A stretch of DNA of 64,000 bases, from contig JAFUPA010000008.1 of assembly GCA_017481575.1 (NCBI GenBank), forward strand, positions 36,391-100,390. Direction: 5' to 3'. This DNA comes from Clostridia bacterium (GTDB lineage: Bacteria; Bacillota; Clostridia; Oscillospirales; Acutalibacteraceae). Under the pieces are notes generated by a model. The model did no database searches and was not told the DNA's origin. It saw nothing but the letters and a program-made list of their open reading frames with translations. Every line of letters starts with the position of its first letter. Positions within the stretch are counted from its first letter, which is position 1. The translations under genes were made by a program, and so were the position numbers. Below are positions 1-64,000 of this stretch, piece after piece.

Positions 1-1
1 A

Positions 2-781
2 ATCGCCTCTGCAGAGCGACTTATGGAGCTTGAAAATTACGACGACGAGCTTGACATTCACTCCGAAATCGGGGATGTGAACGAGTATTACAACACACTC
101 AAAAGCATTGATTTTGAAAACATTACCTTTAAATACAATCGTGATTTAATATTTGATAACGCAAGCGTTAAAATAGAAAAAGGTGACTTTGCCGCAATCA
201 CCGGTATTTCAGGTATCGGTAAAAGCACATTACTGAAGCTCCTGCTCGGTGTCATTTACCCCGAAAGCGGAACAATAAGCCTCAATGACGGCGAGTCCGG
301 CCGCATTGTTGATAAGGCAACAAGAGACCTGTTCTCCTATGTTCCGCAGGGCAATATGCTACTCTCGGGCACTCTGTACGAAAATATCACCTTTATGTGC
401 GAGGGCAAAACCGAAGCGGATATTATGCGTGCAATCAGAATAAGCTGTTCAGACGAATTTGTCTCCGAACTTCCCGACGGACTGCAAACCGTTATAGGTG
501 AGAGGGGAATGGGACTTTCCGAGGGTCAGGTTCAGCGTATCGCAATTGCCCGTGCTATCCTTTATGATGCACCGATACTCCTGCTTGACGAGGCAACCTC
601 CGCCCTTGACGAAGCAACGGAAGAAAGATTGCTTCGAAACCTGCGTGAGCTCGACAACAGAACGTGTATCATTATCACTCACAAGCCTGCGGCACTTAAT
701 GTTTGCAACAAGGAAATCAGAATTGATAACAAAAAGATAGAAATTCTAGGTACAGACAGGGGAGAAAACAATGAAGATTAA
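2..781 (+). CDS. ABC exporter, C-terminal ATPase domain (5' partial)
   Basis: The frame is open from the first bases, so the gene begins upstream of the window; an in-frame ATG at 23 is internal. What is visible is the linker after the membrane domain followed by a full ABC ATPase: Walker A GISGIGKST, a variant signature LSEGQ, Walker B ILLLDEATSALD, and the H-loop ITHK. This layout is typical of fused permease-ATPase exporters for peptides or lipids. It overlaps the PqqD-like gene by 11 bases, so the two are translationally linked. With the downstream signal peptidase-like gene this suggests peptide export, which is inference. The substrate cannot be read from this fragment. Confidence 0.88.
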   Translation: MASAERLMELENYDDELDIHSEIGDVNEYYNTLKSIDFENITFKYNRDLIFDNASVKIEKGDFAAITGISGIGKSTLLKLLLGVIYPESGTISLNDGESGRIVDKATRDLFSYVPQGNMLLSGTLYENITFMCEGKTEADIMRAIRISCSDEFVSELPDGLQTVIGERGMGLSEGQVQRIAIARAILYDAPILLLDEATSALDEATEERLLRNLRELDNRTCIIITHKPAALNVCNKEIRIDNKKIEILGTDRGENNED

Positions 782-1028
782 AGACGGATACAGATTAAGA
801 AAGGTCGGCAATAACAGCATTGTTGTTGCTGTCGGCGGAATAAATTTTACCGGACTCATAACCGTTAATGAGACTGGCACATTCATCTGGAAAATGCTCG
901 AAAAGGGTGCCGAAGCCGAGGAAATAGTCACAGCGCTTGCACAGGAATGTGAAGTGAATGCTGACGACATCAGAGGCGAGGTACTCGAGTTTATCGAGAA
1001 GCTCAAAGGGGCAGATTTAGTTGAGTAA
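771..1028 (+). CDS. PqqD-like peptide-binding protein
   Basis: An 85-residue protein with the PqqD pattern: an N-terminal beta-rich half (RKVGNNSIVVAVGG), a central VNETGTFIWKML segment, and a helical C-terminus ending in LKGADLVE. Members of this family act as RiPP recognition elements that hold a leader peptide for a modifying enzyme. The start overlaps the end of the exporter and its stop overlaps the next gene, so all three form one operon. No radical-SAM partner or precursor peptide lies inside the window; they could lie upstream. The family is fairly sure, the partner is unknown. Confidence 0.8.
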   Translation: MKIKDGYRLRKVGNNSIVVAVGGINFTGLITVNETGTFIWKMLEKGAEAEEIVTALAQECEVNADDIRGEVLEFIEKLKGADLVE

Positions 1029-1488
1029 AAAAGTAAGTATGCACGAAATGGCACCGCTTATAAAAGAAACTCTTGACGAAAGCGGCGAGGTTTCATTTGT
1101 TTCTGCAGGTGTCAGTATGATGCCGACAATCCGTGACCGCAAGGACGTTGTAACCCTTGTCAAACCGCAGGGTAAGCTCAAAAAAGGCGATGTTCCTTTT
1201 TACCGTCGGGACAACGGGCAGTACATTCTGCACCGTGTTGTTTACGTCAACGGCGACACTTACGTTTTGCGTGGCGACAACCAGTGGGAAAATGAATACA
1301 ATATCCGCCACGACCAGATTATCGGCGTGCTGTATTCCTTTGACCGTGACAGCAAGACCCACAAGGTAACAGATGCAGACTATAAGCTTTATGTAAAGCT
1401 TTTGCCTTTAATCAGATACATCCGCAAGTATTACTACCTTGCAAAAAGCAAGGTTTATGCTTTTCTCAAATTTTTAATAAAACGGTAA
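1021..1488 (+). CDS. S24/S26 signal peptidase-like protein (SipW type)
   Basis: A 155-residue protein with the serine-peptidase box SAGVSMMPTIRD near the N-terminus, then YILHRVV and VLRGDNQWENE, which match boxes of S26 signal peptidases. The HR in place of a catalytic lysine is typical of SipW/ER-type enzymes. There is no clear N-terminal membrane segment; a basic, aromatic C-terminal tail could contact the membrane. The TTG at 1021 is used because AAAGGG lies about 10 bases upstream; ATG 1039 is possible but has no ribosome binding site. Coupled with a PqqD-like protein and an exporter, it may trim a peptide leader. Substrate unknown. Confidence 0.72.
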   Translation: MSKKVSMHEMAPLIKETLDESGEVSFVSAGVSMMPTIRDRKDVVTLVKPQGKLKKGDVPFYRRDNGQYILHRVVYVNGDTYVLRGDNQWENEYNIRHDQIIGVLYSFDRDSKTHKVTDADYKLYVKLLPLIRYIRKYYYLAKSKVYAFLKFLIKR

Positions 1489-1533
1489 TTCGGGGAAATC
1501 CTCGAATTATCTTATGTATAAGGAGATAACAAA

Positions 1534-3126
1534 TTGATCAGCACAGTAAACGTAAGCCTCCAATATGGCGGCAGAGAGCTCTTTAAGGGAGCAGATTTAA
1601 AATTCACAAACGGCAACTGCTACGGTCTTATCGGTGCAAACGGTGCAGGTAAGTCCACTTTTCTCAAAATTCTTTCAGGCGAGATTGAGCCGAATAAGGG
1701 TGAGGTCATCATCACTCCGGGCGAAAGAATGTCCGTTCTTCGTCAGGACCACTTTGCTTTTGACGAATACGATGTAATCCGCACGGTGCTTATGGGTAAC
1801 CCGAAGCTTTGCGAGATTATGGACGAAAAAGAAGCACTTTATATGAAAGAGGATTTCTCCGAGGAGGACGGAATCCGTGTCAGCGAGCTTGAAGAAGAGT
1901 TTGCAGAAATGGGCGGCTGGAGTGCAGAAAGCGATGCTGAAATTCTGCTCAACGGTCTCGGTGTTACAAACGAGTACCATTATGCACAGATGAGCGAGCT
2001 TGATAACGAAATCAAGGTTAAGGTGCTTCTTGCACAGGCACTTTTCGGCAACCCCGACATTCTTCTTATGGACGAGCCGACTAACCACCTTGATATCGAT
2101 GCAATCGCCTGGCTTGAGGAGTTCCTTATCGAGCTTGACAGTACAGTTATCGTCGTTTCTCACGACCGTCACTTCCTTAATAAGGTCTGCACACATATTG
2201 TAGACATCGACTTCGGCAAGATTGCAATGTATGTCGGCAACTACGACTTCTGGTACGACTATACACAGATTGCACAGCGTCAGCTTCGTGAACAGAACAA
2301 GAAAGCCGAGCAGAAGATGAAGGAGTTGCAGGAGTTTATCGCACGTTTTAGTGCCAACGCTTCAAAATCCAAGCAGGCTACAAGCCGTAAAAAGCTTCTT
2401 GATAACCTCGTTATCGAAGATATGCCCGTTTCTTCACGTCGTTTTCCCTTCGTTTCGTTCAAGCCCGACCGTGAGGTTGGTAACGAGCTTCTCACCGTCA
2501 GCGGATTGAGCAAAACTATCGGTGACCGCAAGGTGCTCGATAACGTCAGCTTTACAATCAAGCCCGATGACAAGGTTGCTTTTGTCGGGACGGATTCACT
2601 TGCAAAGACAACACTTTTCCAGATTCTTATGGGCGAAATCGAGCCCGATGAGGGTACATTCAAGTGGGGTGTAACCACTTCGCAGGCATATTTCCCGTCA
2701 GACAACTCCGAGTTCTTTGACGGTTGTGAGGACAGCCTTATCGACTGGCTCCGCCGTTATTCCGACCTTATCTTTGAAACCGATGTCAGAGGCTGGCTCG
2801 GCAGAATGATGTTCTCGGGTGAGGAAGCAACCAAAAAGGCAAAGGTACTTTCGGGTGGCGAGCGTGTTCGCTGTATGCTTTGCAAAATGATGCTCTCGGG
2901 TGCAAACGTGCTTATTTTTGATGAGCCGACAAACCACCTTGACCTTGAGTCAATTGCATCACTCAACGAGGGTATTATCAAGTTCCCCGAGACAGTTCTT
3001 TTCACTTCTCACGACCACCAGTTTGTTGAAACCATCGCAAACAGAATTATTGACGTAACACCCGGCAATTTCTACGATAAAGAAATCACCTACGACGAAT
3101 ATCTTAACGAATTAAAGGGCGAATAA
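1534..3126 (+). CDS. ABC-F family ATPase (YbiT/YkpA-like)
   Basis: A soluble 530-residue protein with two ABC cassettes and no membrane segment. Cassette one has Walker A GANGAGKST and Walker B ILLMDEPTNHLD; cassette two has signature LSGGERVR and IFDEPTNHLD. The linker (about residues 245-300) is charged and helical, as expected for a ribosome-binding P-site interaction motif. The second Walker A is altered (GTDSLAKTT) and the first signature is degenerate (MSELDNEIK). From memory, both occur in YkpA-like members. TTG start, with AGGAG ten bases upstream. Likely a translation factor. A resistance role for the neighbouring peptide locus cannot be excluded. Confidence 0.85.
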   Translation: MISTVNVSLQYGGRELFKGADLKFTNGNCYGLIGANGAGKSTFLKILSGEIEPNKGEVIITPGERMSVLRQDHFAFDEYDVIRTVLMGNPKLCEIMDEKEALYMKEDFSEEDGIRVSELEEEFAEMGGWSAESDAEILLNGLGVTNEYHYAQMSELDNEIKVKVLLAQALFGNPDILLMDEPTNHLDIDAIAWLEEFLIELDSTVIVVSHDRHFLNKVCTHIVDIDFGKIAMYVGNYDFWYDYTQIAQRQLREQNKKAEQKMKELQEFIARFSANASKSKQATSRKKLLDNLVIEDMPVSSRRFPFVSFKPDREVGNELLTVSGLSKTIGDRKVLDNVSFTIKPDDKVAFVGTDSLAKTTLFQILMGEIEPDEGTFKWGVTTSQAYFPSDNSEFFDGCEDSLIDWLRRYSDLIFETDVRGWLGRMMFSGEEATKKAKVLSGGERVRCMLCKMMLSGANVLIFDEPTNHLDLESIASLNEGIIKFPETVLFTSHDHQFVETIANRIIDVTPGNFYDKEITYDEYLNELKGE

Positions 3127-3127
3127 T

Positions 3128-4675
3128 ATGAAATATTCGATTATTCCACGTCCCGTCCGCTATGATGCAAAGGACGACGAAACCGTCATTGTTTCCGATA
3201 TGATGGCTGTCACCTGCGTGCGTGAATTTGTTGAGGTCGGCAATGAGCTTTCTGCTTACCTTCACACTCGTTCGGACGCAAACGAAAACGAAATAATCAT
3301 ATCAAAGGCGAAGAGCATCGCCCCCGAGGGCTACGCACTTTATACCGAAAACGGCAATATACAGATTAAAGCCTCTACGGTTAAGGGTGCTTACTATGCC
3401 TTTGTAACATTAAAGTGGATTTTGATGCAGGTCAAGCGTGTTGACGGCAAAAAGACCTTGACGGGATTTTTGATTGAAGACAAGCCTTGCTACCGACACA
3501 GAGGTATGATGCTTGACGAGTGCCGCCACTTTTTCGGCAAGGAAACCGTCAAAAAGCTCCTTGACAATATGGCACTTTTAAAGCTGAATGTCTTTCATTG
3601 GCACCTTGCAGATGACCAGGGCTACCGCATCGAATCAAAGGCTTTTCCTCTTCTTAACGAGGTCGCTTCAAAACGTCGCTATGCCAGCTTTGCAAAGTCA
3701 AAGCAGGACGAAACACAGCCCGAATACGGCACGTTTTATTACACTCACGATGAAATCCGTGAGATTGTCGAATATGCCTCAAAACGGCACATAAGCGTTA
3801 TTCCCGAGATCGATATTCCCAGTCACACAACTGCAATGATAGCCGCTTATCCCGAGCTTTCCTGCGACGGCAAAACAGTTGAAGTCGAATGCTCGGGCGG
3901 TATAAAGCCCGCAATCCTTTGTGCAGGCAAGGAGAGTACCTTTGATTTTTTAAAAACTCTTTTTGACGAAATCTGCCCCCTGTTTCCGTACGAATATTTC
4001 CACATCGGCGGTGACGAGGCACGCTACGGCAAGTGGCGCAAATGCCCCGAATGTCAGGCAGCAATCAAGGCGAATTCACTCAAAGACGAGAAACACCTGC
4101 AAATGCACTTTATGGGCAGAGTGAACGAAATTCTCAAATCACACGGCAAAAAGTGTATTGCATGGAACGATTGCTTGGGTGAGGATCTCGACCGTGACAT
4201 CGTCTGCCACTATTGGACACTTAAGAACACTTCAACCGTTAAAAAGCAGGCAAAAAAGCGTGAGGTTATACTCTCTCCGATGCTTCATTTCTATTTCAAC
4301 TACGGCTACGGCTCAATCCCTTTGAAAAAGACATATAAGTTTAATGAGAAATCAAAGGGCTTCAGAAAGAAAGGCGTAAAGGTGAGGGGAGTGGAAGCTG
4401 AACTCTGGACAGAGTGGATTGATTGCGACGAAGCGGTCGAATACAGCCTTTACCCGAGACTTTCGGCACTTGCCGAGGTTGCGTGGACACGCCTTGAAAA
4501 CAGAAATTTCAAAGATTTTTCCGAGCGGCAGAAATTTTACAAGCTCTATCTTAAGAGTAAGGGTATAAATTATTATCTTCTTGACAACAAGACAAGGCGA
4601 AAGCTCATAGCTGTTTTCAGCCACGGTAAGGACGGCAAGGAGTTCAGACGCAACGAAAAAGAAAAACTTAAATAA
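3128..4675 (+). CDS. GH20 beta-N-acetylhexosaminidase
   Basis: A 515-residue glycoside hydrolase that removes terminal N-acetylhexosamine. The N-terminal GH20b domain is followed by a TIM barrel with RHRGMMLDECRHFF, HLADDQGYR and the catalytic pair in HIGGDE (Asp296 and Glu297). A cluster of cysteines (KCPEC) follows the catalytic site. No signal peptide is seen, so the enzyme is probably cytoplasmic and acts on imported sugars. It starts two bases after the ABC-F stop, so the two are co-transcribed; a strong terminator follows. Substrate preference (chitobiose, mucin or host glycan) cannot be told. Confidence 0.92.
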   Translation: MKYSIIPRPVRYDAKDDETVIVSDMMAVTCVREFVEVGNELSAYLHTRSDANENEIIISKAKSIAPEGYALYTENGNIQIKASTVKGAYYAFVTLKWILMQVKRVDGKKTLTGFLIEDKPCYRHRGMMLDECRHFFGKETVKKLLDNMALLKLNVFHWHLADDQGYRIESKAFPLLNEVASKRRYASFAKSKQDETQPEYGTFYYTHDEIREIVEYASKRHISVIPEIDIPSHTTAMIAAYPELSCDGKTVEVECSGGIKPAILCAGKESTFDFLKTLFDEICPLFPYEYFHIGGDEARYGKWRKCPECQAAIKANSLKDEKHLQMHFMGRVNEILKSHGKKCIAWNDCLGEDLDRDIVCHYWTLKNTSTVKKQAKKREVILSPMLHFYFNYGYGSIPLKKTYKFNEKSKGFRKKGVKVRGVEAELWTEWIDCDEAVEYSLYPRLSALAEVAWTRLENRNFKDFSERQKFYKLYLKSKGINYYLLDNKTRRKLIAVFSHGKDGKEFRRNEKEKLK

Positions 4676-4723
4676 AAGCAAAAATCGACAGACTTCACAC
4701 GAAGCTTGTCGATTTTTGCTTTT
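4674..4723. terminator. Bidirectional intrinsic terminator
   Basis: A perfect 17-bp inverted repeat (arms 4674-4690 and 4707-4723) has A-rich and T-rich outer ends, so it can end transcription from both sides. It lies between the GH20 gene and the convergent TraX-like gene and begins within the GH20 stop codon. Confidence 0.85.
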
Positions 4724-4769
4724 AACTTATTTGAAAGGATAGAATTTAAATCTGTTTACAAATTGGAGT

Positions 4770-5513
4770 TTATTGAACAAATTGAATGTAACCAATGATA
4801 GAAAGGTGTAAAGGATAATATACGTAAAACAGCCATTTTACAATTTTGTTTATCCTTTGGTTATTCCCTCTTTGTCCGTTATACATCATAATAACAGGTA
4901 TTGCTAATATAACAGCCATTTGTATAATTCCGTATAGTTTATCAAGTACAAAGAAATATACAACAGAATAAATGGCCACATAAAAAATCATCCATAACAT
5001 CTGTTTTTTGATATTTCCTCTGTTTGTACCGATAGCCATAATACAAAGGCTTGCAATACAGCTCCAGTTACTCGGAAAGGTAATAAAACAAATAAGTATT
5101 ATAAGAAGAAATTTAATGTTTAGCTTTATCTTTTTACTATTTGCAATTCGCAACATTACCAAGCCCCAAGCAAGAGGCCACATAACACTTGTCTGATTAA
5201 AAACATCTCCGTAATAAAAAGGAATAAAGGACTTCCAATCAATGTAACTTGAAGAAGCGAATATGTAAGCAAAATGCGATATAAAAGAAAAAGCAAACAA
5301 TCGCATAGTATATTTATTTACATTTTTCGTGTAGTGGTAGCCTTCCGCTATGAAATAACACATAATCGGACAAGTTATTCTACCGATTATATGCATTACA
5401 ATCGGCACAAGACCATTATCATATCCCGGAAAAACCAGCCAAGCAATATGGTCTATAGTCATTGCAACAATTGCAATCATTTTTATCTTGTTTGAGTCTA
5501 GAATTTTTCTCAT
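4770..5513 (-). CDS. TraX family membrane protein
   Basis: A 247-residue, strongly hydrophobic protein with about seven membrane segments. The N-terminus KIKMIAIVAMTIDHIAW and the HIIGRITCPIMCYFIAEGY block match the TraX family, which includes the F-pilin acetylase but is common in Firmicutes without conjugation genes. AT-richer than its neighbours, and alone on its strand between the shared terminator and the tRNA cluster. GGAGCAG precedes the ATG. It may acylate an extracellular or surface substrate; the role is unknown here. Confidence 0.8.
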   Translation of the reverse strand: MRKILDSNKIKMIAIVAMTIDHIAWLVFPGYDNGLVPIVMHIIGRITCPIMCYFIAEGYHYTKNVNKYTMRLFAFSFISHFAYIFASSSYIDWKSFIPFYYGDVFNQTSVMWPLAWGLVMLRIANSKKIKLNIKFLLIILICFITFPSNWSCIASLCIMAIGTNRGNIKKQMLWMIFYVAIYSVVYFFVLDKLYGIIQMAVILAIPVIMMYNGQRGNNQRINKIVKWLFYVYYPLHLSIIGYIQFVQ

Positions 5514-5584
5514 ATCTGCTCCACCAAATTCTTATTTGTCGGTTTGAGTATACCACACTTTATATAAACTTTCAATCGGGAGTG

Positions 5585-5616
5585 CACGAAGTGATTTCAC
5601 TCGCCGTAAGGCGAAT
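5585..5616. repeat. Remnant of the tandem short-hairpin repeat family
   Basis: Two adjacent small inverted repeats (5590-5601 and 5601-5614) resemble the hairpin strings at 22968-23064 and 58197-58309. Only a short remnant is present, just beyond the tRNA terminator. Confidence 0.4.
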
Positions 5617-5622
5617 ATAACT

Positions 5623-5658
5623 GAAAACGACAAGTTTCGATAGAAACTTGTCGTTTTC
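5623..5658 (-). terminator. Terminator of the tRNA cluster
   Basis: A perfect 16-bp inverted repeat (5623-5638 and 5643-5658) with a 4-base loop lies directly behind the CCA end of tRNA-Gln. The outer ends of the stem are A/T-rich. It most likely ends the Gly-Arg-His-Gln transcript. Confidence 0.75.
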
Positions 5659-5733
5659 TGGCTGGGATGGCTGGATTCGAACCAGCGAATGCAGCAGTCA
5701 AAGTGCTGTGTCTTACCGCTTGACGACACCCCA
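5659..5733 (-). tRNA. tRNA-Gln (anticodon TTG)
   Basis: Cloverleaf read on the minus strand: acceptor TGGGGTG pairs with CATCCCA, anticodon stem CAGCA/TGCTG encloses loop CTTTGAC, and the T-arm contains GGTTCGAATCC. G73 is followed by an encoded CCA (5659-5661). Last of four tRNAs in the cluster. Confidence 0.96.
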
Positions 5734-5789
5734 TTATTTTGTTTTATAAAGGCAAGTCTGCAAGAAGAGAACATCTTGCAGACTCTAAT

Positions 5790-5867
5790 TGGGGTGGATA
5801 GTCGGATTCGAACCGACGGTCTCCAGTGCCACAAACTGGCGCTTTAACCAACTAAGCTATACCCACC
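5790..5867 (-). tRNA. tRNA-His (anticodon GTG)
   Basis: Minus-strand cloverleaf: acceptor GTGGGTA pairs with TATCCAC; anticodon stem CCAGT/ACTGG encloses loop TTGTGGC. The extra G(-1) opposite C73, specific to tRNA-His, is present at 5867. CCA is encoded at 5790-5792. Confidence 0.96.
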
Positions 5868-5870
5868 ATA

Positions 5871-5947
<77 letters not shown>

Positions 5948-5990
5948 ATATTTAGCCCCAAAATTGCAATTGCAGAGGTTTAGGGGATTT

Positions 5991-6064
5991 TGGAGCGGGT
6001 GATGGGAATCGAACCCACACGACTAGCTTGGAAGGCTAGAATTCTACCACTAAACTACACCCGC
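5991..6064 (-). tRNA. tRNA-Gly (anticodon TCC)
   Basis: Minus-strand cloverleaf: acceptor GCGGGTG/CACCCGC (with a wobble pair), anticodon stem CTAGC/GCTAG enclosing loop CTTCCAA, T-arm GGTTCGATTCC. Encoded CCA at 5991-5993. First gene of the cluster, 19 bases from the promoter -10 box. Confidence 0.96.
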
Positions 6065-6082
6065 ATATCTGCAACGTGTGAT

Positions 6083-6112
6083 ATTTTAACATAGGTTATC
6101 TGTTTTTGTCAA
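6083..6112 (-). promoter_or_regulatory. Promoter of the tRNA cluster
   Basis: On the minus strand TTGACA (6112-6107) is followed after 18 bases by TAAAAT (6088-6083), with a TG motif one base before the -10. This is a good sigma-A promoter directly upstream of tRNA-Gly. Confidence 0.8.
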
Positions 6113-6224
6113 TAGTAAAAAAGGATATTTTTAAATAAATTTTTGATTATGCTTGAAATCCTCGTTTGCAGTCTTGTTTACATTATGCTATATCAACCCA
6201 ACATAACTTTATCGAGGTATATCT

Positions 6225-6909
6225 ATGAAAAAACTAAAAATTATTTTAATATCACTTTTATATGTTGCGGTTGTCTGTGGCGGTGCTGTAGGCATTTATG
6301 CTTCGTACTATTACCGTGCAGACACGGTTGCGGCATCTGCAGCTGTATCAAGTGAAAAGGTGAGCGTTACAACTGAAACAGACGATATGGTTGTCTTCAA
6401 CGAAATGCGGATTTATTTTCTACCCCGGCGGTAAGGTTGAATACACAGCTTATGCACCGCTTATGTGTGTGCTTTTAAAAATGCCATTAAACCTTGCTGT
6501 GCTCGATGTTAATGCCGCAGATTCGGTTTTCGATATGTTTCCCGAAATCAGTTCGTGGTACATCGGCGGTCATTCTCTCGGAGGTTCAATGGCGGCAAGC
6601 TATGCACTCGAAAATACGGATAAGCTTGAAGGTCTTGTGCTTTTGGCATCTTATTCAACAGCCGACCTTACCGGAACTGATCTGAAGGTCGCTTCAATTT
6701 ACGGCAGTAACGACGGTGTACTTAATATGGAAAAATACAACGAATACAAGCCAAACTTACCCGAAGCCACGCTTGAAACCATAATCGACGGCGGATGCCA
6801 CTCTTATTTCGGCAGCTACGGTACACAGGACGGCGACGGCACACCAACAATCACGGCAGAGGAACAGCTTGATGAGACAGTTGCGATATTGTCGAAGTTT
6901 TTAAAATAA
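6225..6909 (+). pseudogene. Alpha/beta hydrolase, frameshifted
   Basis: The N-terminal part (6225-6434) has a signal-anchor MKKLKIILISLLYVAVVC and runs to ...DDMVVFNE. The rest continues in another frame from about 6400, with FIFYPGGKVEYTAYAPL, nucleophile motif GGHSLGGS, acid YGSNDGV and histidine GGCHSYFG. Together these make one membrane-anchored alpha/beta hydrolase (family 5) with an intact triad. The family normally has about ten residues between YAPL and VLLKMPLN that are missing here, so there may also be an in-frame deletion. It could be a decayed gene or a consensus error in the assembly. Confidence 0.75.
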
Positions 6910-6910
6910 C

Positions 6911-6935
6911 AACAAGCAGGATTCACCTGCTTGTT
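6911..6935. terminator. Shared terminator between hydrolase and small repeat protein
   Basis: A perfect 10-bp stem (6911-6920 and 6926-6935) with a 5-base loop sits between two convergent genes. T-rich sequence on both sides suggests it works in both directions. Confidence 0.65.
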
Positions 6936-6938
6936 TGC

Positions 6939-7223
6939 TTATATATTATTTTCGCCTGTTTCCTCTGCTTCATCCTCTACCTTTTCAAGGAAGGTTTCCA
7001 CAAATTTGTCTTCAATCTTCTGATAACTGCCGACTACGGTGTCTTCAATTTTTTTGTATGCTTTTGTGGCTTTTTCTGCTGTTTTTGTGCATTTCAGCGA
7101 ATAGCCCGTAGGATTATTTTCATCCTCTTGAAGAAAGGTATCTACGAATTTATCCTCGATTTTCTTGTAGGTTTTTACAACCTTATCCCCAATTTTGCCT
7201 GTTTTTAATCTGTATTCGCTCAT
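6939..7223 (-). CDS. Small repeat protein with KKIED motifs, function unknown
   Basis: A 94-residue charged protein without signal peptide or membrane segment. It contains three copies of a Y-K/Q-K-I-E-D unit: YKKIEDKFVDTFL near the N-terminus, YKKIEDTVVGSY in the middle and YQKIEDKFVETFL near the C-terminus. The units should form amphipathic helices. A GGAGG lies upstream of the ATG, and the gene stands alone between two terminators. I recognise no family name. Confidence 0.7.
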   Translation of the reverse strand: MSEYRLKTGKIGDKVVKTYKKIEDKFVDTFLQEDENNPTGYSLKCTKTAEKATKAYKKIEDTVVGSYQKIEDKFVETFLEKVEDEAEETGENNI

Positions 7224-7309
7224 AATATTACCTCCAACCTTTAATTTACGGCTATATTATATGCGTTTTTTGTTTTTAATTTTTAAAAGTTAAGTTAAAA
7301 TTTTATTAA

Positions 7310-7337
7310 AAAAGAACCTGAAAAATCAGGTTCTTTT
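7310..7337 (-). terminator. Terminator of the rqcH operon
   Basis: A perfect 12-bp stem (7310-7321 and 7326-7337) overlaps the last codons of rqcH. It is followed on the minus strand by a T-rich stretch. The stop codon lies inside the hairpin. Confidence 0.8.
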
Positions 7338-9080
7338 CACTTCCATCTTTTCAACCTTGTCCCTCTCGGGTGTAACATTTACCGAGTAGTAAACGTGGTA
7401 AATCACCTTGCCCGGAGGCGCACCCTGTGGCTTTTTTAGGTGCTTGACGTAGGTGTAATCTACGGGGACGAGCTTTGCATCCCTTGCCTTGCTGTGGTAT
7501 GCCGCAATTTCAGCCGCTTCGACTATTGCATCGTCGCTGATTTCCTTGCCGTCACTCACAATTATAACGTGCGAGCCGGGGAATTTCTGCGTGTGTAGCC
7601 ACATATCACTTTTCTGTGCGGTCTTGAGCGACAGCTTGTCATTCTGCATATTGTTTCTGCCCACAAGCACCCTAAAGCCGTCAGTCGTTCTGTATTCCAT
7701 CGGCGGCAGGAGCTTTGGCTGCTTTGAGTTGTTTTTACGCTTGAATTTCATAAATCCGCTTATAACAAGCTCGTTTCTTATTTCTTCAATTTCAGCCTGC
7801 GTGCTCGCTCTGTCAAGTGCATCTGCAACGGTTTCGAGGTATTGCAGGTCGTTTTTGCCCTGCTCGATAAGCTCCGTCAGCATTGTTTCCGCCGTCTTTG
7901 CCTTGCGGTAATCCTTGAAATACTTTTGTGCATTTGCGGCAGGCGACTTTGACGGGTCAGCCTTTATTCGTATTATCTTATTCTCGTCATAATAGTTTTC
8001 AAGGTCGTAGAAAACAGCACCCTTTTCGAGCCTGTAAAGGTTGGCGTTTATAAGCTCTGCGCTTATCCTCAGAAGCTCACGGTCGGCACATTGCTTTAGC
8101 TCTGCTTGCTGAAGACTTATTTTTTTTGAAATTCTTGCAATTGCGGAATTCAAAAATTTAACCAGATCCTGTGCCTTCTGCCTTGTTCGGTCAAGTCTGT
8201 CACATTCAAAATAAAACTCGTCAAGCAGTTCGGAAAAGCTTGCCTTTTCCTCTGCGCTGTATTTTGTGCCGTACTGCTTTATGGGCATAAATGAAAAGTC
8301 AACGGGCTTGCCTGTTTCGTCCTTGAGCATAAACGGAACACCCTTGCCACTTGCAACAGTTTTTCTTAAATCATCAATTGCATCTGCAAGTGCGTAGAAG
8401 GTTTTGTCGCTTACCTCGTCAACATAAAGCTCGGCATTCTCTCCTGCAAGCTCACGGCTCGTAAGCGGAGAAACTCCCTGCAAGGTGCAGAGAATTGCCG
8501 ATGCGAGTGTTTTTGTCGGGTAAGTCTTAATCTGTGCAATTATGTTTTCGGTCGAATGTTCAACTATGTTTAATTTGTTCTGCGGAGGGGGAGAGGTGTA
8601 ATTGAAGCCGGGCAAAATCTGCCTTACGGTTGATTGGCTCAGGTCAACACGCTTGAGTGCGTCAACAATTTTCCCGTCACCGTCAAAAAGAATTATGTTG
8701 CTGTGCTTTGCCATAATTTCAATGGAAAGTGTCAGCTTAACTCTGTCTCCGATTTCGTTTGTTGCATCAAAATCAATGTAAAGCACTCGGTCAAGCTCGG
8801 ACTGTCTGATGTCTGTAAGGGCGGCATTAACGAGCCTTTTACGCATCAGCATACAAAACATCGGCGGAGTGGCAGGATTTTCGGGTGCGTGAGATGTAAA
8901 ATGAATTCTCGGGCTGTTTGCACGAACACTCAATAAAAGCTTCTTTGCACCGCCTTTGCCACGCAGATGAATAACCAGCTCCTCACGGGAGGGCTGGTGT
9001 ATTTTTTCAACACGGCTGAACTGCGCACCGTCCAATATTTCATTTTTTATAAGACTTAAAAATATACCGTCGAGTGCCAT
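7326..9080 (-). CDS. rqcH: RqcH (NFACT family ribosome quality-control factor)
   Basis: A 584-residue NFACT protein. The family binds obstructed 50S subunits and directs C-terminal Ala-tailing of stalled chains. The NFACT-N domain starts MALDGIFLSLIKNEI and carries the DR motif in ELDRVLYIDF; a coiled coil lies in the middle; the C-terminal NFACT-R domain has DMWLHTQKFPGSHVII. Length is normal. GGAG precedes the ATG. It follows nif3 by two bases and is the last gene of the DUF1858-trmK-nif3-rqcH operon. Confidence 0.94.
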   Translation of the reverse strand: MALDGIFLSLIKNEILDGAQFSRVEKIHQPSREELVIHLRGKGGAKKLLLSVRANSPRIHFTSHAPENPATPPMFCMLMRKRLVNAALTDIRQSELDRVLYIDFDATNEIGDRVKLTLSIEIMAKHSNIILFDGDGKIVDALKRVDLSQSTVRQILPGFNYTSPPPQNKLNIVEHSTENIIAQIKTYPTKTLASAILCTLQGVSPLTSRELAGENAELYVDEVSDKTFYALADAIDDLRKTVASGKGVPFMLKDETGKPVDFSFMPIKQYGTKYSAEEKASFSELLDEFYFECDRLDRTRQKAQDLVKFLNSAIARISKKISLQQAELKQCADRELLRISAELINANLYRLEKGAVFYDLENYYDENKIIRIKADPSKSPAANAQKYFKDYRKAKTAETMLTELIEQGKNDLQYLETVADALDRASTQAEIEEIRNELVISGFMKFKRKNNSKQPKLLPPMEYRTTDGFRVLVGRNNMQNDKLSLKTAQKSDMWLHTQKFPGSHVIIVSDGKEISDDAIVEAAEIAAYHSKARDAKLVPVDYTYVKHLKKPQGAPPGKVIYHVYYSVNVTPERDKVEKMEVKRT

Positions 9081-9082
9081 AA

Positions 9083-9820
9083 TTACTCCGTAAACTTAAC
9101 AGGGTTTTCCTGCTTGATGTCAATAATTTCAATACCCTCAAACTGTTCCTGCAATTTTTTTGCAATCACGGGAACAACGGGGATTTCTGTTTCGTAATGT
9201 CCTGCGGCAATGAGTGTGATTCCTGCACTTACCGCATCAAGAAAGTCGTTGTGCTTTGCGTCACCTGTAATAAAAGCGTCAACTGCGCCTGCTTCAAACA
9301 TAAGCGAAGCGCCGCCGCCCGTACACATTGCTGTCTTGCGGATTTTCTTTCCGCCGTCGGCAAAGCGAACTGTTGTGCCGAGCTTTTCAGCAATATGTGA
9401 AGCAAGACTTTCTGCCGTTGTTTCTTCAATATCGGCAAAACGCATAATCGGGTTTTCACCCTTGTATGCCTTAAAGCCGAGCAAATCTGCAAGCGAATCG
9501 TTTGTGCCGCCGTCTGCCATGTCAAGCGGAGTGTGACAGCAGATTGCGTTAATCGAGTTCGATGCCAGTTCAAACGGAACACTGCCCTTTGTAAAGCTCT
9601 TCATTGCGTTAAAAATAACAGGGTGGTGGCTGATGATAAGGTTTGCGCCCAGCTCCTTTGCCTTTTCAACTGACCACAGGTCAATGTCAAGCACAACAAC
9701 AGCCTTTTTAACTTCGGCGTTCATGTCGCCCACAAGCATACCGCTGTTGTCCCAAGCCTCCTGCGTGTCAATGGGAGCAAGAGTGTTAAGGTAATCAAAA
9801 AAATCTCTTACGCTTACCAT
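9083..9820 (-). CDS. Nif3-like dinuclear metal-centre protein
   Basis: A 245-residue Nif3/YqfO family protein. Metal ligands are visible in ISHHPVIF, CCHTPLDMADGGTND and AGHYETE. Members form hexameric toroids with a dinuclear metal site; the reaction is not settled, though a GTP cyclohydrolase-like role has been proposed. It overlaps trmK by seven bases, the usual Firmicutes arrangement. GAGGTG lies upstream of the ATG. The insert domain of longer YqfO proteins is absent. Confidence 0.92.
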   Translation of the reverse strand: MVSVRDFFDYLNTLAPIDTQEAWDNSGMLVGDMNAEVKKAVVVLDIDLWSVEKAKELGANLIISHHPVIFNAMKSFTKGSVPFELASNSINAICCHTPLDMADGGTNDSLADLLGFKAYKGENPIMRFADIEETTAESLASHIAEKLGTTVRFADGGKKIRKTAMCTGGGASLMFEAGAVDAFITGDAKHNDFLDAVSAGITLIAAGHYETEIPVVPVIAKKLQEQFEGIEIIDIKQENPVKFTE

Positions 9821-10491
9821 TTCTTCACCTCGTCAAGTATGTATTGAAGAGAGGGGATTTCCTCGTTTGTCGGGTCAATCTTGTTAAGTGCCGAATGACG
9901 GATTTGAACACGGCGAAGCTTCTTTTGGCAAAATGCGTCGGAAGCGTCGTCCTCACGGTAGAAGAAGTCGCCGAACATATCCTCAATCGGGTCATGCTCT
10001 TTTTGCTTGCCTGTATAAACGGCAGACATACAGATGTAAGGCTTCTTGTCGTCAATGCAAGATTCCTCTTCAATAATCTCAAAGCCGTTCTTCCAAAGCC
10101 ACCTTCTGACGATTTCGTCGTGAGATTGTGGCTGCAGAATCAGCTTGTATTTTTCATTTTTAATCCACGGTGCATCTTCAAGAATTTCGGAGATGAGTAT
10201 ACCGCCCATACCTGCAATCACAATGTCGTCCACCTCGTCGGGCAGGATATTGCGAAGTCCATTGGAACGACGCAACTGCACCTTGTCGGCAATGCCGTAA
10301 GTGTTAACGGTTGCTTCAGCGTTATCCAATGGACCTTTTCTCAAGTCTGCGGCGATGGCGCAGGGAACTGCACCGTCGAGTATAAGAGCAGTCGGAAGGT
10401 AAGCGTGGTCTGTGCCGATGTCTGCAACACGCACGCCACGCCTGACCATCTGAGCCGCCATATTCAGTCTTGGTTTAAGCTCTAATTTCAT
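9814..10491 (-). CDS. trmK: tRNA (adenine(22)-N1)-methyltransferase
   Basis: A 225-residue class I SAM methyltransferase. The SAM site VADIGTDHAYLP is near residue 20, with AADLRKGPL and VIAGMGGILISEIL following, all characteristic of TrmK. It methylates A22 in tRNAs carrying a purine there. It overlaps both neighbours (nif3 downstream by 7 bases, the DUF1858 gene upstream by 4), so expression is coupled. Confidence 0.93.
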   Translation of the reverse strand: MKLELKPRLNMAAQMVRRGVRVADIGTDHAYLPTALILDGAVPCAIAADLRKGPLDNAEATVNTYGIADKVQLRRSNGLRNILPDEVDDIVIAGMGGILISEILEDAPWIKNEKYKLILQPQSHDEIVRRWLWKNGFEIIEEESCIDDKKPYICMSAVYTGKQKEHDPIEDMFGDFFYREDDASDAFCQKKLRRVQIRHSALNKIDPTNEEIPSLQYILDEVKKW

Positions 10492-10691
10492 TTGCTTGCG
10501 AGATATGCGTTAATGTCAGCAACAAGGTCGTCAACGTCAACACCGTGCACCTGGCAAGCCATTTCAAGGCTTTCACCTCTTGCAGAGGGGCAACCGAGGC
10601 AGTGCATACCCATATTAAGGAAAAACTGTGCAGTACCTACGTCAGCGTCAAGAATATCACCGATAAGCATATCTTTTGTTACTTCTGTCAT
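10488..10691 (-). CDS. DUF1858 domain protein
   Basis: A 67-residue protein made of a single DUF1858 domain: it starts VTKDMLIGDILD and holds the conserved MHCLGCPSARGESLEMAC, with a CxxC pair that may bind metal or act in redox. The domain also forms the N-terminus of the ScdA/RIC iron-sulfur repair proteins. First gene of the trmK operon, with CGGAGG upstream. The function of the stand-alone form is not known. Confidence 0.88.
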   Translation of the reverse strand: MTEVTKDMLIGDILDADVGTAQFFLNMGMHCLGCPSARGESLEMACQVHGVDVDDLVADINAYLASK

Positions 10692-10723
10692 TATAAAAAC
10701 CTCCGAATTTTTGATACATATAT

Positions 10724-10751
10724 ATTATACACATTTCTTCTGTATTTTCAA
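10724..10751 (-). promoter_or_regulatory. Promoter of the DUF1858-trmK-nif3-rqcH operon
   Basis: On the minus strand TTGAAA (10751-10746) and a consensus TATAAT (10729-10724) are separated by 16 bases, about 30 bases ahead of the DUF1858 start. Confidence 0.7.
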
Positions 10752-10768
10752 GTGATATAAAATTTTAC

Positions 10769-10797
10769 TTTTCAAATCTATATAAAGATGTTATAAT
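10769..10797 (+). promoter_or_regulatory. Promoter of ispE
   Basis: Consensus -10 TATAAT (10792-10797) with an extended TG (10789-10790). A weak -35 TTTTCA (10769-10774) lies 17 bases before. It faces away from the promoter of the trmK operon. Confidence 0.6.
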
Positions 10798-10828
10798 AAA
10801 AGCAACAAAATTATTTTGAGGTATTAAA

Positions 10829-11701
10829 ATGAAAGTTACTTACGATGCGGCGGCAAAAATCAACCTTATGCTTGACATTCTTGCACGCCTTGATAACGGA
10901 TACCACAGCCTTTTTATGCTTATGCAGTCTGTTGACCTTTACGATACAGTCTCGGTCGAAACCGACGACAGCGGCAAAATCAGCATCACCTCAAACGAGG
11001 AGGGTATTCCGTGCGATAAAAGAAACATTGCTTACAAGGCGGCGGAAGCCTTCTTCGGTGCAACGGGTGTTAAAAATCCCGGTGTCGCAATCCACCTTGA
11101 AAAGCGCATCCCGTTTGAAGCGGGAATGGCGGGCGGAAGTGCCGACGGCGCCGCAGTTATTGCCGCACTTAACGATATTTTTGAAATAAACCTAACAAAT
11201 GCAGAGCTTTGCAAAATCGGACTTAAGGTCGGTGCAGATGTTCCTTTCTGCCTTACGGGTGGTACCTGCCTTGCACAGAATGTCGGCGAAATTCTTTCTC
11301 CCTTGCCACCGCTTGAGGATTGCTATATCGTCCTTGCAAAGCCCGAGAGGGGAGTTTCAACCAAGGAAGCATTTGCCGCATTTGACACGGCAACAAATCT
11401 TCGCCACCTTGACACCTGCGCAATGCTTTATGCAGCTTCACAGGGTGATTTGTACGGCATTTGCAAGCACACAAAAAATGTCTTTGAACAGCTTATCGAA
11501 GTACCCGAGCGTGTGCCGATAAAATCAACACTTAACCGCCACGGCGCACTTGCCGCTTGTATGAGCGGAAGCGGTCCGACAGTTTACGGAATTTTTGACG
11601 ACGAGTCAAAGGCACAGTCTGCCGCCTCGGCACTCAAATCCCTTGTCAAAAACATTTATATAACAAAGCCCGTCAAGAGCGGACTTGTCAGAAAAAATTA
11701 A
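10829..11701 (+). CDS. ispE: 4-diphosphocytidyl-2-C-methyl-D-erythritol kinase
   Basis: A 290-residue GHMP kinase of the MEP isoprenoid pathway that phosphorylates CDP-methylerythritol. Visible motifs are AAKINLMLDI at the N-terminus, the ATP loop EAGMAGGSADGAAV, GADVPFCLTGG and ACMSGSGPTVYGIF. Length is typical. Monocistronic, with its own extended -10 promoter and a terminator directly behind. Confidence 0.95.
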   Translation: MKVTYDAAAKINLMLDILARLDNGYHSLFMLMQSVDLYDTVSVETDDSGKISITSNEEGIPCDKRNIAYKAAEAFFGATGVKNPGVAIHLEKRIPFEAGMAGGSADGAAVIAALNDIFEINLTNAELCKIGLKVGADVPFCLTGGTCLAQNVGEILSPLPPLEDCYIVLAKPERGVSTKEAFAAFDTATNLRHLDTCAMLYAASQGDLYGICKHTKNVFEQLIEVPERVPIKSTLNRHGALAACMSGSGPTVYGIFDDESKAQSAASALKSLVKNIYITKPVKSGLVRKN

Positions 11702-11717
11702 AAATATACAAAACAAA

Positions 11718-11750
11718 ACGTCTCGGACATTCCTGCCCGAGACGTAATTT
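11718..11750. terminator. Terminator between ispE and the dockerin pair
   Basis: Stem ACGTCTCGG (11718-11726) pairs with CCGAGACGT (11737-11745) and is followed by AATTTTT. It ends ispE and probably also the convergent dockerin operon. Confidence 0.8.
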
Positions 11751-11765
11751 TTATGCTGTTTTACA

Positions 11766-12779
11766 TTACTGCCAAGTGAATGTTACAGAGTTCTTTGCAA
11801 GGTTAACGTGGTAGTTTTCACCCTTAACAAACTCAAAATCTCTTGAAGAATATGTTGCGTTGTGCTCAATCTTCGAAACATTTTCAAGACCCTCGATGAA
11901 AGCGAGCATCATTTCTGTGTCTGTAAAGTTAAGTGTTGCATCGAGTGCAAGGTCGTCTGTTGCGGTCGGCTGTGTGCCCCAGCCTGTAAGAGCACCGGGA
12001 ACAAAGCCTGTGAGCCACCATGAATACTGCTGACCTCTTGAGAAGAGGAGGTTGTTGTTTCTGTAAAGGCTCATGCTCATCTTAATAAGCATTTCGTCGT
12101 CAGCACACTTGTAGTAGTTAACGCCGTTTTCATCCATCAACGGGTCGTCAAAGTCACGGTAGTAAAGACCGATTTCAGCACCGATAAGTACCCAACCGTA
12201 CTGACCCTTCCAAAGCTGAACCATCCATTCCTTATTGTCATATTCAAAGAAAATTCTTGTTGTGTCAAACCAGCAGATGATTACGGGAGCGGCAACGTCA
12301 TAGATGAAGGTGTAGCCGAATGTTCTCTGCCAAGCATTACTTGAAGCATAGAAAACACCTTCTCTTGCGTCATATGAGAAGCCGAGCAAGCCCGAGCCGT
12401 CCTCGTTTGTAACCTGACCTGTTGCAGGGTCGTACCAGAAACCGCCGATGATTTCAACACGTCCAGAATCAACAGGAGCACCTGCAGGGAAATGAGCGAT
12501 TTTACCAACTGAATAGTGAAGTATGTAGAGAGCGTCTGTAGAGTTGATTTTGCCGTTGCCGTCAACATCAGCTGCTTTCTTTTCTGCTTCGGTCAAAGTT
12601 TCCTGACCTGTGCAGTATCTTACAACAATAAGAGCATCAAAAGAGTTGATTGCTGCGTCACTGTTAGCGTCACCGAGCGAGTTATCTGCGGCACTTGTGG
12701 TAACTGCAAACATTGCAAATGTGCCTGCAAAAATGCACAATGAGATAATGATTGAAACAATTGATTTTGCGACTTTCAT
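11766..12779 (-). CDS. Secreted dockerin protein with DUF4474-like domain
   Basis: A 337-residue exported protein: Sec signal peptide (basic MKVAK, hydrophobic core, cut near TTSAA), then a type I dockerin with two calcium-loop repeats (GDANSDAAINSFDAL and DVDGNGKINSTDAL), then a globular domain with the DUF4474 pattern FGYTFIYDVAAP, IFFEYDNKEWMVQLWKGQYG and IGAEIGLYYR. Dockerins bind cohesins on scaffold or surface proteins. An N-terminal dockerin is less usual. It follows the other minus-strand dockerin gene by 13 bases. Function of the C-terminal domain is unknown. Confidence 0.88.
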   Translation of the reverse strand: MKVAKSIVSIIISLCIFAGTFAMFAVTTSAADNSLGDANSDAAINSFDALIVVRYCTGQETLTEAEKKAADVDGNGKINSTDALYILHYSVGKIAHFPAGAPVDSGRVEIIGGFWYDPATGQVTNEDGSGLLGFSYDAREGVFYASSNAWQRTFGYTFIYDVAAPVIICWFDTTRIFFEYDNKEWMVQLWKGQYGWVLIGAEIGLYYRDFDDPLMDENGVNYYKCADDEMLIKMSMSLYRNNNLLFSRGQQYSWWLTGFVPGALTGWGTQPTATDDLALDATLNFTDTEMMLAFIEGLENVSKIEHNATYSSRDFEFVKGENYHVNLAKNSVTFTWQ

Positions 12780-12792
12780 TTTAGGTTACCTC

Positions 12793-13662
12793 CTAGAAAG
12801 ATGTGATTTTACCGACAACGTACTGCAGAACGGTTAAAGCGTCGGTTGAGTTAACCTTACCGTCTTTTGTAACGTCAGCCTGTGTTGTCTGTGTGCTGTC
12901 AAGGGTCACCTTGCCGACAGAGCTCTGTAAAATGATAAGAGCATCAAAAGAGTTGATTGCGTAGTCACCGTTAACGTCGCCGAGGAGCTTTGTATCCTTT
13001 GTAAGGAAATTTACGGTGAAAGGAGCTCTCTTGCCGCCGAATGTTGCGTAAAGTGTAGCTTCACCGGGCTCAGCGGAGTCAACTCCTTGAGCAACAGACC
13101 AGCCGATAAGCTGATTGTCGGGATAGGAGATACTCTTCGTTGTTCCGTCTGTGTACTTGACCTTAAGCTTAATGCCCGTAAGGTCAAATTCCGTAAATTC
13201 AACATCACCGAGAGCGCCCATAACCCAGTCTTCATCTTCAATAAGATTGGTCTTTTTTGGGGGAGTAACAACGCTTACGCTTTCAACCTCAACGAGCTTT
13301 ACCGTAAGAGTTGCATAAACGCTTGACGGGAAGTTGTCGCAGTAGATTCGCATTGTGTTGTTACCTGCTGTCCAAGTACCGGAATCAGCCTTTGTGTACA
13401 TATTCGGCCACTTGTTAACGGCGTATTCAACCGTTTTTGAATTGTAAGAAAGTACCGTGCCCGAAATGTCAAAATCACCGCCGACCAAAGCAATTTTACC
13501 CGCCTTGTTGTAGGTCCAGTCAATGCCCTGGTAATATGAAGTCTGTGCAGGCATTTTAACAATCGTAACGTTAGCCGCTACTGCAGCCACTCCCATAACG
13601 GAAAAGGCAAGCAAAAAAGCAAGTGCCAACGAAAGAGCGCTTTTAAAAGCAGATTTTTTCAT
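12793..13662 (-). CDS. Secreted Ig-like protein with C-terminal dockerin
   Basis: A 289-residue exported protein with a signal peptide (MKKSAFKSALSLALAFLLAF, cut near VAA). It has two bacterial Ig-like (Big_3-type) domains, marked by QGIDWTYNKAGKIAL...GGDFDISG and DWVMGALGDVEFTEFDLTGIKLKVKYTDGT. A C-terminal type I dockerin follows, with GDVNGDYAINSFDAL and DVTKDGKVNSTDAL. No catalytic domain is seen, so it may be adhesive or structural. It leads a two-gene operon driven by a consensus promoter. Confidence 0.87.
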   Translation of the reverse strand: MKKSAFKSALSLALAFLLAFSVMGVAAVAANVTIVKMPAQTSYYQGIDWTYNKAGKIALVGGDFDISGTVLSYNSKTVEYAVNKWPNMYTKADSGTWTAGNNTMRIYCDNFPSSVYATLTVKLVEVESVSVVTPPKKTNLIEDEDWVMGALGDVEFTEFDLTGIKLKVKYTDGTTKSISYPDNQLIGWSVAQGVDSAEPGEATLYATFGGKRAPFTVNFLTKDTKLLGDVNGDYAINSFDALIILQSSVGKVTLDSTQTTQADVTKDGKVNSTDALTVLQYVVGKITSF

Positions 13663-13699
13663 TCCTCATTCCTCCTTAAAGCAGATTATATGCTTTTAT

Positions 13700-13728
13700 A
13701 TTATACATTATAAATGCACATATGTCAA
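13700..13728 (-). promoter_or_regulatory. Consensus promoter of the minus-strand dockerin pair
   Basis: On the minus strand a perfect TTGACA (13728-13723) and perfect TATAAT (13705-13700) are 17 bases apart. The start codon is about 40 bases downstream. Confidence 0.85.
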
Positions 13729-13776
13729 TCTTATGCCGTTAATTTAGAAAGCAGAAATCCAAGGTATATTTTTCTA

Positions 13777-13805
13777 TTGACAAGCAGTTGATATTGTTAT
13801 ATAAT
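13777..13805 (+). promoter_or_regulatory. Consensus promoter of the plus-strand dockerin gene
   Basis: Perfect TTGACA (13777-13782), 17-base spacer and perfect TATAAT (13800-13805), about 70 bases ahead of the dockerin gene. With the divergent promoter at 13700-13728, both sides of this locus carry full-consensus sigma-A promoters. Confidence 0.85.
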
Positions 13806-13877
13806 AATCCCAAATATAATGCACAAGATGTGGTATTGTTTCTGTTTTTACCCACCTTGGCATAAATTACGAAATGG

Positions 13878-14873
13878 ATGAGAAAAATGAAAAAATTATC
13901 TTTAAGGGTAATTGCGGCAGTCTTGTCTCTTCTCGTAGCTTTAAGCTGTTCGGTTTCCGCTTTTGCGGCGGAGGGCAGATACGGCGACGTGAATGCAGAC
14001 GGTAAGGTTAACTCAACCGATGCTTTGAGCGTTCTCAAGCACGCTGTCGGTTCGAGCTATCTTGCAGAGGAGTATCTTTTCTGGGCAGACGTTAATGCTG
14101 ATACCAAAATCAACTCAACCGATGCTCTTGAAATTCTCCAGTACGCTGTCGGCAAGATAACAAGGTTCTCGGCAGAGATTGCAATTGCAAAGCCCGAAAC
14201 AAAAGAGGAAATCCTTGCTCTTTACGCAGAGACAATCAGCAAAGCAAGAGAAGAAATCCCCGCATATAAGATTAAGACAACAACAGAAGTGTTTGATATT
14301 GAAATCGGCACCTCGGGTCCTATATCAATTATGTACAAGCCATCAGACCTTGAGCAAATGAAGCAGGATATGATGACTACGGACGTAACGACCAACGTTT
14401 TCAGACAGGGCACACAGAGCGCTCTTGCAAACCTTCCGTTGGACAGTGTTATTACTGACACATCAAAGTACAAGTCAATAAAGTGTACAGTTCTTGCAGA
14501 CGGAAACTACCAGCTTGATATAAGCTTCAAGGACGAAAAAAATCCGGGTTCTGAAACACCGATTGTTAAAATGCTCGGTCTTCCCGATTACGCAGCATTC
14601 AAGGCTTCGCTTGAAAACTCAACGGAGAACACAATTGTAATTCCGACAGAAGATGGCGATGTTACAATTGAACTTGACGTTACGGTAAACAGCCTTGAAT
14701 ACAAAAACGCTTCAATTTCCTGCGTTGTTTCAAGCACAACCGGAGAGATTGTTTCTCTTAAGGTTGCGGTAGATATTAAGAACGATGTTAAAACAGATCT
14801 TGGTCTGTTAGGTTCAATGACAACCGTTCAGTCAGTAAAGAATACCCTCGAGTATTCAAACTTTATTTATTAA
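13878..14873 (+). CDS. Secreted protein with N-terminal dockerin, unknown C-terminal domain
   Basis: A 331-residue exported protein. Signal peptide (KKLSLRVIAAVLSLLVALS, cut near AFAA), then a type I dockerin with repeats GDVNADGKVNSTDAL and DVNADTKINSTDAL, then about 230 residues of mixed beta structure with no family I recognise. The cysteine in the signal core is not a clear lipobox. ATG 13887 is an alternative start that only shortens the signal peptide. It diverges from the other two dockerin genes. Confidence 0.85.
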   Translation: MRKMKKLSLRVIAAVLSLLVALSCSVSAFAAEGRYGDVNADGKVNSTDALSVLKHAVGSSYLAEEYLFWADVNADTKINSTDALEILQYAVGKITRFSAEIAIAKPETKEEILALYAETISKAREEIPAYKIKTTTEVFDIEIGTSGPISIMYKPSDLEQMKQDMMTTDVTTNVFRQGTQSALANLPLDSVITDTSKYKSIKCTVLADGNYQLDISFKDEKNPGSETPIVKMLGLPDYAAFKASLENSTENTIVIPTEDGDVTIELDVTVNSLEYKNASISCVVSSTTGEIVSLKVAVDIKNDVKTDLGLLGSMTTVQSVKNTLEYSNFIY

Positions 14874-14968
14874 GTTTTAGCTCATCGGGCGTTTTCGCCT
14901 AAATGTCCGGTGTCTAAATATATGTGCATTTAGTACAAATCTAAAAAGGAGAAAATGGTGATTATACG

Positions 14969-15910
14969 ATGAACAAATTTGCTAAAATTGCATCAATTGT
15001 AATGGCAATTGCACTTGCTGTTTCAATGATTACATTTGCTTTTGCTGCATCTGCTGCAACATTCTCTCTCAACGTTGTTGAAGAGAGTGATACAGAAGTT
15101 GTTGTATCTGTTAAGCTTGAAAGCGGTTCTTTCGCTGCTGTTCGTTTCCTCGTTGAAGCAACAAGCGATAACATCGGTGCTTGCAAGGAAATCGTTCCTG
15201 CTGACGAGAATGCACCCGCTGCTTCATTTGTAGAGACAGGTTTGTCTTCTATCATCTACTTTATGTCAGAGTATGATGAGGCCGGCGAACTCTTCTACTA
15301 CACATTTGAGAAGACAAGTGCAGATAAGGTAACAAAGGATGACATCAGCGCATCAATCATGGAATGTTCAAACCTCGCAGCTGAAGAATTTGAAGCTGAA
15401 ATGGTAAACAACCTTCCTGCTGCTGAAGTTCCGACAGAGCCTTCAACAGAAGCAACTGAGCCTTCAACAGAGGCAACTGAGCCTTCAACAGAGGCAACTG
15501 AGCCTTCAACAGAAGCAACAGAGCCTTCAACAGAAGCTACAGAGCCTTCGACAGAAGCAACTGAGCCTTCAACAGAGGCTACAGAGCCTTCAACAGAAGC
15601 AACTGAGCCTTCAACAGAGGCTACAGAGCCTTCAACAGAAGCAACTGAGCCTTCAACAGAAGCAACAGAGCCTTCAACAGAAGCTACAGAGCCTTCAACA
15701 GAAGCTACAGAGCCTTCAACAGAGGCTACAGAGCCTTCAGAGGATAAGACTGATGCTCCCGTTGCTGAGGACAACACAACAACAGCTCCTGCAGATGGTG
15801 ACGTTGTTAACCCTGACACAGGCGACAGCGTAACAGCTACAGCAGCTATTGTTTCTCTTCTCGCAGTAAGCGGTGCAGCACTTGTTGCACTTCGCAAGAA
15901 GGAAGACTAA
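14969..15910 (+). CDS. Wall-anchored repeat protein with cohesin-like domain
   Basis: A 313-residue surface protein. Signal peptide (residues 1-29), a globular domain of about 120 residues (FSLNVVEESDTEVVVSVKLES...YYTFEKTSADKVTKDDISASI) whose pattern resembles a cohesin, then 14 copies of TEPSTEA and a Thr/Pro spacer. It ends in a sorting-type tail: NPDTGD, a hydrophobic span, and RKKED. The repeat acts as an extended wall-spanning stalk. The cohesin assignment is inferred from weak similarity and from the three dockerin genes next door. No sortase gene is in the window. Confidence 0.82.
   Translation: MNKFAKIASIVMAIALAVSMITFAFAASAATFSLNVVEESDTEVVVSVKLESGSFAAVRFLVEATSDNIGACKEIVPADENAPAASFVETGLSSIIYFMSEYDEAGELFYYTFEKTSADKVTKDDISASIMECSNLAAEEFEAEMVNNLPAAEVPTEPSTEATEPSTEATEPSTEATEPSTEATEPSTEATEPSTEATEPSTEATEPSTEATEPSTEATEPSTEATEPSTEATEPSTEATEPSTEATEPSTEATEPSEDKTDAPVAEDNTTTAPADGDVVNPDTGDSVTATAAIVSLLAVSGAALVALRKKED
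15434..15739 (+). repeat. 21-bp tandem minisatellite encoding TEPSTEA
   Basis: Fourteen full 21-bp units plus a partial unit. Units differ mainly at third positions (GCA/GCT, GAA/GAG, ACA/ACT), so protein is kept while DNA varies. It is coding and in frame, and lies between the globular domain and the anchor of the surface protein. Confidence 0.95.
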
Positions 15911-15971
15911 TTTAAGTTCACAAGGGGATTATTCCGGATAACTCCCTTATGATACCAAACTTTTAACGCCC

Positions 15972-16009
15972 CCACACAGACCTATGGGCGTATGGTCTGT
16001 GTGGTTTTT
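15972..16009 (+). terminator. Terminator of the wall-anchored protein
   Basis: An 11-bp stem (15972-15982 and 15994-16004) is followed directly by TTTTT. Confidence 0.88.
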
Positions 16010-16029
16010 CTTGTTTATAAGTGTTGAAG

Positions 16030-16053
16030 CGGTGAGAAAACTCACCGTTTTTT
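16030..16053 (+). terminator. Second terminator
   Basis: A 7-bp stem CGGTGAG/CTCACCG (16030-16036 and 16041-16047) with an AAAA loop is followed by six T, 20 bases after the first terminator. It acts as a backup stop. Confidence 0.75.
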
Positions 16054-16124
16054 ATTTTGCCCAAAATCCATGTTAAATAAAAATGTTTGCTTAAATTTTA
16101 ATTTGTGGAGATGTTTTTAATACA

Positions 16125-16264
16125 CGGTTGCGTTGCAACCTACACCTCACCACCGTCTACGGCGGAGCCTCTCCTCAAGGAGAAGCCTTGGCTTATCACA
16201 AATTTGATAGCCTTCCCCTTGAGGGGAAGGTGGCATTTTCGCAAGAAAATGACGGATGAGGTGT
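16125..16264. repeat. MITE/REP-like element, copy 1
   Basis: Left end GGTTGCGTTGCAACC then ACACCTCA; right end GACGGATGAGGTGT, which mirrors the left ACACCTCA. Inside are a 20-base palindrome of CCTTCCCC/GGGGAAGG (16211-16230) and a hairpin at 16234-16251. A shorter relative lies at 47327-47414, and a diverged one at 50652-50836. No coding capacity; it may be mobilised in trans. Confidence 0.75.
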
Positions 16265-16400
16265 TAATAAAAAGACCTCAACAAACCCCAATTTGTCGAT
16301 ACAATTATAATTCTTATCCAACCGGTAGGGTGGGCGGTTCACCCCACCGCCAAACTACTCACAAGAGAATTTGCCAAAATAAAACAATATTCTTCCCGTC

Positions 16401-16429
16401 TTGCAAAATGACAACTATTGTTGTATAAT
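16401..16429 (+). promoter_or_regulatory. Promoter of the MacB-type transporter
   Basis: TTGCAA (16401-16406), 17 bases, then TATAAT (16424-16429). A small dyad ACAAC-tatt-GTTGT (16411-16424) overlaps the spacer and -10 and could be an operator; no regulator gene is adjacent. Confidence 0.65.
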
Positions 16430-16469
16430 GACAATCGGATATATATGAACTTTAAGAAAGCGGTGCATT

Positions 16470-17171
16470 ATGAGCTACATACAATTTGCAGACGTTTCGA
16501 AAATATATAAGGTGGGTGACACCGAAATCCACGCTCTCTCAAACGTGAACTTCACAATTGAGCAGGGTGAGATTTGCGTTGTTGTCGGTCCCAGCGGTGC
16601 AGGCAAAACCACACTTCTCAATGTCCTTGGCGGTATGGACTCCTGCACAAAGGGTCAGATTGCCGTTGACGACAGAATTATAACTGATTTCAGAAAACGT
16701 CAGCTTATAAATTACAGACGTGACGATGTCGGTTTTATCTTCCAGTCGTACAATCTTGTGCCCAACCTCACCGCACTTGAAAACCTTGAACTCGTTGCAA
16801 ATTTGAGCAACAAAGCCGTGGACTGTATGGAGCTTATGCGCCTTGTCGGTCTTGAAAGACGTGCAAACCTCTTCCCGTCACAGCTTTCAGGCGGTGAGCA
16901 ACAGCGTGTTGCAATCGCACGAGCTCTTGTCAAAAAGCCAAAGGTGCTTTTGTGCGACGAGCCCACGGGAGCTCTTGACTACGAAACAGGCATCCAAATT
17001 TTAAAGCTTATCAAACGTGCAAGCGAAATTATGAATATGACCGTTCTCATCATCACTCACAACAATGCAATTTCACCAATTGCCAACCGGGTAATCTCAA
17101 TGAAGAGCGGCAGAATCAGTAAAATTGAACTCAACGACACACCGATGCCCGTTGAAAGGATTGAATGGTAA
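16470..17171 (+). CDS. ABC transporter ATPase (MacB/LolD type)
   Basis: A 233-residue ATPase: Walker [11 protein letters not shown]-loop [20 protein letters not shown], signature [15 protein letters not shown], Walker [13 protein letters not shown] and H-loop ITHN. The Q-loop and signature contexts match the MacB/LolD group, which drives FtsX-type permeases. It ends one codon before the permease start. In Firmicutes such pairs often export or resist antimicrobial peptides, or act on envelope enzymes; which applies is not clear. Confidence 0.93.
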
Positions 17172-20100
17172 ATGAAGAAAACCCTTTTAAAGGATACTCT
17201 TCGCAGCATATCCGCAAACAAGCTGAGGTTTCTGTCGGTAATCATAATCGTTGCGCTGGGAATCAGCTTCTTTGTCGGAATTAAATCCTCGTCTCCTGCG
17301 ATGGGGTATTCTGCAAACGAGTATTTCAGAATAAACAATCTGCTCGACGTTCGTGTAACTTCAAGGGTTGCTTTTTCTGAAGATGACATCAAAAAAATTG
17401 AAAATCTCGATAATGTCGATTACGTTGTCAGGTCAAAATATGTTGATGCTGTGGTAAGCGTCGGTGACTCTTCTGTTGTTGATGCGAGCGGCACACAGCT
17501 GACCTGCCGTATCAGTCCGGTTGATGTTGATGCCGCAAGGGCGTTCAGCGAAACAGGTCAGGCAGACGACAGCTACGTCAACCGCCTTGTCTTGAAAGAG
17601 GGTCGCTATCCCGAAAAGGCGGGCGAGTGCGTTATCGATGCAGGTGCAGTCAAAAACTATGCCAACCTTGAAATCGGCTCTGTAATCACCTTGAGCGGTG
17701 ACGAGGCAAGCATCACAGACTCCCTCAGAACCGAGGAGCTTACCGTCGTCGGAACAGTCGATTCACCTATGTATATCTCTACCGAAAGAGGAACAACACA
17801 GGTCGGCTCCGGCGCCTTGAGTTGCTTTGCTTTTGTAAGTGAAAGTGACTTTTCAACAAACGAAATCAACGAGCTTTTTGTCAAGGTAAAGTACGACGAT
17901 GTTTATGACAAATTCTCTGATGAATACAAGGAAATCGTTACAACTCTTTCCGATGAAATTGAAGAGATGTCGTCGGGAATTATTGACTCAAAGCTTTCCG
18001 TACTCAAGGTCGAGTACGAGGACAAGATTTCCGCCAAACAAAAGGAAATTGAAAATTATAACAAGTCAAGCGCAGATGAACTGACTGCAAAGCAAAAGGA
18101 AATTGACGAATTCAAGGCTTATGTTGACAGCGAGGATGAAATTCTCACCAACAGCAAGCAGAAAATCGAAAACGAAAAAGCTTCTTATAAATCTTCTCTC
18201 GACAGACTTAACAGCGAGTTTAATACTCTTAATGCAACCTATGAGTCAAATGTGAAGACTTATGAGGGTCAAAGCTCTGAAATCAAGGGCTACACAGACC
18301 TCAAAAACCTTTATGATGAGCTTAATTTGAAGCATACTGCCGACAAAATAAAGCTTGGCGAGCTTGAAGCTGCTAAAAATGCCGCACAGTCGGATTATGA
18401 CTACAAAAAGAGCTCTCTTGACATTGCCAAGAGCAACGTTACTTATTACGAAAACAGACTTTCAAACCTCGCTTCCGAAATCAGCAAGCTTAAAAGTGAA
18501 ATTTCCTCACTTGAGCTTGAACGCAAGGAGCTGCAGAATTCTGTTGCTGTTCTCGAAAGTGAAATCAAAACACTTGAAAAGCGTATTGAAGAGCTTGATA
18601 AAAAATATTCAGGCGGTACAATCACGTCTCTTGAAAGAATTGAACTTCTTAATTCAAGAACACAGCTTTCATCTAAAACTAACGAGCTTTCCTCTTCAAA
18701 CTCAAGAATAAAGGAAATCGGCACGCAGATTCCTAAAAAAGAAGCCTCAATTTCAACAAAAACGACCGAGCAGACGGATGCAAGCACAAGTCTTTCAAAG
18801 GCAAAGGATGCCGTAACTCTTGCAAACAGTGAACTCAATGCGGCACTTTCAGCCCTTAACTCTGCGAAGTCTAGTTATGATTCATTCAAGTCTTCATACG
18901 ATGCGGACACAGCTACGCTTAACAAATACACCGCTTCGATGAATCAGTTGACCTCGGGGCAGGGTAAGCTCACCGAGCTTGCAGACACTATTTCCAAGCA
19001 GGAAACCGAGCTTGAAGCTCTCAAAAAGCGCCTTACAGAAGCGCAGATAAGATACTCCCTTTCGGTCAGAAATGGCTCCGTAACCCTGCAGAAAGCGCAG
19101 TATGACCTCGATAACGCAAAGACCCGCTATTACACAATCGACAACGAGCTCACCGAGCTCAAAACAAAGATTGCCGAGAAAAAGACCAATCTTAACGGCG
19201 ACCTTAAAAAGCTTCGTAATACCCTCAAAAATATCGACAGCATAACATGGACAGCCACAGCCCAGTCGGCTCTTACGGGTCATTCGGCTTTTGAATCAAG
19301 TATGGATAACATACTCTCAATGTCCGACATTTTTCCGATAATCTTCCTTGTAACGGCGATGATTGCCTGCTTTGTGATTATGATGAAAAATGTCGAGGAG
19401 GAGCGAGGCTCAATCGGTCTTTTAAAGGCTTTCGGCTACTCAAATTTTGTCATAACGGGCAAGTATGTTTCTTACGCTCTTCTTGCCTGGCTTGGCGGTG
19501 CATTCCTCGGCGGAGTGCTCGGTACCTGCATTGTTCCGAGTGCGGTTTATTCGATTTTTGATATCATCTACACAGTACCTAATGTCGGTGCGGTATTCAA
19601 TTTCAAATACATTTCCCTAGGCTTGGGAATTTCATTTGTAACCACAATGGCGGCAACCTTTATGGCTGTTGTGCGTGAGCTTAAGATGTATCCGGCGGCA
19701 CTTATGCGTCCGAAGATGGTCGGTTATAATCGCCGTTCCTTACTTGAACGTATGCCCGAATTCTGGAACTCCCTTCCGTACGGTATTGTTCTGCTTATAA
19801 GAACAATTATCCGCAGCCGCAAGCGTGTTGCTGTCGGCTCTGTTGCGATTGCCTGCTGTACGGCACTCATCCTTTCATCCTTCGGTCTTTTCAATTCCGT
19901 AACGGATGTTTCGGACTCTCAATACGGCGACGACGGTATTTTTAATTACGACGTTCAGTTTGTGCTCAACGCCGAGCAAAATCCGTCAGATTCCGCCGTG
20001 CTTAATTCTGTTCGTGAGGATAAGCTTGTCAATTCCGCAATGCTCATTTCCAATAACTCTATGACCGTGTCCTCAGTTGCAGGCGGCTCAAGCATTGAGG

Positions 20101-20927
20101 GTGTTCACGTTGTTGTCCCGAGTGAAATGGAGAATATTGCCGACTATATCAATCTTGACATAATCGAAGGCTCTGCAAATCTTAACGAGGGTGGAGTTGT
20201 TCTCTCACAAAAGCTTGCACAAAGTCTCGATGCTGTTCCCGGTGATATTATATACTTTACCGATGCCAACGAAATAGTCCACCCGATTACGGTAATCGGT
20301 GTTGTTAAAAATTACATCGGGCACTATGCCTACGTTTCACCTGAGGCATACGAGGAGGTTTTCCTTGCAGAGCCCGAGTATAAATACCTTTTGTGCTCAC
20401 TCAAGGACTATATGGACGATGATGAAATTGCCGACTTTTCGGCAGGCTACCTCAAAACAGAGGATGTTGCAGGTGTAGCCACAGCCGAAACAATGTCACG
20501 CTCGGCAGACAATGCAATCAGACAGGTTATGGTGCTTGTTGTTCTCTTTGTTCTGTCTGCGTGCTTGCTTGCAATGATTGTTATGTACACAACATCAAAC
20601 GTCAACATCAGCGAACGAACGCACGAAATTGCCAACATCAAGGTAATCGGCTTCAGCGACAGCGAGGTTCTGCTTTATGTTATCCGTGAAAATCTCATTT
20701 CGACCGTCATCGGTACGGTGATCGGCTTAATCGGAGGCGTATTCCTGCATAATGCACTTGTTAACCTCATTTCCGTTGAAAATATTATGTACGGCACAAG
20801 CGTTTCGTGGTGGAGCTTTATCGTAGCAACACTTATAATTGTTTCGGTTGCTGTTGTCGCATCCTTACCGATTCTCTTCAAAATCAACAAGGTTGATATG
20901 GCGCAGGAACTCAAATCAATTGAATAA
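17172..20927 (+). CDS. FtsX-like ABC permease with long extracytoplasmic coiled coil
   Basis: A 1251-residue permease. An N-terminal membrane segment (about residues 20-38) is followed by a MacB-like outer domain, then roughly 430 residues of coiled coil (about 270-700) rich in Glu, Lys, Ser and Leu. A first FtsX core of three segments follows (about 718-850), then another membrane segment (about 895), a second outer domain and a final three-segment core (from about 1115). This is the four-plus-four layout of large Firmicutes MacB-type permeases. The coiled coil could span the wall. Directly behind its ATPase gene. Confidence 0.9.
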   Translation: MKKTLLKDTLRSISANKLRFLSVIIIVALGISFFVGIKSSSPAMGYSANEYFRINNLLDVRVTSRVAFSEDDIKKIENLDNVDYVVRSKYVDAVVSVGDSSVVDASGTQLTCRISPVDVDAARAFSETGQADDSYVNRLVLKEGRYPEKAGECVIDAGAVKNYANLEIGSVITLSGDEASITDSLRTEELTVVGTVDSPMYISTERGTTQVGSGALSCFAFVSESDFSTNEINELFVKVKYDDVYDKFSDEYKEIVTTLSDEIEEMSSGIIDSKLSVLKVEYEDKISAKQKEIENYNKSSADELTAKQKEIDEFKAYVDSEDEILTNSKQKIENEKASYKSSLDRLNSEFNTLNATYESNVKTYEGQSSEIKGYTDLKNLYDELNLKHTADKIKLGELEAAKNAAQSDYDYKKSSLDIAKSNVTYYENRLSNLASEISKLKSEISSLELERKELQNSVAVLESEIKTLEKRIEELDKKYSGGTITSLERIELLNSRTQLSSKTNELSSSNSRIKEIGTQIPKKEASISTKTTEQTDASTSLSKAKDAVTLANSELNAALSALNSAKSSYDSFKSSYDADTATLNKYTASMNQLTSGQGKLTELADTISKQETELEALKKRLTEAQIRYSLSVRNGSVTLQKAQYDLDNAKTRYYTIDNELTELKTKIAEKKTNLNGDLKKLRNTLKNIDSITWTATAQSALTGHSAFESSMDNILSMSDIFPIIFLVTAMIACFVIMMKNVEEERGSIGLLKAFGYSNFVITGKYVSYALLAWLGGAFLGGVLGTCIVPSAVYSIFDIIYTVPNVGAVFNFKYISLGLGISFVTTMAATFMAVVRELKMYPAALMRPKMVGYNRRSLLERMPEFWNSLPYGIVLLIRTIIRSRKRVAVGSVAIACCTALILSSFGLFNSVTDVSDSQYGDDGIFNYDVQFVLNAEQNPSDSAVLNSVREDKLVNSAMLISNNSMTVSSVAGGSSIEGVHVVVPSEMENIADYINLDIIEGSANLNEGGVVLSQKLAQSLDAVPGDIIYFTDANEIVHPITVIGVVKNYIGHYAYVSPEAYEEVFLAEPEYKYLLCSLKDYMDDDEIADFSAGYLKTEDVAGVATAETMSRSADNAIRQVMVLVVLFVLSACLLAMIVMYTTSNVNISERTHEIANIKVIGFSDSEVLLYVIRENLISTVIGTVIGLIGGVFLHNALVNLISVENIMYGTSVSWWSFIVATLIIVSVAVVASLPILFKINKVDMAQELKSIE

Positions 20928-20935
20928 CAAAGTCG

Positions 20936-20969
20936 TGACCGCTTCTTAAGAGAGGCGGTCACTTTTTTC
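20936..20969 (+). terminator. Terminator of the ABC transporter operon
   Basis: Stem GTGACCGC/GCGGTCAC (20936-20943 and 20956-20963) is followed by six T. Confidence 0.88.
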
Positions 20970-21003
20970 TTGCTAAAATACTTCTAATTCCCACCTTTTT
21001 CTG

Positions 21004-21032
21004 TTGCATTATCCAATAAAATAATGTATAAT
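21004..21032 (+). promoter_or_regulatory. Promoter of the miaB-mutSL cluster
   Basis: TTGCAT (21004-21009), 17 bases, TATAAT (21027-21032). The ATG at 21024 overlaps the spacer and -10 box and so cannot be the start of miaB, which supports the GTG at 21069. Confidence 0.75.
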
Positions 21033-21068
21033 AAACTGATTATAAGATTAAAAAGAGAGGTGTCGCCT

Positions 21069-22499
21069 GTGAACACAAATAAGCCGTCAAAAAACTGCTT
21101 TGTTCCGCTCGACGAGCTCGAAAAACAAAGAGAATATTCAAGCCTTGTCGGCTCGGTTTTGTCAGCACGGTTTACGGGCAAGCCCCTTGCTTTTGTGCAT
21201 ACCTACGGCTGTCAGGGTAATGTTGCCGACGGTGAAAGAATCAAAGGCTTGCTCCAGTCTGCGGGCTACGGTTTCACCGAAGATGTCAACAAAGCTGACC
21301 TTATTCTATACAACACCTGTGCTATCCGTGAGCACGCCGAGGACAGAATTTACGGCAATGTCGGAGCAATCAAAAAGCTCAAAAAATCTAATCCGAATCT
21401 TATTATCGCCCTTTGCGGTTGTATGATGCAACAGCAAAGAGTGGCGGATAAAATCAAAAAAAGCTACCCGTTTGTTGACCTTGTTTTCGGCACACACGTT
21501 ATTCACAAGATCCCGGAGCTTCTTTACAGAGTTCTTTGCACGGGCAAAAGGGTGTTTGAGTGTAACGACAGCGACGGTGTAATTGCCGAAAATTTGCCTG
21601 TAAGACGTGACGGCACGGTTAAGGGCTGGCTTCCGATTATGTACGGTTGCAACAATTTCTGCAGTTATTGCATTGTTCCTTATGTCCGTGGTCGTGAAAG
21701 AAGCCGTAAACCCGAGGACATTATCAAAGAGGCAAAAGAGCTCATTGCAATGGGCTGTAAGGATATAACACTTCTCGGTCAGAATGTTAATTCCTACGGC
21801 AAAAACCTTGACTGTGATATAAACTTCTCAAAGCTTTTACAGCAGATTAACGACCTTGAGGGCGATTTCATAATCCGCTTTATGACCTCGCACCCGAAGG
21901 ACTGCACTAAGGAATTGCTTGACACAATGGCCCGCTGTGACAAGGTTGCAAAGCATTTGCACCTGCCGTTCCAGAGCGGCAATAACCGTGTCCTCCACGA
22001 AATGAACCGTGGCTACACAAGAGAACAGTATCTTGAGCTTGCACGCTATGCACGTCAGGTAATGCCGGGACTTTCAATGACGAGTGACGTCATCGTCGGC
22101 TTCCCGGGCGAAACGTACGAGGAGTTTTGTGATACATTAACCCTCATTGACGAGGTCAGGTTCACTTCGCTTTACACCTTCATTTTCTCCTCAAGACCGG
22201 GTACAAAGGCGGCATCAATGCCCGACCCCGTTTCACGTGAGGAAAAGGGTGTGTGGTTCAAGGAGCTTACAGACCTGCAGGAAAAAATCGCAGGCGAACG
22301 CACAGCAAAAATGAAAGGTGAAACCTTCACGGTTTTGTGCGAAGGCTACGCTAAAGAGGGTATTCTCAACGGCAGAACACAGGGTAATATTATGATTGAA
22401 TTCCCCGAAGTCGAGGGAAAGGACGTTTTAGGCAAGTTCTGTAAGGTAAAGGTTACAGAGCCGCTTACCTGGATTGTAAGAGGCGAGCTTGCAGAATAA
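21069..22499 (+). CDS. miaB: tRNA-2-methylthio-N6-dimethylallyladenosine synthase
   Basis: A 476-residue methylthiotransferase that adds a methylthio group to i6A37 in tRNA. N-terminal cluster cysteines are in HTYGCQGNV, YNTCAIREHAEDR and LCGCMMQQ; the radical-SAM cysteines are in CNNFCSYCIVPYVRGRERSR; a TRAM domain closes the protein. GTG 21069 is chosen because AGAGAGG lies eight bases upstream and the promoter overlaps the longer frame. Its partner miaA lies five genes downstream. Common MiaB has CQMN where this has CQGN. Confidence 0.94.
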   Translation: MNTNKPSKNCFVPLDELEKQREYSSLVGSVLSARFTGKPLAFVHTYGCQGNVADGERIKGLLQSAGYGFTEDVNKADLILYNTCAIREHAEDRIYGNVGAIKKLKKSNPNLIIALCGCMMQQQRVADKIKKSYPFVDLVFGTHVIHKIPELLYRVLCTGKRVFECNDSDGVIAENLPVRRDGTVKGWLPIMYGCNNFCSYCIVPYVRGRERSRKPEDIIKEAKELIAMGCKDITLLGQNVNSYGKNLDCDINFSKLLQQINDLEGDFIIRFMTSHPKDCTKELLDTMARCDKVAKHLHLPFQSGNNRVLHEMNRGYTREQYLELARYARQVMPGLSMTSDVIVGFPGETYEEFCDTLTLIDEVRFTSLYTFIFSSRPGTKAASMPDPVSREEKGVWFKELTDLQEKIAGERTAKMKGETFTVLCEGYAKEGILNGRTQGNIMIEFPEVEGKDVLGKFCKVKVTEPLTWIVRGELAE

Positions 22500-22552
22500 C
22501 TTTGTATAACTTAATTTTGTTATAAATATTTTATTTTTAAGGAGAGTTTCAA

Positions 22553-22966
22553 ATGGATATCATTGAAATTACAAGACAGCTCGGCGCAGCTATTCAGCAG
22601 GACGAGCGTTACATTGCTTTTCACGAGGCAAGAAAGGTGAACGAGGCTGATACAGATCTTAACGACCTTATCAACAAAATTCAGCTTATCCACATGTCAT
22701 ACCAGCATGAGGCTGCAAAGGACGACGCAAACGAAGAGAAGCTTCAGGCTTACGACAAGGAGTTTTCCGAGGTTTACGGCGCTGTAATGGCTAACGAGAA
22801 TATGCAGAAGTACGAGGCAGCAAGAAAGGCTGTTGACGAGATGATGAACTACATCACACAGATTCTTGCAATGTGCGTTCAGGGCGAAGACCCTGCAACC
22901 TGTGACCCTGCACAGGCAGAGCATCACTGCTCGGGCGAGTGCGGCTCCTGCGGCGGTTGCCACTAA
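22553..22966 (+). CDS. YlbF/YmcA family protein with cysteine-rich tail
   Basis: A 137-residue helical protein with the YlbF/YmcA core (residues 1-105, for example DIIEITRQLGAAIQQDERY and YDKEFSEVYGAVMANENMQKYE). In Bacillus subtilis these form the Ric complex with YaaT, which carries iron-sulfur clusters and affects RNA processing and development. The last 30 residues hold six cysteines (CVQG, ATCD, HHCSGECGSCGGCH), fitting metal binding. Position between miaB and mutS matches ymcA in Bacillus. A strong AAGGAGAG precedes the ATG. Confidence 0.85.
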   Translation: MDIIEITRQLGAAIQQDERYIAFHEARKVNEADTDLNDLINKIQLIHMSYQHEAAKDDANEEKLQAYDKEFSEVYGAVMANENMQKYEAARKAVDEMMNYITQILAMCVQGEDPATCDPAQAEHHCSGECGSCGGCH

Positions 22967-22967
22967 G

Positions 22968-23064
22968 AAAAATTACCTTTGGTAATTTTTCAATGAAATC
23001 CGACCGTTGGTCGGGTGAAATATCGGTTTTACCGATATGAAATTTTTGCCTGTGGGCAAAATTT
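22968..23064. repeat. Tandem short-hairpin string between ylbF and mutS
   Basis: Four consecutive inverted repeats: 22968-22990, 23000-23014, 23020-23038 and 23040-23064, with stems of 6-10 bp and loops of 3-4 bases, separated by short GAAAT-like linkers. Related strings are at 58197-58309 and, as a remnant, 5585-5616. They may affect mRNA stability or mutS expression. Confidence 0.75.
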
Positions 23065-23098
23065 AAGGTGTAAAAAAACTAACTGAGGTGAAAAACAG

Positions 23099-25708
23099 AT
23101 GGCAGAAATGACGCCGATGATGAGGCAGTATCTTGAGATAAAAAAGAATTACCAGGATACCATTCTTATGTTCCGCTTGGGAGATTTCTATGAAATGTTC
23201 TTTGAGGATGCAAAGACGGCTTCACGTGAACTCGAGCTTGTGCTGACGGGCAGGGACTGCGGTCAGGAGGAGCGTGCTCCCATGTGCGGTGTACCGTTCC
23301 ACAGCGTCGATTCATACATTGCCAGACTTGTTTCACGAGGCTACAAGGTTGCCATCTGTGAACAAACCGAAGATCCCGCTACTGCAAAGGGTATTGTGAA
23401 GCGTGACGTTATCCGTATCCTCACACCGGGTACGGTTATTGAAAGCAGTATGCTTGACGAGTCAAAAAACAACTTCCTTTGCTGTGTATGGCTTAACGGT
23501 ACATCGGCAGGCGTTTGCTTTGCCGATGTGTCAACAGGCGAGCTTAATCTTACACAGATTAACGAGAAAAATCCCGCAAACAAAATTGTAAACGAAATCG
23601 GCAGATATATGCCGACGGAAATCCGCTATAACCCCGAGGTTATAAAGAGCGAAAAAATCCGTGAATTCATCAAAAACAGAGTAGAATGTACCGCTGACGA
23701 AATCGACTCGACAAAAATCAATGTTGATTACAGCCGTCAGATTATCACCGGGCATTTTAAAAAGAGCTTAACCGAGCTCGGTGTTGAGGGTAATGACGAG
23801 GCTGTCTGTGCCCTTGGTGCTACTATTGATTACCTTACCGAGGTGCAGAAATCGGGTCTCGATAACATCAGAGAAATCGAATTTTACTCGGATAACCAGT
23901 TTATGAAGCTTGACTTTTCATCAAGACGAAATCTCGAGCTTACTGAAACTATGCGAAACCGTGAAAGAAGAGGCACTCTTCTCTGGGTTCTCGACAAAAC
24001 AAAAACAGCAATGGGCAAGCGCCTTATCAGAAGCTGGCTTGAACAGCCTCTTTTGAACATTGCAAAAATCAGCAAAAGACACAATGCCGTCGAGGAGCTT
24101 TTCTCAAACACTCTTCTGCTTGAAGAGGAGATTGAAAATATCTCAAATGTCAGCGATATGGAAAGACTTATGGCTCGTATCGTTTACGAAACAGCCAATG
24201 CAAAGGAGCTTCGCTCACTTCTTTCTGCAATCAAGCTTTTGCCCGACATCAAGTCCTGCATTTCGGGTTGTAAATCCGCTTTGCTTACAGAGATTTATAA
24301 CAACATCGACCTTCTCGAGGATGTCGAACAGCTTATTGAAAACGCTATTGACGAGGAGCCGCCGTTCACCGTCAGAGAGGGCGGAATGATTAAAGACGGC
24401 TTTAACGAGGAGCTTGGCTCTCTTCGTGACATTGTAACGAACGGTAAGGGCTACATTGCCGCCGTTCAGCAAACGGAACAGGAAAAAACAGGCATCAAGA
24501 AGCTTAAAATCGGTTATAACCGTGTTTTCGGCTATTATATTGAAATTCCGAATTCCTTTAAGGAGCTTGTGCCTGAAGAATATATCAGAAAACAGACCCT
24601 TGCAAACTGTGAAAGATACATAACAAGCGAGCTTAAGGACCTCGAGTCAAAGGTGCTCGGAGCGCAGGAAAGAATTGTTAAGCTCGAGTATGAAATCTTT
24701 GTTCAGGTCAGAAACCGTGTTGCCGCAGAGCTTTACAGAATTCAGAAAACAGCTCACGCCGTTGCAACCGTGGACGTGCTTTGTTCACTTGCAAAGGTCG
24801 CACTTCGCAACAACTACACCTGCCCGATAATGACAGACGGGCAAGAGATTATTATTAAAGACGGCAGACACCCTGTTGTTGAAAAAATGGTCAAGGACAC
24901 ACCCTTTGTACCCAATGACACAACTCTTGACTGCCGTGACAACCGATGTGCAATTATCACAGGCCCGAATATGGCAGGTAAATCGACCTATATGCGTCAG
25001 GTGGCTCTCATTGTACTTATGGCACAGTGCGGCAGCTTTGTTCCTGCTTCAAGCGCACAGATAGGTGTTGTTGACTCTATCTTCACCCGTGTCGGTGCTT
25101 CGGATGACCTTGCATCGGGACAGTCCACATTTATGGTTGAAATGAGCGAGGTTGCAAACATTCTTGCTAACGCTACCGGAAACAGCCTTCTTATCTTTGA
25201 TGAAATCGGCAGAGGTACGTCAACCTTTGACGGTATGAGTATTGCCCGTGCGGTGCTTGAATACTCCGCTGACTCGAAGAAGCTCGGAGCAAAAACACTT
25301 TTTGCAACTCACTATCACGAGCTTACAGAGCTGGAGGGCGAAATTGACGGTGCTAAAAACTACAACATCGCCGTCAAAAAACGTGGTGATGACATCACAT
25401 TCCTTCGCCGCATAATCCGTGGCGGAGCAGACGGAAGCTACGGTATCGAGGTTGCAAAGCTTGCAGGTGTGCCCAATACCGTTGTAACACGAGCAAAAGC
25501 AATTCTCAAGGAGCTTGAGGAAAAGGGAGTTGTAACGGTTGTCAGAACTGTCGAAGCTCCTAAAGAGGACGATATGCAGTTGTCATTTGTTTCTAATGCC
25601 GGCGGCGAAATCGTCGACAAGCTCAAGGCGGTTGATGTCAACACATTGACACCCATTGAAGCCTTGCAGATGCTCTACGAACTCAAAAAAGAAGCAGAAA
25701 GAATATAG
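23099..25708 (+). CDS. mutS: DNA mismatch recognition protein MutS
   Basis: An 869-residue MutS. The mismatch-reading FxE motif is in LGDFYEMFFEDA near residue 37; the ATPase has GPNMAGKSTYMRQ, the LIFDEIGRGTSTFDG Walker B region and TLFATHYHEL. Length and domain order are those of MutS1. It is followed after 14 bases by mutL. A hairpin string occupies the 130 bases before it. Confidence 0.97.
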   Translation: MAEMTPMMRQYLEIKKNYQDTILMFRLGDFYEMFFEDAKTASRELELVLTGRDCGQEERAPMCGVPFHSVDSYIARLVSRGYKVAICEQTEDPATAKGIVKRDVIRILTPGTVIESSMLDESKNNFLCCVWLNGTSAGVCFADVSTGELNLTQINEKNPANKIVNEIGRYMPTEIRYNPEVIKSEKIREFIKNRVECTADEIDSTKINVDYSRQIITGHFKKSLTELGVEGNDEAVCALGATIDYLTEVQKSGLDNIREIEFYSDNQFMKLDFSSRRNLELTETMRNRERRGTLLWVLDKTKTAMGKRLIRSWLEQPLLNIAKISKRHNAVEELFSNTLLLEEEIENISNVSDMERLMARIVYETANAKELRSLLSAIKLLPDIKSCISGCKSALLTEIYNNIDLLEDVEQLIENAIDEEPPFTVREGGMIKDGFNEELGSLRDIVTNGKGYIAAVQQTEQEKTGIKKLKIGYNRVFGYYIEIPNSFKELVPEEYIRKQTLANCERYITSELKDLESKVLGAQERIVKLEYEIFVQVRNRVAAELYRIQKTAHAVATVDVLCSLAKVALRNNYTCPIMTDGQEIIIKDGRHPVVEKMVKDTPFVPNDTTLDCRDNRCAIITGPNMAGKSTYMRQVALIVLMAQCGSFVPASSAQIGVVDSIFTRVGASDDLASGQSTFMVEMSEVANILANATGNSLLIFDEIGRGTSTFDGMSIARAVLEYSADSKKLGAKTLFATHYHELTELEGEIDGAKNYNIAVKKRGDDITFLRRIIRGGADGSYGIEVAKLAGVPNTVVTRAKAILKELEEKGVVTVVRTVEAPKEDDMQLSFVSNAGGEIVDKLKAVDVNTLTPIEALQMLYELKKEAERI

Positions 25709-25722
25709 AGAGGTGATTTTTA

Positions 25723-27723
25723 GTGCCGCAAATCAATATTTTACCCAAGCATTTAGCCGAGCTTATAGCCGCAGGCGAGGTGGTCGAAAGACCTGCTTCA
25801 ATCGTCAAGGAAATAATGGAAAATGCCATTGATGCCGGCGCTGATAAAATCACACTCGAAATTCAGCGTGGCGGCATAACCTACATACGCATAACTGATA
25901 ACGGTTGCGGTATCGAGCGTGCTGATGTCAGAAAAGCGTTTGTAAGCCACGCAACAAGCAAAATTTCAAACGAAAACGACCTTAATTCAATTCTCACTCT
26001 CGGCTTCCGAGGTGAAGCACTTGCTTCCATTGCCGCTGTTGCCCGTGTTGAAATGATGACACGTGCCGAGGGCGAGGAGACGGGCACACGCTACTGTATT
26101 GAGGGCGGCGAGGAGATGCTTCTTGACGATGCAGGCTGTCCGAAAGGTACGACGCTTATCGTAAGGGACATTTTCTACAATACCCCCGCAAGAATGAAGT
26201 TCCTTAAAAAGGACGTAACAGAAGCGAATGCAGTTGCGGGTGTTGTTGACAGAATTGCACTTTCTCACCCCGAGGTCAGCATCCGTTTTATCCGTGACGG
26301 CAAGGATGCCCTTTTTACAACGGGTGACGGCAAGCTTGAAAGCACAATCCACAGCGTTCTCGGCAAGGAATTTGCCCGAACACTCATTCCTGCAGAGTAT
26401 GAGCTCGAGGGAATAAAGGTCAGCGGTTTTATATCAAAGCCCTTTAACGCAAGACCAAACCGAACAATGCAGTTCTTCTTCCTCAATAACAGATTTATCA
26501 AAACAAGAACAGGTCTTGTCGCACTTGAGGAAGCGTACAAAAATCAGATTATGGCAGGCAAATTTCCGGCTTGTGTCTTAAATATTCAGGCTAATGCACA
26601 GAGCGTTGATGTCAACGTTCACCCTGCAAAAACAGAGGTACGTTTTGCCAATGAAAAGCTTATTTTCAATGCAATTTACTACTGCGCAAAGTCTGCACTT
26701 GAGGTGGGCGACAGCCGTGTTCAGGCTAACATTCAGCCCAAAACACAGCAGTTTGTTCAGCGTCAGTTTATGCCACAGCCCGTCAGCGGCAAGCAGATAA
26801 AGATTTACGAGCAGCAGCTCGAAAAGGTTTCGAAGGACGATTTCTGGCAGAAAACAACGGCTGACGAATTCAGAAAAGCTCCCGAGCAGCAACCCAAAAC
26901 AGAACCTGTTTCCACAAAATTCACCTTGCGTGACGAGTCTGTTTTCAAGGTCGAAAAGGACGAGCCTGATCTTATCCCTACACAGCCGAAAACACAGGTC
27001 AGGGTAGAGGTTAAGGAAGAGGTAATCAGCCTTGTTCCCGAGGTTGAGGAAACCGAGCCCGAAATTCAACTTCCCGAGCCGAATGTGGTTGACGAAAGTG
27101 AAGTCGTAACCTTTGGTGTGGTTGACACAGCCGAAGAAAAAGAAATCCCCGAGGCAGAGCCGTACAGAGTTATCGGTGAAGCTTTTAAAACATACATTCT
27201 TGTCGAGCAGGGTGAAAAGCTCTTGCTCATCGACAAGCACGCCGCACACGAGCGTATGCTTTTTGAAAAGTTCCGTGCGGCACAGAACACAATCGAAACA
27301 CAGATGCTCCTTGTCCCTGTTACGGTTACACTCAGCAAGGAGGAATACTCCGCCGTGCTCGAAAACCTCGATGTCCTATCAAAAGCAGGCTACACGGTTG
27401 AGGACTTCGGCAACGGAATGGTCATTCTGAACGAGTGTCCCACAGCCGTTGCGGACGGCGACCTTGCAGGTGTGGTTATGGAGCTTGCAGGCTATCTTGC
27501 GGATAATCGCCGTGAGCTTGTGCCCGAAAAGCTCGATTGGATTTACCATTCAACCGCTTGCAGAGCGGCAATCAAGGCAGGGGACAAGACTTCTGCTTAC
27601 GAGCTTAATATCTTTGTAGAAAAATTGCTCAATAACCCCGATATCCGCTACTGCCCGCACGGCAGACCCGTGCTTATTGAACTCACCAAGCACGACATCG
27701 AAAAGAATTTCGGAAGAGTTTAA
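25723..27723 (+). CDS. mutL: DNA mismatch repair protein MutL (endonuclease type)
   Basis: A 666-residue MutL. The N-terminal GHKL ATPase has GEVVERPASIVKEIMENAIDAGA split over its motifs, DNGCGI and GFRGEALASI. A variable acidic linker spans about residues 340-480. The C-terminal domain carries the metal-dependent nicking motif DKHAAHERMLFE and the zinc-site pieces ACRAAIKAG and CPHGRP, so this is a nicking MutL as in bacteria without MutH. GTG start with GAGAGGTG upstream. Confidence 0.96.
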   Translation: MPQINILPKHLAELIAAGEVVERPASIVKEIMENAIDAGADKITLEIQRGGITYIRITDNGCGIERADVRKAFVSHATSKISNENDLNSILTLGFRGEALASIAAVARVEMMTRAEGEETGTRYCIEGGEEMLLDDAGCPKGTTLIVRDIFYNTPARMKFLKKDVTEANAVAGVVDRIALSHPEVSIRFIRDGKDALFTTGDGKLESTIHSVLGKEFARTLIPAEYELEGIKVSGFISKPFNARPNRTMQFFFLNNRFIKTRTGLVALEEAYKNQIMAGKFPACVLNIQANAQSVDVNVHPAKTEVRFANEKLIFNAIYYCAKSALEVGDSRVQANIQPKTQQFVQRQFMPQPVSGKQIKIYEQQLEKVSKDDFWQKTTADEFRKAPEQQPKTEPVSTKFTLRDESVFKVEKDEPDLIPTQPKTQVRVEVKEEVISLVPEVEETEPEIQLPEPNVVDESEVVTFGVVDTAEEKEIPEAEPYRVIGEAFKTYILVEQGEKLLLIDKHAAHERMLFEKFRAAQNTIETQMLLVPVTVTLSKEEYSAVLENLDVLSKAGYTVEDFGNGMVILNECPTAVADGDLAGVVMELAGYLADNRRELVPEKLDWIYHSTACRAAIKAGDKTSAYELNIFVEKLLNNPDIRYCPHGRPVLIELTKHDIEKNFGRV

Positions 27724-27749
27724 AACTGATTTAAAAGGAAGTGATCGGA

Positions 27750-28700
27750 TTGAATAAAATACCTGTTGTCGCAGTTGTCGGTCCGACCGCTTCGGGCAAG
27801 TCGGATCTTGCAGTCGAAATCTGCCTTTCTTTTAACGGCGAAGCAGTTTCTGCCGACTCCATGCAGATTTATAAAGGCTTGGATATTTCTACCGCAAAAC
27901 CAACCGAGGACGAGAAAAAGGGTGTACCTCACCATATGATGGACTTTCTCGATAACACCCAATCGTTCTCCGTTGCCGACTATCAGCAGATGGCAGGCGA
28001 GTGTATCGAAGACATTTCTTCAAGGGGTAAATTGCCCGTTATCGTCGGCGGCACGGGACTTTACATTGACACACTTCTTAACAATGTCAGGCTGACCGAG
28101 GATTCCTTTGACGAGGAACTTCGTGCAAAGCTTATTAAAAGAGTTGAATACGAAGGCATTGAAGCACTTTTAAAAGAGCTTCACGAAATCGACCCCGAAT
28201 ATGCCGTAAAAATGCACCCGAACAATGTCAAAAGAATTGTCCGTGCATTGGAGGTCTGGTATTCCTCGGGCGTCACAATGACTGAACAGATTAAGAATTC
28301 CCACGCCGAAAGCCCATACGATGTACTTTACATCGGGCTTGACGCAAAGGAAAGAGAATATCTTTACAACCGCATCAATTTACGTGTTGACATAATGCTC
28401 GAAAACGGACTTGAAGTCGAGGCGAGGGACTACCTTTCACAGCCGAACACCGCCACCTCTTCGCAGGCAATCGGTTGCAAGGAGTTAAAGCCGTATTTTG
28501 ATGGTGAGCTTACACTCACAGAAGCGGCGGAAAACCTTAAGCAGGCAACACGCAGGTACGCAAAAAGACAGCTTACCTGGTTCAGAAGAAATAAAGAAAT
28601 CAAATGGCTTTTTATTGATACATTCCCCACTAAAAACGAAATGTACGAGAAAGCCTTTTCAATAGTAGAAGAATGGGAAAGGAGAAGACGTGATGCTTAA
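27750..28700 (+). CDS. miaA: tRNA dimethylallyltransferase
   Basis: A 316-residue MiaA, which adds a dimethylallyl group to A37 and makes the substrate of MiaB. It has P-loop GPTASGKSD, DSMQIYKGLDI, VGGTGLYID and QAIGCKEL. The TTG at 27750 is preferred over GTG 27741 because the GTG sits inside the strong ribosome binding site AAGGAAGTGAT. Last classic gene of the miaB-mutSL-miaA cluster; its stop overlaps the next start. Confidence 0.94.
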   Translation: MNKIPVVAVVGPTASGKSDLAVEICLSFNGEAVSADSMQIYKGLDISTAKPTEDEKKGVPHHMMDFLDNTQSFSVADYQQMAGECIEDISSRGKLPVIVGGTGLYIDTLLNNVRLTEDSFDEELRAKLIKRVEYEGIEALLKELHEIDPEYAVKMHPNNVKRIVRALEVWYSSGVTMTEQIKNSHAESPYDVLYIGLDAKEREYLYNRINLRVDIMLENGLEVEARDYLSQPNTATSSQAIGCKELKPYFDGELTLTEAAENLKQATRRYAKRQLTWFRRNKEIKWLFIDTFPTKNEMYEKAFSIVEEWERRRRDA

Positions 28701-30006
28701 AAATAAGAAGCTGGTGAATACAGTCTGCACGGTGCTCATTGTTGCAGTTATGATTTATCTTTTTCAGGATGTTTTCAAGTCCAACAGCAATAAATACGAA
28801 ACCGAAATGGCAGACGAAGTAACCGTTCAGGACGTTGTTGAACTTGATGCTTTTATCGTCAGGGACGAGCAGTACATTGACGGCAACGCTTCGGGCACAG
28901 TCGTTCCTCTCGTTTCCGACGGTGACCGTGTTGCAAGCGGAGATGCTGTTGCACGTGTCTGTGCAAAGGAGCAGGATGCCGCAGACTATGCCGAGCTTGA
29001 AGAAACAAGAAAAACACGTGACCGCTATGTACGTCTGAGCGAGCAGACGGAGCTTAATGCTCTCGATATGGAAAAGCTCAATGAGGATATAGACAGTGCT
29101 TACACCGACCTTCTTGAGCTTGTTAATTCAAGAGATTATGACGGACTTTCCGATTATATAACCGACCTTGAAGAAAGCTATGCAAGCAAGCAGGTGCTTC
29201 GTGACGGTACAATCGACCTGACGGAAACTATTGCAGCTCTCGACAAGCGCATAGCCGAGCTTGAAGCAAAAAATATTTCCGCAAACGATGTTCTTGCACC
29301 GCTTTCGGGCTACTACATCAGTAACCTTGACGGGCAGGAAACAACCTTAAGATATGACGACATCGACTCCTTGAGCGTTGCTCTCGTTGACTCCGCTTTA
29401 AAGCACGAGCCTGCGGCTGTTTCGGAAAAAATCGGCAAAATCGTTGCAAGCTACAAATGGTACATCGTTGCCAATATCGAAAGCAAGTATTCACGCATAA
29501 TCGAAGTAGGCGACACCATGAAGGTCAATATCCCAGAATACGGCTACGAAAACGTTAAAGTTAAGGTCGAAAAGCTCTCTTCCGAACAGGACGGCAGAAT
29601 AGCAATAGCCCTTTCCTGCAACGTTATGGACGAAACCTACGCAAATATGCGTATCGAGGATATCGAGCTCGTAATTGCAGAATATACAGGCTACAGAGTA
29701 AAAACGAGTGCAATCCACACCTATGTCCCCGAAGATGAAACAACAACTCCCACCTCTGCCGCTGACGGTGAAACTACCACCACGACAACAACCACAACAA
29801 CGGTTGAAAAAGGCGAAATGAACGTGGTTTACATTCTTCGTGGCACGGTTATGAATGCACGCAAGGTAGAGGTAATTTACACAGACGGCGATTATTCAAT
29901 CGTCAGCAAGGACACCAAATCCGAAAAGGGCATAAAGCCCATTCAGCGTTATGACGAAGTTATAGTGAAAGGCAGGAACCTTAAAAATGGACGAAGCATT
30001 GGTTAA
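28693..30006 (+). CDS. HlyD-like membrane-anchored protein
   Basis: A 437-residue protein with one N-terminal membrane segment (TVCTVLIVAVMIYLF), a lipoyl-like part (GTVVPLVSDGDRVASGDAVARV), a coiled coil (about 90-200), a second lipoyl half (VLAPLSGYYISNLDG), and a beta-rich outer region with a run of ten Thr near residue 363. This resembles HlyD/membrane-fusion adaptors, but no transporter is linked to it. It lies between miaA and the yggS-sepF division genes. It overlaps miaA by 8 and yggS by 20 bases. ATG 28693 is preferred to GTG 28690, given GGAGAAG upstream. Confidence 0.78.
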   Translation: MLKNKKLVNTVCTVLIVAVMIYLFQDVFKSNSNKYETEMADEVTVQDVVELDAFIVRDEQYIDGNASGTVVPLVSDGDRVASGDAVARVCAKEQDAADYAELEETRKTRDRYVRLSEQTELNALDMEKLNEDIDSAYTDLLELVNSRDYDGLSDYITDLEESYASKQVLRDGTIDLTETIAALDKRIAELEAKNISANDVLAPLSGYYISNLDGQETTLRYDDIDSLSVALVDSALKHEPAAVSEKIGKIVASYKWYIVANIESKYSRIIEVGDTMKVNIPEYGYENVKVKVEKLSSEQDGRIAIALSCNVMDETYANMRIEDIELVIAEYTGYRVKTSAIHTYVPEDETTTPTSAADGETTTTTTTTTTVEKGEMNVVYILRGTVMNARKVEVIYTDGDYSIVSKDTKSEKGIKPIQRYDEVIVKGRNLKNGRSIG

Positions 30007-30709
30007 ACAGCGTTTTCACGACATTGAAGAGAATTACAAAGCAATAATGCACAACCTTTCCGAGGCGGCAATCAAAAGCGGCAGAACGCCTGAGGATGTA
30101 CGCTTTATGGCAGTCACCAAAACCGTTGACAGCCTTTACATCAACCACGCTCTGTCACTCGGAATTGACCTTATCGGCGAAAACAGGGTGCAGGAGTTTC
30201 TCGGCAAGCGTGACGAGTTAAAGCTCGACGGTGTCGAAAAGCACCTTATCGGTCATTTGCAGACCAACAAGGTTCGCCAGATTGTCGGCGAGGTTGATAT
30301 GATTGACGGAGTTGACAGCGTCAAGGTCGCAAAAGAAATAGGTAAAGTTTCACAGAAAAAGGGAATAATAACCGATGTACTCGTTGAGGTCAACATCGGC
30401 GGTGAGGAAAGCAAGTTCGGTCTTGACCCCTCACAGCTTGTTGAAACGGTGTGCGAAATTTCCGAAATCGAGGGCATCAAAATCCAAGGTTTAATGGCAA
30501 TTCCACCCATTTGCACAAAAGAAGAGGAAAATCGTAAATTTTTTGCAAATATGTATACAATGTTTCTTGACATAAAGGCAAAAAAATTAGATAATGTTAG
30601 TATGAATATTCTGTCTATGGGAATGTCCGACGACTATGCAAGTGCAGTTCTTGAGGGCTCAACAATGGTGCGTGTCGGATCGTCCCTTTTCGGCAGAAGA
30701 GTATATTAA
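29987..30709 (+). CDS. YggS family PLP homeostasis protein
   Basis: A 240-residue PLP-binding protein (YggS/PLPBP). The PLP lysine is in MAVTKTVDS; IGENRVQEF, HLIGHLQTNK and MGMSDDYASAVLEGSTMVRVG are typical. The family keeps free pyridoxal phosphate and amino acid pools in balance and is not an enzyme as far as known. Its place before sepF is the standard Gram-positive order. AGGAAC lies upstream. Confidence 0.94.
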   Translation: MDEALVKQRFHDIEENYKAIMHNLSEAAIKSGRTPEDVRFMAVTKTVDSLYINHALSLGIDLIGENRVQEFLGKRDELKLDGVEKHLIGHLQTNKVRQIVGEVDMIDGVDSVKVAKEIGKVSQKKGIITDVLVEVNIGGEESKFGLDPSQLVETVCEISEIEGIKIQGLMAIPPICTKEEENRKFFANMYTMFLDIKAKKLDNVSMNILSMGMSDDYASAVLEGSTMVRVGSSLFGRRVY

Positions 30710-30730
30710 ATTTTTACGGAGGATTATTTT

Positions 30731-31210
30731 ATGGGATTCGGCGATAAATTCAAAAACATTTTTAATGTATCCGAGGAGGAGTACTTCGACGATATGGATA
30801 TTGATGAAAACGACCGTGGTGACGAGGATTATTCACGTGATGTCAGAAGTTCAGGCTTCGGCTTCAACCGTTCACGCAACGAGTCAAGCGACGGCAAGGT
30901 GGTAGATATGCGTTCTTCTGTTCCTGCATCAGCTTCCGCATCAAAGGCTCACGTTGTTTTCAAAAAGCTTGACAGATACGAGGATGTCGGCAACGTTGCA
31001 GACGTTCTTAACGAGAAGAGAATTGTTATTCTCAACCTCGAAACCTGCCCCAACGATGTTTCTGTCAGAATTATCGACTTCTTGAGCGGTGTTGCTTATG
31101 CAAACGGCGGCGAAATGAAGAGAGTTGCAGGCAGAGCATACATCATCACTCCGTACAACGTTCCTCTCACAGGCGAACTTCTTGACGGTTTTGATCATTC
31201 AAATTATTAA
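30731..31210 (+). CDS. sepF: Cell division protein SepF
   Basis: A 159-residue SepF. The N-terminus (GFGDKFKNIFNV) is an amphipathic membrane-binding helix, the middle is flexible and acidic, and the C-terminal domain has ERRIVILNLE-like KRIVILNLETCP, RIIDFLSGVAYANGGEMKRV and YIITPYNVPL. It tethers FtsZ to the membrane and aligns filaments. ACGGAGG precedes the ATG. In an operon with yggS and a DivIVA protein. Confidence 0.94.
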   Translation: MGFGDKFKNIFNVSEEEYFDDMDIDENDRGDEDYSRDVRSSGFGFNRSRNESSDGKVVDMRSSVPASASASKAHVVFKKLDRYEDVGNVADVLNEKRIVILNLETCPNDVSVRIIDFLSGVAYANGGEMKRVAGRAYIITPYNVPLTGELLDGFDHSNY

Positions 31211-31248
31211 GTTGAAAATATCAGTTTAAAATACAGGAGGACAAGCCA

Positions 31249-32427
31249 ATGTTAACACCGGCAAAAATTAAAAATCACCATTTCGAAGCATCCGGAAGAA
31301 ATGCTTACAAGGCAGACAGCGTTGACAGCTTCTTTGAAGAGGTTGCCGAGTCTTATGAGCAGATGTTCCGTGAGAACGGCGAAATGTATAAAAAAATAAG
31401 CCTTCTTGCAGAAAGACTTGAAGAGTACAGAAATGACGAGGATAACATCCGCAACGCTCTTCTTACCGCACAGCGTATGGCAGAGCAGATTCAGCGTGAA
31501 GCTAAAGAGAAGGCAGATGCTTTGTTGAGTGATGCCGAGCAGAGAGCCGCTGACGAAAATGCACGCATCGACGCCGTTTCAAGTGAAATGATGGCAAAGG
31601 CAACTTATCAGGCAAGAACTCTTATCGAAGAGGCACAGAAACAGGCAGAAAAGATTATCTACGACGCAACTTATGAGTCAAAGGCTGCCGCAATCTCTGC
31701 AAGAGATGCAATGATTAAAGAAGAAGCCGCACTCGAAATGATGAAGGCAGAGGTTACAAAGTTCAAGAAGCAGATTCTTGATATGTATGCTGACCAGCTT
31801 GCACTCATTCAGAGCCTTCCTGAAATCGTTTACGCTGTTCCTGAAGAGGAAGAGGACGACGAAATCGAGGTTGAAATCGTAGAAATTCCTGAAGAGCCGG
31901 CAGAAGAAATCGTTGAAGAGGAAGTTGAAGAAGAGGCTGTTGCAGTTGCTGTTTTAGCAAATGCAGACGAAGAGCCCGAAAACGTTGACGAGCCGCTGTC
32001 AGACGAGGTTGACATTGAGACTCTCCGGCAGATGATTGAAGAAACAGAGGATACAGACGCAGAGGATGACCCTTACGTTGAAGAGGTCGAAGAGACAGAG
32101 CCCGAAGAGGAGCTTGAAGAGAGCATTGGTGAGTTTGTTCTTCCTTCAATTGACGAGGAAACAGATGCAGAGCTCGAGCAGATTGTTGACAACTACACAG
32201 AGGATACAAAGGCTGAAAGCGGTGACGTTTTCTTCTCAAAGGCTAAAAAGGAAGAGGACGAAGGTGTCGGCTTCAAGGTAAATCTTGAAAAGATTTCTGC
32301 CTACGGCGTAGCAGAAGAAATTAAAGAAGACGATTATCTCGACGAGATTGATGACGATGAGTTTGACGACGATGACGACAACGACGAAGGTCTCGCATCA
32401 AAGTTCAAGAGCTTTTTCAGAAAATAA
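31249..32427 (+). CDS. DivIVA-domain protein with long acidic tail
   Basis: A 392-residue protein. The first 60 residues form a DivIVA lipid-binding domain (LTPAKIKNHHFEASGRNAYKADSVDSFFEEVAESYEQM, split over the motif), then a coiled coil to about residue 190. From about 200 it is extremely acidic, with many Glu and Asp, ending DDDNDEGLASKFKSFFRK. DivIVA proteins mark curved membrane at poles and septa. The acidic extension is longer than in Bacillus DivIVA (about 164 residues). The stop overlaps lspA. Confidence 0.88.
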   Translation: MLTPAKIKNHHFEASGRNAYKADSVDSFFEEVAESYEQMFRENGEMYKKISLLAERLEEYRNDEDNIRNALLTAQRMAEQIQREAKEKADALLSDAEQRAADENARIDAVSSEMMAKATYQARTLIEEAQKQAEKIIYDATYESKAAAISARDAMIKEEAALEMMKAEVTKFKKQILDMYADQLALIQSLPEIVYAVPEEEEDDEIEVEIVEIPEEPAEEIVEEEVEEEAVAVAVLANADEEPENVDEPLSDEVDIETLRQMIEETEDTDAEDDPYVEEVEETEPEEELEESIGEFVLPSIDEETDAELEQIVDNYTEDTKAESGDVFFSKAKKEEDEGVGFKVNLEKISAYGVAEEIKEDDYLDEIDDDEFDDDDDNDEGLASKFKSFFRK

Positions 32428-32915
32428 TGGCTAAAATAATCAGCGTGGTCGCAATTGCGGTGCTTACCGCAATCGACCAGATTATAAAATTCTTTGTCGA
32501 GCGTGATTTACGTCCCGTGCGTGAAATGAGCTTTATTGACGGCTTTATTGGCTGGCAATATGTCCGCAATACAGGTGCGGCTTTCGGCTCGTTCAGCAAC
32601 AACACTTTGCTTCTTTCAATTTTTACGGGTGTTGTCATTCTTGCAGGTCTTGCGGTTTTGCTTATGGGCAAAATCAAGTCAAAATTCTGTCAGGTCTGTG
32701 CTGTACTGATAATCTCGGGCGGTCTCGGCAATCTTATTGACCGTGTAATGCTCGGTTATGTTATTGACTATATCGAGGTTCAGTTTATGAACTTTGCGGT
32801 TTTCAATTTTGCCGACATTCTCGTAACCTGCGGCTCATTTATGCTCATAGGTTATATGATTTATGACATAATAAAAGAGCACAAGCAGTCAAAAGCAGGT
32901 GATAACAATGGATGA
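32427..32915 (+). CDS. lspA: Lipoprotein signal peptidase
   Basis: A 162-residue LspA (signal peptidase II) with four membrane segments. The two catalytic aspartates are in GGLGNLIDRV and FNFADI; NTGAAFG is also conserved. It cleaves prolipoproteins after lipid addition. It overlaps the DivIVA gene (TAATG) and the following rluD-like gene by eight bases. Confidence 0.96.
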   Translation: MAKIISVVAIAVLTAIDQIIKFFVERDLRPVREMSFIDGFIGWQYVRNTGAAFGSFSNNTLLLSIFTGVVILAGLAVLLMGKIKSKFCQVCAVLIISGGLGNLIDRVMLGYVIDYIEVQFMNFAVFNFADILVTCGSFMLIGYMIYDIIKEHKQSKAGDNNG

Positions 32916-33828
32916 AATCATTATCACCGTACCCGAAACTGCGGCAGGGCAGAGGATAGATAAGGCTCTCTCCGAGCTTTGCGATTTCACACGCTCACAC
33001 ATTCAGAAGATACTCGAAAACGGCGAGGTAACCGTTAACGGCAAGGTTGTTTCAAAAGGCTTTAAGCTCTCGTCAGGGGACGAAATTTGTTTCACTCCTC
33101 CCGAGCCGCAGACAATTGAAGCAAAGCCCGAGAACATACCGCTCGATGTTCTTTATGAGGACAGCGACCTGCTTGTCGTTAACAAGCCCAGAGGAATGGT
33201 CGTTCACCCGGCGGCGGGCAATTATAACGGAACTCTCGTCAATGCCCTGCTCCACCATTGCGGTGACAGCCTTTCGGGCATAAACGGTGTTATCCGTCCG
33301 GGTATCGTTCATAGAATAGATAAGGACACAAGCGGACTTCTCATAGTTGCAAAAAACGACTTCTCGCACGAAAAGCTCGCCGCACAGATTAAGGAGCATT
33401 CCTTTACAAGGCAGTACAGAGCGGTTGTTCACGGTAAGTTCAAGGAATTGAGCGGCACCGTAAACGCACCTATTGGCAGAAGCCCGAAGGACAGAAAGAA
33501 AATGTGCGTCACCGAGAAAAACTCACGCAATGCCGTTACGCATTACGAGGTGCTTTCTCAAAGTGACAAGTTTTCATATCTAAAGGTTACTCTTGAAACG
33601 GGCAGAACTCATCAGATACGAGTTCATATGTCCCACATCGGTCATCCCGTAGCGGGCGACCCTGTATATGGCCCAAAAAACGGAGTAACTTCGCTTAACG
33701 GTCAATGCCTTCACGCAGGACTCATAGGCTTTGTTCATCCCCGTGACGGCAGATACATTGAGCTTGAGGCAGACTTGCCCGACTATTTCAAAAACTTTTT
33801 AAAAAGCCAATCATTGGGCAACATTTAA
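32908..33828 (+). CDS. RluD-type 23S rRNA pseudouridine synthase
   Basis: A 306-residue RluA-family enzyme: an S4 domain at the N-terminus (QRIDKALSELCDFTRSHIQKIL), the catalytic aspartate in VHRIDKDTSGLLIVAK, and ETGRTHQIRVHM near the C-terminus. Standard neighbour of lspA. ATG 32908 is chosen because AGGTGAT lies upstream, rather than the in-frame GTG 32899, which lies inside that site. Confidence 0.94.
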   Translation: MDEIIITVPETAAGQRIDKALSELCDFTRSHIQKILENGEVTVNGKVVSKGFKLSSGDEICFTPPEPQTIEAKPENIPLDVLYEDSDLLVVNKPRGMVVHPAAGNYNGTLVNALLHHCGDSLSGINGVIRPGIVHRIDKDTSGLLIVAKNDFSHEKLAAQIKEHSFTRQYRAVVHGKFKELSGTVNAPIGRSPKDRKKMCVTEKNSRNAVTHYEVLSQSDKFSYLKVTLETGRTHQIRVHMSHIGHPVAGDPVYGPKNGVTSLNGQCLHAGLIGFVHPRDGRYIELEADLPDYFKNFLKSQSLGNI

Positions 33829-33863
33829 AAGATTTGCCCGTTAATTATATTGGAGGTGTTATT

Positions 33864-34706
33864 TTGGACGCAGCAACAAAAAAGCAGTTACAGATTAAAG
33901 CATGCAATGTTCGCATGGGCGTAATTGAAGGTGTGTTCAATGCAAAATCAGGTCATCCGGGCGGTTCATTATCGGTAACAGATATTCTTACTTACCTTTA
34001 TTTTGAACACATGAACGTTGACCCGAAAAATCCCAAGGACGAAAACAGAGACCGCTTTGTTCTTTCAAAGGGTCATACAGCTCCCGCACTTTACGCAGTG
34101 CTTGCTCACAAGGGCTTCTTCCCCGTTTCAGAGCTTAAAAATCTCCGTAAGCCGGGCGCAATGCTTCAGGGTCACCCGAGTATGAAGCTCACTCCGGGCG
34201 TTGATATGAGCACAGGCTCACTCGGTCAGGGTATTTCAACGGCTGTAGGTATGGCTCTCGGCGGAAAGCTTGATAATAAGGACTACAGAGTTTATACAGT
34301 TCTCGGTGACGGTGAAATTCAGGAGGGTCAGGTCTGGGAGGCGGCTATGTTTGCTTCCGCAAAGGGTCTTGACAATCTCTGTGCCGTCGTTGACAACAAC
34401 AATCTTCAGATTGACGGCTCTGTTGCAGAGGTCAACTCTCCTTATCCCATTCCCGAGAAGTTCCGTGCATTCGGCTGGAATGTAATCGAGATTTACGGCC
34501 ACTCCTTCGACGAAATTGATGCAGCTTTCAAGGCAGCAGCAGAGTTCAAGGGCAAGCCGACGGCAATTATCGCAAAAACTGTCAAGGGTCAGGGCGTTTC
34601 CTTTATGGAAGACCAGTGCTCATGGCACGGTACAGCTCCCAATGCTGAGCAGTATGAGCTTGCAATGGCAGAGCTTCAGGCAAAACTTGCAGAATTGGAG
34701 GCATAA
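33864..34706 (+). CDS. Transketolase, N-terminal subunit
   Basis: A 280-residue protein with the thiamine-diphosphate half of transketolase: FNAKSGHPGGSLS, DRFVLSKGHTAPALYA, GSLGQGISTAVGMALGGK, and the TPP motif GDGEIQEGQVWEA...DNNNLQ. With the next gene it forms a two-chain transketolase of the pentose phosphate pathway, common in Clostridia and archaea. TTG start, with GGAGGTG seven bases upstream. The related role as a DXP synthase is less likely given the split. Confidence 0.93.
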   Translation: MDAATKKQLQIKACNVRMGVIEGVFNAKSGHPGGSLSVTDILTYLYFEHMNVDPKNPKDENRDRFVLSKGHTAPALYAVLAHKGFFPVSELKNLRKPGAMLQGHPSMKLTPGVDMSTGSLGQGISTAVGMALGGKLDNKDYRVYTVLGDGEIQEGQVWEAAMFASAKGLDNLCAVVDNNNLQIDGSVAEVNSPYPIPEKFRAFGWNVIEIYGHSFDEIDAAFKAAAEFKGKPTAIIAKTVKGQGVSFMEDQCSWHGTAPNAEQYELAMAELQAKLAELEA

Positions 34707-34708
34707 TA

Positions 34709-35656
34709 ATGGCAGATGTAATTAAAACCGCAACCAGAGATGCTTACGGTAAAGCCTTGGTTGAGTTAGGTGAAAAGGACGAAAAGCTCATTGTTATGGA
34801 TGCTGACCTTGCCGCCGCAACAAAGACAGGTGCTTTCAAAAAAGCATTTCCCGAAAGATTTTTTGATGCAGGTATCGCAGAGGCAAACCTTGTAGGTGTT
34901 GCCGCAGGTCTTGCAACAACAGGTCATACAGTTTTCGCAAGCTCCTTTGCAATGTTCCTTGCAGGTCGTGCATTTGAGCAGGTGCGTAACACAATCGGCT
35001 ATCCTCATCTCAACGTTAAGCTCGGTGCAACTCACGCAGGTATTTCTGTCGGTGAGGACGGCGCAAGCCACCAGTGCTGTGAGGATATCGCTCTTATGAG
35101 AACAATCCCGGGTATGGTTATCATCAACCCTGCGGACGACGTTGAGGCACATGCGGCTGTTCTTGCCGCCGCTGAATACGAGGGACCTGTTTACCTTCGC
35201 TTCGGCAGACTTGCAGTGCCAAGATTCAACGACCCCGACAACTACACCTTTGAAATCGGCAAGGGTATCAAAATGGCTGACGGTAACGATGTTACAATCA
35301 TCGCAACAGGTCTTATGGTAAACGAAGCTATGATTGCAAAAGATATGCTTGCAGAGGAAGGCATTTCTGCAAGAGTTATCAACATCCACACAATTAAGCC
35401 TATCGACAAGGATATCATTCTTGAGGCGGCAAAGGAAACAGGCGCACTTGTAACTGCAGAGGAGCACAGCATCATCGGCGGTCTCGGTGCGGCAGTAGCA
35501 GAGGTTGTCTGCGAAGAGTATCCCGTTCCAGTAGTCAAGGTCGGTGTTGAAGACAAGTTCGGTGCTTCAGGCCCCGCAGTTGAAATGCTCAAGATTTATG
35601 GTCTTTGTGCTTCCAACATTGTTGAGAAGGCAAAGAAAGCAATTTCAATGAAATAA
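34709..35656 (+). CDS. Transketolase, C-terminal subunit
   Basis: A 315-residue protein with the pyrimidine-binding and C-terminal domains: MDADLAAATKTGAF, FDAGIAEANLVGVAAGLA, HAGISVGEDGASHQ and RFGRLAVP. It starts two bases after the N-terminal subunit and completes the enzyme. The conserved Glu of the pyrimidine domain is in GIAEAN. Confidence 0.93.
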   Translation: MADVIKTATRDAYGKALVELGEKDEKLIVMDADLAAATKTGAFKKAFPERFFDAGIAEANLVGVAAGLATTGHTVFASSFAMFLAGRAFEQVRNTIGYPHLNVKLGATHAGISVGEDGASHQCCEDIALMRTIPGMVIINPADDVEAHAAVLAAAEYEGPVYLRFGRLAVPRFNDPDNYTFEIGKGIKMADGNDVTIIATGLMVNEAMIAKDMLAEEGISARVINIHTIKPIDKDIILEAAKETGALVTAEEHSIIGGLGAAVAEVVCEEYPVPVVKVGVEDKFGASGPAVEMLKIYGLCASNIVEKAKKAISMK

Positions 35657-35669
35657 TTGATTTTTTCTT

Positions 35670-35698
35670 CGACTGCTCCGAAACACTCGGAGCAGTCG
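35670..35698 (+). other. Perfect 12-bp hairpin without a T-tract
   Basis: Arms CGACTGCTCCGA (35670-35681) and TCGGAGCAGTCG (35687-35698) with a 5-base loop, placed 15 bases ahead of the next start and followed by GGGGCGGAG. No T-run follows on either strand. It may be a processing or stability element rather than a terminator. Confidence 0.6.
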
Positions 35699-35712
35699 GG
35701 GCGGAGATAAAA

Positions 35713-37788
35713 ATGAAAGATAACGACGAATTCAGATTTGAAAATATCAATGAATACGACGATGATGCTCGGGCTGTAAATGAGTCTGAGCTTTTGCCAA
35801 TTTATGACGCTATGCACTTTTCGGGTGATATTCAGCCCGTTGAGGACTTTATTATTCCGGATTACGAAAAAGAAGCACGCCCCAAAGAGCGTGGCGAAAG
35901 CAAAAAAACAGAAGCAAAAAAGAAAACAAATCCGTTTATTTCGGCTTTAAATATATTACCTAAAAAGATTGTTGCCTACGTTGTTGCCGCAGTTGTTATT
36001 GTGGGTGCAATAACGGGTGCAGTTTTCGGCATAATCAACAGCGGCAAGAATGAATTACCCATAAAGAGCGTTTATGAGGTCAATTCAAAAATGCAGTTGG
36101 AGCTTACCGACGGCGACATTTATGCGATATCGGGTGCGCAGGAGATTAAGGTTTCTGACAACTCGATGATGCTTTATTACAGCAAAAACACTTCCTCAAA
36201 AACAGGAAAATTTGATTTGAGAGCGGTCAATGTCTCCAAGAAAAGCTCACTCAAAAAAGCAGGCTCACTCATTGATAACGGCGTTGACGAAGGCTGGCAG
36301 ATAAATTCTGACGGCAGTTTCCTGAGCTACAGCAAAACACAGTCAGGAATTAAGGATTTTTACCTTTACAGTGCAGAAACAGGCAAAAAACAGCTCGTTT
36401 CTTCCTCCGTTGAGGAGGTTTTCCTCCCGTCAAAGGGCGATGTGATTTATTTTACACGCAGAATAGGCTCTGTATACTCACTTCACAGGATGCGTTTCGG
36501 CGAGGATTCGCAAAACGTTGCAAGCGGAATTGATTACGTCAATTTCTGCGATTCAGATGAGGGCTTCGAGGTGCTTTACACCGTGCAGACAGGTAACGAA
36601 ACGAATGTCGATGTATTTATTGTGAAAAACTATGAAGAACCCGTTAAGGTCTGCTCGGATGTCAGCGAGGTTTACGCTAACGACTATTCATATAAAGGTA
36701 ATCTCTATTACTTTACTAAAAACAAATCCACGGTCAACTGGCAGGATTTCATAAACGATACCTATTACGAGAGCGATCTTGGTCTCCAGCGTCCCGTCGA
36801 AGGTGACTACCTTGTTGAAAAAGGCTTTATTTTCAAGCGTTACGTGCTTGATACTGCCGCTTACAATGCCGCAAAGAACAGGTATGAGGCAAAAATGCAC
36901 CGTGACAGTATCCGTGAAGAGCTTAACAAAATTGACCTCGGTCTTTCCGTTAAGGATGAGTATACCTGCTATGTCTATAACGGTCTTACGACCAAAAAGC
37001 TTGCTTCGGGCATACTGCTTGACAATGTTGTCGATTACGCTGTCACCGAAGCTCCGAGGCTCATTTACAGGAAATCCGTAATTGCAGTTGAAAACAAGAT
37101 AACAATGGATAAGCTCGTTAATATCTCGTCAGACGGCAATGTTTCAGATGCTATTGATTATGTCCGAGACACAGTCAGCGGCTCGTATGACCTTTCAAAC
37201 GACTGTATTTACACCTGGTACGACGGCACAAAGGTACTTGAGTATAACGTCGACGGCTACAATGTCAGCAAAACCAAGTTTATTTTAGCCTCTGGAAGTG
37301 TAATGTATGCTTTGACGGAGGGCGAACTCTGTTTCAACGAGATTTCTGAGTCGGCAATCACCGCAGGTATTCTTATTGATACAGGTGTTACTGATTGCAC
37401 GTTTGCAGACGGGTACCTTTATTATGAAAAAGCCGTCACACCCGAAAAAATGTCCCTTTACAGACATTCTGTCAAGGACTCGAAACAGCACATCTGTGAC
37501 GATTTGTTTTCATACTTCCCCGTGGACAGCAATTATTGTCTGCTTCTTACAAAACAGCAGTCGGAAAACGAGCTTATGGATATCGCTGTCTTTACTGACG
37601 GCAAATATACCGTAATTGACACCGATTTGTCTCTTAAAAACTTTGTTTACAAAGGCAAAAACTTTGCTTATATCAAAAATGTCGGCTCGTCCGAAATTCA
37701 CAATGCGGGCGAAATGTATGTTTACACACCCAAAAACGGTGTTAAAAAGTGCAGTGACGATGTTACACAGACAATATATGTCTTTTAA
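35713..37788 (+). CDS. Membrane-anchored protein of unknown function (possible beta-propeller)
   Basis: A 691-residue protein. An acidic cytoplasmic part (1-60) with a lysine-rich patch is followed by one membrane segment (about residues 77-103, IVAYVVAAVVIVGAITGAVFGII split here), then about 580 outer residues with many short strand motifs such as DIYAISG, MMLYYSKN, FLSYSKT, VIYFTRR, NLYYFTKN and YLYYEKA. The recurring [YF]-x-[YF] strands suggest a beta-propeller sensor or binding domain. No catalytic motif. It is followed by a DivIVA-like gene, so an envelope or division role is possible. Confidence 0.75.
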   Translation: MKDNDEFRFENINEYDDDARAVNESELLPIYDAMHFSGDIQPVEDFIIPDYEKEARPKERGESKKTEAKKKTNPFISALNILPKKIVAYVVAAVVIVGAITGAVFGIINSGKNELPIKSVYEVNSKMQLELTDGDIYAISGAQEIKVSDNSMMLYYSKNTSSKTGKFDLRAVNVSKKSSLKKAGSLIDNGVDEGWQINSDGSFLSYSKTQSGIKDFYLYSAETGKKQLVSSSVEEVFLPSKGDVIYFTRRIGSVYSLHRMRFGEDSQNVASGIDYVNFCDSDEGFEVLYTVQTGNETNVDVFIVKNYEEPVKVCSDVSEVYANDYSYKGNLYYFTKNKSTVNWQDFINDTYYESDLGLQRPVEGDYLVEKGFIFKRYVLDTAAYNAAKNRYEAKMHRDSIREELNKIDLGLSVKDEYTCYVYNGLTTKKLASGILLDNVVDYAVTEAPRLIYRKSVIAVENKITMDKLVNISSDGNVSDAIDYVRDTVSGSYDLSNDCIYTWYDGTKVLEYNVDGYNVSKTKFILASGSVMYALTEGELCFNEISESAITAGILIDTGVTDCTFADGYLYYEKAVTPEKMSLYRHSVKDSKQHICDDLFSYFPVDSNYCLLLTKQQSENELMDIAVFTDGKYTVIDTDLSLKNFVYKGKNFAYIKNVGSSEIHNAGEMYVYTPKNGVKKCSDDVTQTIYVF

Positions 37789-37815
37789 CCACCAATTTAA
37801 AAAGGAGGCATTACC

Positions 37816-38301
37816 GTGAAAGAGGACGTTTTGTTCAAAAGAACTCCGTTCGGCGGTTTTGACCGGGTCGAGGTAATCAGCTATATCCAACAGCTCAAAA
37901 CAACACAGCAGAAATACAAGCTGATGCTCGACGAAAAGGACAGTCAAATTTTAAAGCTTACACAGAATGTTGACGATTTGGAAAACGAGGCTTCAGCGCT
38001 TCGCACTTCTGTTGAAAATTATGAAAAAACAATCGCCGACCTTCAGGCAGAGATTGCAAAGCTTCAGGAAGAAAACGAAAAACTTTCTTCTGCCGATGTC
38101 GGTGAAACAGTCAGAATGTGTGATGACCTCGTGGAAACCGCTTCGGACACGGCAAAAAAACTTATTGCCGCCGCCGAAGAAAAGCTCGACAATGCTCAAA
38201 AAACGGTTGACGATATCATTAAGGAAATTGAAAACCGTGAAAAGGTTACAGCCAAGCAGGCAAAGGATTTGCTTAAAGGCTTTGCAGAGAGGTTAAAATA
38301 A
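37816..38301 (+). CDS. Short DivIVA-like coiled-coil protein
   Basis: A 161-residue protein. The N-terminus (FKRTPFGGFDRVEVISYIQQL) resembles a DivIVA membrane-binding head; residues about 35-95 are coiled coil; the end is a charged helix (AKQAKDLLKGFAERLK). GTG start with AAAGGAGG upstream. It is the second DivIVA-type gene in the window and follows a single-pass membrane protein. Its stop overlaps the start of the fumarase subunit. Confidence 0.78.
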   Translation: MKEDVLFKRTPFGGFDRVEVISYIQQLKTTQQKYKLMLDEKDSQILKLTQNVDDLENEASALRTSVENYEKTIADLQAEIAKLQEENEKLSSADVGETVRMCDDLVETASDTAKKLIAAAEEKLDNAQKTVDDIIKEIENREKVTAKQAKDLLKGFAERLK

Positions 38302-38828
38302 TGGCAGAACATATTATTGATACCGCACAGCTTAAAGAGAAAGCAGAGCTTCTTCACGCAGGAGACAGGGTAATCCTTTCGGGTACGGTCTATACCTCAC
38401 GTGATGCGGCTCATAAAAGGATAGTTTCTATTCTTGAGGAGGGCGGCGAGCTTCCTTTCTCACTCGACGGTGCGTGCATTTACTACGCAGGTCCCACACC
38501 GGCCCCCGAGGGCTTACCGATTGGTTCCTGCGGCCCTACAACATCGGGCAGAATGGACCCGTTTGCCCCATTGCTTCTTGATAACGGTCTTGCCGCAATG
38601 ATAGGCAAGGGAGAGAGAAATGAAGCTGTTTGCGAGGCGGTAAAACGTAATAAAGCCGTTTATCTTTGTGCAATTGGCGGTGCGGGTGCACTTGCGGCAA
38701 AATGTGTTGAAGAGTGCGAAGAAATTGCGTTTTTTGACCTCGGTTGTGAGTCCGTAAAACGAATTAAATTAAAAAACTTTCCGCTTATCGTTGGTATCGA
38801 CTGCCACGGCGGAATGATGTTTAAGTAA
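38301..38828 (+). CDS. Fe-S class I fumarate hydratase, beta subunit (orphan)
   Basis: A 175-residue protein matching the C-terminal (beta) domain of class I fumarase or tartrate dehydratase: AGDRVILSGTVYTSRDAAHKRI, YYAGPTPAPEG, IGSCGPTTSGRMD and GKGERN. In two-subunit enzymes the alpha chain carries the 4Fe-4S cluster and normally lies directly upstream. Here the upstream gene is a DivIVA-like protein and no alpha subunit occurs in the window. It overlaps the previous gene by one base. Confidence 0.88.
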   Translation: MAEHIIDTAQLKEKAELLHAGDRVILSGTVYTSRDAAHKRIVSILEEGGELPFSLDGACIYYAGPTPAPEGLPIGSCGPTTSGRMDPFAPLLLDNGLAAMIGKGERNEAVCEAVKRNKAVYLCAIGGAGALAAKCVEECEEIAFFDLGCESVKRIKLKNFPLIVGIDCHGGMMFK

Positions 38829-38843
38829 TTGGAGGAAAGTTTA

Positions 38844-39764
38844 ATGAAAGGTATTATTCTTGCCGGAGGTTCCGGCACAAGACTTTATCCGTTAACAATG
38901 GTAACCAGTAAGCAGCTTCTTCCCGTTTATGACAAGCCGATGATTTACTATCCCTTGTCAACTCTTATGCTTGCAGGTATAAGAGAAATTCTTATCATTT
39001 CAACTCCGGATGACACACCCAAGTTTGAAAGGCTTCTCGGCGACGGTCATCAGTTCGGTCTAAAGCTTTCTTATGCTGTTCAGGAAAGCCCCGACGGACT
39101 TGCGCAGGCTTTTATCATCGGTGAGGAATTCATCGGTAAGGACAGCGTTGCTATGGTGCTCGGCGACAATATTTTCTACGGCAGCGGCTTCGGTCATATG
39201 TTAAGACAGGCAGCTAAAAATAAGAACAGAGCCACGATTTTTGGTTATTATGTTGACAACCCCGAGCAATTCGGTGTTGTTGAATTTGACAAGGAAGGTA
39301 AGCCTGTTTCAATTGTTGAAAAGCCTACAGAACCCAAGTCAAACTATGCCGTAACGGGTCTTTATTTCTACGACAACAAGGTAGTTGAGTATGCAAAAAA
39401 TCTCAAGCCCTCCCAGAGAGGTGAGCTTGAAATTACAGATATAAACCAGATTTATCTTGAAAACGGAAACCTCGATATCAAGCTGATGGGCAGAGGCTTT
39501 GCATGGCTCGACACAGGTACGGTCGATGCTTTGACTGACGCTTGCAATTTCATCAGAACTGTTGAAAAGCTTCAGGGTATCAAGATTTCCGCACCCGAAG
39601 AAATTGCTTATAATATGCGTTGGATTTCGAAGAAAAATCTTCTTGAATCGGCAAATAAATACGGAAAATCCGCCTACGGTCAGCATCTTTTAAAGGTTGC
39701 CGAGGGCAAAATTATGTATTCCGAAACAGGCGAACGCCCACGATGGGGTAAGGAAGGTAAATAA
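38844..39764 (+). CDS. rfbA: Glucose-1-phosphate thymidylyltransferase
   Basis: A 306-residue RmlA, which makes dTDP-glucose. Nucleotide site [13 protein letters not shown] at the N-terminus, [29 protein letters not shown] and the ending [12 protein letters not shown] 38844 follows GGAGG; an upstream in-frame TTG (38829) overlaps that site. First of rfbA-rfbC-rfbD for dTDP-rhamnose. Confidence 0.95.
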
Positions 39765-39776
39765 GAGGTATATTTT

Positions 39777-40328
39777 ATGAATACTATCAAAACAAAAGTT
39801 GACGGCGCAATAATTCTTGAGCCCGATGTCTTTGGTGATAACCGAGGCTGGTTTATGGAGTCTTATTCCAAGAAAAAGCTTGCCGATGCAGGTATTGACG
39901 TCGAGTTTGTTCAGGACAACCGCTCTTTTTCTGCCGAAAAAGGCACTTTGCGAGGTCTTCACTGTCAGCTCAATCCAACAGCACAAAGCAAGCTTCTCAC
40001 TTGTATCAAAGGTAAAATTCTTGATGTTGCCGTTGATATCAGAAAAGGCTCACCTACATATATGCAGTGGGTCAGCGTCGAGCTTTCAGGCGAGAATAAG
40101 AAGTCATTTTTTATTCCGAAAGGCTGTCTTCACGGCTTCCTCACTCTGACTGATGATGTTGAGGTAATGTATAAGGTTGATGAATTCTATTCACCGTCGG
40201 ACGACAGAAGTATCCGTTTTGACGACCCCGCTCTTGGTGTTGAATGGGGCATTGAAAATCCGATTTTATCGCAAAAGGATAAGAATGCGCCACTTCTTTC
40301 ACAGAGCGATGTAGAGTTCGAATATTGA
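39777..40328 (+). CDS. rfbC: dTDP-4-dehydrorhamnose 3,5-epimerase
   Basis: A 183-residue RmlC cupin: ILEPDVFGDNRGWFMESY, FVQDNRSFS, TLRGLHCQ with the catalytic histidine, DVAVDIRKGSPTY and FIPKGCLHGFLTL. It converts the 4-keto-6-deoxy intermediate for RfbD. It lies 12 bases after rfbA. Confidence 0.95.
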   Translation: MNTIKTKVDGAIILEPDVFGDNRGWFMESYSKKKLADAGIDVEFVQDNRSFSAEKGTLRGLHCQLNPTAQSKLLTCIKGKILDVAVDIRKGSPTYMQWVSVELSGENKKSFFIPKGCLHGFLTLTDDVEVMYKVDEFYSPSDDRSIRFDDPALGVEWGIENPILSQKDKNAPLLSQSDVEFEY

Positions 40329-40343
40329 TTGCAGGAGAAGCTT

Positions 40344-41189
40344 ATGAAGGTTCTTGTAACAGGCTTTAACGGTCAGTTGGGTTATGATGTTGTAAAGGAA
40401 TTAACATCGAGAAGCATTGAGTGCATCGGTGTGGATTTGCAGGATTTTGACATAACAGACCGTAAGCAAACTGTTGATTTTGTAAAAAATTATAATCCCG
40501 ATGTCATCGTTCACTGTGCCGCCTACACGGCTGTGGATAAGGCAGAGGATGATGCAGACACCTGCCGTAAGGTCAATGTTGACGGCAGCGAAAACCTTGC
40601 ACTTGCCGCAAAAGAAATCGGTGCAAAAATGCTTTACGTCAGCACAGACTATGTCTACGGCGGAGCAGGGGATACACCGTTTGAGGTTACTGACCCCACC
40701 GACCCGAAAAGTGTTTACGGCAAAACAAAGCTCGAGGGCGAGGAGGCTGTTAAAAAACACCTCGACAATTACTTTATTGTCCGCACCTCGTGGGTTTTCG
40801 GAATAAACGGCAATAATTTTGTCAAAACAATGCTTCGGCTCGGTGCAGAGCGTGACGAGCTGTCGGTTGTCTGTGACCAGATAGGTTCACCGACCTACAC
40901 TCCCGACCTTGCACGTCTTATCTGTGACATTGTTATGACCGAAAAATACGGTACATACCACGGTACTAATGAGAATTATTGCTCGTGGGCAGAGTTTGCC
41001 GAGGCTATTATGACGCTCGGTAACAGGAAAGCAAAAATTAAACCTATACCGTCAAGTGAGTATCCCGCAAAGGCACAGCGACCGCTAAATTCAAGGCTCT
41101 CAAAGGATTGTCTTGACAGAGCAGGAATTGACCGTTTGCCCACCTGGCAAGATGCACTTGAAAGATATATAAAAGAGCTTGGACTCTGA
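40344..41189 (+). CDS. rfbD: dTDP-4-dehydrorhamnose reductase
   Basis: A 281-residue SDR enzyme for the last step of dTDP-L-rhamnose synthesis. NAD(P) site VTGFNGQLGYDV, catalytic YVSTDYVYGG and YGKTKLEGE (Tyr-x-x-x-Lys). ATG 40344 follows AGGAG; the frame is open from TTG 40329. The dehydratase RfbB, the missing pathway step, is not in the window. Confidence 0.95.
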   Translation: MKVLVTGFNGQLGYDVVKELTSRSIECIGVDLQDFDITDRKQTVDFVKNYNPDVIVHCAAYTAVDKAEDDADTCRKVNVDGSENLALAAKEIGAKMLYVSTDYVYGGAGDTPFEVTDPTDPKSVYGKTKLEGEEAVKKHLDNYFIVRTSWVFGINGNNFVKTMLRLGAERDELSVVCDQIGSPTYTPDLARLICDIVMTEKYGTYHGTNENYCSWAEFAEAIMTLGNRKAKIKPIPSSEYPAKAQRPLNSRLSKDCLDRAGIDRLPTWQDALERYIKELGL

Positions 41190-41207
41190 TGAAATAAAGG
41201 AGAAAAA

Positions 41208-42152
41208 ATGAAAATTTCACTCGTCGTTCCTTGTTATAACGAGGAAGATGTTATTTACGATTTTTACAAGGAAGTACGAAAGGCATTTGAAAATAAGGTC
41301 GAAAGCTACGAGCTTGTGTTTGTAAATGATGGAAGCAAGGATAAAACCATTGATATTCTCAAGGCCATTCACAAGGTTTCGGATAACGTCAAGGTTGTTA
41401 ATTTTTCCCGTAATTTCGGCAAGGAAGCCGCAATGTATGCAGGTCTTCAGCAGGCTACGGGTGAGTACACATGTGTAATTGATGCTGATTTACAGCAGCG
41501 TCCCGAGGTTGTACTCCGGATGATGGATATTCTCGACAATGATGCAGAAGTTGATTGCGTTGCCGCTTATCAGGAGGAGCGTAAGGAAGGGAAGGTTTTA
41601 ACTTTCTTTAAAGACTCATTTTATAAGTTGATGAACAGCATCAGCGAAGTTGAGTTCCGCAAAGGCGCAAGCGATTTCCGTCTTATGCGCCGTCCTATGG
41701 TTAATGCCGTTATCAATATGACGGAATACCACCGCTTTTCAAAGGGTCTGTTTTCTTTTGTCGGCTTTAATACACAATATATTCCCTACGAGGTTCAGGA
41801 AAGAGCAGCAGGTGAGTCAAAGTGGTCTTTTGCAAAGCTGTTTATCTATGCAGTTGAGGGTATTGTCGGTTACACAACCGCACCTCTCAAGGTTGCAAGC
41901 TTTGCAGGTATAGGCTTAATGTCAGCCGCATTTTTGTATATGATAATTGCACTCATTGTCGGCGCAGTTACAGCCAATATTACCGCCGCTATTGCAATCA
42001 TTACTCTGATTTTGTTTATGAGCGGAGTTCAGCTTCTTTTCATCGGCATCATCGGTGAATACCTTGCCAGAACATATATGCAGGGCAAAAACCGACCTGT
42101 TTATATTGCTAAAGAAATTCTTACCTACGAAGAAGAAAAAGAGGAAGAATGA
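41208..42152 (+). CDS. GT2 polyprenyl-phosphate glycosyltransferase (GtrB/DPM1 type)
   Basis: A 314-residue family 2 transferase. N-terminal SLVVPCYNEED, FVNDGSKDKT, the acidic VIDADLQQRPEVV, and RKGASDFRLMRR; two C-terminal membrane segments (about residues 230-255 and 265-292). This form usually attaches a sugar to undecaprenyl phosphate for later flipping. AAAGGAG precedes the ATG. Confidence 0.92.
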   Translation: MKISLVVPCYNEEDVIYDFYKEVRKAFENKVESYELVFVNDGSKDKTIDILKAIHKVSDNVKVVNFSRNFGKEAAMYAGLQQATGEYTCVIDADLQQRPEVVLRMMDILDNDAEVDCVAAYQEERKEGKVLTFFKDSFYKLMNSISEVEFRKGASDFRLMRRPMVNAVINMTEYHRFSKGLFSFVGFNTQYIPYEVQERAAGESKWSFAKLFIYAVEGIVGYTTAPLKVASFAGIGLMSAAFLYMIIALIVGAVTANITAAIAIITLILFMSGVQLLFIGIIGEYLARTYMQGKNRPVYIAKEILTYEEEKEEE

Positions 42153-42171
42153 CCCTCTTTCGGAGGTTTAA

Positions 42172-43113
42172 ATGAACATTAAACACATCTTAAAATCGGG
42201 AATAAAGTTCATTACGGATTCGGATTACCGCTTTTCAATTCTTGCCGCAAAAGGCTTTTATAAGGATATGCCCGACGAGGAATATCTCAAAAAGCTCTAC
42301 AAGTCGAAATTCGGCAAGGAGTTAAATCTCGAAAATCCGCAGACCTTTAACGAAAAACAGCAATGGCTGAAGCTCTACTACAGACGTCCCGATTATACAA
42401 TGATGGCAGATAAATATGCTGTCCGTCCCTATATTGCCGAAAAAATCGGTGAGGAACATCTTGTTCCCTTGCTTGGTGTCTGGGACGATCCTGATGATAT
42501 TAATTTTGACTCTCTTCCGGAGCAGTTTGTTCTCAAATGCAACCACAATTCCGGGCTCGGAATGTGCATTTGTAAGGATAAGTCAAAGCTCAATGTCGAA
42601 AAGGTGAGGGCAGAGCTCAAAAAAGGAATGGCGGAGGATTATTCCGTAGCTTCACGTGAGTGGCAGTACAGAGACATTCCACGCAAAATAATTGCAGAAA
42701 AATATATGAAGGATGCCGAGCAAAACGAGCAGACAGGCATTATTAACTATAAGGTCAGTTGCTTCAACGGCGAGCCGAAATATATTTATGTTTCAAGGAA
42801 TACACAAGGCAAGAAGAACGACTGTCTTTCACTCTTAACTCCCGAATGGGAGGATGCTCCGTTTTACCACGGCAGATACGAGGCATTTGATACTGTTCCG
42901 CCCAAGCCTGTCAATTACGAAAAAATGCTAGAATATTCAAAAATTCTCTCGGCAGATATACCCTTTGTCCGTGTCGATTTTTACGAAATCGGCGGTCAGT
43001 TGTATTTTTCCGAGCTTACTTTTATGGTAGCAAGCGGCTTTACACGCTATCAACCCGAGGGTAGTGACGAGCTTATCGGCTCGTGGCTCACTCTCCCCGA
43101 AAAATGGTTATAA
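42172..43113 (+). CDS. TupA-like ATP-grasp protein
   Basis: A 313-residue protein with the TupA-like ATP-grasp pattern: ENPQTFNEKQQWLKLY, MADKYAVRPYIAEKIG, FVLKCNHNSGLGM, IAEKYMKD, INYKVSCFNGEPKYI, and RVDFYEIGGQLYFSELTF for metal binding. The family occurs in surface polysaccharide loci and is related to teichuronopeptide synthesis; it may link an amino acid or similar group to the polymer. It lies between two glycosyltransferases. Confidence 0.85.
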   Translation: MNIKHILKSGIKFITDSDYRFSILAAKGFYKDMPDEEYLKKLYKSKFGKELNLENPQTFNEKQQWLKLYYRRPDYTMMADKYAVRPYIAEKIGEEHLVPLLGVWDDPDDINFDSLPEQFVLKCNHNSGLGMCICKDKSKLNVEKVRAELKKGMAEDYSVASREWQYRDIPRKIIAEKYMKDAEQNEQTGIINYKVSCFNGEPKYIYVSRNTQGKKNDCLSLLTPEWEDAPFYHGRYEAFDTVPPKPVNYEKMLEYSKILSADIPFVRVDFYEIGGQLYFSELTFMVASGFTRYQPEGSDELIGSWLTLPEKWL

Positions 43114-43124
43114 GGAGGTTTAAT

Positions 43125-44153
43125 ATGAGTAATGTAAGGTTTACAGTCAATGTTCCCGTCTATAATGCAGAAAAGTATCTGCACGAGTGTGTTGACTCAA
43201 TTTTAAATCAGACATTTACCGATTTTGAACTTCTGCTTATTGATGACGGCTCAAAGGACTCTTCGGGCGCAATCTGTGACGAATATGCCGCTAAGGACAG
43301 CCGTGTCAAGGTCTTTCATAACAAAAATCAAGGCTCTTTTGCAACCCGAGTTTTTTCGGTTTCTCACGCAAAGGGCGAATATTGCACCTTCTGTGATTCG
43401 GACGATTATTACGACAGCGGCTACCTTGCAAGAGTAAATGAACTGCTCTGCGACGAAAACTGTGACGTGTTGCTTTTTTATCAGGATAGCATTGTTAACG
43501 GTGTCAGAGAAGCCGCAACTCCCCGTTGGAGTGAGAAAAAAATCTTTACGGGTGAGGAAAAAAAAGAGTTTTATAACGCAATGATGACGGGCAGTTATTT
43601 CAACTCACTTAACATCAAGGTTATTAAAACCTCGCTTTTACAAGCCGACACGTTGGAGACCGAGAAATATTCCTTTGTCAAAAACGGTGACGATTTTCTG
43701 CAGTCGCTTTATCCGATTTTTAATGCAGAAAAAATTGTTTTCACGCCCGAGTGCTATTATAACTACAGAATAAACCCCGATAGCCTTACCCATAAAATTG
43801 ACCCGAATATTTATAACAGCATATTCGCCGTGAGGTCAGTTATTTGGAACGGTTACCTCAAAGGTACGGATATCCTCGGCGAAAACACAAAGCAGGTTTT
43901 TGCCGCACGTTCTGCAAGGTCTGCGATGAATATTGTCAAACTCATCGCACAGAGTGATAACCTGACAGATGAAGAGAAAATAAGCGTGTTCCACAATATA
44001 CAAAACCACGCTTTTTACAAGGATTTCATTGAGCCAAACCTCAACAAATCCGACCTCGAGAAAAAATGGCTGGTAATTTATGAGCTTTTCTCACGCCACA
44101 GCTACAAGCTGCTTCTTTCGACGGTCAGAATGATTACAAGGATAAAAAAATAA
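43125..44153 (+). CDS. GT2 glycosyltransferase
   Basis: A 342-residue family 2 transferase: TVNVPVYNAEKYLHECVDSIL, LLIDDGSKDSSG and FCDSDDYYD (the metal-binding DxD) are standard. The C-terminal half is helical without membrane segments. ATG 43125 is chosen because AAGGAGG is directly upstream; the frame is open further 5'. Last gene of the polysaccharide cluster, followed by a terminator. Confidence 0.9.
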   Translation: MSNVRFTVNVPVYNAEKYLHECVDSILNQTFTDFELLLIDDGSKDSSGAICDEYAAKDSRVKVFHNKNQGSFATRVFSVSHAKGEYCTFCDSDDYYDSGYLARVNELLCDENCDVLLFYQDSIVNGVREAATPRWSEKKIFTGEEKKEFYNAMMTGSYFNSLNIKVIKTSLLQADTLETEKYSFVKNGDDFLQSLYPIFNAEKIVFTPECYYNYRINPDSLTHKIDPNIYNSIFAVRSVIWNGYLKGTDILGENTKQVFAARSARSAMNIVKLIAQSDNLTDEEKISVFHNIQNHAFYKDFIEPNLNKSDLEKKWLVIYELFSRHSYKLLLSTVRMITRIKK

Positions 44154-44169
44154 TAACGAATATCGAAAA

Positions 44170-44200
44170 AGGCAGGATGCGAGAAATCCTGTCTTTTTTT
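44170..44200 (+). terminator. Terminator of the polysaccharide cluster
   Basis: A 9-bp stem with one G-T pair (44170-44178 and 44186-44194), 7-base loop and a run of seven T. Confidence 0.83.
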
Positions 44201-44222
44201 GCGCAAAATAAAGAAAAAACTA

Positions 44223-44250
44223 TTGATTTAACCACAAAATATGGTAATAT
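44223..44250 (+). promoter_or_regulatory. Promoter of the arabinofuranosidase genes
   Basis: TTGATT (44223-44228), 16 bases, TAATAT (44245-44250) with a TG extension (44242-44243). No clear operator is seen. Confidence 0.55.
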
Positions 44251-44265
44251 GTATTAAAAAAGTAA

Positions 44266-45771
<1,506 letters not shown>

Positions 45772-45785
45772 AATTAGGTGAAATT

Positions 45786-46718
45786 ATGCCATATTTATTC
45801 GTGCATTTTAAAGAAAAAATCACGCCGGACGGCGAGCAGGTCTATTTCGGAATAAGTCCCGACGGTTTTAATTGGGAAAAGGTCAACGACGGCAACCCGA
45901 TACTCACAAGCACACAGAGCGAGCGTGGCTGTCGTGATATTGAAATTGTACGTCTTCATACGGGCGTATTTGTTATAATCACAACCGACCTGTGTATCGC
46001 TTACCGAATGGACGAAAACTACAACGTTGACTGGAAAAAGGTCAACTCCTCGGGCAGTAAAAAGCTCTGTATGTGGAGAACGGACGACCTTGTGAATTTC
46101 TCCGAGCAGGAGTTCATATACTTTGGTAGGGACGACTTCGGCTGTCTCTGGGCGCCCGAAGTTTTCTTTGACGAAGAAAACGAGGAATATCTTATCCATT
46201 GGGGATCGACCGTGGCAGAGGACAATTTTACACATATGTCGATTTACTGCAGTACGACCAAGGATTTCAAGACATTTACAGAGCCGAAGCTCTATTTCAC
46301 CAAGGATAACGAAATCCTTGATTCCCATATAACAAAGGTAGGGGATACATACCACTTGTTCTATAAGAACTCGTCAAATCCGCCGATGAATATGCACGCA
46401 ACCTCAAAAAGCCTTTACGGCCCATTTGAGCACGACAAGGCGTTTGAGGAATATATGGATAAAGAAATTTATCACCCCGGCTCCTACGAAGGTCCGACAA
46501 CCTACACCTTGCCCGACGGCAGATGGTGTATGATGCTCGATTTCTTCGGCTGTGAAAAGGAGAAAATGGGCTATGTCCCGTTCGTTTCTTCAAAACCGGG
46601 TGACGCAAACTTCACCCGTGCAACCGAAGGCTTCTCTTTTCCTTACGGCTTCAAGCACGGCAAGGTTATCGAAATAACACAAGAGGAGTACGAAAGACTT
46701 AAGAACTTTAAAAATTGA
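45786..46718 (+). CDS. GH43-like arabinosidase/xylosidase
   Basis: A 310-residue five-bladed propeller-type enzyme. Conserved pieces fit GH43: RDIEIVRLH with the base Asp, LWAPEVFFDE, ILDSHITKVGDTYHLFYK with the pKa-setting Asp, and SYEGPTTYTL with the acid Glu. No signal peptide. With AbfA it probably completes breakdown of arabinose-containing oligosaccharides; exact specificity is unclear. Confidence 0.85.
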   Translation: MPYLFVHFKEKITPDGEQVYFGISPDGFNWEKVNDGNPILTSTQSERGCRDIEIVRLHTGVFVIITTDLCIAYRMDENYNVDWKKVNSSGSKKLCMWRTDDLVNFSEQEFIYFGRDDFGCLWAPEVFFDEENEEYLIHWGSTVAEDNFTHMSIYCSTTKDFKTFTEPKLYFTKDNEILDSHITKVGDTYHLFYKNSSNPPMNMHATSKSLYGPFEHDKAFEEYMDKEIYHPGSYEGPTTYTLPDGRWCMMLDFFGCEKEKMGYVPFVSSKPGDANFTRATEGFSFPYGFKHGKVIEITQEEYERLKNFKN

Positions 46719-46738
46719 CTGTTTGGAAAGCGATTAAA

Positions 46739-47326
46739 ATGAAAGTACAGTACTATTTTTTGATTTTTCTATTCTTTTATTTATTTGGTATTTGTATGCG
46801 ATATGCAATAGGCACAACGCATGATGAGCGTATGCAGACATCATTAAAATTAAAGAGATTAAATCATATTACAAGCATAGCTTTATTTTTAAGTTGTTCA
46901 AAAAAAACTGTTGCTCTGCATTGTATATTGTTGCAGGCTTTAAATTTCTGTGTACTTTTCATCTCCACAATTAGTTCAATGCCATTGAAAACAACGCTTG
47001 ATATTTATTGCTGTATACTGTTTTTATCTGTAATAATACCATTGTTTGTTGAAGCTGTTATTATGGCAATTTGTTTAAAAGGCAAATGGAAAGATTGTGG
47101 CGGCAAGATTACGGCAGATTTTGTGTCAGGAGAGTATGTTTTTATCAATAACAACAAACCTGTCAGTGGATATCTCGACAGATATCTCAATGGTAAATGT
47201 GCTTTTTTTGATGAAGAAAATTCTCTTGTTTTTGAAGGTAATATTAGTTACGACAGAAAGAGTAAAAAGGTTTTCATGAAGATTAAAGATAAAAATGAAA
47301 ACCTGTGCTTGGAAAAGATAGACTAG
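46739..47326 (+). CDS. Small membrane protein, unknown
   Basis: A 195-residue protein with an N-terminal membrane segment (YYFLIFLFFYLFGICM) and two more (about residues 75-90 and 95-118), followed by a polar C-terminal domain of about 75 residues with strand-like repeats. AT-rich compared with neighbours. ATG 46739 has GGAAAG upstream; the frame is open slightly further. No family recognised. Its stop codon touches a repeat element. Confidence 0.6.
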   Translation: MKVQYYFLIFLFFYLFGICMRYAIGTTHDERMQTSLKLKRLNHITSIALFLSCSKKTVALHCILLQALNFCVLFISTISSMPLKTTLDIYCCILFLSVIIPLFVEAVIMAICLKGKWKDCGGKITADFVSGEYVFINNNKPVSGYLDRYLNGKCAFFDEENSLVFEGNISYDRKSKKVFMKIKDKNENLCLEKID

Positions 47327-47414
47327 CACAAATTTGCTTTCACAGCCTTCCCCTCCGAGGGGAAGGTGGCAAAACGAAGTTTTGACGGATGAGGTGTAGG
47401 TTGCAACGCAACCG
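47327..47414. repeat. MITE/REP-like element, copy 2
   Basis: It shares CACAAATTTG, the CCTTCCCC/GGGGAAGG palindrome (47346-47366), GGTGG, GACGGATGAGGTGT and the end GGTTGCAACGCAACC with copy 1 at 16125-16264, where that end appears as the left terminus. The hairpin between GGTGG and GACGG differs in sequence (47370-47384) but stays self-complementary. Confidence 0.72.
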
Positions 47415-47444
47415 TTCAATAACATTAATGCAGGGAGGGTTTTT

Positions 47445-47552
47445 ATGAAGAAAATACTTTCCATCACACTCAGCCTGATTTTAATAGTGCTGGAAACATT
47501 CTTCACCAACCTCGTACAGCTTATCAAAAACCTCATCGCAACAGCAGAATAA
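47445..47552 (+). CDS. 35-residue hydrophobic peptide
   Basis: Below usual size cut-offs but well supported: a GGGAGGG ribosome site six bases before the ATG, an open frame with a single hydrophobic helix (ILSITLSLILIVLETFF), and a strong terminator directly behind. The peptide starts MKK and ends NLIATAE. The size and layout resemble type I toxins and small membrane peptides, but no antisense RNA is shown. It lies beside the repeat at 47327-47414. Confidence 0.55.
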   Translation: MKKILSITLSLILIVLETFFTNLVQLIKNLIATAE

Positions 47553-47554
47553 CA

Positions 47555-47587
47555 AAAAAGGAAGTATCACCACGATACTTCCTTTTT
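47555..47587. terminator. Bidirectional terminator between the small peptide and tmcAL
   Basis: A perfect 14-bp stem (47555-47568 and 47574-47587) with A-rich and T-rich ends and a 5-base loop. Confidence 0.87.
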
Positions 47588-47595
47588 CTCATAAA

Positions 47596-48792
47596 TCAAA
47601 GAACAATTATCCCCGTCGTCTTCTCTCTTCCGCACGGTAAAATGGCAGGTGAGGAGAGGGAGAAAACGTCCGTACACATATCCTCAAGCAAGAAAACGTG
47701 TCTGCCGTATTCATCAAGCTCGTCAAAGTCCGAAGCCTTGGTCACAATCGGCAGCTTTGCCTTTTCTTTTGCCTCTTTAAGGATTTCCTTGCCGTTCTCG
47801 TTCATCGCAAGCACACGGATATACGGCGGATTTGACTTATAATCGTCATCAACAAATCCCATAAAAGCGTGAAGCACAATTCTGCGGATTCTTGCGTGCG
47901 AATAACGCTTTGTCTTTGCAAGGGTATAAAGCTCGTCAAGCGTTCTTGCCTTGAGTGCCGCATCGTGAATTCTGAATTCAATTCCCTCACTTACGTCGGG
48001 TGAACGTCCTATTTCCTCTGCCGAGAGCTGACGCATACAACAAAGTATACTGAATTCGAGCTTCTCGTTAAGGCAAGGCGCTTTTTCTTCCTGCGCCTCA
48101 CGGTTGTAAATGTCGGCAACGCTCTGCGGAACAAACATTTCCCATTCTCTGCTGTTCTCTTTCATCATTCGGCGGATTTCCGAAGCAGAGGCAAAGTTAT
48201 CGCTTCTCATAATCGAATCGTGTGCCGCACCCTTTCTGCGTATGGTCATCGGCACCATAGCCGAGCCAAGTCGGTCAAGTGCATTCAGATATTCAATGCC
48301 GAGCGTGTTGTTCGCACCCTCAAGAATGTCAAAAAATCTGTTACCGCAAACCGAACGCAGAGCCTCTGCTCTGGCTGAAGCAAAGCCAAGACCGACTTCA
48401 AGGTTTTCTTTCAGTCTTTCGGTAACCTCTTCGCTGTTTATAGCCTCCTTGCAGGCGATAAGCTCGTCAATGTTACCGCACTCACTGCCGAAGCTGAGCA
48501 TCTCAACACAGCCGAGTGCATCAAGAAGAGATACCGCACCCTCTGCAAATCTCTGTGCGTAGGATGTGCTCCAGAGTGTCGGCAATTCAATAACAAGGTC
48601 AATGCCGTTCTGAACAGCCATTTCAGCTCTTGCCCACTTGGAGAGGATTGCTGTCTCGCCACGCTGAACATAGTTTGAACTCATCACCGCAACGGTGTGT
48701 GTAAGCTCGCCCAACTCCTTGCTTTTCTCAATCTGATACTTGTGACCGTTGTGAAAAGGGTTGTATTCTGCCACAATTCCGCCGATTTTCAT
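47596..48792 (-). CDS. tmcAL: tRNA(Met) cytidine acetate ligase (YlbM)
   Basis: A 398-residue nucleotidyltransferase-fold enzyme that makes N4-acetylcytidine at the wobble base of elongator tRNA-Met using acetate and ATP. HxGH-like motif VAEYNPFHNGHKYQ, then VQRGETAILSKW and LPTLWSTSYAQRFAEGAV. It diverges from acetate kinase, the usual Clostridia arrangement. GGAGG precedes the ATG. Confidence 0.94.
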   Translation of the reverse strand: MKIGGIVAEYNPFHNGHKYQIEKSKELGELTHTVAVMSSNYVQRGETAILSKWARAEMAVQNGIDLVIELPTLWSTSYAQRFAEGAVSLLDALGCVEMLSFGSECGNIDELIACKEAINSEEVTERLKENLEVGLGFASARAEALRSVCGNRFFDILEGANNTLGIEYLNALDRLGSAMVPMTIRRKGAAHDSIMRSDNFASASEIRRMMKENSREWEMFVPQSVADIYNREAQEEKAPCLNEKLEFSILCCMRQLSAEEIGRSPDVSEGIEFRIHDAALKARTLDELYTLAKTKRYSHARIRRIVLHAFMGFVDDDYKSNPPYIRVLAMNENGKEILKEAKEKAKLPIVTKASDFDELDEYGRHVFLLEDMCTDVFSLSSPAILPCGREKTTGIIVL

Positions 48793-48821
48793 ACTTTATC
48801 CTCCAAAATGTAAAATTTAAC

Positions 48822-48850
48822 TTGAAAAACATAATCTATATGTTTATAAT
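48822..48850 (+). promoter_or_regulatory. Promoter of ackA
   Basis: TTGAAA (48822-48827), 17 bases, perfect TATAAT (48845-48850), about 43 bases ahead of the ATG. Confidence 0.75.
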
Positions 48851-48892
48851 ATAACAGAAATCAATTTGATACAATATCTTGGAGGGAAAAAT

Positions 48893-50101
48893 ATGAAAAT
48901 TCTTGTTATTAACGCAGGAAGCTCATCACTCAAATATCAGCTTGTTGATATGGAAAACGAGTCAGTTCTTGCAAAGGGTATCTGTGAGCAGATCGGCAAC
49001 GACAACAGCACATTCACACACAAGGTACCCGCTGACGAGAGCAAGCTCATCAAGGCAAAGGCAGTCGCAATGCCTGACCACGCAACCGCTATTCAGGTTG
49101 TTATCGAGGCTCTCACAAGCGAGGCAAACGGCGTTATCGCATCAATGAGCGAAATTGATGCAGTCGGTCACCGTGTTGTTCACGGCGCAGACAAGTTCAA
49201 GGGCTCAGTTCTTGTAACTCAAGAGGTTGAGGCTATTATCGAAGAGTGCTTCGAGTGGGGCCCGCTTCACAACCCTGCAAACCTTACAGGTATCAGAGCT
49301 TGTAAGCAGATTATGAAGGACGTTCCGCAGGTTGCTGTTTTTGACACAGGCTTCCACCAGACAATGCCCGACTATGCTTATATGTACGCTCTTCCGTACG
49401 AGTATTATGAAAACTACGGCATCCGCCGTTACGGTTTCCACGGTACATCACACCGTTTTGTAAGTGCAAAGGCTATCGACCTTCTCGGCAACCCCGAGCA
49501 CAGCAAGATTGTTACCTGCCACCTTGGCAACGGCTCTTCAATTTCCGCTGTTGTTGACGGCAAGTGCTACGACACAACAATGGGTGTTACACCGCTTGAA
49601 GGCATTATGATGGGTACACGTTGCGGCTCAATCGACCCGGCAATCGTTCCCATTATTATGAAGAAAGAAAACCTTACAGCAGACCAGATGGATACTGTAA
49701 TGAACAAGAAGTCAGGTATGCTCGGTCTCTGCGGCACAAGCGATAACAGAGAAATCGAGTCAAGAGCAAAGCAGGGCGACGAGAGAGCAAAGCTTATCGA
49801 GTCAATGTTCTGCCACCAGCTCACAAAGTATATCGGTAGCTTTGCTGCTGCTATGGGCGGTCTTGATGCAATCGTATTTACAGGCGGTATCGGCGAAAAC
49901 AACCCGCAGTACAGAGACCGTGTATGCGACAACCTCAAGTTTATGGGCGTTGAGATTGACTATGCAGTTAACGACACAATGAAGAGAGGCCCCGAGGGCG
50001 AGATTTCAACCCCGAACTCAAAGGTTAAGGTATACGTTATCTGCACAGACGAAGAGCTTATGATTGCAAGAGATACAAAGGAAATCGTAACAGCTCTTTA
50101 A
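48893..50101 (+). CDS. ackA: Acetate kinase
   Basis: A 402-residue acetate kinase that makes ATP from acetyl phosphate. Signature VINAGSSSLKYQL, GHRVVHGADKF, RRYGFHGTSHR and GGIGENN. ATG 48893 has GGAGGG upstream. No phosphotransacetylase gene is adjacent. It is followed after one base by yqxD. Confidence 0.97.
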   Translation: MKILVINAGSSSLKYQLVDMENESVLAKGICEQIGNDNSTFTHKVPADESKLIKAKAVAMPDHATAIQVVIEALTSEANGVIASMSEIDAVGHRVVHGADKFKGSVLVTQEVEAIIEECFEWGPLHNPANLTGIRACKQIMKDVPQVAVFDTGFHQTMPDYAYMYALPYEYYENYGIRRYGFHGTSHRFVSAKAIDLLGNPEHSKIVTCHLGNGSSISAVVDGKCYDTTMGVTPLEGIMMGTRCGSIDPAIVPIIMKKENLTADQMDTVMNKKSGMLGLCGTSDNREIESRAKQGDERAKLIESMFCHQLTKYIGSFAAAMGGLDAIVFTGGIGENNPQYRDRVCDNLKFMGVEIDYAVNDTMKRGPEGEISTPNSKVKVYVICTDEELMIARDTKEIVTAL

Positions 50102-50102
50102 T

Positions 50103-50534
50103 ATGAAAATATTTATTGATGCGGACGGCTGTCCCGTCGTTGATATAACGGTGAGGATAGCGAAAAAACATTCGCTCGAGTGCTATATAATCTGCGACAC
50201 GGCGCACGAGTTCCAAAAGGATGGCGCAACAACAGTTGTTGTTGAAAAAGGTGCGGACAGCGTTGATTTCAAGCTTGTAAACCTTGTCAGGGCAGGGGAT
50301 ATAGTCGTAACCCAGGATTACGGACTTGCGGCAATGTGCCTTGCACGAAAGGCAGTCCCTTTGAGTCAGAACGGACTTGTGTTTACCGACAAAAACATAG
50401 AGGAACTTCTTTTCTCACGCTATGTTTCAAAGAAAATCCGCAACGCAGGCGGCAGACTAAAAGGCCCGTCCAAACGCACACCCGAACAGGACGAGCATTT
50501 TCGCCAAGCACTCGAAAAGTTAATAGAACAATAA
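50103..50534 (+). CDS. YaiI/YqxD family protein
   Basis: A 143-residue UPF0178 (YaiI/YqxD) protein with IDADGCPVV at the N-terminus, DTAHEF, VTQDYGLAAMCLAR and GGRLKGPSKRTPEQDEHF. The Asp pattern suggests a PIN-like metal-dependent nuclease fold, but function is not established. Co-transcribed with ackA. Confidence 0.92.
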   Translation: MKIFIDADGCPVVDITVRIAKKHSLECYIICDTAHEFQKDGATTVVVEKGADSVDFKLVNLVRAGDIVVTQDYGLAAMCLARKAVPLSQNGLVFTDKNIEELLFSRYVSKKIRNAGGRLKGPSKRTPEQDEHFRQALEKLIEQ

Positions 50535-50538
50535 TTTA

Positions 50539-50570
50539 AACCGTAGCAAGATAAAAACCTTGTTACGGTT
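50539..50570 (+). terminator. Terminator of ackA-yqxD
   Basis: A 12-bp stem with one G-T pair (50539-50550 and 50559-50570), then ATTATTTTATTT. Confidence 0.75.
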
Positions 50571-50651
50571 ATTATTTTATTTGTATGAATTAAAATGCTC
50601 GACAAATTGAGGTTTATCGAGGTCTTGAATATTGATAAAACTGATTGTAGC

Positions 50652-50836
50652 CGTTGCCTCCATCTGACGAGGGCGCGGGTGTCCGGTGGACACCTCTGCG
50701 AAGCAGAAGCGCCGACCGAGGCGGCAGCCGAGACGGTGGATTTTGCGAAGCAAAAGACGGAGGGAGAGATAAGTAAGTTGCTACTCTGACTACCCCTCAG
50801 TCTCGCTATGCTCGACAGCTCCCCTGACAAGTGGAG
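50652..50836. repeat. Diverged MITE/REP-like element, copy 3
   Basis: A GC-rich string of hairpins (for example GTGTCC/GGACAC and TCTGC/GCAGA) that includes GGTGG, a hairpin ATTTTGC-gaa-GCAAAAG, then ACGGAGGGAG. This is the same block order as the two copies at 16125 and 47327. The right part (CTCAGTCTCGC...CAGCTCCCCTGACAAG) is not in the other copies. Confidence 0.6.
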
Positions 50837-51121
50837 CTATCCTAACCTTAAATCAACAGAAAAGCAGAAAGGCACAGACGAATTAAAATTTATTTAACTG
50901 CTTATATATGTACAATTAAATTTTAGCAAAAGGCACATTAGCTGTCTGCATAACGCACAAACTGCAAAATTATGCACGCATTTCCTGCACAATGTGTTAT
51001 TCATTTTTAATCTGCGGTGCGGTATCATATAGTTACACTAACCGCAATAGTTCTTGCAAACATTATCTATCTATTGTATAATCTTCAAGGGAAAAGGAAT
51101 AAAAACAGGAAGTGTACATTT

Positions 51122-52192
51122 ATGTGTAACAAACTTTCAAAAGCATTAGAACAAAGTGCAACAAACGAGGAAAAAAGAAAAATGCAAAAGAATAATGGCA
51201 ATATCCGCACGGTCACTAATCCTGAATGGTTGCTTGTAACGGGTATTGTCGTGGTTGCTGTTCTTTTATTTTTTGCACTTCTTTGTCTGTTCAAAATATC
51301 AGATAATATTTCAATTGCATTTTCTGCTGTTTTTGTAATCTTCTCCTTTTTGCCTGCAAGTATGATTATCAGCTTTGTAAACTGCCGAGTGTACTATGAC
51401 GATGACGGTTTTACACATAAAAACTTTTTTGGCAAAAAGCAAAGATATTTATATAGCGAAATTGAATGTATACATTATCGCCGCACGGGCGACTATGGCA
51501 TAAAAGTCAAGGGTAAAGATATCCAGATTGAAGCTGTTGCAATAGGTTCAAGCAATTTTGTGCTTTTTGCAAAGGAGAAATGCCGTCAACTCAACGGAGG
51601 AAAGGATGTACCCGACTATTCACCTAAGGCGAAGTTGGATATATTTAACGGTAACATTAAAAATCCCGAATCATACCTGATTATATATTTTCTTCTTTTG
51701 GTTTTATCAATGCTTGCGTTCGTTTTGGCTGTCATTCCAACAGAGCCTACTCAAAAATCTGAATTGATTTTTGTCGAAGAATCAGTACTTAATTATGAGG
51801 TGCAAGACGATACTTTAGTTTTTGAAGTTGATGGAGTTAAGCTTGGTTTATATCTTTACGGATATAACCAAACTGTGACAGATATTGAAAAACTGTATTC
51901 TTTATTTGAAAGCAAAGAACAGCTTAAAATCGGTTATAATCCACCTTCTTTTCGTTCACTCAGCGGAAACAGAGTTGAATATATTGAAGATTCGGAAGGT
52001 GTAGTTTATACAACGCCCGAAGATTATATTCAGTATTACAAAGAAAATATAGAACCCAATTCAGACTTGATATGCACTTTGTCGGCACTTGTGATTTTGG
52101 TTTATATTGTTTTTTCGGTTTATGTTGGCAGACATCCGCAAAAATTCAGTAAAAGATTTGTGAATTTATTTTATAAGGGAAATTTAGTTTAA
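51122..52192 (+). CDS. Membrane protein, first of a tandem paralogue pair
   Basis: A 356-residue protein with a pair of membrane segments (about residues 35-80), a short PH-like stretch (VYYDDDGFTHKNFFGKKQRYLYSEIECI), another segment (about 185-205), an outer region, and a last segment before YVGRHPQKFSKRFVNLFYKG. It aligns over its length with the next gene. ATG 51122 has AGGAAGTG upstream and matches the paralogue's N-terminus. Markedly AT-rich. The family is probably DUF6560-like; function unknown. Confidence 0.7.
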   Translation: MCNKLSKALEQSATNEEKRKMQKNNGNIRTVTNPEWLLVTGIVVVAVLLFFALLCLFKISDNISIAFSAVFVIFSFLPASMIISFVNCRVYYDDDGFTHKNFFGKKQRYLYSEIECIHYRRTGDYGIKVKGKDIQIEAVAIGSSNFVLFAKEKCRQLNGGKDVPDYSPKAKLDIFNGNIKNPESYLIIYFLLLVLSMLAFVLAVIPTEPTQKSELIFVEESVLNYEVQDDTLVFEVDGVKLGLYLYGYNQTVTDIEKLYSLFESKEQLKIGYNPPSFRSLSGNRVEYIEDSEGVVYTTPEDYIQYYKENIEPNSDLICTLSALVILVYIVFSVYVGRHPQKFSKRFVNLFYKGNLV

Positions 52193-52210
52193 CTATAAAG
52201 GAGAATTAAA

Positions 52211-53344
52211 ATGAACATTTTTTCATTGGCAGCATCCCGTGCGGCGGCTAATGCTGTAAACGAACAGCTCCACAAACCAAGAAGGGGAGACGGTAAAACC
52301 GTCCATCTGCCGAAGCTGATACTCATAATCGGTATCGTCAGCACAACGGTGTTTTTAATCCCTACCTGCATTTTGTTTTATGAAAAAGATTTTCTTCTCA
52401 GCCTTGGTTTTCTTGCGTTCTCGCTTTTCTGTTCATCGCTGATTATCGCATACATCAATCAGCGTATTTACTACGATGCCGAGGGCTTTACGGCAAAATC
52501 CTTCTTCGGTATCAAACGCCGTTATTCTTATACCGATATTGAATATATCACAGGCAATGTTCCGCATAATATCGATATAATTATTGATGACGAAAACTAC
52601 GAGGACATTGATGCTGTCTTGGAGTTTATGTCGGAGGACACAAAGCTGACTGCCAAGGGCAAAAAAATAATGATTGACCAAAGTGCAGTCGGCGGGCTTG
52701 AGTTTCTTGCCTTTGCACAGAAGCAGTATAAAAAATTCAACGGCGGCAGACCAATTCCGCGGAATACAAAAAAATCAAAATGCGATGCAATCTTCAACGG
52801 CAATGTCAAAAATCCATTAGCACACATAATTGTTGATATAGTTGTCACAATACCTTTTGTACTGATGGTTGTGATTGTGCCGATAACCAATGTCCCTACC
52901 GCTATGGAAGATTTAGAGCTTAAGGCAGTAACCGTCCAAAGCTACACGGCAGACGAAGAGTATCTCGATTTGCAAATCGACGGATTTGAAACAGAGCCTT
53001 ATTTGAGAGGCTACAAGGAAACCGTTGCCGATACGGAAAAGCTCCTGACCCTGCTTGACAGCAACGGGCAAGTAAAAATCGGTTATAAAACATTTGTTGA
53101 CGACGGTGTAACCGAATACAGAGTTGAATATCTTGAGGACGAAAACGGCACGGTCTACACGACCCCCGAAGATTTTCACGTTTTTTATCAAAAGGATTTC
53201 AAAAGCATAATGATAGTTTTGGTTGCATTTCTGCTCATTTGGATAGCCTATGTGGTTTTCTCAATCTACGTCGGCAGAAATCCCCACAAGTTCAGCAAAA
53301 AATTTGTCCACAAATTCTTTAAAGAGGGCACGATAAGACTGTAA
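52211..53344 (+). CDS. Membrane protein, second of a tandem paralogue pair
   Basis: A 377-residue paralogue of the previous gene, with the same layout: membrane pair, IYYDAEGFTAKSFFGIKRRYSYTDIEYI, third segment, outer region with TVADTEKLLTLLDS and VEYLEDENGTVYTTPEDF, and the ending YVGRNPHKFSKKFVHKFF. An acidic insert of about 25 residues after DIEYI is absent from the first copy. Less AT-rich than the first copy. AAAGGAG precedes the ATG. Confidence 0.72.
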   Translation: MNIFSLAASRAAANAVNEQLHKPRRGDGKTVHLPKLILIIGIVSTTVFLIPTCILFYEKDFLLSLGFLAFSLFCSSLIIAYINQRIYYDAEGFTAKSFFGIKRRYSYTDIEYITGNVPHNIDIIIDDENYEDIDAVLEFMSEDTKLTAKGKKIMIDQSAVGGLEFLAFAQKQYKKFNGGRPIPRNTKKSKCDAIFNGNVKNPLAHIIVDIVVTIPFVLMVVIVPITNVPTAMEDLELKAVTVQSYTADEEYLDLQIDGFETEPYLRGYKETVADTEKLLTLLDSNGQVKIGYKTFVDDGVTEYRVEYLEDENGTVYTTPEDFHVFYQKDFKSIMIVLVAFLLIWIAYVVFSIYVGRNPHKFSKKFVHKFFKEGTIRL

Positions 53345-53534
53345 AACACATATAGTTTTTTAGATGTAATGTCGTCGACTTAACAGTTAGACACAATGGT
53401 TGCCCTTATTTCAATTTTGCACAGCACCTCATCAATTTGACGGAACAATAGTTCGGTGATAAAATCTGAAAAATAGGGGGTATACCGCATTTTAATATTA
53501 ACACACAACCCCTCTGCAATATGGAGATTATTCT

Positions 53535-54074
53535 ATGAAAATGAATAAATTTATCAGAATAATTAAATCATCTTTATTTTGGTTTGTTATTTTCCTTGTT
53601 GGAGTGTTTGTACTTTCCGAGGCGATAAAATTTCAAGTAATGCTGTCTGATTTGGATAACGATAACGTTGTTGAGTATTGTGGCGGTTATACTGTTTATG
53701 TGAAGGGAGCTCGTCCTTCTACCCGACGTTATATAGTTGAATTGGAAAACGGAGATACTTTAGAGATAACATACATTGATGATAACGACCAGTTTGAAAA
53801 TAACGATGTTGCTAATTTTAAGTACTCTCGTCAAAGGTTTGTTTCCACACTTGGATTGCATAGCGAGGGAATAAGTATTTCCTCTGTTGATGGAGCCGTT
53901 GTATATCTGGATGAAAACAAAGCAACAGTTGAAGCGAAAGGTCTGATGATTATAAATTACTTTTTAAGTATATTGATTATCGGCTTTGCTCTCTTACCGG
54001 TTTGGGCAGAAATCGGAATGCGAATACTGTTAGGAACGAATAAATCTAAACATAAGCGTCGAAAAAAGAAGTAG
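53535..54074 (+). CDS. Small membrane protein, unknown
   Basis: A 179-residue protein with an N-terminal membrane segment (FWFVIFLVGVFVLSEAI), an outer beta-rich domain (YTVYVKGARPSTRRYIVELENGD) and a C-terminal segment (about residues 138-165) ending in a Lys/Arg-rich tail KHKRRKKK. AT-rich, like the first of the paralogue pair. No family recognised. ATG 53541 is an alternative start. Confidence 0.6.
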   Translation: MKMNKFIRIIKSSLFWFVIFLVGVFVLSEAIKFQVMLSDLDNDNVVEYCGGYTVYVKGARPSTRRYIVELENGDTLEITYIDDNDQFENNDVANFKYSRQRFVSTLGLHSEGISISSVDGAVVYLDENKATVEAKGLMIINYFLSILIIGFALLPVWAEIGMRILLGTNKSKHKRRKKK

Positions 54075-54180
54075 CCAGGTAGGGGACGGCGCCTTCGACG
54101 TCCCAATTGATGCAAAATTCGTTGACCGACCAATGGTTGCCCCTTAACACTCAATTGGAATTGTCTTTAATAAAGTCAAA

Positions 54181-54218
54181 ACAAAACGATGAAACACAGT
54201 TATGTTTCATCGTTTTGT
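54181..54218. terminator. Bidirectional terminator before galK
   Basis: A perfect 16-bp stem (54181-54196 and 54203-54218) with A-rich and T-rich flanks between two convergent genes. The 100 bases before it contain a short palindromic sequence around GGGACG...CGTCCC that looks like a repeat fragment. Confidence 0.85.
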
Positions 54219-54235
54219 TCATTTTTATGTAATTT

Positions 54236-55519
54236 TTAATAAAGCTTAATTCCGCCAAAAGGTCTTATTGAAAGCACGTGGCAAGAGCCGTTGCCGTAAA
54301 CTGTTTCAATCATTGTGCGGAAATCTTCAAGCATATCAACGGGAACAAATGCCTGAATTGTACCTGCAAATCCGCCGCCGTGAACTCTCCAAGCACCCTT
54401 GCCCTTGAGCATCTTTTCGCAAAGTGCAAGTGCAACCGAAAGTCCCTGCTCCTGCGGAGCTTTTGTTGTGTATACGTTCTGGTTATACATATATGATGAG
54501 CGTCCGCTCTCAATAACGATTTCTTTGAAAAGCTCAAAGTCGTTGTTGGTAAGTGCCTCAACCTCTGCTGTTGCACGCTTGTTTTCGTTGTAGAAGTGCA
54601 TTGCACGAAGCACGGCTCTGTCACCGCAAGCCTCTCTTACCTGCTTGATGTTTGCCATAAACTCGTCCTCGTCAACATCACGAAGAACATCCTTGCCAAA
54701 CACACCTGCGGCACTTTCCATTTCGCCACGTACTGCGGCATAATCGTCTGTAAGGTCAGCGTGGCTTCCGCCTGTGTCAACAATGCAGAGTGCGTGTCCG
54801 CAAGCGGCAAAGTCAAACTCAACCTTGTCAATTACAGGCTCTGACGGGTCTTTGAAATCGATTGTGATAAAGCTGCCGACCGAGCTTGCCATCTGGTCCA
54901 TAAGTCCGCACGGCTTGCCGAAGTAAACGTTCTCTGCATACTGTGCAATCTTTGCAACGTCAACGGGTGACACCTTGCCGTCGTTGTAAAGGTGGTTGAG
55001 GATTGTACCGATAAGCACCTCGTAAGCGGCAGAGGAGGAAAGTCCCGAGCCTGCAAGCACACAGCTTGCACTTGCGGCATTGAAGCCGCCGATGTTGTAG
55101 CCGTATTTCTTAAAGCCTGCGCACATTCCACGGATAAGACCCGACGATTTGCCGAACTCGTTTTCGTGAGGCTCAAGGTCAGAGATATCAATTTCAATCA
55201 TACCGTGACCGAGTGACTTTTCACAAGCAATGCTGTCGTCACGCTTTGCGGCGGCGGCAACTGTGTCAAGGTTAACGCTTGCGGCAAGCACCTTGCCGTG
55301 GTTGTGGTCTGTGTGGTTTCCGCCGACCTCTGTTCTGCCGGGTGCGCTGAAAAGTGCAAGCGAATCGCTGTCACCAAAAAGCTCAACATAAGCGTCGATA
55401 ATCTCTGCTTCACGTGTTTTCTGCTCCTTGACAGCCTCGTCTGTCAGGTAAACTGCCTTAAGTCTTGCATCAAATTCGCCCGAAGCGAGTTTTTCTTTAA
55501 GCTGTACTGAATTAGCCAT
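54236..55519 (-). CDS. galK: Galactokinase
   Basis: A 427-residue GHMP kinase that phosphorylates galactose. Galactokinase signature APGRTEVGGNHTDHNHGKVL, ATP loop VLAGSGLSSSAAYEVL and C-terminal RVHGGGFAGTIQAFV. ATG 55519 has GGAGG ten bases upstream; a longer frame upstream lacks a ribosome site. galT and galE are not adjacent. It overlaps the TVP38-like gene by eight bases. Confidence 0.93.
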   Translation of the reverse strand: MANSVQLKEKLASGEFDARLKAVYLTDEAVKEQKTREAEIIDAYVELFGDSDSLALFSAPGRTEVGGNHTDHNHGKVLAASVNLDTVAAAAKRDDSIACEKSLGHGMIEIDISDLEPHENEFGKSSGLIRGMCAGFKKYGYNIGGFNAASASCVLAGSGLSSSAAYEVLIGTILNHLYNDGKVSPVDVAKIAQYAENVYFGKPCGLMDQMASSVGSFITIDFKDPSEPVIDKVEFDFAACGHALCIVDTGGSHADLTDDYAAVRGEMESAAGVFGKDVLRDVDEDEFMANIKQVREACGDRAVLRAMHFYNENKRATAEVEALTNNDFELFKEIVIESGRSSYMYNQNVYTTKAPQEQGLSVALALCEKMLKGKGAWRVHGGGFAGTIQAFVPVDMLEDFRTMIETVYGNGSCHVLSIRPFGGIKLY

Positions 55520-56258
55520 TTGTCTTTTTCCTCCTGTGACTTTGAACTTGTAAAATCTTGTTGGTTGCAAGTGCTGAAATGCTGATGAGTGTAAACAAAA
55601 GAATAAACGGAACAAGGAAAGGTGCCGAAAGGGGATTGAACACGTTGCGACCGATGAATGTGTACGAAATCAGAAGCGGTGAAAATCCCAAAAGTGAGAG
55701 CAGAATGTAATCCCTGAAGCGGAAGCCCATTGCTCCGTAAAGCTTGCTGACGAGGTTTATCGGAATACCGGGTATAAATCTGAAAAGCGACAGCAGCCAC
55801 GGGTTACCTCTGCCGTCATTGTTTTCAACAAGGTACCGTACCGTTCGGTTGCGTTGCAAAATGTTCTGTATGCCGACCGCACCCACACGTGTGCCCCAAT
55901 AATATCTGATAGAGTACAGAATAACAAGCCCCATTATGTTAATCGGTATTGAAAAATATGCAGGGAAAACCGTACTCGTAATCGCACAAAGAAGCGAGAG
56001 GGGATAGAGGTAAAGCGGAAACAGGGCCTTGAAAGCGTAAAGAAAAATAATCACAAGAAAAACGCTTGCCTTGTCGCCCATATTTTCAACGGCCAGCTCT
56101 GCCTGCAGGAGATAGTCCTGATAGGTCTGATACCATTGCTGAATGTTCTCGTTTCGTGAAAGCACGAGCAAAATTATAAGCACGACTGCAAGAATTATAC
56201 TTCCGAGTGCAACAAAGTTTAAAAGCGACCTTATGTGCTGTTCTTTTGTTTTTTTGAT
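55512..56258 (-). CDS. TVP38/TMEM64 family membrane protein
   Basis: A DedA-like VTT-domain protein with about six membrane segments; FRFIPGIPINLVSKLYGAMGF is the family core. The lipid-flippase-related family has no settled bacterial role. No ATG exists at the 5' end. A GTG at 56183 gives 223 residues but cuts the first membrane segment and has no ribosome site. The frame is open to 56258, where an in-frame ATC lies eight bases after AAGGGAGG. I use this as the likely true 5' end, while noting that an ATC start is rare. Confidence 0.75.
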   Translation of the reverse strand: MKKTKEQHIRSLLNFVALGSIILAVVLIILLVLSRNENIQQWYQTYQDYLLQAELAVENMGDKASVFLVIIFLYAFKALFPLYLYPLSLLCAITSTVFPAYFSIPINIMGLVILYSIRYYWGTRVGAVGIQNILQRNRTVRYLVENNDGRGNPWLLSLFRFIPGIPINLVSKLYGAMGFRFRDYILLSLLGFSPLLISYTFIGRNVFNPLSAPFLVPFILLFTLISISALATNKILQVQSHRRKKTNG

Positions 56259-56377
56259 TTTGCCCGCCTCCCTTCTTCCGATTTATAAACATTATCTGTA
56301 ATATTATACCTGTTTTTTATCTTAAGGTCAATATATTTATTGCTCGTATTTTGTCGCAAACTGACTTATTTGTTTTA

Positions 56378-56406
56378 TTGACTATGGTGAATTTTTGTGC
56401 TATCAT
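56378..56406 (+). promoter_or_regulatory. Promoter of the phosphoglucomutase gene
   Basis: TTGACT (56378-56383), 17 bases, TATCAT (56401-56406) with an extended TG. It lies 37 bases before the ATG. Confidence 0.68.
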
Positions 56407-56442
56407 TTATTTGGAAAATTTTTCACGAAATGGGGTATAAAA

Positions 56443-58083
56443 ATGGATTACAAAGCAAAGTATCAGGAATGGCTTGGTTTTGACGAGGAAACAAAGGCAG
56501 AGCTCGAAGCCATAACTGACGAAAAGGAAATTGAAGACAGATTTTACAAGGATCTTGAATTCGGTACAGGCGGTTTGCGTGGAGTTATGGGCGCAGGTGC
56601 AAACCGAATGAACAAGTACACAGTCAGCAAGGCAACAAAGGGTCTTGCAGATTACCTTGTAGATGAATATAAAGAAAACATCAGCGTAGCAATCGCTTAC
56701 GACTCAAGAAACAACTCTGCACAGTTTGCAGCTTATGCCGCAGAGGTTCTCTGTGCAAACGGCATCAAGGTTTACCTTTACGATACACTCATGCCCACAC
56801 CTGTGCTTTCTTTCACAGTTAAGCACCTCGGTTGCACAGCAGGTATTGTTCTTACGGCAAGCCACAACCCGAAGGAATATAACGGCTATAAGATTTACGA
56901 TTCAAACGGTTGCCAGCTTGTTCCGAAGTACGCTAACAAGGTTATCGACTTTGTAAATGCTGTAACAGACATCAAAAACGTTGCTCATATGCCTCTTGAC
57001 GAAGCAAAGGAAAAGGGTCTCTTCGTTTCAATCGGTGAGGAGGTTCTCGACGCATTCCTTGCAGCTGTTAAGAAGCAGTCACTTTATGAAGAGAAGTCAG
57101 ATATCAAAATCGTTTACACAGCACTCCACGGCACAGGCAACATCCCTGTACGTAAGGCTATTGAGGGCATGAACGTTTCAATTGTTAAGGAGCAGGAGCT
57201 TCCCGACGGTAACTTCTCAACAGTCCGCTCACCCAACCCCGAAGAGAAGGATGCTCTCACACTTGCTCTCAAGCAGGCTGAGGCAGAGGGTGCAGACCTT
57301 GTGTTCGGTACAGACCCCGACTGCGACCGTATCGGTGCAGGTGTTAAGCACGACGGCAAGTATGTTCTTGTAACAGGCAACCAGATGGGCGCATTGCTTG
57401 TAAACTTTGTCCTCACAATGCGCAAGGCAGAGCTCAACGAGAAGTCGACACTCGTCAAGACAATCGTTACAAGTGAGCTCGGCGCAAATATTGCAAGAAA
57501 GTTCGGTCTTAACATCGTTGAAACTCTCACAGGCTTTAAGTACATCGGTGAAAAGATTAACCAGTACGAAATCAGCGGTGACAGAGAGTTTGTTATCGGT
57601 TACGAAGAAAGCTACGGCTACCTTACAGGCACACACGCAAGAGATAAGGATGCTGTTGTTTCAGCACTTCTTGTTTGCCAGATGGCTGCATATTATTACA
57701 ACAAGGGTATGACACTCATCGATGCCCTTAACGAGATTTATAACGAATATGGCTTCTATCTTGATTCACTCGATACATTCACACTCAAGGGTATCGACGG
57801 AGCACAGAAGATACAGAGCCTTATGACAGAGTTCCGTGAGAACGGAAGCAAGTTCTTCGACTCAATCAAGGAAGTTTACGACTTCTCAAAGGGTATTGGC
57901 GACCTCCCGAAGGAAAACGTTCTCAAGTATGTGTTTGATGACGGCTCATGGATGGCAATCAGACCGTCAGGCACAGAGCCGAAGCTCAAGGTTTACTACT
58001 CCATTCAGGATGCCGACAGAGATAACGCTTATGCAAGACTTGAAGCAATCAAGGCAAAGATGAATGCAATTATTGAAGCATAA
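56443..58083 (+). CDS. Phosphoglucomutase/phosphomannomutase
   Basis: A 546-residue alpha-D-phosphohexomutase. Catalytic serine in TASHNPKEYNGYK, metal loop DPDCDRIG, sugar loop GYEESYGY and phosphate loop RPSGTEPKLKVY. Most like PgcA-type phosphoglucomutases. It joins galactose and glucose metabolism to the dTDP-glucose route (RfbA). ATG 56443 gives the natural N-terminus MDYKAKYQEWL. Confidence 0.94.
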   Translation: MDYKAKYQEWLGFDEETKAELEAITDEKEIEDRFYKDLEFGTGGLRGVMGAGANRMNKYTVSKATKGLADYLVDEYKENISVAIAYDSRNNSAQFAAYAAEVLCANGIKVYLYDTLMPTPVLSFTVKHLGCTAGIVLTASHNPKEYNGYKIYDSNGCQLVPKYANKVIDFVNAVTDIKNVAHMPLDEAKEKGLFVSIGEEVLDAFLAAVKKQSLYEEKSDIKIVYTALHGTGNIPVRKAIEGMNVSIVKEQELPDGNFSTVRSPNPEEKDALTLALKQAEAEGADLVFGTDPDCDRIGAGVKHDGKYVLVTGNQMGALLVNFVLTMRKAELNEKSTLVKTIVTSELGANIARKFGLNIVETLTGFKYIGEKINQYEISGDREFVIGYEESYGYLTGTHARDKDAVVSALLVCQMAAYYYNKGMTLIDALNEIYNEYGFYLDSLDTFTLKGIDGAQKIQSLMTEFRENGSKFFDSIKEVYDFSKGIGDLPKENVLKYVFDDGSWMAIRPSGTEPKLKVYYSIQDADRDNAYARLEAIKAKMNAIIEA

Positions 58084-58099
58084 AAATTTAAGTTAATTA

Positions 58100-58142
58100 T
58101 TGACAAACTGACGACCGTTAGTTATAATATAACGGTCGTCAG
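58100..58142 (+). promoter_or_regulatory. Consensus promoter embedded in a 13-bp dyad
   Basis: TTGACA (58100-58105), 17 bases, TATAAT (58123-58128), both perfect. A 13-bp inverted repeat CTGACGACCGTTA/TAACGGTCGTCAG (58108-58120 and 58130-58142) flanks the -10 box. The only gene ahead is tRNA-Leu, about 175 bases away. The dyad looks like a repressor site of the TetR kind, or the remains of a promoter whose gene was lost. Confidence 0.65.
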
Positions 58143-58196
58143 GATTTACTGAAATCTTGATAGTGAATTTTTAAAATGGCGGCGCAGCCCCATAAC

Positions 58197-58309
58197 TTTT
58201 GCCTGTAAGGCAAAAATTTCATATCGGCAGAGCCGATATTTCATATTGCGACAGCAATATTTCATCTGACCGTAGGTCAGATTTCATTTCAATGTTGTTT
58301 GCAACATTG
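58197..58309. repeat. Tandem string of five short hairpins
   Basis: Five consecutive inverted repeats at 58197-58215, 58221-58239, 58243-58260, 58264-58282 and 58290-58309. Stems are 7-8 bp and perfect, loops 3-5 bases, and linkers are TTTC-like. Each stem has a different sequence. It lies just upstream of tRNA-Leu. Confidence 0.85.
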
Positions 58310-58316
58310 TTCATAC

Positions 58317-58403
58317 GCTGGTGTGGCGAAATAGGCAGACGCAAGGGACTTAAAATCCCTCGGTAGCAATACCGTACCGGTTCAAGTCCGGTCACCAGCA
58401 CCA
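58317..58403 (+). tRNA. tRNA-Leu (anticodon TAA)
   Basis: Class II cloverleaf with long variable arm: acceptor GCTGGTG/CACCAGC, anticodon stem AGGGA/TCCCT enclosing loop CTTAAAA, T-arm GGTTCAAGTCC, A73 and encoded CCA. It sits at the left side of the accessory region and could be an integration target. Confidence 0.96.
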
Positions 58404-58410
58404 AAGCATT

Positions 58411-58458
58411 CAAACCCGAACCTTTTACCAATCGGTGAAACGTTCGGGTTTGTTGTTT
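58411..58458 (+). terminator. Terminator of tRNA-Leu
   Basis: An 11-bp stem CAAACCCGAAC/GTTCGGGTTTG (58411-58421 and 58442-58452), 20-base loop, then TTGTTT. Confidence 0.7.
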
Positions 58459-58490
58459 ATCTCAATGAGACTGCGTAGTTAAAGAAAATG

Positions 58491-58522
58491 ACGGCGGTAC
58501 GGGTGAAAACTCGTACCGCCGT
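58491..58522 (-). terminator. Terminator behind the TIR-like gene
   Basis: A perfect 11-bp stem ACGGCGGTACG/CGTACCGCCGT (58491-58501 and 58512-58522); on the minus strand ATTTTCTTT follows. Confidence 0.65.
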
Positions 58523-58534
58523 TGTCTATCTTAC

Positions 58535-60025
58535 TTATTTATTGCTTAAACGACCACTTATCGTTCCATCTGAGTTGTTAGAACGAATAGTATAACTGAT
58601 GCTAATATTTTTACTTTTTTGTTTAAGCAATAAAACTCCATCTAACCATTTAGTTTCGCCAGCTTGTAAAGAACTAATTGTGAATTCAAATTTGTTTTCT
58701 CCATTTGGAGACGCAATATATTCTTTTAATCTATCTTCATAGTCTTCTGCATCGTAATCAGGAGAAGAATCCCACAAATCTACAACAGGGTGAAACTCTG
58801 GGTAGTTTATTACATCTGATTTTTCATCATATTTTACTGTTTGATTTTCAGGCATTCTAAACAAACTTTCGATAAAGCCATATTCGTAGATAAATCCTTC
58901 ACACCCATTCAAATCATCAATAATTAGTTCTTGTGAAGGTGTGATTAACTCAAAATTGTCTCCTTCAACAGTTAAGAATATGTTGATATTTCCATCTAAT
59001 GTTGTTGAGGTGTTTTTTAAAGCTAACGGGATCATGGAGAAGTCTTTGAATGTCTGTATGTATACGTCAAAAGCCTGTATTCTTGTGAGTTTACTTTCCA
59101 AAGATTCAATATCATCATATTTACTTATTTCGGAATCTGATCCTTGATAATCATATCCTCTTGTTACTAAATTGAGTTTTTTCTTTAATTGTCCCACACA
59201 AAAGAAGTTATCGTCCAAATCTTTACCAAGAATATCTTTAACTTGAGTGATAATATCATTTTTTCGTTTCTTATTAATTATTACAGGTGTATATTCTCCT
59301 ATTAATCCAGATAAAGTAATTTCTTCCGATATATGCTCATCTTTGGTGCAATCCTCAATCTTATATGCTGATATTCTATTTATAAGATCCTCTGCCTCGA
59401 GAACCAGCGTATCTCTTATTCCTGTTCTGTTAAATATAGGGTTAATAACAACATCTTTGCTAACCTTATCAATGCAAAGATCATATCCTAGTAATGTGTG
59501 ATATGATCGCCCTTCTTTCGCTCTTATTGCATTACCACCATCAATTAGTTGATTTATCGTATTCGACAATATTCCTACCAATTCGTCTCTAACTTTGGAT
59601 TTGTCGTTATTTTTCAATGAATAGCTAGTTATTCTATGCTGTCTTAAATCAAATGGTAACGCATCCAAATCAGAATAGTCTGTATTGTAAACACATATTA
59701 TTCTATCCCAATTTAGCGTCTTAACTGCATATCCCAACTCGATTAGCACATTAGGATTTGGCGTTGGTCTAGAACCCGTTCTTAAGAACTTGCATTTAGA
59801 TTTGTTAGTTATTGATATATCTGCTACAAATAAATCGCACTCATCGATTTTCTCAAAGATTGTTTTTGTGATATCGGGAGCACCTAATTTATCTTTTGTG
59901 TCTCGATCAGCGGTAATTTCAATAATGTCTTTGAATTTTTTAATAGTTTTATCAATGCAACCTTGAATGAAATTTCTATTTTCTGAGTTCGGTAAATCAG
60001 ATTGCCAAGAATAAAAAATTTTCAC
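58535..60025 (-). CDS. TIR-like domain protein, possible defence effector
   Basis: A 496-residue protein. The N-terminal 150 residues look like a TIR or deoxyribosyltransferase-like fold: KIFYSWQSDLP, ECDLFVADIS, and NPNVLIELGYA with a candidate catalytic Glu96. The remaining 340 residues have no family I recognise and may be a sensor. GTG start with AGGGTGG upstream; a minus-strand TATAAT (60065-60060) with extended TG is a likely promoter. AT-rich, alone on its strand between tRNA-Leu and an integrase. Such stand-alone proteins occur in defence islands; no partner gene is present. Confidence 0.68.
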   Translation of the reverse strand: MKIFYSWQSDLPNSENRNFIQGCIDKTIKKFKDIIEITADRDTKDKLGAPDITKTIFEKIDECDLFVADISITNKSKCKFLRTGSRPTPNPNVLIELGYAVKTLNWDRIICVYNTDYSDLDALPFDLRQHRITSYSLKNNDKSKVRDELVGILSNTINQLIDGGNAIRAKEGRSYHTLLGYDLCIDKVSKDVVINPIFNRTGIRDTLVLEAEDLINRISAYKIEDCTKDEHISEEITLSGLIGEYTPVIINKKRKNDIITQVKDILGKDLDDNFFCVGQLKKKLNLVTRGYDYQGSDSEISKYDDIESLESKLTRIQAFDVYIQTFKDFSMIPLALKNTSTTLDGNINIFLTVEGDNFELITPSQELIIDDLNGCEGFIYEYGFIESLFRMPENQTVKYDEKSDVINYPEFHPVVDLWDSSPDYDAEDYEDRLKEYIASPNGENKFEFTISSLQAGETKWLDGVLLLKQKSKNISISYTIRSNNSDGTISGRLSNK

Positions 60026-60125
60026 TCTCTTGTACCACCCTTTATGTTCGATTTGATTTATTATATCATACTACAAGCGTTATTAAAATACTTTCTATAC
60101 ACAAAACCAAATAATTATAGATAAA

Positions 60126-60154
60126 GCGGCACAAAGATCGAAATTTTGCGCCGC
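60126..60154 (-). terminator. Terminator of the integrase operon
   Basis: A 10-bp stem with one G-T pair (60126-60135 and 60145-60154), followed on the minus strand by TTTATCTATAATTATTT. It lies just behind the 55-residue gene. Confidence 0.7.
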
Positions 60155-60160
60155 CATTGT

Positions 60161-60328
60161 CTATTTATTGTCTTTTTCAAATTGTTCCTTTTTCCACTTT
60201 TCAAATTCTTGTCTACCTTCTTCGGATTCAAAAAAGTCTAATATGTCCGGCAGGAAGCATTTTGCCAATGCTTCAATTTCATCTTCAGGTATGTGGGATT
60301 TGAGAATGATTTTGACCTCTCTGCCCAC
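60161..60328 (-). CDS. 55-residue integrase-linked protein
   Basis: A small acidic and helical protein (REVKIILKSHIPEDEIEAL, then AKCFLPDILDFFESEEGRQEFEKWKKEQF). GTG start with GGAGGAGA upstream, 15 bases after the integrase stop, and a terminator behind, so it is co-transcribed with the integrase. Small proteins in this place often act in excision or control, but the sequence shows no clear DNA-binding motif. Confidence 0.65.
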   Translation of the reverse strand: MGREVKIILKSHIPEDEIEALAKCFLPDILDFFESEEGRQEFEKWKKEQFEKDNK

Positions 60329-60343
60329 TTATCTCCTCCTCTC

Positions 60344-61318
60344 TTATGAGTCTTTCAGAAACTCGGAATAGAACTTCTTGATGTCGTTGCGGTGGTGTCC
60401 CATACGCTCGCTCATTTCGTTTTCAACCTGGCGTTCGGTCATGCCGCCCTCGGCAATCAAGCGACGGCGATTTTCTTGAAAGTACAGGTGACGAAGTCCG
60501 TGCCAGGACGGTCTTTTAATTCTCGGCTTGCGGTCAGGCCTGACATAATCACGCCTATCGGGATCAACAAACTTTTTGCTGTGATTGCTGCGCCAGTTCT
60601 GCAATGAAGCCTTCTCTTTCTTTACGCTGTGCTTGTGGTTATCGCAGATCAGATAGTCTTTGGACTTCTTGCCATTCTCACGAAGATAAGCAACGATCTC
60701 GTTCAGAATCTTCTCCTGAATGGGACGGTCTACGGGAATATCCCTCACCAGACCGCCCTTGGTGTTCTTAACGTTCAACTGCTTGTAGCGGATCGCATCC
60801 TCCAACTGATACAAACGGAGCGTAGCGGCTTCCTCAAAGCGCAAGCCGAAGTATCTTGAAAGATATGCTTGAATCACAACGTCGTAGCGGTTCATAGAAC
60901 GGGCAACCTTGATCATATCGTCGAACTCTTTCGGCAAAAATGCACGGTCAAATTCGTAATCGTTCTTTTCGGATATTCCCAAGTCTTTGTTTGACGGCAG
61001 AATATTTTTGCTGTGTGTCAGACTGTGGTAATGTCTGATTGCTGACATTTCGGTGCGGATATAGCTATTCAAACACTCTCTGTCGAAGAAACTTTCAATG
61101 TATGGATAGATGTGCTTTGCTGATACATTCTTGAGATTCTTTATTTCAGTGTTCTCGCCAAGCCATTTGCAGAACCGATATTCTGCATCTTCATACCGTT
61201 CAATGCAGCCAATGCTGTTAATGTTACTGCTGGCTTTAAGACGATCCGCCTGTGCTATCAGGTTCTTTGCCTTGTTTGCGTTCCGGACTTGCTTTTGTTC
61301 TTCCGTAAGTTTAGCCAT
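60344..61318 (-). CDS. Tyrosine-type site-specific integrase
   Basis: A 324-residue tyrosine recombinase with a full catalytic set: Arg160 (GLRFEEA), Lys187 (NTKGG), His273 and Arg276 (HGLRH), His308/309 (MGHHR) and Tyr317 (KFYSEF). An N-terminal SAM-like DNA-binding domain precedes it. ATG 61318 is preferred, as AAGGAGG lies seven bases upstream; ATG 61324 is too close to that site. It marks a mobile or formerly mobile element. Its attachment site cannot be located in the window. Confidence 0.9.
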   Translation of the reverse strand: MAKLTEEQKQVRNANKAKNLIAQADRLKASSNINSIGCIERYEDAEYRFCKWLGENTEIKNLKNVSAKHIYPYIESFFDRECLNSYIRTEMSAIRHYHSLTHSKNILPSNKDLGISEKNDYEFDRAFLPKEFDDMIKVARSMNRYDVVIQAYLSRYFGLRFEEAATLRLYQLEDAIRYKQLNVKNTKGGLVRDIPVDRPIQEKILNEIVAYLRENGKKSKDYLICDNHKHSVKKEKASLQNWRSNHSKKFVDPDRRDYVRPDRKPRIKRPSWHGLRHLYFQENRRRLIAEGGMTERQVENEMSERMGHHRNDIKKFYSEFLKDS

Positions 61319-61439
61319 AGGCATTCCTCCTTCCTCTGAGATTTTTCTTATTCAATCTTTAAGGCTGAGGAAATATAGTACATACATTGCGATTTGGCAA
61401 GTACCTTTTGCAAATTTTTTAAAAATTTCAACAGGGCTA

Positions 61440-61479
61440 AAAATTCGGCGGCGCAGGAGCTTCAATCTCCTGCGCCGCC
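61440..61479 (-). terminator. Terminator between the repeat array and the integrase
   Basis: A perfect 13-bp GC-rich stem (61447-61459 and 61467-61479), followed on the minus strand by GAATTTTT. It would stop transcripts coming from the repeat array before they reach the integrase, as an attenuator or as the 3' end of a separate RNA. Confidence 0.75.
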
Positions 61480-61507
61480 TTTGAAAATGACGATCATATT
61501 TTTTCCA

Positions 61508-62164
61508 TCATTCCGAAACGACGGTCATATTATCATTTGCGAATAAGGGGCATAGAAAGGGGTATAGCAACTCTAAAGGGGGACAATAAGGGGCATACAT
61601 ACCCCTTGTTTGCGCGGTCATTCCGAAAAGCAAATCATCTACTTTGAAAGGAACTGTCATTTTTCGAGCGCATCATTCCGAAAGGATGGTCATAGTCATA
61701 TCGAAAAAGATGGACAATGCCCTAACTCATATCTTTAATGAGGACTATTTTCAGCCGACTGTTTGATGTTTAATTGGTATCATTCCGAAATGTCATCCTT
61801 TGAACATCGAACAGCCGGAACGCGCCGTAGGCGCACATACATAAATCAATAACAAATCTAGAGGGAATCATCTCAATATGTATATCATCTTAAATTATTT
61901 ATCATTTATCATTCCGAAATGGGCGCAAGGCATAGTTCACCCACTGACAGTTTCATCGGTTTTACCTGCCGTTACTCCCTTTTTCTTTTTCAAGGGTTCT
62001 GGAAAGCCTTGCGAATAGGGGCTTTTTGTTCGCCACCGGGCTCAGTTTCTATTTCCCTGCGAGAAATAGAAACTGAGCCAATGATGGTCATATCTATCAT
62101 TCCGAAGGGGAAATCATAAGTCATTCCGATTCGCAAATCATTTTCATTCCGAAGAGAGAATCAT
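61508..62164 (-). repeat. Dispersed 21-bp CATTCCGAA repeats, each a six-codon mini-ORF
   Basis: Eight copies centred on CATTCCGAA (one has CATTCCGAT), all in one direction. Six are exactly 21 bp (61508-61528, 61618-61638, 61673-61693, 62097-62117, 62121-62141, 62144-62164). Read on the minus strand each is ATG, four variable codons ending in TCG, GAA, then TGA: MTVVSE, MICFSE, MTILSE, MISPSE, MICESE and MILSSE. Copies at 61780-61796 (17 bp) and near 61909 are imperfect. The last three are almost head to tail (gaps of 3 and 2 bases). No known repeat class is recognised. Confidence 0.8.
62040..62078. other. 16-bp perfect hairpin without T-tract
   Basis: Arms 62040-62055 and 62063-62078 with a 7-base loop lie inside the repeat region, just before the head-to-tail copies. 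No T-run on either strand, so it is probably not a terminator; it may be a protein or RNA binding structure. Confidence 0.6.
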
Positions 62165-62214
62165 ATTAAATTTTCCCGTTAAAGTAGGTCAGTACTATGA
62201 GGCATACGCCCCAA

Positions 62215-62452
62215 CGCATGCCTGCCGCTTGACAGGTGCCCTTGCGGGCTGCGCCTACACCACACACTAGCTATTAGATAGTCTACCGCTGAACTCGGCA
62301 GGGTGGCGGGGTTTCGATTTTCCATTGAAAGCCCATAACGTTGTCTGCTCAAAGGCAGATAAGCGGCTCTTCGCAAATGAGATAATATAGTACGACAAGC
62401 TTCGTACAGTTTTCAGCTCAACAAGTGAGCCTATTATCTCAACGCCCCGTTG
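62215..62452. ncRNA. Candidate structured RNA or DNA element
   Basis: A dense set of inverted repeats: 62238-62249, 62344-62359, a 9-bp closing stem 62379-62387/62432-62440 that encloses two hairpins (62390-62407 and 62416-62430) as a three-way junction, then 62440-62452. The strand cannot be decided. It could be a non-coding RNA, part of an intron, or an origin/transfer site of the element. No known family is recognised. Confidence 0.4.
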
Positions 62453-62725
62453 TCTTCCGCACGGGTGGCTGTCAGCAAATGGCGCAATATACGTACAAAA
62501 CCGTTGCACATCCATACGCTCTTCCATCTGCCATACGTCGGTCACACCAGCCATTTGTGACCGCACCTCTTTTGCTCATTTGCAAGCCAAATTTCTTTTA
62601 CAATATTTCAAATTCCTCCTGTCTTTATTACTGTAATTCCTCCTTAATATTTTCAAAGAGTACGCCTGTAATATGTAAGGAGGAGCTTGAAAAAGCAAGT
62701 AATTTGTATTTCATCTTCACATTAC

Positions 62726-62754
62726 TTGTTCTGATCCTGGAAATGGAGTATAAT
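62726..62754 (+). promoter_or_regulatory. Promoter of the two-component system
   Basis: TTGTTC (62726-62731), 17 bases, TATAAT (62749-62754). It lies about 76 bases before the response regulator. Confidence 0.62.
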
Positions 62755-62830
62755 AATATATGCTTTTATTTTGATAAAATTTTGATATTTATGGTTTATG
62801 ATTATATGATTGAACAGGAGGTGTTCAGTT

Positions 62831-63502
62831 ATGCCTAAAATTTTGATAGTTGACGATGAGCGAGATGTTGTAGAGCTTCTTCGCAATTATTTTGAGCTTA
62901 GTGGTTATGACGTGTTGTTTGCATACGATGGTGAAAAGGCGCTTGAAAAAATGAGTCAAAAACCCGATGTAATACTTCTCGATGTCAATATGCCAAAACT
63001 AAACGGACTTGAGGTATGCAAAAAGATTCGGGAATTTGTTTCCTGCCCGATCTTGTTTTTAACAGCTAATGTAGATGATGTTGATAAAATAAACGGTTTT
63101 TCTGCAGGCGGTGATGATTATATCACGAAGCCCTTCTCGCTTGATGAATTGGGCGCCCGTGTCTCGGCTCACTTACGTCGTGATATGAGATTGCAGAAAA
63201 AATCCGATTTGAAATTCAATGACGATTTGGTTATAGACTATTCCTCAAAAGCCGTCTATTTCAAGGATACACCAATTTCATTTTCCAAAACGGAATTTGA
63301 CATTATAGAACTGCTTTCCACCAATGCCGGTATCGTTTTTGATAAAGAGCGTATATATGATCGCTTATGGGGATTTGACAGCGACGGCTACTCTATGACG
63401 GTAGTTGAACATATCCGAAAGATACGGGCAAAATTTACAGAAGCAGGCTGCAAATCATACATAGCAACAGTATGGGGGTGTGGGTATAAATGGGAAAATT
63501 AA
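62831..63502 (+). CDS. OmpR/PhoB-type response regulator
   Basis: A 223-residue regulator: receiver domain with acidic pocket LIVDDERD, phospho-accepting Asp in VILLDVNMPK, and Lys in ITKPFS; C-terminal winged helix with SKTEFDIIELL and VEHIRKIRAKF, ending YIATVWGCGYKWEN. ATG 62831 has AGGAGGTG upstream. It overlaps the kinase gene by 13 bases. AT-richer than the core genome, in keeping with an acquired region. Targets are outside the window. Confidence 0.93.
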   Translation: MPKILIVDDERDVVELLRNYFELSGYDVLFAYDGEKALEKMSQKPDVILLDVNMPKLNGLEVCKKIREFVSCPILFLTANVDDVDKINGFSAGGDDYITKPFSLDELGARVSAHLRRDMRLQKKSDLKFNDDLVIDYSSKAVYFKDTPISFSKTEFDIIELLSTNAGIVFDKERIYDRLWGFDSDGYSMTVVEHIRKIRAKFTEAGCKSYIATVWGCGYKWEN

Positions 63503-64000
63503 GGAAAGCTATTGCAAGAATACCGCTAATGCCCTCACTGATAATCGTTATGTCATTTTTTATCATATTAGCGGTAATTCTTTCAAAAACAACGACGAGC
63601 TTTGCAAATGAACAAATACAACTCATTGGGGCAAAATATACTGTGTTTGAAGAGAAAACCGAGGTTGACGATGAATCAGAACATGGTATTGTACGTACTC
63701 TTTATATAGATGTTCTTCCGTTTTCCGAGGAAGATAAACAAGCGTATGATTTCTACACAGTGATCTATGAGTATTCCTCTTTTTTCTGGTGTATTGTCAG
63801 TATTACGATCGGTGCCGTTATCTTTTATTTCGGTAAACTACAAAAGCCGATAAAACTTTTAATAAATGCTTCGGAAAACATTTCCGATGATAATCTCGAC
63901 TTCGTTATAGATTACAGCGGCAAAGACGAGCTTGGACAGCTATGCTCTTCTTTTGAAAAAATGCGGTTATCGCTGATGGATAATAACCGAACAATGTGGC
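63490..64000 (+). CDS. Sensor histidine kinase (3' partial)
   Basis: The first 170 residues of a sensor kinase, cut by the window end. Two membrane segments (PSLIIVMSFFIILAVIL and FFWCIVSITIGAVIFYF) flank an outer loop of about 65 residues, and a HAMP-like linker follows (KPIKLLINASENISDDNLDF...GKDELGQLCSSFEKMR). The H-box and ATPase domain are not included. It pairs with the overlapping response regulator. Such pairs often control a downstream ABC transporter, which would be outside the window. Confidence 0.88.
   Translation, partial: MGKLRKAIARIPLMPSLIIVMSFFIILAVILSKTTTSFANEQIQLIGAKYTVFEEKTEVDDESEHGIVRTLYIDVLPFSEEDKQAYDFYTVIYEYSSFFWCIVSITIGAVIFYFGKLQKPIKLLINASENISDDNLDFVIDYSGKDELGQLCSSFEKMRLSLMDNNRTMW

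Follow-up and report, generated by a model that had tools for sequence, protein, structure and literature searches.

The arm-type sites of tyrosine integrases are short direct sites, several of which are grouped next to the integrase gene. The bridge RNA of the IS110 elements is a structured non-coding RNA encoded directly upstream of the recombinase gene and on the same strand. The type III toxin-antitoxin systems (ToxIN) bring together a promoter, RNA repeats, a terminator and an endoRNase gene on one strand, and ToxI, like CsrB, is an RNA that binds and holds a protein. The function of the very large bacterial RNAs is an open question and most of them are without a known partner. ROOL and GOLLD are described, in the available part of the source, as large structured RNAs of unknown function found on mobile elements and phages, often near tRNA genes (PMC12286853). 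The available part of the STAXI description presents a pseudoknot with UUCG loops, occurring in two or three copies close to genes for integrases and other DNA-handling proteins, with its authors leaving open whether it acts as RNA or as single-stranded DNA (PMC2864571).

Here we describe a conserved, structured, repeat-bearing element that lies upstream of one subfamily of tyrosine recombinases and is present in the 64-kb stretch of clostridial DNA analyzed as a whole (hereafter the window). It is characterized by a conserved unit of fixed length and orientation, linkage to the integrase, a covarying helix and terminators. Like ROOL and GOLLD, as far as the available accounts describe them, it is a large structured element on mobile DNA with tRNA genes nearby; unlike them, it adjoins an integrase, contains arrayed copies of a 21-nt unit and matches no Rfam model at gathering score. 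With STAXI, going by the portion available, it shares a repeated motif near an integrase, but the units number 4-14 and are devoid of internal covariation. By these partially available descriptions, ROOL, GOLLD and STAXI are the nearest kinds, and we regard the element as a new family within a broad class that is already known. The arrangement of promoter-like boxes, repeats, terminator and protein gene on one strand is reminiscent of ToxIN; however, the gene is a tyrosine recombinase rather than an endoRNase and the unit spacing is irregular. Similarly, the structured element immediately precedes a recombinase gene and shares its strand, as does the IS110 bridge RNA, but the recombinase is of another class and there is no clear target-like stretch. 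Finally, as in the case of arm-type sites, several short direct units are found beside the integrase gene; yet these are interspersed with covarying hairpins and, in the window, are about 3 kb away from the tRNA, and Pfam reports no arm-binding domain in the window integrase. On balance, we lean slightly towards the array belonging to a large structured non-coding RNA that has its own transcription unit directly upstream of the tyrosine recombinase; action as RNA is suggested by the terminators, the one-strand units and the covarying helices.

The features of the region in the window are as follows:

58317..58403, plus strand: tRNA-Leu (taa), on the integrase side
60344..61324, minus strand: tyrosine recombinase of 326 aa
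61372..61400, minus strand: integrase promoter-like site, TTGCCA-17-TATATT
61440..62702, minus strand: proposed non-coding transcription unit, with 62702 being the end of the similarity to L068
61447..61479, minus strand: intrinsic terminator, a 13-pair stem followed by GAATTTTTAG, which would be the 3' end of the proposed RNA
61477..61497, minus strand: degenerate unit GCCTTTGAAAATGACGATCAT, overlapping the terminator stem (PWM score 18.8)
61508..61528, minus strand: unit 1, full 21 bp, plus-strand letters TCATTCCGAAACGACGGTCAT
61618..61638, minus strand: unit 2, full 21 bp
61673..61693, minus strand: unit 3, full 21 bp
61696..61716, minus strand: degenerate unit, beginning TCATATCGA
61755..61818, minus strand: imperfect 19-bp hairpin, whose conserved loop holds unit 4 (by eye; window, L068 and L005)
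61780..61793, minus strand: unit 4, core without trailing TCAT, inside the loop of the hairpin 61755-61818
61868..61888, minus strand: degenerate unit TCATCTCAATATGTATATCAT (PWM score 17.6)
61909..61922, minus strand: unit 5, core without trailing TCAT, abutting helix H1
61921..62013, minus strand: domain H1, with only an 8-bp closing stem in the window (arms 62006-62013 / 61924-61931), longer in most relatives
62039..62079, minus strand: hairpin H2, core GUUUCUAU/AUAGAAAC, covarying over 11 loci
62097..62117, minus strand: unit 6, full 21 bp
62121..62141, minus strand: unit 7, full 21 bp, variant core CATTCCGAT
62144..62164, minus strand: unit 8, full 21 bp
62635..62645, minus strand: SD-like AAGGAGGAATT near the 5' end (by eye; alike in L068 and L107)
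62668..62698, minus strand: promoter-like boxes TTGCTT-19-TATTAC at the 5' end (by eye; alike in L068 and L107)

The core CATTCCGAA occurs in seven exact copies on the plus strand, all within 61509-62153 (starts at 61509, 61619, 61674, 61781, 61910, 62098 and 62145) and none elsewhere in the 64 kb; this count was reached in 0 of 100 shuffles of the whole window (mean 0.80, largest 4). With an eighth core, CATTCCGAT, starting at 62122, the eight copies on one strand claimed by an earlier, sequence-only reading (seven exact, one with a final T) are all accounted for. Six units take the form TCAT-N13-TCAT of 21 bp (starts at 61508, 61618, 61673, 62097, 62121 and 62144), and their minus-strand translations (MTVVSE, MICFSE, MTILSE, MISPSE, MICESE and MILSSE) agree with those given in that reading. 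It also rightly described the spacing as irregular, with three copies nearly head to tail (110, 55, 107, 129, 188, 24 and 23 from start to start), and placed a terminator between the array and the integrase, where we find the 13-pair stem at 61479-61447 and its T run. It overlooked degenerate copies, such as those at 61477, 61696 and 61868. A CRISPR array was rejected, given the spacing of 23-188 in the window and the lack of a regular repeat-spacer pattern. Open reading frames of at least 60 aa listed across 61500-62640 were set aside as non-genes by eye only, because the 82% identical L068 has indels there.

L068 was recovered by the exact pattern in viral contigs and again through its integrase; it shows 82.7% identity to the window across 1117 bp of this region, and the two integrase proteins are 88% identical. 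A search of 60 relatives with the window integrase matched three genomes, namely its own, G006 (33%) and G014 (36%), the latter two both carrying the array. At the DNA level, 10 of 398 family genomes gave some match: G291 and G224, both array carriers, matched in two co-linear pieces, and the remaining matches were short and single, only G394 among them being taken further. The consensus with at most two mismatches matched 55 of the 398 family genomes, mostly singly, with the clusters yielding L175-L185; a reversed control pattern gave at most two matches per genome in the same set. The exact window-type unit was found in four of 300 family genomes, three of which had one match. Among viral contigs, the window-type pattern hit 76 stretches, once each save L068 (twice); the loop pattern recovered L068 alone, the tandem pattern gave no match, and the integrase and its profile matched a single contig, that of L068. 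Genome contigs searched with the integrase yielded two partial loci, L083 and L084, and phage and plasmid records gave no blastn match at E 1e-5. Besides the window, 11 more loci from related Clostridia each have 4-14 copies of the unit immediately upstream of a tyrosine recombinase of one subfamily.

The window integrase is identified as a tyrosine recombinase by Pfam, PHROGs and PDB profile searches, with Pfam recognizing SAM-like core-binding and catalytic domains. In 12 of the 26 loci examined a unit cluster lies beside an integrase of this subfamily, as defined by the profile of alignment A2: the window, L090/L068, L107 (G006), L105 (G224), L106 (G291), L108 (G014), L176 (G246), L177 (G256), L178 (G133), L179 (G286), L180 (G178) and L182 (G221). 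These loci support the suggestion, also made from the sequence alone, of a new repeat family. In all 12 the integrase gene lies downstream and has the orientation opposite to that of the motif as written; array and integrase are separated by a Fic gene pair in L178. Clusters of at least three units are also found in L175, L181, L183, L185 and L189, with no such integrase within the stretch examined, while L184, L186, L187 and L188 have neither a three-unit cluster within 400 bp nor such an integrase. The class-level loci L141-L145 have the integrase without a unit cluster, a single unit match being present in L142.

Searching from the integrase side, profile A6 retrieved 13 matches with E < 1e-120 from the 398 family genomes, and at least four units were present upstream in 10 of 12 testable close relatives; G133:C58, with only 242 bp upstream of the integrase, was left out of the testable set. 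G178:C17 has two unit matches beside a different gene, a remnant, and G133:C1 (L213) has no unit in the 1.5 kb upstream of the integrase. Ten weaker matches were devoid of units: five in longer stretches (L217-L221, with L217 beginning at a contig edge) and five in short stretches scanned with a simple pattern. Since units occur upstream in 10 of the 12 close relatives and in none of the weaker matches, the array goes with one integrase subfamily.

Certain other features were seen by eye around these genes. Just upstream of the array-less integrase of L213 (G133:C1, minus strand) an unrelated, chromosomal-looking sequence begins, and this junction may be an attachment junction. Between the array and the integrase start, L108 (2790-2960), L106 and L179 have a second short repeat, TTTTCGTNNACA or its reverse; it possibly represents the core sites of the integrase. 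L143 (G810:C14) has two distant integrase relatives, each followed by a gene resembling IS110-family transposases. L185 has another, integrase-looking ORF, which we take to resemble the Tn916-type integrases.

Across the relatives the unit has the consensus TCATTTCGAAANGANRRTCAT (in the RNA sense AUGAYYNUCNUUUCGRAAUGA). Position 4 is invariant and positions 9, 10, 13, 7 and 3 nearly so, while positions 12 and 15 carry almost no information (0.08 and 0.09 bits). When 123 units (111 distinct) from 13 loci were collected on their first 14 columns only, a trailing TCAT was found at offset 17 in 69 of them; the next peak, at offset 24 (29 units), corresponds to the tandem period. The two-mismatch consensus pattern itself contains the trailing TCAT, and hence a fixed length cannot be independently supported by the loci that it retrieved. 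The independent evidence comes from G006, G014, G224 and G291, whose loci (L105, L106, L107 and L108) were not found via that TCAT and have it at offset 17 in 32 of 54 units; the fixed length is a true feature of the unit. Using a PWM trained on the window, L068, L005, L105 and L106, all 94 units scoring at least 16 in the twelve integrase-linked loci are on one strand. In L175, L181, L184 and L185, which are without this integrase, units occur on both strands, some overlapping as palindromes. Across loci the units are irregularly spaced and diverged.

The sequence-only reading had raised the possibility that each unit is a translated six-codon frame within a leader of tandem mini-ORFs controlling the integrase. 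The six in-frame units of the window and the length of 21 fixed in many relatives are what such a leader would display; however, of the 123 units the stop is kept in 88, the ATG in 74 and both in only 55. Of these 55, at least three are interrupted by a stop (peptides examined for 48 of them) and none has an SD-like site within 16 nt. Moreover, in 47 distinct full units the information by codon position is 0.90, 0.91 and 1.43 bits, with the third position being the most conserved. Copies that break the frame, which that reading had itself named as evidence against mini-ORFs, are therefore present in the relatives. Together, the frame loss, inner stops, missing SD-like sites and codon-position pattern lead us to reject translated mini-ORFs, and a leader of this type is extremely improbable. 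The caution expressed at the same time, that the mini-ORF appearance is a by-product of conserved ends and fixed length, is supported: the length is fixed, yet ATG and TGA are retained together in fewer than half of the units.

In 11 loci the array regions have folding z-scores of -4.0 to -14.8 relative to 40 dinucleotide shuffles each, with no strand preference, both strands behaving alike. For the core domain the values are -10.67 in L108, -5.01 in the window and -8.57 in L176. The units sit between long hairpins and within their loops, and the stems are near-perfect Watson-Crick helices; the hairpin at 61755-61818 has a perfect counterpart in L068. H2 covaries strongly when counted on a trimmed alignment with a manually specified structure (H1 was counted by script): over 11 sequences (10 distinct) and 15 pairs its covariation score is 0.431 against 0.118 in shuffles (0 of 500), with slid versions reaching at most 0.125. 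Pairing is seen in 92.0% of cells against 74.2% in shuffles, and both-side changes in 26 cells against 10.3; seven pairs change on both sides, a number reached by 64 of 500 shuffles. For H1, the median best stem in eight loci is 14.5, against a cross-locus mean of 7.6 and maximum of 13, with 0 of 56 chimeras attaining the median. This helix is 14-17 bp long in L105, L107, L108, L176, L177 and L178, 10 bp in L106 and L179, and only 8-9 bp in the window, L068 and L182. Its best stem is not better than the cross-locus mean in the window (8) and L068 (6.6), neither of which would be conspicuous by itself, and is under the cross-locus maximum in L106 (9.4), L179 (10) and L182 (8).

RNAalifold applied to the 5' half of four close loci gave both-side changes in 7 of 232 pairs and an unfavourable covariation term of +2.12, these loci being 82-88% alike and offering too little variation for judging covariation. 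Over the whole core alignment it returned 12 pairs only, a poor result attributable to the misalignment of L105, L106 and L178. Within the unit there is no covariation (0.685 paired versus 0.689 with permuted halves), and a hairpin in the unit found no support, with 1468 of 2000 half permutations equalling or exceeding the real value. Its strong conservation without internal pairing suggests that the unit binds a protein. To this extent the earlier proposal of protein-binding sites captured the likely role of the unit, although it missed the large structured element around the units.

The region has three terminator-like sites, where shuffles average 1.2. A T-run terminator ends the region on the integrase strand in six of the 12 loci (the window, L068, L107, L105, L106 and L176), and none was seen by eye in the remaining six. 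At the other end, the promoter scan had no hit on the boxes at 62668-62698, whose 19-nt spacer is wider than it accepts; no conserved ORF was seen by eye behind the SD-like AAGGAGGAATT in the window, L068 and L107. As the scan of the region finds four promoter-like sites where shuffles give 4.3 on average, the promoter-like site of the integrase is weak. The succession of promoter-like boxes, repeats, terminator and gene, with one short motif in many copies, could also be read as a toxin-antitoxin or sponge-type repeat RNA that holds a protein. This is very unlikely, given that the gene behind it is a tyrosine recombinase and not an endoRNase, that the units are irregularly spaced and diverged, and that the GGA of the window is absent from the family consensus UUCGAAAUGA. 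A type III toxin-antitoxin system proper was rejected on the same identification of the downstream gene by Pfam, PHROGs and PDB profiles, which is not that of a ToxN-like endoRNase.

The interpretation as a structured RNA draws on the unit linkage and strand in 12 loci, the covariation of H2, H1, the folding z-scores, the terminators in half of the loci and the fixed unit length. Against it stand the weak H1 of the window and L068, the six loci without a visible T-run terminator, the unfavourable 5'-half RNAalifold result and the promoter hits that show no excess. The strand-neutral folding, the lack of covariation in the unit and the both-strand units of L175, L181, L184 and L185 likewise count against it, and these at the same time favor its main rival. 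Under the latter, the array would be a DNA-level cis region with duplex binding sites (operator, iteron-like or recombination accessory) and hairpins that are inverted repeats acting as duplex or single-stranded DNA, for instance an oriT-like or origin-like region in a mobilisable element. The near-perfect Watson-Crick stems, the recurrence of TCAT half-sites as TCAT/ATGA/TCAT and the location of the region at the edge of shared sequence would also fit such a region, which would be unusually elaborate for the cis region of an integrative element. We consider it possible but less probable: in the 12 loci with the integrase all 94 high-scoring units share one strand, the terminators are on that strand, and no relaxase or replication gene was seen by eye in the ORF lists of L105, L106, L107 and L090.

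If the element is indeed a structured RNA, it would be about 1.3 kb long in the window and up to about 1.9 kb in relatives, transcribed on the integrase strand of integrative elements of Clostridia. The long hairpins would provide a scaffold and the unit, repeated 4-14 times in linkers and loops, would allow one RNA to carry many copies of the motif. The unit would most likely be the recognition motif of an RNA-binding protein, from either the element or the host, and the RNA might regulate or assist the recombination of the element or titrate a protein. An unlikely but more specific version is that the tyrosine recombinase has its own large RNA, which binds many copies of the recombinase or a partner via the 21-nt units, thereby organizing synapsis or controlling excision; this would be a ribonucleoprotein mode of tyrosine recombination. 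In either case, the family joins one subfamily of recombinases with a large folded element, and the countable 21-nt motif offers a direct handle for partner pull-down. RNA-guided target recognition found no clear support in the four tRNA-bearing loci: own target matches were 0-12 nt and cross-locus matches 0-11 nt, with the sole match above the cross-locus values being the 12 nt TTTCTTTTTGCT in L179.

Over the whole window the only Rfam matches at gathering score are five tRNAs and Gut-1. In 60000-64000 at E<=1 there are FinP (31.9 bits against the 45 needed, on the terminator) and JPX_2, with none at gathering score. Ten loci, including L005, L006, L140, L102 and L103 (L176-L182 were outside this search), gave sub-threshold miRNA models on L114 only. 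A known RNA family, including ROOL and GOLLD, was accordingly rejected for the window and these ten loci, there being no Rfam model at gathering score; STAXI was presumably among the models searched. The available parts of the literature searched, including PMC8040213, PMC2864571 and PMC12286853, contain neither the 21-nt repeat nor this RNA.

The tRNA-Leu (taa) gene on the integrase side of the window is likely to be the attachment gene. Of eleven array loci tested, a tRNA is on that side in the window, L176, L178 and L179 (tRNA-Leu in three, tRNA-Ser in one); the truncated relatives L083 and L084 also have tRNA genes, and in L183 (951-1617) part of the array region directly adjoins a tRNA-Leu with no integrase between them. 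The window and L068 cease to be similar at 62702, so the end of an element probably lies close to the repeat region. Further along, Pfam identifies large serine recombinases in L105, L107, L177 and L090, and ORF listing and DNA similarity point to them in L106 and L179. Other nearby genes include an RloA/RloB (AbiL-like) pair in L180 and Fic in L178. Several arrays are close to contig ends (1.8 kb in the window, about 0.05-1.1 kb in G246:C3, G291:C12, G133:C37 and G286:C11), which is where metagenome assemblies would be expected to break at a mobile or multi-copy element. Beside the tRNA-Leu of the window there is a Gut-1 RNA (Rfam RF01706, 59.5 bits) at 58211-58289, and between the tRNA-Leu and the integrase, at 58535-60025, a 496-aa protein for which PADLOC gives a weak TIR-like match (E 6.6e-4) and Pfam none. 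Past the element edge, at 62831-63502, the window encodes an OmpR-type response regulator and a sensor-like ORF.
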